A stretch of 48,612 bases of DNA from Marinobacterium halophilum (GTDB taxonomy: Bacteria > Pseudomonadota > Gammaproteobacteria > Pseudomonadales > Balneatricaceae): assembly GCF_003014615.1 (NCBI RefSeq), contig NZ_PYGI01000027.1, positions 1 through 48,612 of the forward strand, in the 5' to 3' direction. The translations under genes were made by a program, and so were the position numbers. Below, piece by piece: positions 1 to 48,612 of the stretch. Below the pieces are notes generated by a model. It was given only the letters and a program-made list of their open reading frames with translations, did not search any database and was not told the origin of the DNA. The first letter of the stretch is position 1; each line of letters begins with the position of its first letter.

Positions 1-154
1 CCGGCGCTACATCGAGCTGCTGCATGAAGGCCCTCAATGGCCGTTGAGGGTGGGTCCCAATTTACCCGGAAATGGCACAGAATTAACCATACAAGCAGCG
101 GCAGAGCGACAGCCAACGCTACGCACCTTTTGTGTTACTCGCTGTCGTTCAAAC
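1..154. other. Unassigned left edge, possible fragment of a gene or mobile element
   Basis: An open frame runs in from the window edge on the plus strand, with residues resembling RRYIELLHEGPQWPL, and continues without a clear domain until it meets the recombination site at about 155. I cannot assign it. It could be the 3' end of a transposase or of a previous integron cassette. No start codon or ribosome site belongs to it within the window. Confidence 0.25.
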
Positions 155-227
155 ATTAACAAAAAACGCGCTCCGCGCTGGCTGCGCCTGCGCTCCGCGC
201 TGGCTGCGCCTGCGCTGGGCGTTAGAT
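155..227 (+). other. attC-like integron recombination site (upstream of the cassette)
   Basis: The right end reads GGGCGTTAGATGC, which contains a perfect R' core (GTTRRRY) at 221-227 and matches the form seen at the ends of classical resistance-cassette attC sites. The left end, ATTAACAAAAAACGCG, is an imperfect R'' core. Between them lies GC-rich, self-complementary sequence made of two exact 22-base tandem copies (168-189 and 190-211) and the start of a third. The size and termini fit an attC whose stem has been enlarged by duplication. Confidence 0.6.
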
Positions 228-248
228 GCAAGAATGCAGAATTCACAT

Positions 249-1064
249 ATGACCTCAAAAGATATTTCCCTTAATGAAATTCTTCGGCTAGATGACTTAT
301 CAAACATAAAGATAAGATTTAACTTAATGTTTGATGGTCACTGGAGCCCAGCTGACTTTTACAAGAATGCAGACCATGAAACAATGCTTAATGGTCAGTA
401 CTGGAATTACAGTAAAAATAAATCATTTAAAGTTGGCCAAATAAATTTAGGTTTCATAAAAATTGATGATGATTTATGGCTTTTGTTTCATGTTGGGAAA
501 GTCACAAAAGATTTGGATATCTTGAATGGCATGGGATATGAATTTGAATCATTGCCAGAATATGAGAAGTACTGTGGTAGGCTCATTATTAGATACAAGA
601 ATAAATCACAAAATATGGTTCGGCGAGCTGAGTCAGTAATTGATGATTGTCTAATAGAGCAAATTTTGCCAGACAAATTCGATAATGATTTATTTCCGGG
701 TTATGAAAATATTGACTTATCTTGGTCAGATTTAGCTAGAGTGATTAGTAAAGAAGCATGGAAAGCAGCACTAGCCAATCAAAAGGGTGTTTATCTCATC
801 ACTGACACATCAAACGGAAAAATGTATGTAGGTTCTGCTTACGGTGAAAATATGATCTTAGGGCGTTGGAATTCATATGTTATTAGTTGTCATGGCGGCA
901 ATATTGAGCTGAAGAACTTAGACCCTAGCCATATAAAAGAAAATTTCAGATATAGCGTCCTAGATATATTTAAATCAACAGCCGACGATAAAGTCATCCT
1001 TAGCCGAGAAGCTTGGTGGAAAACAATATTAAAAACAAGAGAGTTTGGCTATAACTCCAACTAA
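249..1064 (+). CDS. GIY-YIG nuclease-like cassette protein
   Basis: This 271-residue protein has a C-terminal GIY-YIG fold. GVY is at 180-182 and YVG at 193-195, ten residues later, followed by the catalytic-type Arg206, Glu254 in SREAWW and Asn269. This is the pattern of GIY-YIG endonucleases, which cut DNA through one metal ion held by the Glu. The N-terminal 170 residues are of unknown fold and may recognise the target. The gene is clearly AT-richer than its surroundings. It sits directly behind an attC R' core and its stop is followed three bases later by an R'' core, so it is a classic one-gene integron cassette. The start is uncertain: ATG at 249 is chosen, ATG at 234 is possible, and neither has a Shine-Dalgarno. 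The true substrate is unknown. Similar proteins are frequent in chromosomal integron cassettes (recalled, not searched). Confidence 0.75.
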   Translation: MTSKDISLNEILRLDDLSNIKIRFNLMFDGHWSPADFYKNADHETMLNGQYWNYSKNKSFKVGQINLGFIKIDDDLWLLFHVGKVTKDLDILNGMGYEFESLPEYEKYCGRLIIRYKNKSQNMVRRAESVIDDCLIEQILPDKFDNDLFPGYENIDLSWSDLARVISKEAWKAALANQKGVYLITDTSNGKMYVGSAYGENMILGRWNSYVISCHGGNIELKNLDPSHIKENFRYSVLDIFKSTADDKVILSREAWWKTILKTREFGYNSN

Positions 1065-1313
1065 GCACCTAACAAGTGACTGTGATGTTTCGTAAGCAGG
1101 CGAGGGCCTTTGCCGCCATTCAGCTTTGGCCCCTTATCTTCCATATGCTACGGCAAGCCAAAGGGCATACAGCGATTGGCAACGACCTGAAGCAGACGGC
1201 GAACGGTGCCGGAAACACCCCGCAATTCAGTTTTCCTGACGCCAGCCACACGATTTAAGGTTGGTCTCAGCTAAGGCGATACAGAATAGCTCCATATCTG
1301 GAGGACTATCGGT
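1065..1313. other. Truncated attC start and cassette debris
   Basis: ACCTAAC at 1068-1074 is a perfect R'' core (RYYYAAC) directly after the cassette stop, but no matching R' core follows before the next gene. The site is therefore cut. A 60-codon open frame (1076-1258) crosses this stretch. It lacks a ribosome site and a recognisable domain, and looks like leftover cassette sequence rather than a working gene. A ribosome site, ctggagga, for the next gene begins near 1298. Confidence 0.4.
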
Positions 1314-2600
1314 ATGCCGAATCGAAATCTTGTTCTGAGTCTCATGGCACTGTTTGCGGTACAGCTGGGTGTCTGGCAATGGAGTCTCAGTTATGAACAT
1401 TTTCTGACCCTCAGTGGCTTTCTGGCCATCAACTTCATGTCCATCACTCTGCTTCTGGCCCTGCGACCGAAGTGGCTGGAAAGCCTTTTGGGTGGTTTGG
1501 ACAAGCAGTATCACCTGCATAAGTGGACGGGCATTCTGGGGGCCGTTTTTGCGCTGGCCCACTGGCTGATCGAGATGTGGGATGATGCCATCAAGGCGTT
1601 GTTTGGCAAGGATCGTAGCCTGCGCGAGGCTGACTTTTCCGGTCTGCTCGACACCCTGCAGGGTCTGGTTGAGGACTTGGGGGAACCCGTTCTGTATCTG
1701 CTCCTGGCTCTGGTGGTCATCACCCTGATCCGCTGGGTACCTTACCGCTTCTGGCGTTATTTGCACCGTATCATGCCGCTGATCTATCTGGTGTTGGCCG
1801 CCCATTCCCTGTTGCTGGCACCGCTGAGCTGGTGGCAACAGCCCACCGGCTGGTTGATGGCCGTGCTTATCGGTGCGGGCAGCATCGCCAGCCTGCAATC
1901 GCTGACGAGTCAGATCGGCAAAACGCGCCGTTGGCAGGGTCTTGTAAGCAGGGTACATCAGGTATCCAGCACCACCACGGAAGTGCTGTGTGAGATGGGC
2001 CAAAACTGGCCCGGCCACCGCGCCGGACAGTTTGCACTGGTAACGTTCGACCGGGCCGAAGGAGCACATCCTTTCACGCTGACTACGGCGGACCGGCAGA
2101 ATGGCCAGCTCGGTTTTCAAATCAAGGCGCTCGGGGATTACACCCGCACCTTGCCGCATCGACTGCACGCCGGCAGTGCCGTAACGATTGAGGGGCCTTA
2201 CGGGTGCTTCAACCTGGAGAAAGGCCGGTCCAATGCGCAGCAGATCTGGGTGGGGGGCGGTGTGGGCATCACGCCCTTTCTCGCCGCGCTGGAAAGTCGT
2301 CTGATCCACACAGGTACGCGCTATCAACCCGTCACACTGCATTACTGCACGCAGCGTGTAGCGGATGACCCCAATGTTGAGTACCTGCAAACACTGGCAC
2401 ATCAGCTGCCAGACATCACCCTGCAGATTCATGAAAGTGAGCAGGGGCAGCGTTTGAGCGCAGACCGTTTGCAGATTCATGCAGCAAAAGTGGATGTCTG
2501 GTTCTGTGGGCCTCAGGGACTGGCGACAGCGCTTCGCAGTGGGCTGAAAGATCAGCCTGTCTCGCTGCGCTTTCATCAGGAACGCTTTGAATTCAGGTAA
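1314..2600 (+). CDS. Ferric-reductase-like transmembrane flavocytochrome
   Basis: This 428-residue inner-membrane protein pairs a heme-type transmembrane domain with a ferredoxin-NADP reductase module. The first 200 residues form about six membrane segments carrying histidines placed to ligate heme (H67/H69, H83, H151, H164). A flavin-binding HPFTLT motif is at 252-257, the nucleotide-binding GGGVGITPF at 314-322, and the closing FCGPQG near 395. Such proteins move electrons from NAD(P)H through FAD and heme across the membrane, usually to ferric iron or oxygen. The next gene is a DUF2271 periplasmic protein starting 17 bases after the stop, and a VIT metal transporter follows, so an iron role is likely. 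The exact electron acceptor cannot be read from the sequence. Confidence 0.85.
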   Translation: MPNRNLVLSLMALFAVQLGVWQWSLSYEHFLTLSGFLAINFMSITLLLALRPKWLESLLGGLDKQYHLHKWTGILGAVFALAHWLIEMWDDAIKALFGKDRSLREADFSGLLDTLQGLVEDLGEPVLYLLLALVVITLIRWVPYRFWRYLHRIMPLIYLVLAAHSLLLAPLSWWQQPTGWLMAVLIGAGSIASLQSLTSQIGKTRRWQGLVSRVHQVSSTTTEVLCEMGQNWPGHRAGQFALVTFDRAEGAHPFTLTTADRQNGQLGFQIKALGDYTRTLPHRLHAGSAVTIEGPYGCFNLEKGRSNAQQIWVGGGVGITPFLAALESRLIHTGTRYQPVTLHYCTQRVADDPNVEYLQTLAHQLPDITLQIHESEQGQRLSADRLQIHAAKVDVWFCGPQGLATALRSGLKDQPVSLRFHQERFEFR

Positions 2601-2616
2601 ATGAGGGGTGGTGAAT

Positions 2617-3114
2617 ATGTATGACCAAACACGTACGTCCGGTATGAAAAAATGGCTGTCAGCGGTGGCGCTGGCAAGTGTAGTGGCCTTGCCTGGGATC
2701 GCTCAAGCCCGAGATGTGACCATCGCCACGCAATTGAGCCATTACCGTGGCGACGGTGCCTATCTGGCCATTTACCTGACGGACTCGGCGGGTCAGTATC
2801 AGAAAACCCTTTGGGTTGCCGGTAAGAAAAGCAAATATTACAAGCATCTGAGTGACTGGGCGCGAGGCAGTCACAATAGCCGGGCCGAATATGACGGGCG
2901 GACCGGGGCCAGCATCACCCGTGGTGAAACCCTGCAGATCACAGTTAATCTGGATGATGCGCTGATTGATAGTGGCTACCGGATTCTGGTGGATTCGGCC
3001 GTGGAGGATATGCGTGATCGACCAGCGGATATCATGGCACCGCTCACGACGGCGGGAGCCGGAAAACCCGTCACCGGACAAGGCTATGTCCAATCCTTGA
3101 CCTACACTTTCTAA
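2617..3114 (+). CDS. DUF2271-type periplasmic protein
   Basis: This 165-residue exported protein carries a standard Sec signal peptide (MKKWLSAVALASVVALPG then AQA), with cleavage expected near residue 31. The mature part, beginning RDVTIATQL and ending YVQSLTYTF, matches my memory of DUF2271, a family of unknown function often paired with ferric-reductase-like membrane proteins. ATG 2617 has an aggggtgg ribosome site five bases upstream. GTG 2608 is possible, and ATG 2644 would start exactly at the signal peptide but has no ribosome site. It follows the flavocytochrome gene by 16 bases and is surely cotranscribed with it. A role as periplasmic partner of the reductase is inference. Confidence 0.7.
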   Translation: MYDQTRTSGMKKWLSAVALASVVALPGIAQARDVTIATQLSHYRGDGAYLAIYLTDSAGQYQKTLWVAGKKSKYYKHLSDWARGSHNSRAEYDGRTGASITRGETLQITVNLDDALIDSGYRILVDSAVEDMRDRPADIMAPLTTAGAGKPVTGQGYVQSLTYTF

Positions 3115-3157
3115 GCTGAGGTGCTGGCTGTTCAGTCTGTTGTTCAGAGAGAAACCT

Positions 3158-3847
3158 ATGAGCCACGTGGAAATTCACAGATCGCACCGTGTTGGGTGGT
3201 TACGTGCAGCGGTACTTGGGGCGAATGACGGCATCGTCTCGACCGCGAGTCTCATTATTGGCGTTGCCGCTGCCAGCACGACACATGAGAGTATTATCCT
3301 GGCCGGTGTTGCTGGACTGGTTGCTGGTGCCATGTCGATGGCGGCGGGCGAATATATCTCGGTCAGTTCGCAGTCCGATACCGAGCAAGCCGACCTTGCC
3401 CTTGAGCAGGCGTCTCTGGATCAAAACCCTGAATTCGAGACACAGGAGCTGGCCGAGATTTATGAAGGCCGTGGCGTCGAGCCGGCACTGGCACGTCAGG
3501 TTGTCGAACAGTTGATGGCGCACGATGCCCTTGATGCGCATGCCCGAGATGAAATCGGTATTTCTGTAAACGGCGGAGCACAACCCATCCAGGCAGCTCT
3601 CTCGTCAGCTGCCACCTTCACAATAGGCGCAGCACTGCCGCTACTGGTTGCGTGGATGGTCCCTATGGATTATCTGATCATTCTGGTAGCGCTGTTTTCG
3701 CTTGTTTTTCTCGCCACGCTGGGTGTGGTTGCAGCAAGGGTCGGCGGAGCGTCAATGCTGGTTGGAGCTTCCAGAGTCGTATTTTGGGGCGGGCTCGCAA
3801 TGGCATTAACCGCAGGCGTAGGCAAGGTGTTTGGCGTGGTTGCATGA
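3158..3847 (+). CDS. VIT/CCC1-family iron or manganese transporter
   Basis: This 229-residue polytopic protein belongs to the vacuolar iron transporter (VIT1/CCC1) family. The first segment has the family signature GANDGIVSTASLI, followed by a helix pair with AGAMSMAAGEYISVSSQ. A cytoplasmic acidic stretch (about residues 70-115, rich in Glu/Asp and His) sits where the family binds metal, and three C-terminal membrane helices close the protein. In bacteria these proteins move ferrous iron or manganese out of the cytoplasm in exchange for protons. ATG 3158 is preferred over ATG 3140 because it is preceded by agagagaaa and matches the usual family N-terminus. It follows the reductase/DUF2271 pair by 43 bases, which suggests one iron-homeostasis unit. 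Confidence 0.85.
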   Translation: MSHVEIHRSHRVGWLRAAVLGANDGIVSTASLIIGVAAASTTHESIILAGVAGLVAGAMSMAAGEYISVSSQSDTEQADLALEQASLDQNPEFETQELAEIYEGRGVEPALARQVVEQLMAHDALDAHARDEIGISVNGGAQPIQAALSSAATFTIGAALPLLVAWMVPMDYLIILVALFSLVFLATLGVVAARVGGASMLVGASRVVFWGGLAMALTAGVGKVFGVVA

Positions 3848-3956
3848 TATTGATTCCGCTCGGATGATATCCTCTACCTTAGTGTCCAAGTGGTCGTCTG
3901 GACTGCTTGGATGAGCAGGCGCAAAGCCCTGCGTTACTTTAAAAAGGAAGAGCAAT

Positions 3957-4733
3957 ATGGATATCGCTTCAATATTCAGCCAGGCGCTTGGCCAGCTGTG
4001 GTACCTGATTCCCCTCGTCATCATAGGCTTGTTATTCAAGTCACCCAGGTTCAAAGGCTGGATGGGCGAATTCATCGTCAATGTATCAGCCAAATATCTC
4101 CTTGATCAGGATCGTTACCGTCTGATTAAGAACGTGACCTTGCCATCCGGTGATGGAACTACCCAGATTGATCATGTCATCGTTTCTGTTTATGGCGTAT
4201 TCGTGGTCGAAACGAAGAATATGAAGGGCTGGATTTTTGGTGGTCAGCACCAAAAGCAGTGGACTCAGAAAATATTCAAGCACTCCAGCAAATTTCAAAA
4301 CCCGCTGCATCAGAACTACAAGCATGTTAAAGCATTGGAGCAACTGCTTGCTCTTGAGGAGCGTCAGTTACATTCCGTTGTGGTTTTTGTTGGTGATTGC
4401 ACGTTCAAAACGCCTATGCCCGATAACGTCACCCGTGGTTTTGGCTATGTCCGCTATATCAAATCCAAAACCGACCCCGTGATTTCGGAAGCCCAGGTTA
4501 ACGAAGTCGTTCAACAAATCGAGTCGGAGCGTTATCCCCGAACCTTTTCGACGCATCGTCAACATGTGAAACACGTGAAGAAAATTATAGAGGCTAAAGA
4601 GGCTGCTGTAGTGTGTCCCAAGTGTGGAAGTGAGATGGTGCAGAGAGAGGTGAGAAAGGGGGCTCGCCAAGGCGTTAAGTTCTGGGGCTGTTCGAAGTTT
4701 CCAGGTTGTCGGGGCGTGGTGAACGTAATCTGA
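3957..4733 (+). CDS. NERD-domain protein with C-terminal topoisomerase-type zinc finger
   Basis: This 258-residue protein has an N-terminal membrane anchor (about residues 10-28). A nuclease-related NERD domain follows: Glu38, then the PD-(D/E)xK-like core Asp72 in QIDHVIVS and ETK at 85-87. The C-terminus (about 218-258) is a four-cysteine zinc finger, CPKCG...CSKFPGC, of the topoisomerase I C-terminal type that binds single-stranded DNA. The combination suggests a membrane-tethered DNA-processing enzyme. NERD proteins are mostly uncharacterised and their substrate is unknown. The gene stands alone, with aaaaggaag before the ATG. A 9-base inverted repeat at 4793-4821 may end its transcript. 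Confidence 0.8.
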   Translation: MDIASIFSQALGQLWYLIPLVIIGLLFKSPRFKGWMGEFIVNVSAKYLLDQDRYRLIKNVTLPSGDGTTQIDHVIVSVYGVFVVETKNMKGWIFGGQHQKQWTQKIFKHSSKFQNPLHQNYKHVKALEQLLALEERQLHSVVVFVGDCTFKTPMPDNVTRGFGYVRYIKSKTDPVISEAQVNEVVQQIESERYPRTFSTHRQHVKHVKKIIEAKEAAVVCPKCGSEMVQREVRKGARQGVKFWGCSKFPGCRGVVNVI

Positions 4734-4792
4734 AGCCATCCAGGATGCACAACCGTTCACTGATTACATGCTCACATTGAGACCATGATCGA

Positions 4793-4821
4793 CATGGCAC
4801 CCTGACGGTTTCGGTGCCATG
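4793..4821 (+). terminator. Possible stem-loop after the NERD gene
   Basis: CATGGCACC and GGTGCCATG form a perfect 9-base stem with an 11-base loop, 60 bases downstream of the NERD gene stop. There is no T-run after it, so it may be a weak or protein-assisted terminator, or an operator for the oleate hydratase gene downstream. Confidence 0.35.
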
Positions 4822-4939
4822 CTTCAGTTGAAACGTAGCCGGGTCGATCTGTTGTTTTCCTCTTTCCTGATGACTCCGGTTGTCTCAACGTTTTCACGTC
4901 TAAAATTCAAGTTGCCCATGGAAGGAGATCACCATTTTC

Positions 4940-6571
4940 ATGGGTAATTATAATTGGGAAGACAACGTTATGCAGATAAGAGATAAACATCCAAACGATT
5001 CGACGGTATATCTTATCGGTAGCGGTATCGCTTCTCTGGCTAGTGCAGTCTATCTCATCAAGGATGCAGGTGTGCCGGGTGAAAATATCCACATTCTGGA
5101 ACAGAATGAGATTCCGGGGGGCGCACTGGATGGTTCCGGTGATCCAGACGATGGTTTTATCATCCGTGGCGGCAGAATGCATGAAGAGCACTTCGTCTGC
5201 TATTGGGATCTTTTATCGAATATACCTTCCTATGATGATCCCAATATTTCGGTTAAAGATGAATCGTTTGAATTCAACTCCAGATATATTGCCCATGCAC
5301 AGGCACGTTTACTCAAAGATGGAAAAATAATGGATGCTTCATCATTCGGTTTATCTTTTAAAGATAAAGCGGATTTGCTGAAGCTGACATGTGCGTCTGA
5401 GGAGTCGTTGGATAATGTTCGAATAGAAGACTGGTTCAATGAGGCGTTTTTCACAACCCATTACTGGTATCTATGGGCCACAATGTTTGCGTTCCAAACA
5501 TGGAGCAGCGTTGCGGTAATGCGGCGCTATATGAAGCGCTTTATCCACCTGTTGGAAGGGATGCCCAGGCTGGGTGGCGTCATGCGGACAAAATATAACC
5601 AATATCACTCCGTTGTTGTTCCTCTCCGGCGATACCTGGAAGGCTTTGGTGTTCACTTCAATATGCAGACACAGGTTATCGACATCGATTTTGCTGTGTC
5701 GGTTGATACGAAGACAGCGACGGCTATTCACGTTATTAATGAAAGCGGGCATGAAGACACGATCAATCTGGGTGATAAGGATTATGTGTTCATAACGAAT
5801 GGTTCAATCACGGAAAGTACGGATAACGGTTCATGGACAGACGCGCCGATGCTGAAAGACAAGGCTTCTTCGGGGGCGTGGACGCTGTGGGAAAAAATAG
5901 CCAAAAAGGACAGGGCATTCGGTCATCCCGGCGTGTTCAGTGACAATATTGATTTGCAGAAGTGGTATTCATACACGGTCACCCTGCGGGACGATACTTT
6001 CCATGACTACATGGAAGACTTTTCCGGTAATTTAAGTGGTACCGGTGGGTTGGTAACCATGACGGATTCAAGCTGGTTAATGTCGATTGTTATTGCCCGT
6101 CAGCCGCATTTTCCCAACCAGCCACAGGGTATAAAAGTATTCTGGGGATATGCTCTGTATCCTGACAACGTAGGTGACTACGTCAAGAAGAAAATGTCAG
6201 AGTGCAATGGCGAGGAGATACTGCAAGAGTTGTGGTATCAGCTCAAGATTCAGGCGCTGATGCAACCGGTGGTCGATGCGGGAAAAGTAAATTGTATACC
6301 GGTAGCCATGCCCTTTATCGACAGTCTCTTTATGCCCTGTGGAAAGGGTGATCGCCCCGACGTTATCCCGAACGGCGCAACAAACTTTGCCTTCATTGGT
6401 CAATTTGCCGAAGTGCCAAAAGATTGTGTGTTCACCGTTGAATACTCCGTGCGCTGTGCGCAAACGGCGGTGTATGGTCTCTTTGCGACAGATAAGGAGG
6501 TTTTGCCCGTCTATGATTCAATTCACCGGCCAAGTGTATTGCTGCGTGCGATGAGAGCAATTAACCGCTGA
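4940..6571 (+). CDS. ohyA: Oleate hydratase (FAD-dependent fatty acid double-bond hydratase)
   Basis: This 543-residue protein is a member of the 10-linoleic/oleate hydratase family, which adds water to cis-9 unsaturated fatty acids to give 10-hydroxy acids using bound FAD. The FAD-binding GSGIASLASA begins at residue 27. KYNQY (218-222) contains the tyrosine expected in the active site. The normally invariant RGGREM motif is RGGRMH here (76-81), so the glutamate credited with activating water is Met80. I recall the Rhodococcus erythropolis (third-subfamily) enzyme having a similar replacement. The length is shorter than in the Elizabethkingia enzyme, again like that subfamily. ggaaggag lies 10-17 bases before ATG 4940. 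A downstream ATG (4970) has no ribosome site. Role: detoxifying or modifying exogenous unsaturated fatty acids. Confidence 0.88.
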   Translation: MGNYNWEDNVMQIRDKHPNDSTVYLIGSGIASLASAVYLIKDAGVPGENIHILEQNEIPGGALDGSGDPDDGFIIRGGRMHEEHFVCYWDLLSNIPSYDDPNISVKDESFEFNSRYIAHAQARLLKDGKIMDASSFGLSFKDKADLLKLTCASEESLDNVRIEDWFNEAFFTTHYWYLWATMFAFQTWSSVAVMRRYMKRFIHLLEGMPRLGGVMRTKYNQYHSVVVPLRRYLEGFGVHFNMQTQVIDIDFAVSVDTKTATAIHVINESGHEDTINLGDKDYVFITNGSITESTDNGSWTDAPMLKDKASSGAWTLWEKIAKKDRAFGHPGVFSDNIDLQKWYSYTVTLRDDTFHDYMEDFSGNLSGTGGLVTMTDSSWLMSIVIARQPHFPNQPQGIKVFWGYALYPDNVGDYVKKKMSECNGEEILQELWYQLKIQALMQPVVDAGKVNCIPVAMPFIDSLFMPCGKGDRPDVIPNGATNFAFIGQFAEVPKDCVFTVEYSVRCAQTAVYGLFATDKEVLPVYDSIHRPSVLLRAMRAINR

Positions 6572-6683
6572 AAATCTTACAGCCATCGCTGTCACCGGCG
6601 TTTGGCTGCCAAGCCAATGAACGATACCCTTGTCTTTCAAGTCTTTAGATCATAGTTATATGAAATATAAGGAATTTATTTCG

Positions 6684-7406
6684 ATGAAAAATGCGTTTTT
6701 AGTCTTTCTGTTTGCTGTTTTTCTGGCGGGATGCGGTTCGGAATCGCCCCGAAGCCCGGCGTTTACGGATGATGTCAGTGAATACAGCAGGGAAGAAACC
6801 AGCGATGCTATTGATGGGTACTTCGCAGAGTACGGCCGTTGGGCCGACGGGTTGGAAAAAGAGCATGGCCAAAAACTGCTGGATGCTAATAATCTTGCTG
6901 CAGCGGTTGGTATCGCCAAGTTCAGATTAATTGATAAAAAGAATACGATTGCTCTGGATAAAAGTAATGATCTGGGGCTTTTCTATGTGGATATCTTTGA
7001 AGATACAACGCTTGAAGAGCGTGTTGCGCTTAATGCCGAGTTGATTGATTCGATGGATGATACGCTGTTGTCCATGCCGATCATGCATCTTTACGCCACG
7101 CCATTTACCCGCGGGTACGCGCATGATGCGGCACTCTTTGCGGAGGTTCCAGAGCTTGACGAATATAGGGCCAACCGCGTCAGCAGAGGTGCGATTGATG
7201 CCTATTGGTCGTATATGAATGCGGTGCATCCGGACGTATCAAAAAACTTTGATCGCCTGATGAAGGAAGCATTTGCAGGCAAGGTGGTGCTTACAACCTA
7301 TACGGACGTTAGTGATATCGACTTGGATGATATTAACCGTCACTTTGAATGGATTCAGCTGCATGGCATGGATGTCATCCAGGGTAAAACCGGTGCTGAT
7401 CTGTGA
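6684..7406 (+). CDS. Predicted lipoprotein of unknown function
   Basis: This 240-residue protein has a clear lipobox, VFLAGC, after a hydrophobic stretch, so it should be lipid-anchored at about Cys17. The mature region is acidic and mostly helical by composition (EYSREETSDAIDGYFAEYG, and later DVSDIDLDDINRHFEW). I recognise no domain. ATG 6684 is chosen because aagga lies ten bases upstream and the signal sequence starts right there; upstream in-frame ATGs at 6630 and 6660 would bury it. It follows the oleate hydratase by 112 bases. Cotranscription is possible but not shown. Confidence 0.65.
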   Translation: MKNAFLVFLFAVFLAGCGSESPRSPAFTDDVSEYSREETSDAIDGYFAEYGRWADGLEKEHGQKLLDANNLAAAVGIAKFRLIDKKNTIALDKSNDLGLFYVDIFEDTTLEERVALNAELIDSMDDTLLSMPIMHLYATPFTRGYAHDAALFAEVPELDEYRANRVSRGAIDAYWSYMNAVHPDVSKNFDRLMKEAFAGKVVLTTYTDVSDIDLDDINRHFEWIQLHGMDVIQGKTGADL

Positions 7407-7456
7407 ATATTGTTACCCCCAATCGGTGCTGTGTATAACTTAATGCGCCGTGATGG

Positions 7457-7481
7457 CTGTGGGTAGTTTTTTTACCCACAG
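7457..7481 (+). terminator. Stem-loop after the lipoprotein gene
   Basis: CTGTGGGTA and TACCCACAG form a perfect 9-base stem around a T-rich loop (7466-7472), 50 bases past the stop. No long T-run follows. It is terminator-like, but a protein site cannot be excluded. Confidence 0.4.
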
Positions 7482-7672
7482 GCTTTTACGCCAAAAATAA
7501 TCATCTCATGCAGATTTTTGGCTGTTGATAAGTTTCGTGTGGCTGAGCGGTATAGGGTGCTGCTTAATCTATTCAAGAATGCTGCTGTATCGCTGTGGAT
7601 GGTTTCCGAGTCCTGCGGCAGGCGTTATGCTGTCGAGATAATGCTCGCTAACCACGTCAGGACCGATCAACC

Positions 7673-8401
7673 ATGTCTTCATTGTTCGAAGAAATTGATA
7701 GCCAATCCTCCCCGTTGGGTCAGATCTCCCTGCGTCGACGCCGTATCCCCGTGCTGGGTGATCGGGATATCTATGAAGTGAAACTGGGCGACGAATTTTT
7801 AATGTCGAGCATGTTTGTGGACGCAGAAGAGGCCTTGTCGACGCTGGGTTTGGCGGCGGTCAAGGGCGACTCGCTCAGTGTGGTTGTCGGTGGGTTGGGG
7901 CTGGGTTACACCGCTGTAGCAGCCTTGAAAGACGAACGTATTGATGAACTGCTGGTGGTGGATGCGCTGGAAACGGTTATCGGCTGGCATCGGGATGAGC
8001 ATGTGCCGCTGGGTAAGATACTTAATGCAGATGCGCGCAACCGTTATGTGCTCGGCAGCTTTTTTGACTTGGCCACCGCGCCGGGCACGGGCTTTGACCC
8101 CAACAGTCCCGGCAAACAGTTTGATGCCATTCTGCTGGATATCGACCATTCTCCCACCGAGTATCTGAACCCGGCGAATGCCAGTTTTTATACCACGGCC
8201 AATCTGGCGCTGATGGCCGAGCAGCTCAAGCCCGAAGGCGTGTTTGCCATGTGGTCGCAAAACCTGCCGGACGCAGACTTTGAGGCGTTGCTGAAAACCG
8301 TGTTTACCCGTGTCGAGTCGCATGTGGTGGCGTTTGATAATCCGTTCCAGGGCGGTGAGTCCACCAACTCGGTATATGTCTGTGTGAAAGGGGGCGTGTA
8401 G
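7673..8401 (+). CDS. Spermidine-synthase-like class I methyltransferase-fold protein
   Basis: This 242-residue protein has the Rossmann fold shared by spermidine synthases and SAM methyltransferases. Motif I is VVVGGLGLGYTA (about residues 65-76), an acidic residue follows at LLVVDALE, and DAILLDIDHSP (about 151-161) occupies the position of the spermidine-synthase catalytic Asp region. It is shorter than a true spermidine synthase, lacks the N-terminal beta domain, and there is no speD nearby, so polyamine synthesis is doubtful. It probably acts on an unknown small substrate. It is a single gene, convergent with the VOC gene; the two stops are 12 bases apart. Confidence 0.7.
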   Translation: MSSLFEEIDSQSSPLGQISLRRRRIPVLGDRDIYEVKLGDEFLMSSMFVDAEEALSTLGLAAVKGDSLSVVVGGLGLGYTAVAALKDERIDELLVVDALETVIGWHRDEHVPLGKILNADARNRYVLGSFFDLATAPGTGFDPNSPGKQFDAILLDIDHSPTEYLNPANASFYTTANLALMAEQLKPEGVFAMWSQNLPDADFEALLKTVFTRVESHVVAFDNPFQGGESTNSVYVCVKGGV

Positions 8402-8413
8402 CCCCCTCCCTGA

Positions 8414-8914
8414 TCAGTAGGCGCCTTCGCTGTAGATCAGTTCATAGCTGTGGCTGTAGATCTCCAGAATGTTGCCGAACGGGTCTTCCATGTAGATCAT
8501 GCGGTAGGGCTTTTCACCGGGGTAGTAGTAGCGCGGCTGTTGCATGCGCTTCTTGCCACCGGCAGCAACGATTCTTTCAGCCAGCTCTTCCACGTTCGGG
8601 TCTTGTACACAGAAGTGGAAGATGCCGGTTTTCCAGTATTCAAAGTTGTTTTCGGGGTTGGTCTGGTTATTGAACTGGAACAGCTCAACGCCGATGCGGT
8701 CGCCTGTGGACAAGTGGGCGATACGGAAACTCTCCCAGCCTGCACCAAACACTTCGGTACACATTTCGCCAATGGCGCTGTCGTCTTCGGTAATGGTGGT
8801 CGGCTGCATGATCAGGTACCAGCCCAGTACCTCGGTGTAAAACTCGACGGCCTTGTCCAGGTCGGGGACTGAAATGCCGATGTGGGAGAAGTTTCTCGGG
8901 TATACGTTGCTCAT
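8414..8914 (-). CDS. VOC-family (glyoxalase/extradiol dioxygenase fold) metalloenzyme
   Basis: This 166-residue protein is built of two paired beta-alpha-beta-beta-beta units. The expected metal ligands are visible: His in FSHIGISVPDLDKAV at the N-terminus, Glu in RIGVELFQF, His in GIFHFCVQD, and Glu in DPFGNILEIYS near the end. This places it among VOC enzymes such as lactoylglutathione lyase or extradiol-dioxygenase-like proteins; which reaction it runs cannot be decided. It is transcribed divergently from a LysR regulator 94 bases away, an arrangement that normally means the regulator controls it, perhaps in response to its substrate. Confidence 0.8.
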   Translation of the reverse strand: MSNVYPRNFSHIGISVPDLDKAVEFYTEVLGWYLIMQPTTITEDDSAIGEMCTEVFGAGWESFRIAHLSTGDRIGVELFQFNNQTNPENNFEYWKTGIFHFCVQDPNVEELAERIVAAGGKKRMQQPRYYYPGEKPYRMIYMEDPFGNILEIYSHSYELIYSEGAY

Positions 8915-8961
8915 TGTGTGGCTTCCTGTATTTCTGTTGAAGCCAGCTTACAAAGCCATAA

Positions 8962-8982
8962 TGATTACGTAAAATTATCATT
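8962..8982. promoter_or_regulatory. Candidate LysR operator between the VOC gene and its regulator
   Basis: ATGAT at 8962-8966 and ATCAT at 8978-8982 are perfect inverted arms (seven-base arms with one mismatch) around an AT-rich centre containing a T-N11-A arrangement. A second inverted pair, TTATC-ct-GATAA, lies at 8986-8997. Both sit in the divergent gap, where a LysR protein would be expected to bind as a recall site plus an activation site. Confidence 0.5.
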
Positions 8983-9008
8983 TGTTATCCTGATAAGTAC
9001 GTATTGTT

Positions 9009-9878
9009 ATGATTAATCCCGTTTGGTTACGCAGTTTTTGTACCCTGGTCGAAGTTGGCCACTTCACTCGTACGGCCGAGCGGTTGTATATGACCCAGTC
9101 CGGTGTGAGCCAGCATGTGCGTAAGCTGGAAGAGCATCTGGGGCAGCCATTGCTGGTGCGTCAGGGCAAGCAGTTTACTCTGACCGATGCCGGTGAGCGT
9201 CTGTATGCCGATGCGTGGCAAATCGTGGAAGCGCTGTCGAGCCTGGAGCGCCGAATCGGCGAAGACCCTCCGTACGAGGGGCTGGTGCGGATCATGTCGC
9301 CGGGCAGCGTTGGTTTGAAGCTGTACCCGCAGCTGCTGGGGCTGCAACAACGGCATCCTGGGCTTGTGATCGATTACCGCTTTGCGCCCAATGCCGATGT
9401 GGAGCGAGCCATTGCCACCTGCACGGTGGATATCGGCTTGCTGACGCGGCCCGCGACGCGTGAGGAGGTTAGTGGTCGGCCAGTCGCCGAAGAAGCACTG
9501 CTGCTGGTAACACCGGCCGATGTTGTCGAGCCGAGCTGGGAGCAGTTGCTGGCTCTCGGGTTTATTGATCATCCGGACGGGGCACACCATGCCGGTTTAC
9601 TGCTGGGGGGCAACTATGCCGAATTCCAGCATATTCGAGCGTTTGCGCAGCGGGGTTTTTCCAATCAGATCGGTTTGATCCTGCAACCGGTGAGTATGGG
9701 GCTGGGGTTTACGGTATTACCGGCCTACGCCGTGGAGGCCTTTGAGCAGCGGGAACAGGTGCGAGCTCATGGATTATCCCGCTCGGTCAGTGAAACGCTG
9801 TATCTGGGCATGCATCGGCATAAAACGGTCCCGAATCGAGTGCAAACGGTCGTAGCCGAAATTGAGTATTGGCTTTAG
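9009..9878 (+). CDS. LysR-family transcriptional regulator
   Basis: This 289-residue protein has the N-terminal winged helix-turn-helix of LysR regulators (HFTRTAERLYMTQSGVSQHV, about residues 18-37) and a C-terminal effector domain of the substrate-binding-protein type. It is divergent from the VOC gene and probably activates it and represses itself through the palindromes at 8962-8997. No strong ribosome site is visible before the ATG. The effector is unknown. A perfect stem-loop follows the gene. Confidence 0.85.
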   Translation: MINPVWLRSFCTLVEVGHFTRTAERLYMTQSGVSQHVRKLEEHLGQPLLVRQGKQFTLTDAGERLYADAWQIVEALSSLERRIGEDPPYEGLVRIMSPGSVGLKLYPQLLGLQQRHPGLVIDYRFAPNADVERAIATCTVDIGLLTRPATREEVSGRPVAEEALLLVTPADVVEPSWEQLLALGFIDHPDGAHHAGLLLGGNYAEFQHIRAFAQRGFSNQIGLILQPVSMGLGFTVLPAYAVEAFEQREQVRAHGLSRSVSETLYLGMHRHKTVPNRVQTVVAEIEYWL

Positions 9879-9890
9879 TGTCCGAGTAGT

Positions 9891-9921
9891 TGTCAGGGCC
9901 GGTTAAATACCGGCCCTGACA
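9891..9921. terminator. Bidirectional terminator between the LysR gene and a convergent gene
   Basis: TGTCAGGGCCGG and CCGGCCCTGACA make a perfect 12-base stem with a 7-base AT-rich loop. It lies 12 bases after the LysR stop and 7 bases from the stop of the minus-strand gene, so it can end both transcripts. Confidence 0.8.
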
Positions 9922-9928
9922 TCATTAT

Positions 9929-10324
9929 TTACAGGTTGTTTTCGAGGTATTCGCGGATCGCCAGGTCATTGAAGACGCAGGCGTGGTTGCCGCCAAAACC
10001 GACTGCCAGCGTGAAGACGCCGTCACCAATCTGCATATTCTTGCTTTCTTCGGCATTGTCACTGAGGTTTTTCAGGTGCAATGTCTTGATCTGGCTGATG
10101 ATCTCTTCTTTGGCGTCCGGATCGTTTGCCAGCTCACGCACGGCGTTCTTGACGCGGTCCAGCCCATAGGTCGGTACAAACATGATTTCGTTGGTGCTGG
10201 AGAAGCTGTCCCAGTCTACGGTGACGTCCATCTCATTGCCCAACAGGGCCTGTACGTCCTGCTTGAATTCCACGACATACTGATCTTCAATCGCGCGCTT
10301 CCATTTCTTTTCTTGCAAACCCAT
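9929..10324 (-). CDS. Conserved-looking protein of unknown function, 131 aa
   Basis: I do not recognise this protein. It is soluble and acidic, with no signal peptide or membrane segment. It begins MGLQEKKWKRAIEDQYVVEF, has a helical middle (VKNAVRELANDPDAKEEII), and ends in a segment rich in Gly and aromatic residues (GVFTLAVGFGGNHACVFND). Codon use matches the chromosome, unlike the AT-rich genes just upstream. gagaga lies six to eleven bases before the ATG on the minus strand. It is a single gene. Confidence 0.6.
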   Translation of the reverse strand: MGLQEKKWKRAIEDQYVVEFKQDVQALLGNEMDVTVDWDSFSSTNEIMFVPTYGLDRVKNAVRELANDPDAKEEIISQIKTLHLKNLSDNAEESKNMQIGDGVFTLAVGFGGNHACVFNDLAIREYLENNL

Positions 10325-10364
10325 CGTTAAATCTCTCCAGTTAGGCTAGTTATTAAAGATGCTT

Positions 10365-10625
10365 TTAGTTCTGCTTTATTTTTCTTAACCATTCATGAAA
10401 AGCATGAAATGAAAGGAGTATAGAGCTTACAATAAGAGCTCCCGTTAAATCATGCTCTGTCCAGTACTCTGGGACCTCAAAAACAATCAGGCAAAATCCA
10501 GAAACGCCAAGAGAAATCGAAATTAAAAGTATATAGCAAGTTTTTAAGAAGTGCCTGTAGGCATAAACCAATACTTGGCTAACGACCACTAAGCTGGCTA
10601 TTATATATATATCATAAAGGGTCAT
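10365..10625 (-). CDS. Small three-helix membrane protein, translationally coupled
   Basis: This 86-residue hydrophobic protein has three likely membrane helices (IIASLVVVSQVLVYA, a central ILLISISLGVSGFCLIVF, and ALIVSSILLSFHAF) and a basic C-terminus, RKIKQN. The start at 10625 is fixed by gaggag six bases upstream; an in-frame ATG 24 bases earlier has none. The start lies inside the end of the preceding gene (14-base overlap), so translation is probably coupled. Base composition is far more AT-rich than in neighbouring genes, pointing to recent transfer. I recognise no family. Confidence 0.6.
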   Translation of the reverse strand: MTLYDIYIIASLVVVSQVLVYAYRHFLKTCYILLISISLGVSGFCLIVFEVPEYWTEHDLTGALIVSSILLSFHAFHEWLRKIKQN

Positions 10626-11133
10626 AAACACTCCTCTGGATATAGTCACAGGTTATCGCATGCTGTTGACCAATTCCTCCATTAACTATACCTTCTACAC
10701 ATATTATGATGTCTCCATCATGTGCATTTGGAATTTCTTTTACCATTACTTTGTATATCCCCATACCAGCTACTGCAGATAAAGGAGTTCCAATATATGG
10801 CACCAGTTTTAATGGTGCCGCGACTGTAGTACTTATAATACCTCGTACTTTCTGTCTATCACTACTAATTTTGTTGGCTTTAGAAAGACTAATTGCTTCG
10901 GAAACACCGATATTCAGGGTGATTAAACGGCTATCTCTAGGGCTAATACCTGACTTCATTTTTTGAAGAATACGAATTGCCATCTCTGATGAAATTTGAT
11001 TTATTATCGTGTTTTGGTGAACGTTTACCTTGAAAAAATGATTATATTTAAAGCAAGTGCTTTCTTTTTTAATGGAGATAATCCTTGCAGAAATTCCTGA
11101 GGAAATTAGCACGTTTTTTACTGATTCACTCAT
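10612..11133 (-). CDS. Low-GC protein of unknown function with a hydrophobic central hairpin
   Basis: This 173-residue protein is of no family I recognise. The N-terminal 100 residues are polar and Ser/Ile/Lys-rich. Near residues 105-130 there is a Gly/Ala-rich hydrophobic stretch (VAAPLKLVPYIGTPLSAVAG) that could be a membrane hairpin. The C-terminus contains Cys in IICVEG and a basic end. aaagga lies eleven bases before the ATG. It is paired with, and overlaps, a small membrane protein. The low GC and the nearby IS remnant suggest horizontal gain. An effector/immunity or stress role is conceivable but not shown. Confidence 0.5.
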   Translation of the reverse strand: MSESVKNVLISSGISARIISIKKESTCFKYNHFFKVNVHQNTIINQISSEMAIRILQKMKSGISPRDSRLITLNIGVSEAISLSKANKISSDRQKVRGIISTTVAAPLKLVPYIGTPLSAVAGMGIYKVMVKEIPNAHDGDIIICVEGIVNGGIGQQHAITCDYIQRSVYDPL

Positions 11134-11668
11134 TTTAAAAGAATCCTTTCATTATATGAATGTAATGAAATTATATAAATATGATAATGCATTATCAATA
11201 GGTATTTCTGTCTCATTAAATAGACTTAATTTCATAAGTGTCACGTCCCGGGGCGTATCGCACTTATTGCTTGAATCCAGAAAATACTATTGGAAAAGCA
11301 CAGCAGAACAGTGCCGGTACAGGAATCAGCAAAGCGGTCACGAGTGGCATAAGGCTCGTGTTTCCCATGAGCGCCCGTTTACGTTTTGAGCGCTTAACGT
11401 CGGCTTTGGGCTGAAGCTGAAGTATAAAAGGATTCTTTTAAGTTACATGTGACCACTTACTTGAAGCTCTCATCATGAGCATCTTGAACCCAAGATGCTT
11501 GGGGTAGCCCTCCCAGCTTGTGTATTCCAGACCAAGCTCACATCAGTGTTATGACCAATGCCCTTAAGCACTACTCAGGGCTTAAATTTCACTCAAAACC
11601 CTCGGAATTGAACATTCGCAAACTCATTATATTAGAACAACCTAATAAGAAATATATCACGTGGCTTC
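11134..11668. other. Gene-poor, AT-rich gap upstream of the IS remnant
   Basis: No supportable gene is seen here. The stretch contains the likely promoter region of the minus-strand pair and a 15-base exact inverted repeat with copies at 11135-11149 (TTAAAAGAATCCTTT) and 11427-11441. The first copy doubles as the ribosome-site region of the 173-residue gene. Around 11240-11400 the composition returns to chromosomal GC, so the gap is a junction of pieces of different origin. Confidence 0.45.
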
Positions 11669-12345
11669 TAGGGAAGCTGCGAATAAGTTCGCCGCATGGG
11701 ATAATGCCCGCTGCACACGATTGAGGACGCAGAGATGGCTCAGCAACTTACATTCGCGGACAGCGAGTTCAGCAACAAGCGCCGTCAGACCCGTAAGGAG
11801 AAGTTCCTGGGCCGAATGGACAAGCTGATCCCGTGTGCGCGTCTCGAAGCCGTGATCGAGCCTCACTATCCCAAGGCTGGAAACGGCCGTCGGCCGTACC
11901 CCTTGTCCACAATGTTGCGCACTCACTGCATGCAGCCGTGGTATAACCTCAGTGATCCCGCCATGGAATACGCGCTGTATGAGATTGCTTCCACGCGGCT
12001 GTTTGCCCGGTTGTCACTGGACAAGGCCATCCCCGATCACACCACCATCTTGAATTTCCGCCATCTTTTGGAGCGCCACGGGCTGGCTCGGCAGGTTTTT
12101 GAGGAGGTGAACCAGTGGTTATCGGAAGCCAGCGTTTTGCTGAAAGAAGGTTCATTAATCGATGCCACGATCATTGAAGCCCCCAGTTCCACCAAGAACA
12201 AAATGGGCGAGCGTGATCCTGAGATGCATCAAACCAAAAAAGCAATCAGTGGAATTTTGGCTTGAAAGCCCATATTGGTGTGGATGCCCGCACCGGTATC
12301 ACGCACAGTTTCACGACGACTGCGGCGGATGAAGCAGCAACGTGA
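11669..12345 (+). mobile_element. IS5-family element remnant, frameshifted and cut at its right end
   Basis: The left end looks like CTAGGGAAGCTGCGAATAAG at about 11667-11686, a plausible IS5-type terminus. The transposase begins at 11735 ([12 protein letters not shown]) and runs 176 residues with the family N-terminal domain ([20 protein letters not shown], then [13 protein letters not shown] with the first catalytic Asp). At the A-run 12236-12241 one base appears lost. The true frame ([18 protein letters not shown]) continues from about 12244 to a TGA at 12343-12345 with the catalytic DDE core incomplete. The rest of the transposase and the right end are missing, so the element is dead. Confidence 0.8.
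11735..12345 (+). pseudogene. IS5-family transposase, frameshifted and truncated
   Basis: The intact first part gives residues 1-176, with a false C-terminus AISGILA caused by the frame change after KKA. Restoring one base in AAAAAAG gives [17 protein letters not shown], the expected continuation toward the second catalytic Asp. The homology then stops near AADEA. More than a third of a normal IS5 transposase is absent, so it cannot be active. Confidence 0.8.
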
Positions 12346-12514
12346 AGAGATGCGCGAGGAGTACAAGCAGAAGGACCGGATGCATCACGAGGAACGCAAG
12401 GAAGAGGGTGAGGGGTACCGCGAAGAGCGTAAGAAGGATGATGAAATGCATCGTATGGAGCGCATGGAGCAGATGCAAGATAAGGAACAAAACCGCACTC
12501 ACCGCGAACAATAG
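12329..12514 (+). pseudogene. Highly charged C-terminal tail of a gene cut by the IS remnant
   Basis: Directly after the IS homology ends, an open frame of 61 residues starts at an ATG with no good ribosome site. It is almost all Glu, Arg, Lys, Met and His ([20 protein letters not shown] and similar), typical of a single long helix. The frame is open upstream only through IS sequence. The simplest reading is that this is the 3' end of a host gene whose 5' part was lost when the element inserted and deleted. It may still be made as a small helical peptide. Confidence 0.4.
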
Positions 12515-12657
12515 CGGCAGAACGCCGGGTTGTGCAGGGGGCCCGATGAGGCGCTGGGTGTTTTGTCCGCAGTGGCCAAGACGAACGCCTCTAAAAGCTG
12601 GATAATGGAACCCTTTGGCACTCGGCCTGTGCCCAACTCCAATTCGGTACCCTGCTC

Positions 12658-14862
12658 ATGGAAATCAAGGTTAACTATCTCGACAACCTCCGACTCGAAG
12701 CCAAGTTCGACGACTTCACCGTGATCGCCGATCAGCCGATCCGCTACAAGGGCGATGGTTCTGCGCCTGGCCCGTTCGACTACTTCCTGGCTTCGTCGGC
12801 CCTCTGTGCGGCGTACTTTGTTAAGGTGTACTGCAACGCGCGCGATATCCCCACCGAGAATATCCGCCTGTCGCAGAACAACATTGTTGACCCGGAAAAC
12901 CGTTACAACCAGATTTTCAAAATTCAGGTCGAGCTGCCGGAGGATATCTCCGACAAGGATCGCCAGGGCATTCTGCGCTCGATTGACCGCTGCACGGTGA
13001 AAAAGGTGGTGCAGGAAGGGCCGACGTTCGAGATCGAGGTAGTCGAGAATCTGGACGAGGATGCGCAGGCGCTGTTGATGGCCACGCCCGAGGATAACTC
13101 CGCAACCTGGATTGAAGGCAAGGATCTGCCGCTGGAACAGACCATCGCCAACATGAGCAAGATGTTGGCGGATCTGGGCATGAAAATCGAGATCGCGTCC
13201 TGGCGCAACATCGTGCCCCACGTCTGGTCGCTGCATATCCGTGATGCGGCCTCGCCGATGTGTTTCACCAACGGCAAGGGCGCGACCAAGGAGAGCGCAC
13301 TGGCATCGGCGCTGGGCGAGTTCATCGAGCGGTTGAACTGCAATTTTTTCTATAACGATCAGTTCTTCGGCGAAGAGATCGCCAACAGCGAGTTCGTGCA
13401 TTATCCGGATGAAAAATGGTTCCAGCCGGGGCCGAATGATGAGCTGCCGGAGGAGATCCTGGATGAGCATTGTCGGGCAATCTACAACCCGGATGATGAG
13501 CTGGGTGGCTCTCATCTGATCGACACCAACTCCGGTCGGGTGGATCGCGGCATCTGCTCGCTGCCGTTCGTGCGCCAGTCTGATGGTGAAGTGGTCTATT
13601 TCCCGTCGAACCTGATCGAAAATCTCTATCTCAGCAACGGCATGAGCGCCGGTAATACCCTGGTCGAGGCGCAGGTGCAGTGCCTGTCAGAGATTTTTGA
13701 GCGGGCGGTAAAGAAAGAGATCATCGAACAGGAAATTGCGTTGCCTGACGTACCGGTCGAGGTGCTGGCGCAGTACCCGGAAATAGTCGAAGGCATCAAG
13801 GCACTGGAAGAGCAGGGCTTCCCGGTACTGGTGAAGGACGCGTCGCTGGGCGGTCAGTTCCCGGTGATGTGCGTCACGCTGATGAACCCGCGCACCGGTG
13901 GCGTGTTTGCTTCGTTTGGCGCGCACCCCAGCTTCCATGTGGCACTGGAGCGCAGCCTGACCGAACTGTTGCAGGGGCGCAGTTTTGAAGGGCTGAATGA
14001 TCTGCAGCCGCCGACCTTCAGCAGCCTTGCGGTCACCGAGCCGAACAACTTTGTCGAGCACTTCATCGATTCGTCCGGCGTGATCTCTTGGCGTTTCTTC
14101 AGTGCCAAGTCCGACTATGAATTCAGTCACTGGAATTTTTCCGGCAGTAACCAGGAAGAAGCGGATACCCTGTTCGGCATCCTCGCCGAGATGGGTAATG
14201 AAGCCTACATGGCGGTCCATGATGAGTTGGGCGCGCAAGTCTGCCGCATTCTGGTGCCGGGCTATTCCGAAGTGTATGCGGTGGATGATCTGGTGTGGGA
14301 CAACACCAACAAGGCACTGGCGTTCCGCGAGGATATTCTCAACCTGCACCGTCTGAGCAATGACGAACTGCTGGATCTGCTGGAGCGTCTGGAAGACAGC
14401 GAGCAGGATATCTATACGGATATCATTACCCTGATCGGTATCGAGTTTGACGAAAATACGGTCTGGGGCCAGCTCACCATCCTGGAACTGAAGCTGTTGA
14501 TCTGCCTGGCTGTCGAGCGTCATGAAGATGCGCTGGAGCTGGTGGAGCAGTTTATGCAGTACAACAACAATACCGTCGAGCGCGGGCTGTTCTACCGTGC
14601 GGTGAATGCGGTGCTGGAGATTCTGCTGGACGACGAACTGGAACTGGATGACTACCTGCCCAACCTGTGCCGCATGTTTGGCGACCAGACCATGAATGCG
14701 GTGGTTGGCTCGGTGATGGGCGAAGTTCGCTTCCATGGCCTGACCCCAACCAACGTGCAGCTGGACGGGTTGGACAAACACCTGCGCCTGATCGACAGTT
14801 ACAAGAAAGTACATGCCGCGCGTGCAGCGAAGGCGCGTGAACAGGGCCTGCTACCGAGCTGA
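12658..14862 (+). CDS. OsmC-YcaO fusion protein
   Basis: This 734-residue protein joins three parts. Residues 1-130 are an OsmC/Ohr fold with the two cysteines usual in that family (C50 in SSALCAAYF, C112 in SIDRCTV). Residues about 150-570 are a YcaO domain with the ATP/Mg-binding glutamates E221/E224 in LGEFIERL and E345/E348-R349 in CLSEIFERA. The C-terminal 160 residues are helical and acidic like the tail of E. coli YcaO. E. coli YcaO lacks the OsmC part and is linked to ribosomal protein S12 methylthiolation by RimO; YcaO enzymes activate peptide amides with ATP. The OsmC half suggests thiol or peroxide chemistry. The ATG at 12658 has a poor ribosome site. Confidence 0.88.
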   Translation: MEIKVNYLDNLRLEAKFDDFTVIADQPIRYKGDGSAPGPFDYFLASSALCAAYFVKVYCNARDIPTENIRLSQNNIVDPENRYNQIFKIQVELPEDISDKDRQGILRSIDRCTVKKVVQEGPTFEIEVVENLDEDAQALLMATPEDNSATWIEGKDLPLEQTIANMSKMLADLGMKIEIASWRNIVPHVWSLHIRDAASPMCFTNGKGATKESALASALGEFIERLNCNFFYNDQFFGEEIANSEFVHYPDEKWFQPGPNDELPEEILDEHCRAIYNPDDELGGSHLIDTNSGRVDRGICSLPFVRQSDGEVVYFPSNLIENLYLSNGMSAGNTLVEAQVQCLSEIFERAVKKEIIEQEIALPDVPVEVLAQYPEIVEGIKALEEQGFPVLVKDASLGGQFPVMCVTLMNPRTGGVFASFGAHPSFHVALERSLTELLQGRSFEGLNDLQPPTFSSLAVTEPNNFVEHFIDSSGVISWRFFSAKSDYEFSHWNFSGSNQEEADTLFGILAEMGNEAYMAVHDELGAQVCRILVPGYSEVYAVDDLVWDNTNKALAFREDILNLHRLSNDELLDLLERLEDSEQDIYTDIITLIGIEFDENTVWGQLTILELKLLICLAVERHEDALELVEQFMQYNNNTVERGLFYRAVNAVLEILLDDELELDDYLPNLCRMFGDQTMNAVVGSVMGEVRFHGLTPTNVQLDGLDKHLRLIDSYKKVHAARAAKAREQGLLPS

Positions 14863-14886
14863 TCGCCGTAACCTGAGAGAGGTGTG

Positions 14887-15495
14887 ATGTCCGACTGTGG
14901 TTGTGAGATGGAAGCGCGCAATGCGCAGGAACGCAAAACGCTGTTGATTGTGTTGATGATCAATGCAGCGATGTTTGTGTTCGAGTTCGGACTGGGCTGG
15001 CTGGCCCAGTCGACCGGGTTGGTGGCCGACTCGCTGGACATGCTGGCTGATGCTTCGGTCTATGCCATCAGCTTGTATGCCATCGGCCGCAGCGAGCGTC
15101 TCAAACATCGGGCTGCACGCTACAGCGGGTTGCTGCAGATTGGGCTGGCGTTGTTGGTGCTGGTCGATGTGTTGCGCCGCTTCCTGTTGGGCAGTGAGCC
15201 GGTCAGCGGATTGATGATGTTGGTCGGCGCGGTGGCTCTGGTGGCCAACGTAACCTGTCTGAGGTTGATTATGAAGCACCGTGACAGCGGCGTGCATATG
15301 CGTGCATCACTGATCTTTTCGGCCAATGACGTGATTGCCAACATCGGCGTCATGCTCTCCGGCGTGCTGGTTTGGTGGTTGGGCAGCCGCCTGCCGGACC
15401 TGCTGATCGGGTTGGTAATCGCTCTATTGGTACTGCGCGGCGGAGTGCGCATTTTGCAGGACGCGGCGGCCGCGGCCCGCACGCCGGAGGGGTGA
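14887..15495 (+). CDS. Short CDF-type cation transporter
   Basis: This 203-residue protein has about six membrane helices and the cation diffusion facilitator metal site: GLVADSLDMLADAS with Asp48/Asp52, and a second half-site SANDVIANIGV with Asp148. CDF proteins export zinc, cadmium, cobalt or iron against protons. The usual C-terminal cytoplasmic domain is absent; the protein ends just after the sixth helix. An N-terminal CGC (Cys4, Cys6) may bind metal. It starts 24 bases after the OsmC-YcaO stop behind gagaggtg, so it is probably cotranscribed, and a cupin gene follows within 6 bases. Confidence 0.8.
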   Translation: MSDCGCEMEARNAQERKTLLIVLMINAAMFVFEFGLGWLAQSTGLVADSLDMLADASVYAISLYAIGRSERLKHRAARYSGLLQIGLALLVLVDVLRRFLLGSEPVSGLMMLVGAVALVANVTCLRLIMKHRDSGVHMRASLIFSANDVIANIGVMLSGVLVWWLGSRLPDLLIGLVIALLVLRGGVRILQDAAAAARTPEG

Positions 15496-15500
15496 TAGCC

Positions 15501-15815
15501 ATGGCCAATCTGCATGACAACCTGCCCACTGATCTGCCGCAGGAGGTATTTACCGATCTGCTTAATGCCGGTTCGGTGCGTATCGAGCGGATTTTGTCTC
15601 GGGGCCACAGGTCACCTGCAACCGGTTGGTATGATCAGGACGAACACGAATGGGTCATGGTGCTGCAGGGCGAGGGCGAATTGACCTTTGCCAACGGCGA
15701 CGTGTTGCGCCTGCGCCCCGGTGATTATCTGAATATCCCCGCGCATACCTTACATAAGGTCAGCTGGACCGACCCGGCCCAGACGACTCTCTGGCTGGCG
15801 GTGTTCTACCGCTGA
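15501..15815 (+). CDS. Small cupin protein
   Basis: This 104-residue single cupin domain has the first motif spread over YDQDEHEWVMVLQGEGEL and the second over RPGDYLNIPAHTLHKV, supplying His/Glu residues for a metal. The reaction is unknown; small cupins include isomerases, dioxygenases and sensors. The start ATG at 15501 is preceded by ggaggggtg, which overlaps the CDF stop region. The order OsmC-YcaO, CDF, cupin suggests one transcript dealing with metal or thiol stress, but this is inference. Confidence 0.75.
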   Translation: MANLHDNLPTDLPQEVFTDLLNAGSVRIERILSRGHRSPATGWYDQDEHEWVMVLQGEGELTFANGDVLRLRPGDYLNIPAHTLHKVSWTDPAQTTLWLAVFYR

Positions 15816-16076
15816 AGCCATCCGCCTGATGCTGCTTTAACTGCCTGTTTCTGTTGGCATTAAGGAACGAATACGCTCCATCCTTGAGCCGTTGGCGACA
15901 TTTACCCACCTTCCTCCCCCTTCCTCTTCTAACTCCTTGATTCTATGGTTAGTCTTGTTGCGTCATTCACGCATGGCCAAAGCATAAACTGTGCTTTACC
16001 TGGGTGATTGTTCGGTAACAGGGATGGGAATACAGCAGTACCGTCCCGTGTTGGAATTTTTTGATCAGGGATAGTA

Positions 16077-17987
16077 ATGAAACGATACCTTGCCCCCATA
16101 GCAGCCGTCTTCATGTTGATGGCCTGTTCCTCTGATGTCGAATTTACCCCCAAGACCGGTGATGAACGTGCCTACTGGCTGTTGACCGATACCCGCGTCG
16201 ATATTGGCGGTCGGGTTCAGAGCCAGAGCAGTCGGGCACTGATGCGCTATCAAGTTGAAGCCACCGCACCCGATCTGCACATGACCCTGATACCTGAGTA
16301 CATGGAAATGGACGGCGGTGGCAGTAGCAGCTTTAACAGCCTGGCGACACCGGACGATGATGATGAGCTGTATCAGCTGCTGTCGTCCGGTTTTGATATG
16401 ACGCTGGATGCTGAAACCGGCCAGATGAAGGCTTTCAGCGGTCGGGACAGTGCCAGTTGGGCCCAGGTGCTTGAGCGCAGCGGCGATCAGTTGGTCGAAG
16501 AGCTGAGCAAGGGGTTGAGTACCCCCGGTCTGTTGCAATCCATACCGGCCAAGGTAGGTACCGAAGTCGATCTGGCTGAGTTCAATGGTTATCCGGCGCA
16601 GTTGAAGGTGGTCAACGTGACCGATACCCAGCTGACAGCCACCCTGAGTTCCACCTCTGCCAAGGGACGGATCTATGCGGAACTGACCCAGGCTCGTGAC
16701 AGTGGCTGGTTGGAACAAATGCTGCTGGTGATTGATGCGCCGTTCAGCATGTACGGCCGTACGGGGCAGGTACGCACGCGGCTGGCGATGCTCCCGGAAG
16801 ATGCGCCCGCCGCACATCTGGGTAACTACTTGTCATTCTCAAGGGGTGATGAATGGTACGAGATCGTTCATCCCGAGCAGGATCTGACCGGCATAGCCGC
16901 ACCGACTCCGGCGCAGGTGTTTGCCTATGATCACGGTGTCTATACCGATGAGGTTGAAGGCGTGAATCTGCAAGTCCTGCATTCACTGGATCAGGTAACC
17001 GTACCGGCTGATGTGATCTTCAACCAGGTGCGCGCCTATGATGCCGAAGGCGTTCTATTGCCGGTACGCTTTGCCAATGTTGGCGGTTTCAGCCTGAGCG
17101 ATTTTGATGGTCCGGTCCGCAGCTGGTCCAGCCTGCTGCCCTTGGGCTGGGACCAGCAAGCGAATCTGGAGCAGATTCACAGCTACAAGGCCGAGGTCGC
17201 CTTGCAGCCACATTACATGCAGGTGCACACATTCGACTGGACACCGGGCCAGGAGCAGGTGCATGACCTGGAGGGTATTGACCTGCGCATCACACCGGTA
17301 GCGGGGCTGGCGCAGGTATATAAAATCGAAATTAATACCCACGGCAGTACGCGTTATCCACTGCATTATTTTGGTGGCGTAGAGGGACGCATGCAGTGGC
17401 AGGACGTGGGCTTGGGACCGGCCTGGCTGACGCCCGGCGAGCGCAATCTGTTCAATGCCTACCAGCAGAACAAGGGCAGCTTGAGCTGGCGGCTGGAGTT
17501 GGATGAACAGCCCGAGCAGATCAGTGTGTACCTGGTCTTGCCAGAGGCGCAGCCGAGCGCACGACGTGAGATAACCTTCATCTCCCCTGAGGTGTTTGCA
17601 CGCGACCCGGAAATGCCGCCGCTGGAGCAGCATTATCTATTCGGTCCGCCCTGGCAGTACCGGGGCAAAACGACGCTGGACTTCAACCCCGAACAGCCGG
17701 CGATGCTGGATGAGAGCGGGCAGAGCGGGCAGAGCGGGCAGAGCGCGCAAGCAGTGCTGCCGGGTGAGTGGAGCGCGGCCTGTACCCTCGAAGTGACCGA
17801 TGCCGAACCGGTCAACGGCCATGCGCTGGAATGGCGACCGGTCGATGAGTGCCGGGAGCAGGAATGCGACAACCTCTATTTGCACCAGCAGCAGGCCTAT
17901 GAACTGGCCACCGATGATGGTGAGCAGCGCTACTTTTATGGCCGCGAAGTGAGCAGCCGTCTGAGTTGTCAGGGCGTACCACAATGA
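16077..17987 (+). CDS. Large predicted lipoprotein with SGQ repeats
   Basis: This 636-residue protein has a lipobox, FMLMAC (Cys17), and therefore should be lipid-anchored. The mature part is acidic, beta-rich by composition and without a domain I recognise. Near residues 546-558 there are four tandem three-residue units (SGQ, SGQ, SGQ, SAQ) from a 9-base repeat at 17715-17750. Cysteines are few except near the C-terminus (about 9 in all, several in ECREQECDN). The frame ends at TGA 17985-17987 and the same frame stays open for another 103 codons, so the protein may be the larger part of a split gene. The downstream MORN protein is also exported, suggesting an envelope function. Confidence 0.65.
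   Translation: MKRYLAPIAAVFMLMACSSDVEFTPKTGDERAYWLLTDTRVDIGGRVQSQSSRALMRYQVEATAPDLHMTLIPEYMEMDGGGSSSFNSLATPDDDDELYQLLSSGFDMTLDAETGQMKAFSGRDSASWAQVLERSGDQLVEELSKGLSTPGLLQSIPAKVGTEVDLAEFNGYPAQLKVVNVTDTQLTATLSSTSAKGRIYAELTQARDSGWLEQMLLVIDAPFSMYGRTGQVRTRLAMLPEDAPAAHLGNYLSFSRGDEWYEIVHPEQDLTGIAAPTPAQVFAYDHGVYTDEVEGVNLQVLHSLDQVTVPADVIFNQVRAYDAEGVLLPVRFANVGGFSLSDFDGPVRSWSSLLPLGWDQQANLEQIHSYKAEVALQPHYMQVHTFDWTPGQEQVHDLEGIDLRITPVAGLAQVYKIEINTHGSTRYPLHYFGGVEGRMQWQDVGLGPAWLTPGERNLFNAYQQNKGSLSWRLELDEQPEQISVYLVLPEAQPSARREITFISPEVFARDPEMPPLEQHYLFGPPWQYRGKTTLDFNPEQPAMLDESGQSGQSGQSAQAVLPGEWSAACTLEVTDAEPVNGHALEWRPVDECREQECDNLYLHQQQAYELATDDGEQRYFYGREVSSRLSCQGVPQ
17715..17750 (+). repeat. In-frame 9-base tandem repeat in the lipoprotein gene
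   Basis: AGCGGGCAG occurs three times exactly and once with changes, encoding SGQ-type units. Copy-number change would lengthen or shorten a linker without shifting the frame. Confidence 0.85.
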
Positions 17988-18299
17988 GTGGAACTGGCGT
18001 ACAGCCCTGCTGAACAACCATGGCTGATACCGCTGGCCGCCTTGCCTGATGTGGATCGGGAGCAGCTGGTGAGTGAGTTCCTGCAACGGTACCGCTTTTA
18101 CGATGCCAAAGGGGAAGTGTTGGGGCTGTTTGGGCCCGAAGGACGCGCCCTGCCATTGAACGGGACGCGTTTGGCGGATGCACTGGTCGACGGTGACCGG
18201 CTGCGGCTGGGAGGACGGGTCAGCCGTATTACCCATGTAGCATTGGGTGCCGAACCGGTCATTCACGACTGGACCCTCAGCTTTCCGTCATTGCCTTAA
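17988..18299 (+). CDS. 103-residue fragment in frame with the upstream lipoprotein
   Basis: This open frame begins with GTG immediately after the TGA of the lipoprotein gene and shares its reading frame. It has no signal peptide (VELAYSPAEQPWLIPLAAL) and no convincing ribosome site; the nearest aggg is 13 bases away. An overlapping ATG (17984) leads only to a nine-codon peptide. It is therefore either a small separate protein with a GTG start or the C-terminal piece of the lipoprotein separated by a stop codon. It ends 12 bases before the MORN gene. No domain is recognised. Confidence 0.45.
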   Translation: MELAYSPAEQPWLIPLAALPDVDREQLVSEFLQRYRFYDAKGEVLGLFGPEGRALPLNGTRLADALVDGDRLRLGGRVSRITHVALGAEPVIHDWTLSFPSLP

Positions 18300-18311
18300 G
18301 GAAGAGTCACA

Positions 18312-20183
18312 ATGCGTTATTTGATGCTGTTGCCCCTGCTGTTGCTCAGTGCCTTGAGTCATGCCGAAACGGTGTGGCTGAACGACCAGTGGGATGTTGT
18401 GGATGCAGAAGCCAAGGCGTCCTATTACCTCCGTCAGCATCCGGTCGAACAGGATGGCCGTTGGCCGATTACGCTGTACTACAAGGGCAGTGAGACGCCG
18501 CGCTATACAAGTTTCCTGAATGGCCCGAGTCTGCAAGATGATCTGCTGGTCGGCGCGTTCACCTTCTACCACGCCAATGGACAGATCTCTTCAGTCGGCC
18601 AGCGCAGTGACAGCGGTCAGCATGAAGGCGTAACCCGCTTCTATGATGATGCCGGGGTGTTGACGCACGAGAACAGCTATCGCAACGGCGAGCCGCACGG
18701 CCTGCAGAAAAGTTATCAGGCCAACGGTCAGCTGGACCGGATTTATTGGGCCGATCAGGGCAAGGCCACGGGGGTGGATGCCCATTACTACGAAGATGGT
18801 AGCCTCAAATCAACCCATTCGCTGCACAACAACGAGGCACATGGCGAGCAAAATGCCTATTACCCCGATGGCCAGTTGCGTGAGCGTACCCATTACACCC
18901 ACGGTGTGCAGCTGGGCGAGAAGGTGCGTTACCACGCCGATGGCCAGCTGGCTTATCGTGCGACCTACAGTGCCGAGGGGCTGGATGGTACGTCGGTCAG
19001 TTACTACAAGGACGGCCAGATGCAGCGTGAAGACGTGATGCGCAAGGGCAAGCGCCACGGTCTTGCCCGCTTCTGGGCCGAAAACGGACAATTGACGCAG
19101 GCGACCCATTACCGAAACGACAAACGCCATGGCGAAAGCCGTCATTATGACGCAAACGGCATGCTTGAACGGCTGGAGCATTACGAGAACAGTCGCGAGA
19201 TTGGCGAGCAGCGTCGTTACCATTCCGGTAGCGAGCAGGTGCAACGCATCAGCCATTATGACCAGCAGCACCGCCTGACCAGGCAGCAGCACTTTGAGCC
19301 GAATGGCGAGATGTCGCAGGACATCAGTATCCGCTATCGCCAGGGACATGCCGTGCGTGACAGCCGTTATTTCGAGGCGGGTGTGCTCAGCCGACGTCAG
19401 CAGAACGATGATGGCCGCGACTGGCAGCTGACCGAGCGCTTTGATGCCGAGGGCACGTTGGTTGGACGCGAGGAGCGGCTTGGCTATAGCCTGGAAGGGC
19501 TATACCTGACGCGGGGTGATCTGGGCTGGACTGGCCCTGCCTATGAACAACGGGTCAATTACCAGAACGGTCGTCAACACGGTGACTACGAGCGACGTCT
19601 GCTCAGCGGCGAATTGCTTGAGCAGGGTGAATATGCCGAAGGGGTCAAAGTGGGGCGTTGGGAATACCGTGACGATTATTCCCACCGTATCGAGCACTTC
19701 AACCGCAAGGGCCAGTACGATGGCGAGCAGCGCTACTTGATGCCGGACGGACAGCTGAAGCGGCTGGCGCATTACCGTAACGACCAGCTGCAGGGGGCGT
19801 ATGAAGAGTACGACGAAGACGGTCGCCTGATCGCCAAGGGCAGTTATCAGGATAACCAGCGCCACGGTGCCTGGCAGCATCTGGATGATTACGAGCTGCA
19901 GCATCTGTTGTGGCAGGGCGAATATCACCAGGGTGATAAAGTGGGTGACTGGGTTGCCCATTCGGCCGCCGGTTATGTGACCGGTCGTGAACAATATGAT
20001 GACCAGGGGTGTGCCCAGGGCGCGTTCTATTACTTTACCGACGAAGGCTTGCTGACTGGTGTGGCGCGTTACCGGGATGGCGAACGTCATGGTAGCAGCA
20101 TCAGCTATATCAATGGCCGGGCCTATAGCTGCAGCGTCTATGATCAGGGCAGCCTTGTGTCGGAAGACTGCAACGACGGGTAA
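18312..20183 (+). CDS. Exported MORN-type repeat protein
   Basis: This 623-residue protein has a Sec signal peptide (MRYLMLLPLLLLSALSHA). It then carries more than twenty short repeats of the MORN_2 kind, seen as YY.DGQL, HANGQ, NGEPHG and similar tandem units of about 20-24 residues running almost to the end. MORN_2 proteins are repetitive beta structures; bacterial examples are often annotated as YwqK-like antitoxins only because of the repeat. It is predicted to be periplasmic or outer-membrane associated. The ribosome site is aaggaag. It directly follows the lipoprotein pieces and probably shares their transcript. Confidence 0.8.
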   Translation: MRYLMLLPLLLLSALSHAETVWLNDQWDVVDAEAKASYYLRQHPVEQDGRWPITLYYKGSETPRYTSFLNGPSLQDDLLVGAFTFYHANGQISSVGQRSDSGQHEGVTRFYDDAGVLTHENSYRNGEPHGLQKSYQANGQLDRIYWADQGKATGVDAHYYEDGSLKSTHSLHNNEAHGEQNAYYPDGQLRERTHYTHGVQLGEKVRYHADGQLAYRATYSAEGLDGTSVSYYKDGQMQREDVMRKGKRHGLARFWAENGQLTQATHYRNDKRHGESRHYDANGMLERLEHYENSREIGEQRRYHSGSEQVQRISHYDQQHRLTRQQHFEPNGEMSQDISIRYRQGHAVRDSRYFEAGVLSRRQQNDDGRDWQLTERFDAEGTLVGREERLGYSLEGLYLTRGDLGWTGPAYEQRVNYQNGRQHGDYERRLLSGELLEQGEYAEGVKVGRWEYRDDYSHRIEHFNRKGQYDGEQRYLMPDGQLKRLAHYRNDQLQGAYEEYDEDGRLIAKGSYQDNQRHGAWQHLDDYELQHLLWQGEYHQGDKVGDWVAHSAAGYVTGREQYDDQGCAQGAFYYFTDEGLLTGVARYRDGERHGSSISYINGRAYSCSVYDQGSLVSEDCNDG

Positions 20184-20343
20184 GCGCATGTGTGAGCCCT
20201 CCGTGGCATAATGCTCGAAGGCGGTCCATGTGACGGCCTTAGTAATCGTTTTTTGTTGCAGCGCAGTGTTCGGGTCTTCAGTCCGAGGGCGCTTTGTGGG
20301 ACAGTGTTGTCTCTAAACAGCAGTAATGGAACAACGGGGTTCG

Positions 20344-21135
20344 ATGAGCAAACTCAATATTCTGGTGGTGGATGATGCCCGCTTTATCCGCGAGCGTGTC
20401 ACCTCTATGGTGCGTGAGGCCTTTCCCGACTTCAACGTGATAGCGGTGGAGAACGGGATGCATGCGCGCACGGCGATGCAGCAAAAGCAGTACGATCTGA
20501 TTCTCTGCGATTGGGAAATGCCTGAAATGAGCGGATTGGAAGTGCTGCAATGGACGCGCGCGCAGGCCAGCTACCAGAGCACCCCGTTCCTGATGGTGAC
20601 CAGCCGTGGTGAGCGCGAGTATGTGCTCAAGGCGATCCAGTCGGGGGTGAATGATTATCTGGGCAAGCCGTTTACCCGTGAACAGCTGGTGCAGAAGATG
20701 GTCAAGGCGCTGGACAAGCGCCAGCAGCTCAGTCCTGCGCAGCAGGCGCGCGCGACCTCCATGCTGGAAGCGGAAAAGCAGAAACAGCCAACCGCAGCAG
20801 TACCGGCACGGGGTGGTGTTGGCAAGCCCAAAGGGCTGGCCCAGTTGCGTAACAGCCAGCAAACCTTCCGTTGCGCAATCAAGGACTTGAACCTGCGTGA
20901 AGTGAAGGTGGTGATCAAGAACGAAGGCTGTTTCCCGCAGGTGCTGGAACAGGTCGTGGTCGATATCGAGCAGCTGTCCGGTGACAGCGTTGCCCGCCTC
21001 AACGGTTTCGTGACTCTGGTGCAGGCGACCGAACAGAAGCTTGAAGCCGCCTATGTCGACGTGCGAGTCAGCTTCATGGATGACGATCCGGACAAACTGG
21101 CCCATCTGTCCAAATATATCGCCAGCGTACGCTGA
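20344..21135 (+). CDS. CheY-like response regulator with an unassigned C-terminal domain
   Basis: This 263-residue protein has an N-terminal receiver domain with the complete set of conserved residues: acidic pair D10/D11, phosphoacceptor D56 in LILCDWEMPEMSG, T86 in MVTSRG and K108 in GKPF. A Gln/Ala-rich linker (about 125-165) leads to an 85-residue C-terminal part (FRCAIKDLNLREVKVVIKN onwards) that I cannot assign; it is not an obvious DNA-binding helix-turn-helix, so the output may be protein or nucleotide binding. ATG 20344 is preferred to ATG 20326 because it directly precedes the receiver and has gggg upstream. No histidine kinase is in the window. Confidence 0.8.
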   Translation: MSKLNILVVDDARFIRERVTSMVREAFPDFNVIAVENGMHARTAMQQKQYDLILCDWEMPEMSGLEVLQWTRAQASYQSTPFLMVTSRGEREYVLKAIQSGVNDYLGKPFTREQLVQKMVKALDKRQQLSPAQQARATSMLEAEKQKQPTAAVPARGGVGKPKGLAQLRNSQQTFRCAIKDLNLREVKVVIKNEGCFPQVLEQVVVDIEQLSGDSVARLNGFVTLVQATEQKLEAAYVDVRVSFMDDDPDKLAHLSKYIASVR

Positions 21136-21151
21136 GCGCCGGAGGTTGATA

Positions 21152-21829
21152 ATGCGTCGGTTACTGCGGTGGAGCCTGGTGGGAGTAATGCTGCTGGGGG
21201 GCTGTGCGGCACCGCCGCCGGAAACGGTCACGCCAGTGCCTCCTGCCGCCGTGGTGCCGCTGGCGCTGCAACCGATGCCCGTGTATGACCGTCAGGCGGG
21301 CGTGGTGCTGACGCAGGCGCTGGTTGCACAGTACCTGCAGGGGCCGCACTATCGCATGTCGACGCCGTTACCTCTGAGCCGTGACTACCGTGCCGGCACG
21401 GTTCTGGCAACGTCGGACCCGCGCCGTCTGCTGGTCCCCTATTCCAGCGGGCAGGCGTGGGGCAGCGTGGCGGTGACTGTTGGGCAGGGCAGTATCATGA
21501 ATGCCTTTCGCGTGCAGCGCGATAGCGAGTCAGGCTACGCACTGGTGCTGAAACGGGTGCGGATCTGCCTCAATACCGGCGCTGATCGGGCACCGGTATG
21601 GCAGGGCAACCGCTGGCTGTTTTCATCCACGCAAGCGGGACGTTTCGAGTGCAGTGGCCAGACCAACGGCTCGCTGTTCCAGCTGGGCTCCGGTTTGCCG
21701 GGTGTGCTGGGGCCATATGTCGAGGCCGGTGACACCGTGCTTTATGCCCGTGACTGGAGTATTCTGCACCAGATTGCCAGCCTGCTGGCACACCAGTTTC
21801 CGCACCTGCGGGTGCCTCGAGTCCATTAA
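21152..21829 (+). CDS. Predicted small lipoprotein
   Basis: This 225-residue protein starts MRRLLRWSLVGVMLLGGC, a clean lipobox with lipidation at Cys18, followed by a Pro/Val-rich linker. The mature domain has a central GSVAVTVGQGSIMNAFRVQR segment and two cysteines that could pair (CLNTG and FECSG). I recognise no family. ggagg lies seven bases before ATG 21152, and the gene follows the response regulator by 16 bases, so they are probably cotranscribed. Confidence 0.65.
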   Translation: MRRLLRWSLVGVMLLGGCAAPPPETVTPVPPAAVVPLALQPMPVYDRQAGVVLTQALVAQYLQGPHYRMSTPLPLSRDYRAGTVLATSDPRRLLVPYSSGQAWGSVAVTVGQGSIMNAFRVQRDSESGYALVLKRVRICLNTGADRAPVWQGNRWLFSSTQAGRFECSGQTNGSLFQLGSGLPGVLGPYVEAGDTVLYARDWSILHQIASLLAHQFPHLRVPRVH

Positions 21830-21865
21830 AGCTGTCGGTCGGCAGCTTCCGCCCCGGAATTAATT

Positions 21866-22705
21866 ATGCTCAGTTATCAGCACGGCTTTCATGCCGGTAA
21901 CTTCGCCGATGTACACAAACATCTGCTCCTGACCCTGTTGCTGCAGGCTCTGAATCGTAAAACCAAACCCTGGAGTTATCTGGAAACCCATGGCGGGCGT
22001 GCCCGTTATGATCTGACCAGTGCTCAGGCCAGTAAAACTGGTGAGTTTCAGGCCGGTATTGCCAGGATCTGGCAGCAGCCGGCGCCGGCAGCCGCACAGG
22101 CTTATCTGGAACAGGTATGTGCACTCAACACCGAGGCACTAACGGCCTATCCAGGCTCTCCGCTGCTGGCGGCGCAGCTGGCGCGGGAACATGACCGTAT
22201 CAGTGTGATGGAGTTGCATCCGGCCGAGGCCGAGGCACTGAAGGCGGTGTTCCGGCAGGACGCACGGGTGGCGGTGCATCACCGTGACGGTTATGAAGGG
22301 GTGTTGTCATTGCTGCCGCCCAAGCCCAATCGGGGCGTGGTGTTGATCGATCCGTCGTTCGAGGTGAAGCAGGAATACGCCGATCTGGTGCAGTTTGTCA
22401 GCAAGGCCTATCAACGTTGGTCCAACGGCTGCTTCGCAATCTGGTATCCGTTGTTACCGGCGGGACAGTGGCAACGGATGAAGCGGGATCTGGCCGCGAG
22501 CGGTATTCGCAAGATTTTGTGTGCCGAGCTGGAGGTGTCCGCCGCCGATGGTGAGCGCGGCATGTATGGCAGTGGCATGCTGGTGATCAACCCGCCCTGG
22601 CAGCTGGACCAGACCCTGGCATCCGTATCGCCCTGGTTGGTGGAACAGCTGCAGGTGGAGCGGGGAAGCGGTACCTGGCGCGTGGACTGGCTGGTACCGG
22701 AGTAA
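21866..22705 (+). CDS. rlmJ: 23S rRNA (adenine-2030-N6)-methyltransferase
   Basis: This 279-residue protein is recognised from its N-terminus MLSYQHGFHAGNFADVHKH, and from ETHGGRARYDL and HHRDGYEG further on, all typical of RlmJ, which methylates A2030 of 23S rRNA with SAM. The catalytic (D/N/S)PP(Y/F) motif appears as DPSF (LIDPSFEVKQEY, about residues 157-160), with Ser replacing the second Pro. The length matches the family. The gene stands alone, 36 bases after the lipoprotein gene, and is convergent with the next gene across 3 bases. Confidence 0.9.
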   Translation: MLSYQHGFHAGNFADVHKHLLLTLLLQALNRKTKPWSYLETHGGRARYDLTSAQASKTGEFQAGIARIWQQPAPAAAQAYLEQVCALNTEALTAYPGSPLLAAQLAREHDRISVMELHPAEAEALKAVFRQDARVAVHHRDGYEGVLSLLPPKPNRGVVLIDPSFEVKQEYADLVQFVSKAYQRWSNGCFAIWYPLLPAGQWQRMKRDLAASGIRKILCAELEVSAADGERGMYGSGMLVINPPWQLDQTLASVSPWLVEQLQVERGSGTWRVDWLVPE

Positions 22706-22708
22706 GGC

Positions 22709-22975
22709 TTAGTACAGGGCTTTCTCGTCACGCACGACGTCGATCAGTAACTCCAGAAAAAGGCGATCGGCGTCGCTGTGTTCAACCGGGATCTTGACGT
22801 TGGTGGTGGACGACAGCTCATCGGCAATCAGAACGGCAGCGTTTTTGTCGTTGACATGCTTGCGGGCAATCTCCAGCGCTGTTTCGCTGATATCGGGTTC
22901 TACCAGAACCTTGCGGATAAAGCGCAGCAGCTCGTTGATCACGCGCTCCTTGTTTTTAATCTCGGCAATACTCAT
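22709..22975 (-). CDS. Small conserved-looking helical protein, 88 aa
   Basis: This 88-residue, mostly helical, acidic protein (MSIAEIKNKERVINELLRFI at the start, LFLELLIDVVRDEKALY at the end) has no membrane segment or cysteine. I do not recognise it. Chromosomal codon use and a plausible ribosome site (gagagc on the minus strand) support it as real. It is convergent with rlmJ. Confidence 0.55.
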   Translation of the reverse strand: MSIAEIKNKERVINELLRFIRKVLVEPDISETALEIARKHVNDKNAAVLIADELSSTTNVKIPVEHSDADRLFLELLIDVVRDEKALY

Positions 22976-23310
22976 CGTGTGCTCTCCGGCAAAGAAACTG
23001 AACTCGCGCCTACTATACCGCCAATGGTCGATGACGCCCAGTCCACGACATTAGTGGTAGATGGTGCATTGGCAAGCAGTAGACGGTTGATCGATGCTTG
23101 TCAAGGTGCGAGAATGGAGAGCTATTTGTTTTCAAGGCTTGCGGTGGTAGGAAATCCCGAGACCGCGGGTGGTTATAAGCGCTACCCGGCTTAAGTCTCA
23201 GAACAGGTCTGTCAGGTAAGATGATCCTCGCCTGGCCAGCACCCGAACATGTGCCAATACATGCCTGCGGGCAGGGCACGGTGGGCGGTATGATCGTCCC
23301 GTGACCGGCC
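22976..23310. other. Gap upstream of the ilvI leader region
   Basis: This stretch of about 335 bases has no supportable gene. It must hold the promoters for the 88-residue gene (minus) and for ilvI-ilvH (plus). I see no confident -35/-10 pair. Several GC-rich short inverted repeats are present near 23230-23290. Confidence 0.4.
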
Positions 23311-23373
23311 ATGTTTATCGTTGCACAAACGCTGAAACTGTTAGTTCACCGGCAGGCTGCCGGTGCTGAGTAG
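23311..23373 (+). promoter_or_regulatory. Possible leader peptide with overlapping hairpin before ilvI
   Basis: A 20-codon frame, [20 protein letters not shown] then TAG, holds six branched-chain residues (Ile, two Val, three Leu), and its stop lies 11 bases before the ilvI start. Its second half overlaps a perfect 8-base stem, CACCGGCA/TGCCGGTG (23347-23365). This resembles a branched-chain attenuation leader, but there is no T-run after the hairpin and the leader has no clear ribosome site. Confidence 0.3.
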
Positions 23374-23384
23374 AGGGTACAACA

Positions 23385-25106
23385 GTGGAATTACTTTCAG
23401 GCGCAGAAATGGTGGTACGCGCCCTCAAAGATGAGGGTGTTAAGTACATCTATGGTTATCCGGGCGGGTCGTTGCTGCATGTATACGATGCCCTGTTCCA
23501 GCAGGAAGATGTACAGCACATTCTAGTGCGCCATGAGCAGGCTGCAACTCACATGGCGGATGCCTATGCACGTGCGACCGGCAAGGCCGGCGTTGCGTTG
23601 GTAACCTCCGGCCCGGGTGCGACCAATGCCGTGACCGGTATCGCAACCGCATTCATGGACTCCATCCCGATGGTGGTTATCACCGGTCAGGTGATGAGTC
23701 ATTTGATCGGCGAAGATGCCTTCCAGGAAACCGACATGCTCGGTATCTCCCGTCCGATCGTGAAGCACAACTTCAGTGTGCAGCGCCCCGAGGACATTCC
23801 GGGTATCGTCAAGAAGGCGTTCCATATCGCCGAAAGCGGGCGTCCGGGTCCGGTCGTCATCGACCTGCCCAAGGATATGACGACGCCGACCGAACGCTAC
23901 CCGTATGAATATCCGCAGCATGTCAAAATGCGCTCATACACGCCGATCACCCGTGGCCACAGCGGCCAGATCAAGAAAGCGACCGATCTGCTGCTGACCG
24001 CCAAGCGTCCGGTGATCTATGCCGGTGGTGGCGTCATCATGGGCAATGCCAGCAACGAGCTGATCGAGCTGGCGCAGCTGCTTAACTTCCCGGTGACCAA
24101 CACGCTGATGGGGCTCGGTGGCTATCCGGGTACGGATCGTCAGTTTGTCGGCATGCTGGGCATGCACGGCAGCTACGAAGCCAACATGGCGATGCACCAC
24201 GCGGATCTGATCCTGGCGGTGGGCGCGCGCTTTGATGACCGCGTGACCAACGGTACCGACAAGTTCTGTCCGACGGCGAAGATCGTGCATATCGATATCG
24301 ATCCGGCTTCGATCTCCAAAACCGTGCAGGCGGATATCCCCATTGTGGGTCCGGCCAAGGTTGTCCTCGAAGAGATGGTGCAGCTGGTCAACGCCAGTCA
24401 GCAGCGTCCGGATGCAGCTGCGCTGCACGCCTGGTGGCAGCAGATCGACGAATGGCGTCAGCGCCATGGCGGTCGCTACCGCACCGACGACTCCGAGCTG
24501 ATGAAACCGCAGCAGGTCATCGAGATGCTGAGCAAGGTCACCAACGGCGATGCGTTTGTCACCTCCGACGTTGGCCAGCACCAGATGTTCGCGGCGCAGT
24601 ACTACAAGTTCAACAAGCCGAACCGCTGGATCAACTCCGGTGGCCTGGGCACCATGGGCTTCGGTCTGCCTGCCGCGATGGGCGTGAAGATGAACTTCCC
24701 CGACGACGAAGTTGTCTGCGTGACCGGTGAAGGCAGCATCCAGATGAACATCCAGGAGCTGTCCACTTGTAACCAGTACGACCTGCCGGTGAAGATTCTG
24801 TGTCTGAACAACCAGTCGCTGGGCATGGTGCGCCAGTGGCAGGACATGAACTACGAGTCCCGTCACTCCCAGTCCTACATGAACTCACTGCCGGACTTCG
24901 TCAAGCTGGTCGAGTCCTACGGTCATGTGGGCATCAAGGTCGAGAAGTATGCCGACCTGGAAGGTGCCATGCGTGAAGCCTTCGCGTTGAAGGATCGCCT
25001 GGTATTCATGGACGTCGCGGTCGACCCGTTCGAGCACGTCTATCCGATGCAGGTGCCCCGTGGTGCCATGCGTGACATGTGGCTGAGCAAGACCGAGAGG
25101 ACCTGA
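23385..25106 (+). CDS. ilvI: Acetolactate synthase, large catalytic subunit
   Basis: This 573-residue thiamine-diphosphate enzyme joins two pyruvates, or pyruvate and 2-oxobutyrate, as the first common step of valine, leucine and isoleucine synthesis. It shows the cofactor-activating glutamate in [14 protein letters not shown], the phosphate/FAD domain GGGVIMGN, and the Mg/ThDP motif [10 protein letters not shown] with [12 protein letters not shown] after it. The start is GTG at 23385, behind agaggg; no earlier in-frame ATG fits the family N-terminus [14 protein letters not shown]. The ilvH gene follows within 2 bases, giving the usual holoenzyme pair. Confidence 0.95.
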
Positions 25107-25108
25107 GT

Positions 25109-25600
25109 ATGCGCCATATCATTTCCGTGCTGATGGAGAACGAGCCGGGTGCCCTGTCGCGCGTCGTGGGTCTGTTTGCACAGCGCAACTATAACATCGA
25201 GTCGCTGACGGTAGCACCGACTGAAGATGGCACGCTGTCGCGTTTGACCGTGACCACCATTGGCAACGACCGTGTGGTCGAGCAGATCACCAAACAGCTG
25301 AACAAGCTGGTGGATGTGGTCAAGGTGGTGGACCTGTCTGAAGGCGAGCACATCGAGCGCGAAGTGATGATGATCAAGCTGAAGGCCAGTGGCCAGATGC
25401 GTGCGGAGATCAAGAGTACCTGCGATATCTTCCGTGGTCAGATCATCGACGTCACGCCGACTACCTATACCGTGCAGCTGGTGGGTGCATCCGACAAACT
25501 GGATGCCTTCATCAATGCGCTGGGCAGCGCTTCCATCATGGAAGTCGTGCGTTCAGGTGTGTGTGGCATCGCCCGCGGCGAGAAGGTATTGAGCCTGTAA
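25109..25600 (+). CDS. ilvH: Acetolactate synthase, small regulatory subunit
   Basis: This 163-residue protein begins with an ACT domain (MRHIISVLMENEPGALSRVV) that binds valine for feedback inhibition; the N-terminal NEPGALSRVVGLF is diagnostic. The C-terminal half (about 85-163) activates the catalytic subunit. It starts two bases after the ilvI stop, behind gagagg, so the subunits are made together. A strong terminator follows at 25624. Confidence 0.95.
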   Translation: MRHIISVLMENEPGALSRVVGLFAQRNYNIESLTVAPTEDGTLSRLTVTTIGNDRVVEQITKQLNKLVDVVKVVDLSEGEHIEREVMMIKLKASGQMRAEIKSTCDIFRGQIIDVTPTTYTVQLVGASDKLDAFINALGSASIMEVVRSGVCGIARGEKVLSL

Positions 25601-25623
25601 TGGAGTAAGCCTCCGTTGACACG

Positions 25624-25652
25624 AAACACCCGCCAATTGGCGGGTGTTTTTG
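25624..25652 (+). terminator. Rho-independent terminator after ilvI-ilvH
   Basis: AAACACCCGCC and GGCGGGTGTTT make a perfect 11-base stem with an AATT loop, followed by further Ts. It ends ilvI-ilvH transcription before the convergent potFGHI operon. Confidence 0.9.
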
Positions 25653-25678
25653 TATCCGGGTGCCTCATCTGCATCTAT

Positions 25679-26497
25679 TCAGGGGAGACGTTCGGTCTTG
25701 CGCTTCTCCTGCCGCCACAGCAGCAGGCCGGTGATCAGGACTGCGACACTGACAATCGCCACGATAATGGTGGCCAGCGCATTGATTTCGGGGCTGACCC
25801 CCAGGCGTATGCTGGAGTACACCACCATCGGCAGAGTGGTGGCACCGGGGCCGGAAACGAAACTGGCCACCACCAGATCATCCAGTGACAGGGTGAAGGC
25901 CAGTAGCCAGCCCGCCACCAGTGCCGGTGCGATGATCGGCAGGGTGATGGTGAAAAATACTTTCAAGGGTCGAGCGCCCAGGTCGAGCGCGGCTTCCTCC
26001 AGCGACATGTCCATGTGTGCCAGTCGGCTCTGTACCACGACGGTCACGTAGGCCATGGCGAAGGTGGTGTGCGCGATGACGATGGTGGTCATGCCACGAC
26101 CTGCAGGCCAGCCGATCGTGGTTTCCATGGCCACGAACAGCAGCAGCAGCGACAGGCCAATGATCACTTCCGGCATCACCAGCGGTGCCGTCACCATGAC
26201 CTCCAGCGAGCCACGGCCGCGAAAACGGCGGAAGCGTACCAGTGCCAATGCGGCCAGAGTGCCCAGTACAACCGCGATGGTGGCGGTCAGTGCAGCGACG
26301 CGGACGCTGAGCCAGGCGGCACCCAGCAGTTGACTGTTCTGCATCAGTTCAGCGTACCACTTGGTGCTGAAGCCGCCCCATACCGTGACCAACCGGCTTT
26401 CATTGAACGAGTACACGATCAGGCTGATGATCGGGCCGTACAGAAAGGCATAGCCGAGCAGCAGAATGGTGATCAGCAGTGGCATCCGTTGTTTCAT
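25679..26497 (-). CDS. potI: Putrescine ABC transporter permease (PotI-like)
   Basis: This 272-residue inner-membrane permease has six helices and the cytoplasmic EAA loop that contacts the ATPase (SLEEAALDLGARPLKVFFTI). The last four bases of potH overlap its start (26494-26497). The family assignment rests on the full potF-G-H-I order. With PotH it forms the channel for putrescine or spermidine uptake. Confidence 0.88.
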   Translation of the reverse strand: MKQRMPLLITILLLGYAFLYGPIISLIVYSFNESRLVTVWGGFSTKWYAELMQNSQLLGAAWLSVRVAALTATIAVVLGTLAALALVRFRRFRGRGSLEVMVTAPLVMPEVIIGLSLLLLFVAMETTIGWPAGRGMTTIVIAHTTFAMAYVTVVVQSRLAHMDMSLEEAALDLGARPLKVFFTITLPIIAPALVAGWLLAFTLSLDDLVVASFVSGPGATTLPMVVYSSIRLGVSPEINALATIIVAIVSVAVLITGLLLWRQEKRKTERLP

Positions 26498-27396
26498 GTG
26501 GCGGCCTCCTCTGCACGGCGTTCAAAGTGGCGCAGCAGTACAAAGGGGACGATCAGGGCGACCAGCAGCAGAGCTGCCAGTGACGATGCCAGCGGCCAGT
26601 CCTTGTTGCTGAAGAACTCCGTCCACATCAGTTTGCCCAGCATCAGCGTGTCCGGGCCACCGAGCAGGTCGGGAATGACGAATTCGCCCATCACCGGAAT
26701 GAACACTAGCATGGCACCGGCAAAGACGCCGGGCAGTGACAGCGGCAGCGTGATCAGCATGAACTGTTTCCACGGGCGACAACCAAGATCGGCGGCGGCT
26801 TCCAGCAGAGTGGTGTCGAGCCGGATCAGGGTGGCATACAACGGCAGCACGACAAAAGGCAGGTAGTTGTAGACCACGCCGATATAGACCGCGACCGGGG
26901 TATGCAAAATCTCCAGCGGTGAATCGATGATGCCGAGCCACAACAGAACCCCGTTGAGCAGGCCGTTGCCCTTGAGGATGCCGATCCAGGCGTAGATCCG
27001 AATCAGGAATGAGGTCCAGAACGGCAGGATAATCAGCATCAACAAAGGCAGCCGCCAGTGGGCCGGTGAGCGGGCGATGGCATAGGCCATGGGATAGCCG
27101 ATCAGCAGGCAGCAGAGCGTGGAAATGCCGGCGATCTTGAGCGAGCCCAGCAGTGCCTTGAAGTAAAGCGAGTCTTCCAGCAGCAACTGGTAGTTGCTGA
27201 AGTTGAGCACGATGGTGACGAAACCATCCTCGATCTCACGGATCAGGTCGAAATAGGGTGGCTGCGCCAGCACCGGTTCGGACAGACTGATCTTGAGCAC
27301 GAACAGGAACGGCAACAGGAAAAACAGCGCCAGCCAGAACCAGGGGACGGCGATGATCAGATGACGCGCCGTTGGCAGCGTAGACTTCAGGCTCAT
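26494..27396 (-). CDS. potH: Putrescine ABC transporter permease (PotH-like)
   Basis: This 300-residue permease has a long periplasmic loop after the first helix (residues about 35-75), as is typical of PotB/PotH proteins, and an EAA loop (LLEAAADLGCRPWKQFMLIT). It overlaps potG and potI by four bases each, meaning tightly coupled translation. Confidence 0.88.
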   Translation of the reverse strand: MSLKSTLPTARHLIIAVPWFWLALFFLLPFLFVLKISLSEPVLAQPPYFDLIREIEDGFVTIVLNFSNYQLLLEDSLYFKALLGSLKIAGISTLCCLLIGYPMAYAIARSPAHWRLPLLMLIILPFWTSFLIRIYAWIGILKGNGLLNGVLLWLGIIDSPLEILHTPVAVYIGVVYNYLPFVVLPLYATLIRLDTTLLEAAADLGCRPWKQFMLITLPLSLPGVFAGAMLVFIPVMGEFVIPDLLGGPDTLMLGKLMWTEFFSNKDWPLASSLAALLLVALIVPFVLLRHFERRAEEAAT

Positions 27397-28532
27397 TCCG
27401 TCAGTACCCCACAGCTGTTGGCGGACCAGCCCAGTACGACCTCTTCGTCCCAGGTCAGCGGTTGTTCGGCCAACGCCTGCACATTGGACTGGGTGAACTG
27501 TACCCGTTTGCCGCCCGGCAACTCGACATGGTAGATGGACACGTCACCCAGGTAGGCGATCTCCTTGATTCGGCCGCGCAACTGATTGGGGGTATCGGCA
27601 TCGAGCTGGCCGAGTACGCGCATCTTTTCCGGGCGCAGCGCCACAGTGACCGCCATCCCAGGTACCAGCGGCTGGCTGTGACGGACCAGCAGCCGGGTTT
27701 CGGCGTCGTCACACTGGACCAGAACCTGATCATCATCCTGCTGCAGGACATAACCGTCGAACAGATTGACCGAACCGATGAAACTGGCGGCGTAGCGGGT
27801 GGAGGGGAATTCGTAGAGTCGCCGTGGCGGGTCGACCTGCTCAATACGGCCTTCATGCATCAGAGCGATACGTGACGACATGGTCATCGCCTCTTCCTGA
27901 TCGTGGGTCACGACGATAAAGGTGATGCCCAGACGCTCCTGAATGTTGACCAGTTCAAACTGAGTCTGCTCGCGCAGCTTTTTATCCAGTGCGCCCAGTG
28001 GCTCGTCCAGCAGCAGGATCTTCGGGTGTCGTGCCAGTGCGCGGGCCAGGGCAACACGCTGGCGCTGACCGCCGGAGAGTTGATGTGGCTTGCGGCTCGC
28101 CAGGGCCTCGATCTGGACCAGACTGAGCATCTCGGCAACCCGTTCTCGGCGCTCGGCCTTGGGCATCCGCTCCTGTTTCAGGCCGAAGGCGATGTTGTCG
28201 GCCACGTTCATATGTGGAAACAGGGCGTAGGACTGGAACATCATATTGACCGGGCGCGCGTAAGGCGGTACATCGGTAACGTCCTGACCGTCGATGAACA
28301 GGCGGCCACTGGTCGGTGTTTCGAAACCGGCCAGCATGCGCAGCAGGGTGGTTTTACCGCACCCGGAGGCACCGAGCAGGGAAAAGAATTCACCCTGGTG
28401 AATCTGCAGGCTGATGTCATCGACCGCATAAAAGGTGCCGAAGCGTTTGGTGACGTTCTCGATCCGGACGATCGGCTCCCCTTCGGGAGCCTGCCAGGAT
28501 TCTTCAGGCTTGAACTGGCGCAGGCTTGCCAT
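27393..28532 (-). CDS. potG: Putrescine ABC transporter ATP-binding protein (PotG-like)
   Basis: This 379-residue ATPase has Walker A GASGCGKTT, signature LSGGQRQRVALARAL, Walker B LLLDEPLGALD and the switch His in VTHDQEEA. A C-terminal TOBE domain (about 290-379) carries substrate-dependent regulation. It drives polyamine import with PotF, PotH and PotI. The start at 28532 has ggag on the minus strand about twelve bases upstream, next to an intercistronic terminator. Confidence 0.92.
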   Translation of the reverse strand: MASLRQFKPEESWQAPEGEPIVRIENVTKRFGTFYAVDDISLQIHQGEFFSLLGASGCGKTTLLRMLAGFETPTSGRLFIDGQDVTDVPPYARPVNMMFQSYALFPHMNVADNIAFGLKQERMPKAERRERVAEMLSLVQIEALASRKPHQLSGGQRQRVALARALARHPKILLLDEPLGALDKKLREQTQFELVNIQERLGITFIVVTHDQEEAMTMSSRIALMHEGRIEQVDPPRRLYEFPSTRYAASFIGSVNLFDGYVLQQDDDQVLVQCDDAETRLLVRHSQPLVPGMAVTVALRPEKMRVLGQLDADTPNQLRGRIKEIAYLGDVSIYHVELPGGKRVQFTQSNVQALAEQPLTWDEEVVLGWSANSCGVLTE

Positions 28533-28549
28533 GGACGGGGTGTTCTCCT

Positions 28550-28578
28550 AAAAAATATGCCCCTGCAGGGAGGGGCAT
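28550..28578 (-). terminator. Intercistronic terminator between potF and potG
   Basis: Read on the minus strand, ATGCCCCT and AGGGGCAT form a perfect 8-base stem with a 6-base loop, followed by ATTTTTTA. It sits in the 69-base gap after potF. Partial termination here would give much more of the binding protein than of the membrane components. Confidence 0.85.
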
Positions 28579-28601
28579 GTCGGGTTCGGGTCGCCGCGCG
28601 T

Positions 28602-29702
28602 TTACTGGCCGGTTTTGACGCGGGTCCAGCTGCGGTTCAGATCACGGATCTGGCGTTCCGACGGCGTCGGTGTCACCAGCAACTTGGCGCGGGTTTCCGC
28701 CGGCGGATAGATGCCGGGGTTGTTACGGATCTCGGCGTCGACCAGTGCGGTGGCCGCCAGGTTGGCGTTGGCGTAGGCGACATAGTCGGTGATTGGCGCG
28801 ATCACATCCGGCTGCAACAGATAGTTGATGAACCGGTGTGCCGCTGCCGGGTTCGGGGCATCGGCCGGAATGGCCATGACGTCGGTCCAGACCAGTGCGC
28901 CTTCGGCGGGTACTACATAGGCGATTTCAACACCGTTGTCGGCTTCGGCCGCACGGTCACGGGCCTGCAGCACATCGCCGGAGTACCCGTGGGCGACACA
29001 GGTGTCGCCGTTGGCCAGGTCATTGATGTACTGCGAGCTGTGGAAGTAACGTACATGCGGGCGGACCGCACTGACGGTGGCGCTGGCGGCCTTGATCGAG
29101 TCGCGGCTGAAGTCGTCCGCCGCGGCCCCACGGTAAATGTTGGCGGCCACCAGTACTTCGGTGGGATCGTCCATCAGGGTGACGCCACAATCCGCCAGTT
29201 TGGCAACGATTTCAGGGTCGAACAACAGACGCCAGGTGTCTGTCGGCATGTCGTCACCGAGGATCTCGCGGACCTTGGTGACGTTATAGCCGATGCCGCT
29301 GGAACCCCACATGTACGGGATCAGGTGAGCGTTGCCGGCATCGATACTGGCCAGTGAGTTCATCAGCACCGGGTCCAGATTGTCCAGTCCGCTCAGCTGT
29401 GACTTGTCCAGCGGCTGATACAGGCCCGCCTTGATGTGACGCTCGGCAAAGGGGCGAGCGGTCGGGAAAATCAGGTCGTAGCCGCTGCGGCCTGCCAACA
29501 GTTTGGCTTCCATGATTTCGTTGGCGTCGTAGACGTCGTAGATGACCTTGATACCGGTCTGCTGTTCAAACCCGGCAAGGGTGTCTTCAGCAATATAGTC
29601 TGACCAGTTGTAAACGTGCAGTTCATCCGCCGAGCTGGCGGCCGCACCGGTCAGCAGTAGGGCGGGGAGCAGGTGTTTGAATTTTTTGAGCAATGTGTTC
29701 AT
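28602..29702 (-). CDS. potF: Periplasmic putrescine-binding protein (PotF-like)
   Basis: This 366-residue exported protein has an N-terminal signal (KKFKHLLPALLLTGAAASSA). The mature start DELHVYNWSDYIAEDTLAGF is typical of PotD/PotF; the WSDY aromatic/acidic residues and VWTDVMAIP (about residue 265) line the polyamine pocket. The order potF-potG-potH-potI matches the putrescine system, but single-polyamine specificity cannot be read with certainty, so spermidine is possible. Confidence 0.9.
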   Translation of the reverse strand: MNTLLKKFKHLLPALLLTGAAASSADELHVYNWSDYIAEDTLAGFEQQTGIKVIYDVYDANEIMEAKLLAGRSGYDLIFPTARPFAERHIKAGLYQPLDKSQLSGLDNLDPVLMNSLASIDAGNAHLIPYMWGSSGIGYNVTKVREILGDDMPTDTWRLLFDPEIVAKLADCGVTLMDDPTEVLVAANIYRGAAADDFSRDSIKAASATVSAVRPHVRYFHSSQYINDLANGDTCVAHGYSGDVLQARDRAAEADNGVEIAYVVPAEGALVWTDVMAIPADAPNPAAAHRFINYLLQPDVIAPITDYVAYANANLAATALVDAEIRNNPGIYPPAETRAKLLVTPTPSERQIRDLNRSWTRVKTGQ

Positions 29703-29946
29703 CGCCTCGAATCTCCGGCAACGTGAATGGCGGGGTGGTCGCGCTTCCCCGTGAGGGTGCGGCTGCGAACGCAGCTGGCGTCAGTCAAGGCGAGAATATG
29801 GAGCAAAAGGCGGGTAAAAAAAAGTGTTTTCTGGTCCCGTTACCAAACTTTCGCCGTAACTGATCGGTGGGCCTGTCTGTAGCGGTATCAGGATGGTTGG
29901 AATGTGTGGTCTATAGTATTGAAAGCCTGAACAGGAGGGAACGCTC
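29703..29946. other. Divergent promoter region of potF and the hydrolase gene
   Basis: This 244-base gap must carry two outward promoters. I see an AT-rich block (29816-29835) but no pair of -35/-10 boxes with good spacing, so none is called. aggaggg immediately precedes the hydrolase ATG. Confidence 0.4.
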
Positions 29947-30777
29947 ATGTGTGATCTGAAAACGTGTGGAGATGATAACGCGGCGCATCCGGCGCCGAAG
30001 GCCTCACTTGAGGAGCGGCGTCAATTTCTCAAGGGAATGCTGGTATTGCCATTGGCAGTGGTATTGGCTGACCCGTTGCTGGCGCAGGCAGCAGGAGAGC
30101 GAATGCAAGCCGTGACCCTTGCGTTGGAAACGGGACAGCAGGTGGCAGCGCATGTCGCACTGCCTGAAGGCGAAGGTCCTTTTCCTGCGGTGGTACTGAT
30201 TCACGAGTGGTGGGGGTTGAATGACCAGATCAAAGCGGTGGCGGCTGATCTGGCTGCGCAGGGATTCATTGCGCTGGCGGTGGACTTGTATGGCGGTGGA
30301 GTGGCTGACACGCGCGAAGGTGCCATGGCGCTGAAAAATGCGGTTGATTCGGCACAGGCCAGCGCGACGCTGACCGGTTGGATCGATTGGCTGCAGCAGC
30401 ACCCGGAGTGTAACGGCAAGGTCGGTACACTGGGTTGGTGTTTCGGCGGTGGCTGGTCACTGGATGCCTCGCTGGCGACGCCTGTCGATGCCACCATCAT
30501 CTATTACGGTAATGTCGAACGCACGCCCGAGCAGCTGGCGGCGCTGAACAGTCCGGTGCAGGGACATTTCGGCACCCTCGACAAGAGTATTGATGAGGCG
30601 ATGGTCGGTGGTTTCGAACGCGCCATGGCAGCGGCCGGCAAGACGGATCTGCAGGTACACTGGTACGTAGCCGATCATGCCTTTGCCAACCCGACCGGTG
30701 CCCGCTATGACGCCGATGATGCCGCGTTGGCCTGGTCCCGTTCGGTCGCTTTCCTGCATCAGCATCTGGGTGGTTGA
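29947..30777 (+). CDS. Tat-exported dienelactone hydrolase-family protein
   Basis: This 276-residue alpha/beta hydrolase has a twin-arginine-type N-terminus (ERRQFLKG at 23-30, then hydrophobic MLVLPLAVVL), so export in folded form is likely. The triad of the dienelactone hydrolase family is visible: Cys165 in GWCFGG, Asp212 in FGTLDKS and His244 in ADHAFANP, with Glu87 in HEWWG. Family members open cyclic esters; the physiological substrate is unknown. ATG is preceded by aggaggg. Its stop TGA abuts the stop of the convergent transporter gene (TGATCA). Confidence 0.82.
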   Translation: MCDLKTCGDDNAAHPAPKASLEERRQFLKGMLVLPLAVVLADPLLAQAAGERMQAVTLALETGQQVAAHVALPEGEGPFPAVVLIHEWWGLNDQIKAVAADLAAQGFIALAVDLYGGGVADTREGAMALKNAVDSAQASATLTGWIDWLQQHPECNGKVGTLGWCFGGGWSLDASLATPVDATIIYYGNVERTPEQLAALNSPVQGHFGTLDKSIDEAMVGGFERAMAAAGKTDLQVHWYVADHAFANPTGARYDADDAALAWSRSVAFLHQHLGG

Positions 30778-32598
30778 TCAGAACGGGAACAGCAGCGGCG
30801 TCAGCAGCAGGGTCAGGATCAGGGCCAGCAGCTGTAACGGGATGCCGATACGGGCAAAGTCGGCAAAACGATAGTTGCCCGGTTCCAGTACCAACGTGTT
30901 GACGGGCGACGCGATCGGCGTGGCAAAAGCTGTCGAAGCGGCGATCGCAACGGTCATCATCACCGGTTCCGGGTTGATCCCCAGTAGTTGCGCAGTGCTC
31001 AGTGCAACCGGTGCAACCAGCACGGTGGTCGCGGTATTGGAAATGAATTGGCTCAGCACTGACGTGAGCAGAAACAGACTGGCGCACAGGATCAGCGGGC
31101 TGCTGCTACCTACCCAGCTGACCAATTGCTGCACCATGTAGTCCAGCGCACCGCTGCGCTCCATCGCCAATGCCAACGGCAGCATACCGGCGATCAGGAT
31201 CAGGCTGGTCGCGTTGAAGGAGCGATAGGCTTCTTTCAAGCCAACACAGCCACTGAGGATCATGGCGACAGCCGCCATTAGAATGGCGGACAGGTTATCG
31301 AGCCAGCCAGCAGTCATGCTGACCAACATCAACAGCAAAATGATCAGTGCTGCGGGCGCACGCCGGCTGTGGGTCGGAATTTCGGCCAGTTCTGCCGGTG
31401 TCTGCAATACAACCAGTTCGCGTGAACCCTGCAGTTCACGAATGCGATCCCAGCTGCCCGCAAGCAATAAGGTGTCACCGGCTTTTAACGCCGAGGCGGT
31501 GAAGCTGGTGCTCTGTGGTGTCTGTTCGCGGCGCAGGCCGATCACGCTCAGGCCGAAACGCTCACGGAAATGCCCTTCCTTGATGGAATGGCCACAAAGC
31601 GGCGATTCGGGGGGCAGAAGTACTTCAGCGACACCGAACTGGCGTTGCAGCTGACTGACTTCCTTGGCGGGGAAGCCCAGCCGCGACAGCTTCAGTGTCT
31701 GGCACAGCTGGTCCAGCTGCTGTTCATCGGCATAGACCAGCAATTGGTCACGATACTGCATGCGGGTATTGCTGAGCACCGGAATCAGGCTGGAGAGCAG
31801 GCCGCCGCTGCGTGAAATGGCAATGACCGTGACTTCGTATTCGGTGCGCAGTGCGGCTTCGGCCGGTGTTTTCTGTGCCAGTGGGCTGCCGGGGTTGATC
31901 ATCAACTTGTGCAGCTGGCGCGACAGGGTATAGCGGTCGCTCAAGGCGGCGATGCCGGGCACCGTTTCCTGTGCTCCGGCTTGTGTTCTGCTTGGCAGCA
32001 GTCGGCGCGCGGGGCCGATCAGATAGATCATGGCGACCAGCAGAATCGCCAGCCCTAGTGGGGTGAAATCAAAGAAACCAAACGGCTCCAGACCGGCGCT
32101 GCGCATCTGGCTGCTGACGATGATGTTCGGGGGGGTGCCGATCAAGGTCAGCATGCCGCCGATCAGTGCCGCGAACGCCAATGGCATCAGTAAGCGTGAG
32201 GGCTGCATACCCGCACGGCGGGCGATGCTGAGCACCACCGGAATCAACAGGGCGACGGCTCCGGTTGAACTCATGAACGCGGACAGCAGGGCAACCATGG
32301 GGAGCAGGAGCAACAACAGGCGGGTTTCATCGTGTCCGCCGACTCTGAGCAGCCAGTTGCCTGCCGCCGCTGCGATGCCGGTGCGGAACAGTCCCTCGCC
32401 GACGATAAACAGCGCCGCGATCATGATGACTACGGGTTCGCCGAAACCGGATACCGCTTCCGCAGGCGTTATGATGCCTGAAAGCGAAAGCGCCACCACA
32501 ACCAGCAGCGCGACCAGGTCCATGCGCATACGGTCGCTGATGAACAGAGCGATAGTTGTGGCCAGCGTGGCAAAAACGAACAGCATATCCGCGGTCAT
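30778..32598 (-). CDS. SLC13-type transporter with two TrkA-C domains
   Basis: This 606-residue membrane protein of the divalent anion/sodium symporter (SLC13/DASS) type has two halves of membrane helices separated by a cytoplasmic section (about residues 205-380). That section holds two TrkA-C (RCK_C) regulatory domains (for example SPLAQKTPAEAALRTEYEV and SPLCGHSIKEGHFRERFGL). Such proteins carry sulfate, dicarboxylates or similar anions; the substrate is not evident. ATG 32598 is used because cggag precedes it on the minus strand and the upstream extension (26 residues, basic) is not membrane-like. Confidence 0.85.
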   Translation of the reverse strand: MTADMLFVFATLATTIALFISDRMRMDLVALLVVVALSLSGIITPAEAVSGFGEPVVIMIAALFIVGEGLFRTGIAAAAGNWLLRVGGHDETRLLLLLLPMVALLSAFMSSTGAVALLIPVVLSIARRAGMQPSRLLMPLAFAALIGGMLTLIGTPPNIIVSSQMRSAGLEPFGFFDFTPLGLAILLVAMIYLIGPARRLLPSRTQAGAQETVPGIAALSDRYTLSRQLHKLMINPGSPLAQKTPAEAALRTEYEVTVIAISRSGGLLSSLIPVLSNTRMQYRDQLLVYADEQQLDQLCQTLKLSRLGFPAKEVSQLQRQFGVAEVLLPPESPLCGHSIKEGHFRERFGLSVIGLRREQTPQSTSFTASALKAGDTLLLAGSWDRIRELQGSRELVVLQTPAELAEIPTHSRRAPAALIILLLMLVSMTAGWLDNLSAILMAAVAMILSGCVGLKEAYRSFNATSLILIAGMLPLALAMERSGALDYMVQQLVSWVGSSSPLILCASLFLLTSVLSQFISNTATTVLVAPVALSTAQLLGINPEPVMMTVAIAASTAFATPIASPVNTLVLEPGNYRFADFARIGIPLQLLALILTLLLTPLLFPF

Positions 32599-32644
32599 GC
32601 AGTGGCTCCGTCGAGGGATAAAAAAACGACGGTAGTGTAGGCGG

Positions 32645-33523
32645 TTATGGCATGTGCTGGACAGGACCGTCGTCAAGAAGAGACCAGAATGCCCGTATCA
32701 GCGGGGAACGCAGTTTGCGTTCCTGTGCGAACAGTCCGATCTCGTAAGGTTCCAGTGCCGGGAACACATCCAGAACCTGCACCTGTTCGGCCAGCGGACT
32801 GTTGTCGAGCACGATCTGCGGTACCACGCCGATGCCAAAGCCAAGGCTGACCATGCTGACGATGGCTTCGTTGCCTGCGACCTGAGCATAAATGGTGGGC
32901 TCTATCTGATGAGCACTGAACCATTGGTTGATGCGTGCGCGTGAAATGCCGCTTTCAGGCAGGATCATCGGTTGCCGACTCCAGTGGGTGATGGCGTCAG
33001 GCTGATCGGCCGGGGCAATAAACAGCAGCGGGGTACGGGCAATGGGGCGAAATGCAATGTTGCTCGGCAGCTGGGTCGGGCGGGCCGCGATCGATATTTC
33101 CTCGCGTCCGCTCTGCACGCGGGCAATGGCGTGTTCGGGATCACCGGTATGCAGTTTGATCTCGACGCGCGGGTACAGCTGGCGAAAGCGGCTCAGCAGG
33201 GCATAGAGGAAGCTGTAACTGGCGGTAACCGAGCAGTAGACGCTGATCTCACCGTGTAGTTCGGTCGCGCTTTCCAGTAACGACATGCGCACCTGTTCCC
33301 ATTGCTGCAGTGCTTCGCGGGCATATTGGGCAAAGCGTATGCCTTCGGGCGTAAGCTGAACGCTGCGGTTGTCACGCAGGAACAGCTCGACGCCGAGGGA
33401 GGCTTCCAGTTGCTTGATGGCGCGACTGAGGGTCGACGGGCTGACGTGGCAGGCTTCGCTGCTGCGGCCAAAGTGCAGGGTTTCGGCGAGACTCAGGAAC
33501 AGGCGGAGTGAACGGGTATCCAT
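32645..33523 (-). CDS. ilvY: LysR-type activator of ilvC
   Basis: This 292-residue LysR protein is closely IlvY-like: FLSLAETLHFGRSSEACHVS with SPSTLSRAI in the DNA-binding domain, then the effector domain with YCSVTASYS, EIKLHTGD and AGNEAIVSMVSLGFGIGVVP. In E. coli, IlvY binds acetolactate or acetohydroxybutyrate and activates ilvC, from which it is divergent; here too it is divergent from ilvC, 141 bases away. The start at 33523 (MDTRSLRLFL) aligns with the E. coli start. In-frame ATGs at 33532 and 33541 fall in or near the operator. Confidence 0.9.
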   Translation of the reverse strand: MDTRSLRLFLSLAETLHFGRSSEACHVSPSTLSRAIKQLEASLGVELFLRDNRSVQLTPEGIRFAQYAREALQQWEQVRMSLLESATELHGEISVYCSVTASYSFLYALLSRFRQLYPRVEIKLHTGDPEHAIARVQSGREEISIAARPTQLPSNIAFRPIARTPLLFIAPADQPDAITHWSRQPMILPESGISRARINQWFSAHQIEPTIYAQVAGNEAIVSMVSLGFGIGVVPQIVLDNSPLAEQVQVLDVFPALEPYEIGLFAQERKLRSPLIRAFWSLLDDGPVQHMP

Positions 33524-33536
33524 ATGTTTCATTTCA

Positions 33537-33576
33537 TGCAATGTGATGTTGCAAATATATCATTTTACGCAATAAG
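33537..33576 (+). promoter_or_regulatory. IlvY operator overlapping the ilvC promoter
   Basis: TGCAA and TTGCA (33537-33553, seven-base spacer) form a perfect inverted repeat with T-N11-A character, and a second GCAA (33569-33572) pairs with the same TTGC. TTGCAA (33549) with AATAAG (33571) at 16-base spacing fits a weak promoter for ilvC that overlaps the second half-site, as expected for LysR activation. The upstream repeat lies 14 bases from the ilvY start, allowing autorepression. Confidence 0.6.
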
Positions 33577-33589
33577 ATTGTTCCCTTAA

Positions 33590-34681
<1,092 letters not shown>

Positions 34682-34703
34682 GGCGTTAGTCTGTTCTTCT
34701 CGC

Positions 34704-34735
34704 TACGGCCGGGCTCATGCCCGGCCGTATGCGTT
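34704..34735 (+). terminator. Terminator after ilvC
   Basis: TACGGCCGGGC and GCCCGGCCGTA form a perfect 11-base stem with a TCAT loop, followed by TGCGTTTT. It separates ilvC from the globin array. Confidence 0.85.
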
Positions 34736-35126
34736 TTAGCCTCTCTATTATCCCCGCTGTTGTTGATTCTTTTCTGCAGGCGCTGCCCGGCGTCATTATC
34801 CGAAGTTTTACCTGTCTGAGTGTTATCGAAAGGCTGCAATACTATTGTCATCTTCAGTAACCATACTTAAAGGATGGTTTTATTGTGATGTCTGTTTCAG
34901 CTCGCCATGAACCGGTCGGCAGGTCATCGTCGGATATCGTCAAATCGCAAAAATTAGATCACATTTGTTTGACCCAGATCGTGAACTGGATTGCATATGC
35001 TTGATCTCGTTTGGCTGCATGATATCTATACATTTACTAATAAAAATAATGTGACGATGACGTGGACCGGGCTTGATGCGGTGACCGGAAGCAGCACGCG
35101 CCATCTGAGTCAAGGACGCACTTACT
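34736..35126. other. Intergenic gap before the globin array
   Basis: These 391 bases have no supportable gene. The sequence becomes AT-rich toward 34940-35050 and should hold the promoter of the first globin gene. TTGATC at 35001 with ATCTAT at 35024 (17-base spacing) is a weak candidate. aaggacg lies 9-15 bases before the globin ATG. Confidence 0.35.
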
Positions 35127-35699
35127 ATGACAAGTACAATCGATTTTTCTGTTCTGTGTGAGCAGGCCAAGGCCTATGCCGGATTCGAACCCGAAGATGC
35201 CGCTATTCTCGCTCAGGAAGCTGACCGACTTCGCCCCTACCTGATTACCATCACTGATTCGTTCTATACCGAACTGCAAACCATCCCTGAAGCGCTGGCA
35301 TTTTTGGAAGGGCGTATTGATACGCTGAAGAAGACTCATGCGGCCTGGTTGGGCAAGGTATTTGAAGGCCCCTACGATGCGGATTTTGCCGCTTATATGC
35401 ATAAGGTTGGGGTGATCCATGTGCAGGTGAAACTGCCGGAAAAATTCATGACCAGCGGTATTGGCCTGATCAACAAGCATCTGATTCCCCTGTTGCCGCA
35501 GATTTACCGTGACCAGCCGGAAATGGTCGGGCCTTTGCTCAAGGCACTGAATGCGGCTACCAGCTTCTGTCTGTTGATCATGCTGGAGTCCTACCGTGGC
35601 CATGAATTGGAACGCTTTATGGAAGTGACCGGTATCAGTCGCGTGTTGTATAACAACCTGGCAGCCGCCTATCGTAACTCACAAGGGCGTGCCGCCTGA
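35127..35699 (+). CDS. Single-domain protoglobin-like heme protein 1
   Basis: This 190-residue protein consists only of a globin of the globin-coupled-sensor/protoglobin type. Proximal heme His98 lies in KVGVIHVQVKLP and a B-helix Tyr47 in DSFYTEL is placed as the distal residue that binds oxygen in HemAT and DosC. No output domain (GGDEF, methyl-accepting or kinase) is attached. The conserved core THAAWLGKVFEGPYDADF...KFMTSGIGLINKHLIP is shared with the next two genes. The first of three tandem paralogs, it has its own upstream gap. Oxygen or NO binding is likely; the biological role is unknown. Confidence 0.8.
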   Translation: MTSTIDFSVLCEQAKAYAGFEPEDAAILAQEADRLRPYLITITDSFYTELQTIPEALAFLEGRIDTLKKTHAAWLGKVFEGPYDADFAAYMHKVGVIHVQVKLPEKFMTSGIGLINKHLIPLLPQIYRDQPEMVGPLLKALNAATSFCLLIMLESYRGHELERFMEVTGISRVLYNNLAAAYRNSQGRAA

Positions 35700-35770
35700 T
35701 TCACGATCTAGCATGTTCGGTGTTTCTCTCTCCTGCGGCGGTCTCGGTCAGCTGAACGGCTGATCCGGGG

Positions 35771-35786
35771 CTGTCAGTCTTGACAG
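35771..35786. promoter_or_regulatory. Inverted repeat upstream of globin 2
   Basis: CTGTCA and TGACAG form a perfect 6-base inverted repeat with a four-base spacer, and TTGACA (35780-35785) within it is a consensus -35 box. The -10 candidates downstream (CAAAGT at 17 bases) are weak, so this may be an operator overlapping a promoter of globin 2. Confidence 0.35.
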
Positions 35787-35888
35787 TGTTTCCGAATAAT
35801 TACAAAGTCTTGAGTGATATATTTATGCAACGGAGTAGTGCAGCTATCGTGAATCGCTGTTCTGCATAGCAACAAGGATGACACACCC

Positions 35889-36461
35889 ATGAGAGAGATC
35901 GACTTTTCCCAACTAAATCAGCAAGCGAAGATGTTTGCCGGCTTCGAAGGCGCTGATGAGCATGTTCTGGAGCAGGCGCATGCCTTGTTGGTGGGTCATC
36001 TGGATCAGGTGACCGAGGCCTTTTACGCCGAATTGGGGCAAATAGATGAAACCGGGCCTTTCCTGGAAGGTCGTCTGGAGTCGCTTAAAGCAACTCATAG
36101 ACGGTGGCTGGAAAAGATTTTCACCGGCCCCTATGACGAAGACTTTGCGGCATACATGCACAAGGTAGGGGTGGTACATGTGCAGGTTCGTTTACCCGAG
36201 CGGTTCATGGCCAGTGGTATTGGGCTAATCAGTAAGCATTTGATCCCGGTACTGGCCGAGGCTTGCCGTGAAGATATTGCCAAGCTCGGTGTGCTGATGA
36301 AGGCGGTGAATGCCGTTACCACCTATTGTCTGATCATCATGCAGGTTTCATATCGTGAGCATGAGCTTGATCGGTTCATGGATGTAACCGGTATCAGTGA
36401 AGCCTTGTATAACAATTTGTCTGCTGCGTATCGGCAGAAAAATGGAGTGCCGGCAGAATAA
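35889..36461 (+). CDS. Single-domain protoglobin-like heme protein 2
   Basis: This 190-residue paralog of the first globin is strongly similar along its whole length. The heme His97 is in KVGVVHVQVRLP, Tyr46 is in EAFYAEL, and the segments GPYDEDFAAYM and FMASGIGLISKHLIPVL are nearly identical to globin 1. It starts 189 bases after globin 1 with aaggatg upstream, and a terminator follows. The duplication is old enough for about half the residues outside the core to have changed. Confidence 0.8.
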   Translation: MREIDFSQLNQQAKMFAGFEGADEHVLEQAHALLVGHLDQVTEAFYAELGQIDETGPFLEGRLESLKATHRRWLEKIFTGPYDEDFAAYMHKVGVVHVQVRLPERFMASGIGLISKHLIPVLAEACREDIAKLGVLMKAVNAVTTYCLIIMQVSYREHELDRFMDVTGISEALYNNLSAAYRQKNGVPAE

Positions 36462-36500
36462 GTCATATGTGCTGATGAGGATTTGAACCTGTGTCACGCC

Positions 36501-36523
36501 AACCCGACAAAGATCGGGTTTTT
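36501..36523 (+). terminator. Terminator after globin 2
   Basis: AACCCGA and TCGGGTT form a perfect 7-base stem with a CAAAGA loop, followed by TTT. Globin 3 must therefore have its own promoter. TTGATA at 36535 with AAAATG at 36558 (17 bases) is a candidate. Confidence 0.8.
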
Positions 36524-36624
36524 GTGTGCATGCCTTGATATTTGTAAAAGCCATGCGAAAATGACGGGCTTTGCCTGCTGTGCACTGCAGCTTGCTTTAC
36601 ACTCACTATCAAGGATGTACCTAT

Positions 36625-37209
36625 ATGAGTCAGGTCGACTTCGCCGCGCTGTGTCACCGGGGAAAAGTATGCTCGGGGTTTGATGCGGAAGATGAGCAAG
36701 TGCTCTTCGCGGAGGGCGGTAAACTGCTGCCGCATTTGGCCGTTGTGACTGAACAATTCTATACCGAGTTGCAGCAAATCCCGGCGACCGTGCCATTTCT
36801 GGAAGGACGTGTCGAATCACTGAAAGCGACGCACAAGGCTTGGCTTGAGACTGTATTTTCAGGGCCTTACGATGAAGCGTTTGCCGCGCGCATGCACAAG
36901 GTTGGTGAAGTGCATGTGCACGTCAAGTTGCCGGTGGAATTCATGTCCAGCGGAATACTGCTGATCAAAAAGCATCTGGTGCCGATTCTGGTTGAAACCT
37001 ATGCTGATGATGCTGCCAAGCTTGGACGGATGATGAAAGCGGTCAACGGTGTGACCGGTTTTTGTCTGATCATCATGCAAGAATCTTATCAGAGCTCATT
37101 GCTGGCACAGGAGTTGGACAAGTTCATGGCGATCACCGGGATCAGTCGTGCGCTGTTCAATAACTTGGCGTCTGCGTACAAGGTCGATAAAAAAGATACA
37201 GCGGCCTGA
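36625..37209 (+). CDS. Single-domain protoglobin-like heme protein 3
   Basis: This 194-residue protein is the most diverged of the three. Heme His97 lies in KVGEVHVHVKLP and Tyr46 in EQFYTEL. A four-residue insert (QESYQSSLLAQELDKFM instead of the shorter turn) lengthens the last helix connection, and two extra N-terminal cysteines (Cys10, Cys16) are unique to it. ATG 36625 is chosen because aagga precedes it by nine bases. It begins after the terminator of globin 2, so it is likely expressed separately. Function unknown. Confidence 0.78.
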   Translation: MSQVDFAALCHRGKVCSGFDAEDEQVLFAEGGKLLPHLAVVTEQFYTELQQIPATVPFLEGRVESLKATHKAWLETVFSGPYDEAFAARMHKVGEVHVHVKLPVEFMSSGILLIKKHLVPILVETYADDAAKLGRMMKAVNGVTGFCLIIMQESYQSSLLAQELDKFMAITGISRALFNNLASAYKVDKKDTAA

Positions 37210-37278
37210 TGGCATTGGGTTTGTTTGCCTCTGTCGAGTAGAATGCAGATTCAGCGTTTTGACAGAGGTTTCACAAGC

Positions 37279-38067
37279 ATGAGTGATCAGCCGCAGGATC
37301 CGGATACAGGGACTGAAGCAGGAGCAGAGTCGCAGGCAACACCCGATGCCGGACTTCAGCGCCGCAGAGGTGTGTACCTGTTGCCGAACCTGTTTACTAC
37401 CGCTGCCCTGTTTTCCGGCTTTTATGCCATAGTTGCCGGTATGAATGGTCAGTTCGAAGCAGCTGCCGTTGCCATTTTCGTCGCCATGTTGCTGGATGGG
37501 CTGGACGGACGAGTGGCGCGCATGACCAATACGCAGAGTGCCTTTGGTGCCGAGTACGATTCGTTGTCCGACATGGTGTCCTTTGGTGTTGCCCCGGCAC
37601 TGGTGACGTACAATTGGGTGCTGGGAGATATTGGTAAACTTGGTTTTTTTGCTGCGTTTGTTTACGCCGCAGGAGGTGCCTTGCGTCTGGCCCGCTTCAA
37701 TACCCAGATCGGCTCCGTTGATAAACGTTATTTCATTGGCTTGCCGAGCCCGGCGGCGGCGGCGGCCATCGCCGGCATGGTATGGGTGTGTGATGAATAC
37801 AGGCTGGACGTGACCGGTTGGGAATACGTTATTGCATTGTTCGTGGCATTGGCCGGCGTATTAATGGTCAGTAACACGTTGTATTACAGCTTCAAGGATG
37901 TGGACTTTCGCGGCAAGGTACCGTTCTGGATTCTGGCCTTGATTGCCCTGGGCCTGGGGATCATCTCGATCAGTGCATCAGTATCCCTGTGGGTTCTGTT
38001 TCTCTGTTACGCCCTTTCGGGTCCCATGTTGTGGGTCTGGCGACGTTCCCGACAGTTGCGCACATGA
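37279..38067 (+). CDS. pssA: CDP-diacylglycerol--serine O-phosphatidyltransferase
   Basis: This 262-residue membrane enzyme makes phosphatidylserine from CDP-diacylglycerol and serine. The CDP-alcohol phosphatidyltransferase motif DG-x2-DG-x2-AR-x8-G-x3-D-x3-D is complete (DGLDGRVAR...FGAEYDSLSD, about residues 74-99). About eight hydrophobic helices follow a 30-residue polar N-terminus. The start at 37279 has agaggttt upstream. Next to ilvC in many Pseudomonas relatives; here the globins lie between. Confidence 0.92.
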   Translation: MSDQPQDPDTGTEAGAESQATPDAGLQRRRGVYLLPNLFTTAALFSGFYAIVAGMNGQFEAAAVAIFVAMLLDGLDGRVARMTNTQSAFGAEYDSLSDMVSFGVAPALVTYNWVLGDIGKLGFFAAFVYAAGGALRLARFNTQIGSVDKRYFIGLPSPAAAAAIAGMVWVCDEYRLDVTGWEYVIALFVALAGVLMVSNTLYYSFKDVDFRGKVPFWILALIALGLGIISISASVSLWVLFLCYALSGPMLWVWRRSRQLRT

Positions 38068-38073
38068 TTTCAT

Positions 38074-38097
38074 AAGCAGGCTTCGGCCTGCTTTTTT
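38074..38097 (+). terminator. Terminator after pssA
   Basis: AAGCAGGC and GCCTGCTT with a TTCG tetraloop, followed by a T-run, make a textbook rho-independent terminator between pssA and msrP. Confidence 0.92.
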
Positions 38098-38174
38098 ATT
38101 GGCACCAAGTAGGCGGAAACGGAACCGGCTGCGTATGATTTGTCTAATTTGGCACAGTGTTCCTGGAGTATCCC

Positions 38175-39182
38175 ATGCTGATTCGTAAAGCACCTGACAT
38201 CGCCCCCTCTGAAATTACCCCTGAATCGATCTATCGCCAGCGGCGTCAGTTCATGAAGGGATTGGCGGCCGGCGGGGCCCTGTTAATGAGCGGACAGGCG
38301 TCGGCACTGGCCCGTTATGCGCTGGACGAGGAACAGGTTCGTTATCTTGGCCCCGATTGGCTGCAGCAGAAACTGAGAGCCGCGCAAAAAAGTAGCGTCT
38401 TTTCGACCGATGAGCCGCTGGCACCCTACGAGCATGTCACCGGGTACAACAACTTCTACGAATTCGGTTTGGGTAAGGATGATCCCAAGGCGTATGCGCA
38501 AAATTTCAAAACCGACCCCTGGAGTGTCGAGATCAGTGGTGAGGTGCATAAGCCGGGCACGTATCAGCTGGAAGATATTCTCAAGGGTGTTGATCTCGAA
38601 GAGCGGATTTATCGTCTGCGCTGTGTTGAGGCCTGGTCAATGGTAATTCCGTGGGTCGGCTTCCCATTGGCATCCTTGCTCAAGCGTTTCGAGCCCACTG
38701 GCAATGCCCGCTATGTTGAATTCACCACACTGCACGACCCCAAACAGATGCCGGGGCAGCGTTCACGTTTTGGTACCATCGACTGGCCCTATGTTGAAGG
38801 CTTGCGGATGGACGAGGCAATGCATCCGCTGACGCTGCTGGCGGTTGGGGTGTACGGTGATGCACTGCCGCCACAGAATGGCGCGCCGTTGCGGCTGGTG
38901 GTGCCATGGAAGTATGGTTTCAAGAGCATCAAGTCGATCGTTGGTATTCGTTTTACTGAGCAGATGCCGGTCAACAGCTGGCAGCGAACAGCTCCGCGTG
39001 AATACGGTTTCTATGCCAATGTGAACCCGTCGGTGAATCACCCGCGCTGGAGCCAGTCGACCGAGCGCCGATTGCCGTCATCACTGTTTAGCCCCAACAT
39101 CATCGACACTCAGCCGTTCAACGGCTATGCCGATCAGGTGGCCGATCTTTACAGCGGTATGGATCTGCGTAAATGGTATTAA
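38175..39182 (+). CDS. msrP: Protein-methionine-sulfoxide reductase, molybdopterin subunit
   Basis: This 335-residue periplasmic molybdoenzyme repairs oxidised methionine in envelope proteins. A twin-arginine signal (QRRQFMKG at 22-29) precedes the sulfite-oxidase-type fold. The molybdenum ligand is Cys150 in [11 protein letters not shown], with cofactor contacts around HDPKQMPGQ and [12 protein letters not shown]. It overlaps msrQ by ten bases. ATG 38175 is chosen; an in-frame ATG at 38157 would only lengthen the signal. The pair draws electrons from the quinone pool through MsrQ. Confidence 0.93.
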
Positions 39183-39781
39183 GTATTGCCGCATTACACC
39201 GTTCCACAGTGGGGCGCTGGTCGTTCTGGACGCTCATGTTTATCGGCAGTCTGGCTCCGCTGGGATGGATCAGTCTGCAAGCGGTTCAGCAGCAGCTGGG
39301 GGCAGACCCGGCTCAGGTGATCGTCACTTTTCTGGGTATCTGGGCCCTGCGTTTTTTATGGCTCAGTCTTGCAATTACGCCCGCCCGTCGCCTGTTGGGG
39401 ATGGCCTGGTTGCAACGCTACCGGCGCATGCTCGGACTGTATGCGCTGTTTTATGCCACGGTACACCTGTTGGCGGTCGCCACGTTCATCCTCGGTTGGC
39501 GGCCCGATTTGCTGTTGCGTGAGTTGACCGAACGTCCCTATATCATAGCCGGTTTTGCTGCCTGGATACTGCTGTTGCCGCTGGCCGTTACCTCGACACA
39601 AGGCTGGCAGCGACGCTTGGGCAAACGCTGGAAAAGGCTGCACTGGCTGGTGTATCCCATTGCACTGCTGGCACTGTTGCATTTTGTCTGGCTGATCCGA
39701 GCCGGTTACCTCGAAGTACTGATCTATACCCTCATACTGGCCTTTTTGCTTGGATATCGCCTATACCTCAAGTGGAGGTAA
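39173..39781 (+). CDS. msrQ: Protein-methionine-sulfoxide reductase heme-binding subunit
   Basis: This 202-residue, six-helix membrane flavocytochrome of the ferric-reductase fold passes electrons to MsrP. Histidines in ATVHLLAVA and [19 protein letters not shown] are positioned as heme ligands. The overlap with the msrP end confirms translational coupling. A DUF2970 gene follows five bases after the stop. Confidence 0.9.
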
Positions 39782-39786
39782 GTGCC

Positions 39787-39990
39787 ATGTCCGACAAACC
39801 AACCCTTTGGCAGACGCTGCTCAGCGTACTGTCCGGCTTTTTCGGGGTGCAGTCCGAACGCAACCGTGAACGCGATTTCCGTAACGGGCGTCCCCTGTAT
39901 TACATCCTCACCGGGCTGCTGATGGCAGGCTTGTTCGTGGTCGGCGTTATTTTGCTGGTGCGTTGGGCATTGAGTCTGGCGGGCGTCTGA
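39787..39990 (+). CDS. DUF2970 small membrane protein
   Basis: This 67-residue protein has one membrane helix (YYILTGLLMAGLFVVGVILL) and the N-terminal LWQTLLSVLSGFFGVQSE motif of DUF2970, an uncharacterised family common near respiratory genes of gammaproteobacteria. ggaggtaag precedes ATG 39787. It is probably in the msrPQ transcript or just upstream of cox. Confidence 0.75.
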   Translation: MSDKPTLWQTLLSVLSGFFGVQSERNRERDFRNGRPLYYILTGLLMAGLFVVGVILLVRWALSLAGV

Positions 39991-40006
39991 GATAACGCTA
40001 TCGCCC

Positions 40007-40033
40007 TTGCGCTTTCAGACAGGCTGCTATACT
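40007..40033 (+). promoter_or_regulatory. Probable sigma-70 promoter for the cox operon
   Basis: TATACT at 40028-40033 is a near-consensus -10 box, with TTGCGC at 40007-40012 (15-base spacer) or an offset variant as -35. It lies 68 bases before the coxB start in an otherwise gene-free 110-base gap. Confidence 0.45.
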
Positions 40034-40100
40034 CGAGTTAACCGGATCACCTGTGAGGGAGCACGCTGAGCCTTCCTCGAGGTTAAAGCGGGGAGGCCTG

Positions 40101-41249
40101 ATGATGGGATGGAAAATAATAAAAACCATCGGTTCAGGGCTGGGATTGACGGTGTATACCGCGACTGCATCCGCAGCGTGGGAGGTCAATCTGACGCCCG
40201 GTGTCACGGATGTCAGCCGTTCGGTATTTGACCTGCACATGACGATCTTCTGGATCTGCGTCGCCATCGCCCTGGTGGTGTTCGGGGTTATGTTCTGGTC
40301 GATATTCCACCACCGCAAGTCACGAGGTGCCAAGGCGCACCACTTTCATGAAAACACGATGGTCGAAGTGATCTGGACGATCATTCCGATCATTATTCTG
40401 GTGGCCATGGCGGTGCCGGCGACTGCGACACTGGTGCAGATGTACGACACCTCCGAGGCTGAGCTGGACGTACAAATTACCGGTTACCAGTGGAAATGGC
40501 GTTATGACTACCTTGATCACGAGCTGAATTTTTTCAGTAACCTGTCTACTCCCCGCGATCAGATCAGCAATGAGGCCGACAAGCAGGAGCATTATCTGCT
40601 TGAGGTCGATCGTCATCTGGTCTTGCCGGTGGAGACCAAAATCCGTTTTCTGCTCACCTCCAATGACGTTATTCACAGCTGGTGGGTGCCGGCATTGGCC
40701 GTGAAGAAAGATGCGATTCCCGGCTTCATCAACGAAGCCTGGACGGTGATCAATGAGCCAGGCATCTACCGCGGCCAGTGTGCAGAGCTGTGCGGCAAGG
40801 ATCATGGGTTCATGCCGGTAGTGATCGAAGCGGTCAGCAAGGATGACTTCAATCAGTGGCTGGCCGATGCCAGGGTTGCAGAGCAGGCCGAAGCTGCCGC
40901 AGCAGAGCGGGTCTGGACGCTGGATGAGCTTATGCAGCAGGGCGAGCAGGTGTATCTGCGTGCCTGTGCCGCATGCCACCTGCCAAATGGAGCGGGGGTT
41001 CCGGGGGCATTTCCGGCACTCAAGGGCAGTGCTGTCGCGCTGGGTGATGTGGCTGCCCATATCGATATTGTACTCAACGGCAAAAGTGGTACCGCCATGC
41101 AGGCGTTCCGCGATCAGCTCAGTGCAACCGAGCTGGCGGCGGTGATCACGTATGAGCGCAATGCCTGGGGTAACAGTTTGGGTGAGGCGGTATCACCGGC
41201 GCAAATCGCACGGTTACTGACGCCGTCGACAGGGGAGGCGGAACAATGA
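40101..41249 (+). CDS. coxB: Cytochrome c oxidase subunit II with fused cytochrome c
   Basis: This 382-residue protein has a signal/first helix, two membrane anchors, a cupredoxin domain with the full CuA site (His192, Cys227, Glu229, Cys231, His235, Met238 in CAELCGKDHGFM) and a C-terminal cytochrome c domain (CAACH at 289-293, with Met333 as likely sixth ligand). The fusion makes this a caa3-type subunit that accepts electrons through its own heme c. ATG 40101 follows ggggagg. It overlaps coxA by four bases. Confidence 0.94.
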   Translation: MMGWKIIKTIGSGLGLTVYTATASAAWEVNLTPGVTDVSRSVFDLHMTIFWICVAIALVVFGVMFWSIFHHRKSRGAKAHHFHENTMVEVIWTIIPIIILVAMAVPATATLVQMYDTSEAELDVQITGYQWKWRYDYLDHELNFFSNLSTPRDQISNEADKQEHYLLEVDRHLVLPVETKIRFLLTSNDVIHSWWVPALAVKKDAIPGFINEAWTVINEPGIYRGQCAELCGKDHGFMPVVIEAVSKDDFNQWLADARVAEQAEAAAAERVWTLDELMQQGEQVYLRACAACHLPNGAGVPGAFPALKGSAVALGDVAAHIDIVLNGKSGTAMQAFRDQLSATELAAVITYERNAWGNSLGEAVSPAQIARLLTPSTGEAEQ

Positions 41250-42847
41250 GTACGCTGGATACGACTCTGCATGCTGACGCGCATGAGCATCACGGACCGG
41301 CCAAGGGCATGGGGCGCTGGCTGTTTACCACAAACCACAAAGACATTGGTTCCATGTACCTTTGGTTCAGCCTGTTGATGTTCTTTGTTGGCGGCTGCAT
41401 GGCATTGATGATCCGTGCCGAGCTGTTCCAGCCCGGTTTACAGTTGATAGAACCGGGCTTCTTCAACCAAATGACCACCATGCATGGGCTGATCATGGTG
41501 TTCGGCGCGGTGATGCCGGCCTTTGTGGGTTTGGCCAACTGGATGGTCCCGATGATGATCGGTGCGCCGGATATGGCGTTGCCGAGGATGAACAACTGGA
41601 GTTTCTGGATTCTGCCGTTCGCCTTTGCCATGTTGATCTCGACCCTGTTCATGGAGGGTGGCGCACCTAATTTCGGCTGGACCTTTTACGCACCACTCTC
41701 CACCACCTATGCACCGCCCAGCGTGACCTATTTCATCTTCGCCATTCACATGATGGGCATCAGCTCGATCATGGGGGCGATCAATATTATTGCCACCATC
41801 CTCAATATGCGCGCACCGGGGATGACCATGATGAAATTGCCGTTGTTCTGCTGGACCTGGTTGATCACCGCATTCCTGCTGATTGCGGTGATGCCGGTGC
41901 TGGCCGGTGTGGTCACCATGATGCTGATGGATATCCATTTCGGTACCAGTTTCTTTGATGCAGGGGGGGGTGGCGATCCGGTGCTGTTTCAACATGTGTT
42001 CTGGTTTTTCGGCCACCCCGAGGTCTACATCATGATCTTGCCGGCATTCGGCATCATCAGTCAGATCATCCCCACATTTGCCCGTAAGCGTCTGTTCGGC
42101 TATGCCTCCATGGTTTACGCGACGGCCTCGATTGCGGTGCTGTCGTTCCTGGTGTGGGCACACCATATGTTTACCGTAGGCATTCCGCTGGCGGGTGAAC
42201 TGTTCTTCATGTATGCCACCATGCTGATTGCAGTGCCGACCGGGGTGAAGGTGTTCAATTGGGTGGCAACCATGTTCCGTGGTTCGATGACGTTCGAGAC
42301 GCCCATGCTGTTCGCGCTGGCGTTCGTGGTGCTGTTTACCATCGGCGGTTTTTCGGGGTTGATGCTGGCGATTGCGCCGGTGGATTTCCAGTATCACGAC
42401 ACCTATTTCGTGGTTGCGCACTTCCATTATGTGCTGGTGCCGGGGGCGATTTTTTCCATTATGGCAGGGGTGTACTACTGGCTGCCGAAATGGACCGGTC
42501 ACATGCTGGATGAACGCATGGGCAAGCTGCACTTCTGGCTCAGCTTTATTGGCGTCAATATCACCTTCTTCCCGATGCACTTTATTGGTTTGGCGGGGAT
42601 GCCGCGCCGGATACCGGATTACGCGCTGCAATTTGCCGACTTCAATATGGTGGCCTCCATCGGAGCTTTCCTGTTCGGCCTGTCACAACTGATATTCCTG
42701 TGGAATGTCATTGCGTGTGTTCGTGGCGGACGCAAGGCGGAGGCGCGAGCATGGGAAGGTGCGGAGGGGCTGGAGTGGGAAATACCGTCGCCGGCACCCT
42801 ACCATACCTTTGCCACACCGCCGCAGTTGCCGGAGTCGCTGCGATGA
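41246..42847 (+). CDS. coxA: Cytochrome c oxidase subunit I
   Basis: This 533-residue, twelve-helix protein holds heme a (His80), heme a3 and CuB. GHPEVY (256-261) with the CuB His257 and cross-linked Tyr261, His306/His307, and the K-channel lysine in PTGVKVF are all present, as is the D-channel Asp in GAPDMALPRMNN. It is therefore a proton-pumping A1-type heme-copper oxidase. The start overlaps coxB and the end overlaps ctaG by four bases. Confidence 0.96.
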   Translation: MSTLDTTLHADAHEHHGPAKGMGRWLFTTNHKDIGSMYLWFSLLMFFVGGCMALMIRAELFQPGLQLIEPGFFNQMTTMHGLIMVFGAVMPAFVGLANWMVPMMIGAPDMALPRMNNWSFWILPFAFAMLISTLFMEGGAPNFGWTFYAPLSTTYAPPSVTYFIFAIHMMGISSIMGAINIIATILNMRAPGMTMMKLPLFCWTWLITAFLLIAVMPVLAGVVTMMLMDIHFGTSFFDAGGGGDPVLFQHVFWFFGHPEVYIMILPAFGIISQIIPTFARKRLFGYASMVYATASIAVLSFLVWAHHMFTVGIPLAGELFFMYATMLIAVPTGVKVFNWVATMFRGSMTFETPMLFALAFVVLFTIGGFSGLMLAIAPVDFQYHDTYFVVAHFHYVLVPGAIFSIMAGVYYWLPKWTGHMLDERMGKLHFWLSFIGVNITFFPMHFIGLAGMPRRIPDYALQFADFNMVASIGAFLFGLSQLIFLWNVIACVRGGRKAEARAWEGAEGLEWEIPSPAPYHTFATPPQLPESLR

Positions 42848-43398
42848 GTGCGCACGGTCGATTGGTCCGGCGTCTGGTTCTGGGCAGCGTGTTGATGTTC
42901 GGGTTCGGTTTTGCGCTCGTGCCATTGTATGACGTGTTCTGCGAGGTGACCGGACTCAACGGCAAAATCACTAATACCGGGCCGGTCGCGATATCAGCGA
43001 TGGATACCAGTCGCCAGATCAAGGTCCGCCTGATTGCCGTTCACAACGAAGGCATGCCGTGGGATTTTGGCCCCATGGATGGTGTGATACGGGCGCACCC
43101 CGGCGAAATGAAGCAGACGGCCTTCATGGCCACCAATCCCACGGGGCGACGTATGGTGGCACAGGCTATTCCTTCGGTGGCCCCTGCGGAAGCCGCACAG
43201 TATTTGCATAAGGTTAACTGTTTCTGTTTTGAGCAGCAGGCGCTAATGGCCGGAGAGTCGGTCGAGATGCCGTTGCTGTTCGTGATTGATAAGAAATTGC
43301 CCGAGCACATCCGCTCGCTGACCCTGTCCTACACCCTGTTTGATATTTCGCCCGAAGTATCGTCTGCGGTGTTGGCCGAGAAGGAGCAACGCTTATGA
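42844..43398 (+). CDS. ctaG: Cytochrome c oxidase assembly protein (Cox11/CtaG)
   Basis: This 184-residue single-span protein delivers copper to the CuB site of subunit I. The copper-binding CFCFEQQ lies near residue 128 after one N-terminal helix. It overlaps coxA and coxC by four bases each, in the standard cox order. Confidence 0.93.
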   Translation: MSAHGRLVRRLVLGSVLMFGFGFALVPLYDVFCEVTGLNGKITNTGPVAISAMDTSRQIKVRLIAVHNEGMPWDFGPMDGVIRAHPGEMKQTAFMATNPTGRRMVAQAIPSVAPAEAAQYLHKVNCFCFEQQALMAGESVEMPLLFVIDKKLPEHIRSLTLSYTLFDISPEVSSAVLAEKEQRL

Positions 43399-44279
43399 GC
43401 AGCTCAAGTTATTACGTACCCGAGCAGAGCCGCTGGCCGATTCTGGCGTCTGTCGCTCTGTTTCTGTTGGCCTATGGGGCCGGTACTCTGCTGAATGCCC
43501 TCAGTGCTGAACAGGGAGGCGGGTTGGGTCTGGTGCTGCTACTGGCCGGTGCCCTGATGATGGGGCTGATTCTGGTGGGTTGGTTCGGCAATGTCATTCA
43601 TGAAAGCCGAGGTGGTTTGTACTCGGCACAGATGGATCGTTCCTTTCGCTGGGGCATGAGCTGGTTCATCTTTTCGGAAGTGATGTTCTTTGCAGCTTTT
43701 TTCGGTGCATTGTTCTATGTGCGCGTGTTGGCGGTTCCCTGGTTGGGTGGAGAGGGTGACAAGGGGGTGAGCCAGATGCTGTGGCCTGATTTTGTTGCCC
43801 AGTGGCCTCTGATGATTACACCGGACGCCGAACGTTTTCCCGGTCCGGCAGCGGTGATCAGTCCATGGCATATTCCGCTGCTTAACACCTGTCTGTTGGT
43901 AACATCGAGTTTTACTTTGACGTTGGCGCACAAGGCATTGCTGCGTGATGCCCGCATGCAGGTACGTCGTTGGCTGTTCGTGACCATTGTGCTGGGAGTC
44001 GTGTTCATTGGTTTTCAGGCCTATGAGTATGCCGAGGCCTACCATGAGTTGGGGCTGACGCTGCAGGCGGGAGTCTATGGTGCCACCTTCTTTATATTGA
44101 CCGGCTTCCATGGCCTGCATGTGACCCTGGGTACGCTCATGCTGATGATCATTCTTGGCCGTATCGTCGTTGGTCATTTCGATTCGCGGCAGCATTTCGG
44201 TTTTGAAGCGGTGGCCTGGTATTGGCACTTTGTTGATGTGGTCTGGATCGGCCTGTTCCTGTTTGTCTACGTCCTGTGA
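43395..44279 (+). CDS. coxC: Cytochrome c oxidase subunit III
   Basis: This 294-residue, seven-helix subunit keeps the proton-pumping core stable. MSWFIFSEVMFFAAFFGALF, the long loop before AAVISPWHIPLLNTCLL, and the closing FHGLHVTLG...WYWHFVDVVWIGLF are family hallmarks. The start overlaps ctaG. The last structural gene before a short reverse gene. Confidence 0.95.
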   Translation: MSSSSYYVPEQSRWPILASVALFLLAYGAGTLLNALSAEQGGGLGLVLLLAGALMMGLILVGWFGNVIHESRGGLYSAQMDRSFRWGMSWFIFSEVMFFAAFFGALFYVRVLAVPWLGGEGDKGVSQMLWPDFVAQWPLMITPDAERFPGPAAVISPWHIPLLNTCLLVTSSFTLTLAHKALLRDARMQVRRWLFVTIVLGVVFIGFQAYEYAEAYHELGLTLQAGVYGATFFILTGFHGLHVTLGTLMLMIILGRIVVGHFDSRQHFGFEAVAWYWHFVDVVWIGLFLFVYVL

Positions 44280-44282
44280 CCC

Positions 44283-44486
44283 TTACCAGGGAGCATGTGG
44301 TTGCAGTTGACCGGTATTGAAACCGTAAATCAGCGCCAGAATTAGCAGGGCGCTAAGAATAACCCGCCACAGCAAACGGTTGGCGGTGGCACCATCCGCA
44401 GACGGTCGCTTCAGTAATGACCACAGGCTGCTGAACAGGGCAGCAACGATGGCGATGAAAAGTACGATGATCAGAATACGCAGCAT
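44283..44486 (-). CDS. DUF2909 twin-transmembrane small protein, reverse-oriented
   Basis: This 67-residue protein has two membrane helices (LRILIIVLFIAIVAALFSSL and LLWRVILSALLILALIYGF) and matches DUF2909, a family regularly placed between coxC and SURF1. It is read against the operon, and its ATG lies 11 bases from the SURF1 start. Its ribosome site, AGGAG, is the opposite face of the palindrome that serves SURF1. A role in oxidase assembly is inferred from position only. Confidence 0.75.
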   Translation of the reverse strand: MLRILIIVLFIAIVAALFSSLWSLLKRPSADGATANRLLWRVILSALLILALIYGFNTGQLQPHAPW

Positions 44487-44487
44487 G

Positions 44488-44497
44488 GGAGATCTCC
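44488..44497. promoter_or_regulatory. Palindromic ribosome site shared by two divergent genes
   Basis: GGAGATCTCC is a perfect 10-base palindrome. On the plus strand GGGAG is correctly spaced before the SURF1 TTG start (44498). On the minus strand AGGAG is spaced before the DUF2909 ATG (44486). Confidence 0.7.
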
Positions 44498-45235
44498 TTG
44501 GCAGCTCAATTCAGTAAAGCGGATCCTCGTCGTCGATTCAAATGGTTGTGTTGGGGATTAGGGCTCTTGGTACTGCCCTTGCTGTTGGCGCTGGGGAGTT
44601 GGCAATGGCAGCGGGCCGATCACAAGCGGCTCTGGTTGCAGCAGCTTGAGCAGTCACCAGCCACAACCCCCGACGGCGCGTTGGAGCGGTTGCAGCACAG
44701 TGACTGGGTGCCGGTGAGCTTCGAGATCGAGCTGTTGCCATCGAACGTGTTCCTGCTGGACAACCGGACATGGCAAGGGCGGGTGGGATATGAAGTCATT
44801 GTCCCGATTCGCGTTGATGAAGGGGCCTTGTGGCTCGGTAGCCTGGGTTGGATTGCCGCGCCTGCGCAGCGGGAGCAGTTGCCAGGGTTTGAATTGAAGC
44901 GGCAGTGGTTACCGGTAGAAGGTGTGCTGTCTCGCCCTCTGGTCTCGGTGACGCTGGCTACGACGCAGATTGAAGCGGGCTGGCCGCGACGTATTCAGTC
45001 GCTTGATTTGGAGCAGATTGGGCAGACGCTGGCGGTACCCGTCGAGCCGCTGGTTTTGCATCTTAAAACAGCGATCAGCGATGCCATTCGGCCACGAGAG
45101 CAGATCTACACAGGCATCGCGCCCGAACGTCATGTCGGGTACGCAGTGCAGTGGTTCGGGCTGGCGCTGGCATTATCGGTTTGGCTGATATGGATCGCAC
45201 GACGCGAGTACAGAGGTGAAGCTAATGAAAGGTAA
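44498..45235 (+). CDS. SURF1-family cytochrome c oxidase assembly protein
   Basis: This 245-residue protein has two membrane helices bracketing a periplasmic domain. LALGSWQWQRADHKRLW after the first helix and the final HVGYAVQWFGLALALSVWLI are SURF1 signatures. SURF1 proteins help insert heme a into subunit I. The start codon is TTG, six bases after GGGAG; no ATG or GTG upstream in frame is better. It overlaps the next gene by 11 bases. Confidence 0.88.
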   Translation: MAAQFSKADPRRRFKWLCWGLGLLVLPLLLALGSWQWQRADHKRLWLQQLEQSPATTPDGALERLQHSDWVPVSFEIELLPSNVFLLDNRTWQGRVGYEVIVPIRVDEGALWLGSLGWIAAPAQREQLPGFELKRQWLPVEGVLSRPLVSVTLATTQIEAGWPRRIQSLDLEQIGQTLAVPVEPLVLHLKTAISDAIRPREQIYTGIAPERHVGYAVQWFGLALALSVWLIWIARREYRGEANER

Positions 45236-45665
45236 CAGGACCGTTTTCTGGATGGTGTGGGCTGTGGCGCTGGTACCGTTAGTTGCTGCTGTTCTGGTAT
45301 GGAGTAGTGGGGTCGGCCTTTCGGGCGCAAGTGTAAACCGCGGTGAGCTGGTACAGCCGGTCAAAACACTTGATCAGTGGGGGGGGGACCCCTTGCTGCA
45401 CACCGGGCACTGGTCGCTATTATGGGTGCCGGCGGGGGATTGTGTCGGTGGGTGCAGCGAAGCGATTGAGCGGTTGCGACGCGTGCATGATGCTTTGGGG
45501 CGTGAGGCCGATCGGGTGCGGGTAATGTCTGCCACCGAACTCGCGCCGGGAGTATGGGTTGTGGATCCGTTAGGCAATCTGGTTATGCAGTATCCGCCGA
45601 CTTATGAGGGCCAGGCACTGCTTGGTGATATGCGACGACTGCTCAAAGCTTCGAGGCTGGGATAA
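45225..45665 (+). CDS. Membrane-anchored thioredoxin-fold-like protein with a CxxxC (Sco-like) motif
   Basis: This 146-residue protein has one N-terminal helix (about 8-27) and a periplasmic part containing WVPAGDCVGGCSEAIERL, with Cys73 and Cys77 spaced CxxxC as in Sco copper chaperones, and VWVVDPLGNLVMQYP, the typical late strand-turn. The histidine that completes the Sco copper site is not seen. Proteins at this position in Pseudomonas cox loci are usually listed as hypothetical. No full-length Sco/SenC gene lies downstream here. ATG 45225 follows agagg. It overlaps SURF1 and abuts ctaA. Confidence 0.6.
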   Translation: MKGNRTVFWMVWAVALVPLVAAVLVWSSGVGLSGASVNRGELVQPVKTLDQWGGDPLLHTGHWSLLWVPAGDCVGGCSEAIERLRRVHDALGREADRVRVMSATELAPGVWVVDPLGNLVMQYPPTYEGQALLGDMRRLLKASRLG

Positions 45666-46675
45666 TGCGCCTGCCTCTGCAGCTGGTCACGGCCGCAATA
45701 GGCCTGGCATTGGTTGTGGTAGTACTGGGTGGCTGGACGCGACTGAATGATGCGGGTTTAGGGTGTCCGGACTGGCCCGGTTGTTATGGGACTTGGGTGT
45801 TGCCTGATGATCATGCCGAGTTGGCGGCTGCCCACCCCCACGCGTCGATTGATCTGCGCAAGGGTTGGATCGAGATGGTCCACCGTTATGCCGCCGGTGT
45901 GCTCGGGCTCATGGTGCTGGCGCTGGCAGTATTGGCATACAGGTTGCGTCGGCAGGCGGGGTATCCGGTAAAGCTATCATTCTGTTTGCTGGCGCTGGTG
46001 ATTGCTCAGGGCATATTCGGCATGTGGACAGTGACTCTGCAGTTATTACCGGTCGTGGTGACGATGCATCTTCTGGGAGGGCTTGCCACCCTGACGGCTT
46101 TGGTGCTGCTGCGCCAAAATCTTCGTCGATTGGCATCAGGAAATAATGACGTTGTTCGTTCATCGGCGCACCCCTGGGTCAAGCTAATGCTGGCAGCACT
46201 GTTTCTGCAGTTGGCGCTGGGTGGTTGGACCAGTACCAACTATGCCGGTTGGGCCTGCAGCGACTGGTTGTATTGTCATCAGGATCAACAGGTTGAGTAT
46301 GACTTTGCGCAAGGCCTTAACCCGGTCATGAGTATTGGCCCCAACTATGAAGGCGGCTTGTTGCCAGCGGACGCACGAGCAGCGATTCAGGTGACCCATC
46401 GTGGCGGGGCGATTTTGTTACTGCTGATTTCGCTATTGGGTGCCCGGCAGCTGTGGGGTAAGTCGAAGCTGCGCTGGCCGCTCTGTATTTACGGAGTGTT
46501 GTTACTGGGTCAAATACTACTCGGTTTGGCGAATGTGATCTGGCTGTTGCCGCTGGCACTGGCGGTGGCGCATCACGTGGGAGCCGTTGCACTGCTATTG
46601 GCTCTGTTGACACTGAATGACAAGGCGCGTGTTGCGCCTCGGGAGGTAGACCATGGCTACGTTGTCGCTCACTGA
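45665..46675 (+). CDS. ctaA: Heme A synthase (COX15/CtaA)
   Basis: This 336-residue, eight-helix enzyme oxidises the C8 methyl of heme O to a formyl group. Pairs of heme-ligand histidines sit in EMVHRYAAGVLGLM, TMHLLGGLATL, VTHRGGAILLL and VAHHVGAVALL. GWTRLNDAGLGCPDWPGCYG near the N-terminus is diagnostic. The overlap with ctaB (23 bases) indicates coupled expression. Confidence 0.93.
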   Translation: MRLPLQLVTAAIGLALVVVVLGGWTRLNDAGLGCPDWPGCYGTWVLPDDHAELAAAHPHASIDLRKGWIEMVHRYAAGVLGLMVLALAVLAYRLRRQAGYPVKLSFCLLALVIAQGIFGMWTVTLQLLPVVVTMHLLGGLATLTALVLLRQNLRRLASGNNDVVRSSAHPWVKLMLAALFLQLALGGWTSTNYAGWACSDWLYCHQDQQVEYDFAQGLNPVMSIGPNYEGGLLPADARAAIQVTHRGGAILLLLISLLGARQLWGKSKLRWPLCIYGVLLLGQILLGLANVIWLLPLALAVAHHVGAVALLLALLTLNDKARVAPREVDHGYVVAH

Positions 46676-47558
46676 ATCCGGTGCGGGTTCTGCGTCCTGG
46701 AAAGATTATTTGGCTTTGTGCAAGTTACGTGTTGTGGCAGTCATGTTGCTGACGCTGGTTGTCGGTTTCTGCCTGGCGTCGCCATCAACACCGGATCTGG
46801 TTTTGCTGGTGCTGACCTCTACAGGTGTCGGCCTGGCGGCAGCGTCCGCTGCGGCAATCAATCATGTATTGGATGCTTCTATTGATTGCCGCATGGCGCG
46901 CACTGCGCGCCGACCCTTGCCACAAGGGCGAATTACGGCGCGGAATGCTTTGGCGTTTGCCGCGGTTTTGGGGATTTCCGGAATTGTCTTGCTCGATGTG
47001 GCGGTGAATACATTGACCGCCTGGCTTACTTTGGCTTCCCTTATTGGCTATGCAGTGATCTATACAGCCATACTCAAGCGGGCAACCCCGCAGAATATCG
47101 TGATTGGAGGAGTGGCAGGTGCCGCGCCGCCGTTGCTTGGGTGGACGGCCGTGACCGGTAGTATCGACGCGCAGGGGCTGCTGCTGATGTTGATCATTTT
47201 CGCTTGGACACCACCACATTTCTGGGCATTGTGCATCGCCCGTCGTGATGACTATGCCCGTGCAGGTGTCCCCATGCTGCCTAATACGCATGGTGTTGCC
47301 TACACTGGGGTGCAGATCTTGCTATACACCCTGCTGACTATTGTTGTCACCGCATTACCTTTCGTTATCGGCATGAATGGATGGCTCTATCTGGCAGGGG
47401 GGGTGATTATCAATCTGAGGCTGTTGTACTGGGCGCTAAAACTGAATTTTTCATCTGATGTCAGTGTTCCGATGAAAATGTTTCGTTACAGCATTGTGTA
47501 CATCATGTGGCTGTTTGCCATACTTCTGGTAGACCACTATTGGCATCTCTTCGTATAA
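46653..47558 (+). CDS. ctaB: Protoheme IX farnesyltransferase
   Basis: This 301-residue UbiA-family membrane prenyltransferase makes heme O from heme B and farnesyl diphosphate. It has the first aspartate-rich motif NHVLDASIDCRMARTARRPL and the second ARRDDYARAGVPMLP. With CtaA it supplies heme A to the oxidase. The gene also goes by cyoE. It ends the cox operon. Confidence 0.94.
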   Translation: MATLSLTESGAGSASWKDYLALCKLRVVAVMLLTLVVGFCLASPSTPDLVLLVLTSTGVGLAAASAAAINHVLDASIDCRMARTARRPLPQGRITARNALAFAAVLGISGIVLLDVAVNTLTAWLTLASLIGYAVIYTAILKRATPQNIVIGGVAGAAPPLLGWTAVTGSIDAQGLLLMLIIFAWTPPHFWALCIARRDDYARAGVPMLPNTHGVAYTGVQILLYTLLTIVVTALPFVIGMNGWLYLAGGVIINLRLLYWALKLNFSSDVSVPMKMFRYSIVYIMWLFAILLVDHYWHLFV

Positions 47559-47656
47559 GTTTTCAGGAGATAACTCGATAAGCGAACGGATTCGGGCACG
47601 ACTACAATAACAAGATGTGGCCCGGGCAATACCCGGACTGCAAGGAGGATAGACTT

Positions 47657-48262
47657 ATGTTCCTGCAGCACATGATGGGGGTCTTCTACCATCCGAAACA
47701 GGAGTGGCGCTCCATTCGTAATGAGCACTACTCGGCGATGCATGTATTCCTGGCCCAAATCAGCATACTTGCAGCTATACCGGCAATTTCGTTGTTCATA
47801 GGTACAACCCAGGTTGGCTGGAGTCTTGGAAATTCAGAGTTTGTTAAACTCAGTGTTTCCAGTGCACTTCCTGCTGCCATTGCCTTCTATGTCGCCATGT
47901 GGGCTGCCGTTGGCTTCATCGCGTGGTCGATACACTGGATGGAAAGAACCTATGGTGGCAAAGTCTCCTATGAAGAATGCCTGGTGCTGACCACGTTCAC
48001 AGCTACGCCTTTATTCCTGTCAGGGCTCGCTGGCCTATATCCGATGCTGTGGTTCAATGTCATCGTCGGCATGATTGCACTTACCTACACTATCTACCTG
48101 CTTTATACCGGCGTCCCGGAGATTATGCAGATACCTGAAGATAGAGCGTTCTTTTTCTCTACTTCCATTCTGACCGTAGGTCTTTGCGTACTGGTTGGGT
48201 TGATTGCGACAACCGTTGTTCTGTGGGGAACATTTGTGCCACTCAGCTACACGGGTGGCTGA
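47657..48262 (+). CDS. Yip1-family membrane protein
   Basis: This 201-residue protein has five membrane helices and the start FLQHMMGVFYHPKQEWRSIR typical of bacterial Yip1-domain proteins, whose function is unknown. aaggagg precedes ATG 47657. It is separated from ctaB by 98 bases and probably has its own promoter. A stem-loop follows the stop. Confidence 0.75.
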   Translation: MFLQHMMGVFYHPKQEWRSIRNEHYSAMHVFLAQISILAAIPAISLFIGTTQVGWSLGNSEFVKLSVSSALPAAIAFYVAMWAAVGFIAWSIHWMERTYGGKVSYEECLVLTTFTATPLFLSGLAGLYPMLWFNVIVGMIALTYTIYLLYTGVPEIMQIPEDRAFFFSTSILTVGLCVLVGLIATTVVLWGTFVPLSYTGG

Positions 48263-48277
48263 TAGTAGTATGACAAG

Positions 48278-48301
48278 CAGGCACTTTTCAGGTGCCTGTT
48301 T
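48278..48301 (+). terminator. Terminator after the Yip1 gene
   Basis: CAGGCAC and GTGCCTG form a 7-base stem with a TTTTCAG loop, followed by TTTA, 16 bases past the stop. Confidence 0.7.
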
Positions 48302-48340
48302 ACGTTTTAGCGGTATCTGAAACTTTTTTACAGAAAAGCG

Positions 48341-48368
48341 TTGACTCCCTCGCTGGTGTCTGTAGAAT
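48341..48368 (+). promoter_or_regulatory. Strong promoter P1 (rRNA-type)
   Basis: TTGACT and TAGAAT are spaced 16 bases, followed by TCGCCTC, a GC-rich discriminator typical of stringently controlled rRNA promoters. Confidence 0.75.
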
Positions 48369-48436
48369 TCGCCTCCTCGCTTGAGACGACAGGGTTCGCG
48401 AAACACTGAAGACTCAAATGAGAAGGAAGTAAGTGC

Positions 48437-48466
48437 TTGAAACTGAATAAGTTTCTGATGTAGAAT
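48437..48466 (+). promoter_or_regulatory. Strong promoter P2 (rRNA-type)
   Basis: TTGAAA and TAGAAT are spaced 18 bases, followed by TTGCCTC. The same -10 and discriminator pattern as P1 and P3, with a less good -35. Confidence 0.65.
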
Positions 48467-48536
48467 TTGCCTCCTTGATGTCACCGGTTCGTTGTTGAAG
48501 TGCTCGGCACTGAAACAAAAAAAACGAAAATAAAGG

Positions 48537-48564
48537 TTGACATTGAAATGAGACGCGGTAGAAT
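48537..48564 (+). promoter_or_regulatory. Strong promoter P3 (rRNA-type) with UP element
   Basis: Consensus TTGACA and TAGAAT are spaced 16 bases, followed by ATGCGCCTC. An A-rich block at 48511-48535 (AAACAAAAAAAACG and on) is placed as an UP element that binds the polymerase alpha subunit. The genes transcribed lie beyond the window, most likely 16S rRNA. Confidence 0.8.
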
Positions 48565-48612
48565 ATGCGCCTCGCTTGAGACAACAGGTTCTGCCAAACG
48601 GCAGCGTTGTTC

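Follow-up and report, generated by a model that had tools for sequence, protein, structure and literature searches.

Three free-standing protoglobins of Marinobacterium halophilum as candidate haem sensors for a roadblock module

The window analysed here, a 48,612-nucleotide stretch of Marinobacterium halophilum DNA, carries three tandem forward-strand open reading frames, flanked by ilvC and pssA, that encode the single-domain protoglobins pg1, pg2, and pg3. Gene order and co-occurrence suggest, with a probability that we put at about one half, that these proteins act in trans as haem sensors feeding one roadblock module. A wider proposition, held a little more tentatively, is that, across several families of gammaproteobacteria, a detachable bis-histidyl protoglobin serves as the haem input of MglB/roadblock modules and that O2, NO, or redox state would thereby control switches of the small-G-protein type, with three paralogues of different interfaces feeding one roadblock module without a GTPase in Marinobacterium. 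We know of no settled role for free protoglobins in living cells. If the proposal is true, these globins would be separable sensors of gas or redox state serving a bacterial signalling module that has received little study. The repeated globin-roadblock pairing gives free protoglobins and Group 3 MglA systems each a testable partner, and the Marinobacterium triplet is a natural experiment in which the sensor diversified and the module stayed in single copy.

The protoglobin array

pg1 (35127–35699, 190 residues), pg2 (35889–36461, 190 residues), and pg3 (36625–37209, 194 residues from an ATG start, with an alternative longer TTG frame beginning at 36571) score 83.4, 88.3, and 85.5 bits respectively against the Pfam Protoglobin model PF11563, the cut-off of which is 25 bits. 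Each matches PF11563 alone in Pfam searches at E values up to 1, with no output domain, and none matches an NCBIfam model at E values up to 1. Pairwise identities are 59% between pg1 and pg2, 53% between pg1 and pg3, and 58% between pg2 and pg3. The domain scores, the lack of an output domain, and the presence of HisF8 and TyrB10 place all three among the protoglobin and sensor single-domain globins. This agrees with the original prediction of three single-domain protoglobins between ilvC and pssA, with the reading frames, the PF11563 scores, and synteny in seven congeners all in accord, and the proximal histidines at residues 98, 97, and 97 and the tyrosine of the FY-x-EL motif are found as it described. 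The start that it gave for the array, 34736, is intergenic, lying just past an ilvC terminator-like site (34704–34729), with the three reading frames inside the range. The same genome also encodes a globin-fused GGDEF-like protein (372 residues) and a flavohaemoglobin-like reading frame (399 residues), both named by eye. Spread of the globins on plasmids was considered and rejected, with a tblastn search of pg2 against 72,556 plasmid records returning a sole match, a distant haloarchaeal sequence of 29% identity.

Two forward-strand elements lie upstream of pg1. The CTAATAAAAATAA block at 35037–35049 is identical in all eight aligned upstream regions of the genus-level group, and a TTGAYC-NNN-RTC element at 34969–34982, kept in all eight by eye, is weakly FNR/Anr-like and is offered as a lead only, since its second half-site departs from what we take to be the FNR/Anr consensus. 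The terminator said to separate pg2 from pg3 is present in the window as a computed terminator-like hairpin (36501–36520, forward strand), but has no counterpart, by eye, in the seven aligned congeners; the region 34650–37300 holds seven terminator-like sites, compared with 2.9 in shuffles. A computed promoter-like site before pg3 (TTGATA, 16 nt, GAAAAT; 36535–36562, forward strand) falls in a block (CTTGA ... ARAAT) kept in 8/8 genomes by eye, with promoter-like sites overall numbering three against 3.0 expected by chance.

The neighbouring phospholipid and methionine-sulfoxide genes had been thought meaningful. Globin relatives in other families occupy other gene contexts, a conserved promoter-like block belongs to pssA itself, and msrP comes after that gene in four of the seven congeners, with none found within 2.3–2.6 kb beyond pssA in the remaining three (L047, L050, L051). 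On these grounds a functional meaning of the pssA/msrP neighbourhood is not supported.

Age and divergence of the triplet

The array is old. Our sample of relatives comprised 57 genomes, that of the window included, eight of which belong to the Marinobacterium genus-level group; three globin copies are present in all eight, and the order ilvC-pg1-pg2-pg3-pssA holds in the seven others. Weak matches in two genomes (G014, G026) and a fourth match in another (G004) are fused sensors (L017, L016, and L034 respectively) and were excluded from the copy counts. The sister genus Pontibacterium, with two genomes sampled, has a single copy closest to pg3; at one of its loci (L053) the globin lies between ilvC and pssA, and at the other (L052) a search next to the globin found no ilvC. 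In the stretch examined, a single copy is seen in M. jannaschii (L077) and in two further Marinobacterium records (L075, L076), so the triplet is absent from some species called Marinobacterium.

In a tree of 52 rows, which left out 18 of the 67 globins from loci (L101, the second L104 copy, and all of L107–L118), the three paralogues form separate groups with supports of 95/95 (pg1), 100/99 (pg2), and 99/91 (pg3), with pg1 and pg2 joined as sisters at 100/99. The L075 globin groups with pg3 (99/88), implying that copies were later lost or moved elsewhere in that lineage. One alignment, A6, left out 11 of the 67. Four residues missing from pg1 and pg2 are present in pg3 and in all five close single-copy relatives, so that pg1 and pg2 carry a shared deletion and the pg3 state is the older; the change ascribed to pg3 as an insertion was therefore polarised the wrong way. 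These residues are missing from the distant relatives L061 and L062 as well. Two extra cysteines had likewise been ascribed to pg3, of which C10 is common to pg1 of the window and C16 is kept in six of the eight group genomes, being absent from M. iners pg3 and from a near-identical genome (L051). Redox sensing through the pg3 cysteines is weakened by the inconstancy of C16.

Among seven genomes (the window and L069–L074), mean dN/dS is 0.074 for pg1, 0.076 for pg2, and 0.068 for pg3, rough values because dS is near saturation (median pS of about 0.7), calculated from the 19, 15, and 16 of 21 pairs with finite dS. Nineteen alignment columns are fixed within each paralogue and different between them, four of these being the deletion. 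Fourteen of the nineteen lie in residues 143–178 and none falls at TyrB10, HisE11, or HisF8, a distribution that suggests divergence in partners or in dimer formation and not loss of haem. A redundant amplification, in which the three copies share one role, is a very unlikely reading of the triplet. Tandem duplication is common, and related single-domain globins also occur as tandem pairs in L104 and L115–L117; against redundancy, the copies here are only 53–59% identical, each is kept in 8/8 genomes, and mean dN/dS is near 0.07 per copy (19, 15, and 16 of 21 pairs with finite dS).

The pairs at those four loci, tandem or near-tandem, belong to Methylovulum and Wohlfahrtiimonas, so globin arrays occur beyond Marinobacterium. 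The triplet is a conserved set, but no description of it was found in the literature searched, where Marinobacterium and globin are co-mentioned in one review only, each once.

The haem pocket

The haem-pocket comparison covered 70 globins, the three of the window and 67 copies from 50 loci. A histidine occupies the E11 position in 70/70, a count conditional on the motif by which all 52 loci were found, a peptide pattern from the stretch of the E-helix that immediately precedes this histidine. A pattern-free profile search returned nine more stretches (L054–L062), all with histidine at this position, and none of five fused globin sensors from the examined genomes has it. HisF8 is present in 69/70 copies and TyrB10 in 69/70, one row being incomplete. 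pg1, pg2, and pg3 each retain TyrB10, HisE11, and HisF8.

The conserved distal histidine aligns with residue 66 of the Geobacter sulfurreducens sensor globin GsGCS (PDB 2w31), the sole histidine in its E-helix stretch as counted by eye, and the title of the 2w31 structure paper has HisE11 and HisF8 coordinating haem. With the distal histidine aligned to HisE11 of this sensor in 70/70 copies, the haem of pg1, pg2, and pg3 is predicted to be bis-histidyl, the role of HisE11 being assigned by alignment. Structure prediction of pg3 by AlphaFold2, a haem-free model, gives a confident globin fold (mean pLDDT 93.3, pTM 0.83) closest to the globin domains of AfGcHK and GsGCS, with an added C-terminal helix at residues 175–192.

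Association with roadblock genes

The peptide pattern yielded 52 loci in a contig scan, of which 38 remain after removal of 12 from Marinobacterium and Pontibacterium and of L119 and L120, excluded throughout as showing 22–23% identity over part of the query. An MglB-type roadblock gene lies within 167 bp of the globin gene, on the same strand, in 21 of these 38 loci; it lies 2550 bp away in one, and 16 have none within the stretch examined, some stretches being short. Two genomes supply two loci each, and the genomes are related, so these adjacency counts, like the co-occurrence counts below, are not independent. In Methylomonas sp. LW13 (L082) the gap between the two genes is 14 bp by tblastn. 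An Acidocella MAG (L109, 6500–8500) has a pair of globin genes in convergent orientation, each with a separate roadblock gene at its side, the second globin lacking histidine at the F8 column of the alignment.

Co-occurrence was also counted in a class sample of 369 genomes, in which nine others match the globin by profile search; one (G368) was dropped, its match being a 398-residue frame without histidine at E11. All eight genomes with a single-domain globin carry a roadblock gene, compared with 45 of 368 class genomes overall (hypergeometric P ~2.8e-8, or 2.9e-9 for 9/9 with G368 included, a guide only since the genomes are related). The two genes are side by side in six of the eight and on different contigs in G360 and G361. 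In a further genome (G378; L142, 968–2572), the roadblock match forms the end of a 534-residue reading frame that starts with an ATPase-like region bearing a Walker-type motif, by eye. Among the relatives, all ten globin-bearing genomes have a roadblock gene, eight of the ten being one genus-level group, and 12 of the 22 with a roadblock gene have no globin.

Several of the adjacent pairs sit within an operon resembling the Group 3 MglA systems, and a globin gene of this subfamily is found in an operon in several other families. In L055 the order is a 156-residue protein, a 456-residue protein, an MglA-like GTPase (PF03029), a 212-residue protein, the globin, a roadblock protein (PF03259), a PAS protein (PF08447), and a PhnD-like protein (PF12974), with no Pfam match to the 456- and 212-residue proteins. 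The GTPase also occurs in L083, L086, L089, L092, L098, L099, and L110, and, where a Group 3 GTPase would have DAR in G5 and no lysine in G4, its G5 motif is by eye DAR in six of seven and DPR in L092. Additionally, a 213-residue homologue of the 212-residue protein from L102 was modelled with a mean pLDDT of 87.1, and its closest Foldseek matches are roadblock chains, MglB among them (best E value 3.6e-4, to MglB, with TM-scores of 0.33 for the query and 0.51 for the target), so the operon would hold two roadblock proteins. This gene order in other lineages indicates that the globin may be an optional subunit of Group 3 MglA-like modules, providing input to their MglB-type roadblock protein.

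In the genome of the window the corresponding genes lie elsewhere than the globins (L067) and form a six-gene module encoding proteins of 157, 413, and 210 residues, a roadblock protein (7707–8069), a PAS protein, and a PhnD-like protein, next to a gene that by eye is acnB-like. The module, which contains neither a globin nor a GTPase, is present in 8/8 group genomes and lies beside the acnB homologue in 7/7 congeners, with ferritin-like and lpxH-like genes on its other side in five of the seven, in the stretch examined. The roadblock module is accompanied by the PAS protein and the PhnD-like substrate-binding protein both here (L067, 8136–9363) and in L055 (5615–6846). Another, incomplete set of Group 3 MglA-like genes in the genome of the window (L068, 5091–6611, and G000:C19:34818–35039) comprises a GTPase with a DPR motif, by eye, a receiver-like protein of 329 residues, and a roadblock match below the threshold.

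That the Marinobacterium globins are not beside a roadblock gene counts against our preferred explanation, as do the 16 of 38 loci with no roadblock gene in the stretch examined and the 12 of 22 roadblock-bearing relatives that lack the globin. The main difficulty is the GTPase, which was not found at an E value of 1e-4 in 7/7 congeners and in two other globin-bearing genomes; no GTPase-based mechanism can therefore be general, and the function of the Marinobacterium globins cannot depend on that GTPase. One doubtful alternative is that the sensors have become detached from the roadblock module in Marinobacterium, each copy acting on a different partner, such as chemotaxis or c-di-GMP proteins. 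The displacement of the globins from the operon, the concentration of paralogue-fixed differences in the C-terminal helices, and the loss of the GTPase from the module would all suit such partners; however, the roadblock gene is kept in all ten globin-bearing relatives, and the module in every group genome.

It is also unlikely that the globins handle NO or O2 freely, as NO dioxygenase, nitrite reductase, peroxynitrite isomerase, or oxygen buffer, with the roadblock link incidental. The Marinobacterium genes are free-standing, and nitrite-reductase and peroxynitrite-isomerisation activities are reported for a Methanosarcina protoglobin (PMC4020757), but roadblock adjacency recurs, the genome already has a flavohaemoglobin-like reading frame, and a distal histidine ligand would be unexpected in a plain oxygen store. 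No support was found for the graded oxygen buffer suggested at the outset. The companion suggestion, of separate roles with partner proteins, is favoured by three old orthologous groups, low dN/dS, and a candidate partner in the roadblock module.

Proposed mechanism

If the three globins feed the roadblock module, O2, NO, or a change in haem redox state would displace the distal histidine, and this displacement may move the distal helix and helices G and H, which would form the dimer interface, together with the C-terminal helix. The added C-terminal helix could relay the change to the roadblock protein, altering the hold of the globin dimer on it or its release, and with it the output of the module, perhaps transcription through the receiver-like/winged-helix protein. 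By analogy of position and length, this may be the 456-residue protein. In Marinobacterium, where the globin gene lies outside the operon at ilvC-pssA and is triplicated, three inputs would converge on the one roadblock module beside the acnB-like gene.

Comparison with known systems

The passages of PMC4316618 on Group 3 MglA systems describe sets from beta- and gamma-Proteobacteria in which an MglA homologue is combined with one or two homologues of MglB and with a receiver-like/winged-helix protein. The operon beside the globin relatives, with its PF03259 roadblock protein, resembles this make-up. These passages name no signal for such systems, and the main text of the paper never uses the word globin. 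Group 3 MglA systems have the GTPase in the operon whereas the Marinobacterium module does not, and the latter is therefore a relative rather than a full member.

The globin domain of GsGCS (2w31) is the best PDB sequence match (E value 2.9e-34 with a 59-row profile), has the same fold, and is the sole one among the five matches listed with histidine at this E-helix column. It forms, however, the sensory part of a longer polypeptide, whereas the proteins of the window are free-standing with an extra C-terminal helix. The Methanosarcina acetivorans protoglobin (2veb and others) is also free-standing and of similar fold, but is distant in sequence (E value 1.2e-4). To our knowledge it has no signalling partner. 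Its E11 residue is given as phenylalanine in a passage of PMC3680402. The Tlr1989 globin of Thermosynechococcus (8h17), of about 200 residues, has a C-terminal tail that aligns with that of the window proteins, but has phenylalanine at the E11 column, by eye, in place of their histidine.

No paper containing both "roadblock" and "protoglobin" was found in a literature search mostly outside subscription journals, and "roadblock" with "globin-coupled" yields only HGbRL of Methylacidiphilum; among the titles and abstract openings returned for a roadblock/PAS/GTPase cluster, nothing looked relevant except the actinobacterial conservons. Passages of PMC4476040 describe HGbRL as a fusion of a globin to a Roadblock/LC7 domain, to which the globin is proposed to signal, with a Lys-His closed form and an occurrence said to be unique to one genus. 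The HGbRL globin groups with HGbI and the flavohaemoglobins rather than with the protoglobins. As described there, HGbRL is an example of a roadblock domain fused to a globin, one from another family, which favours a globin as roadblock input, with the two joined in one covalent chain in HGbRL, whereas the globins of the window are separate proteins of the protoglobin family.
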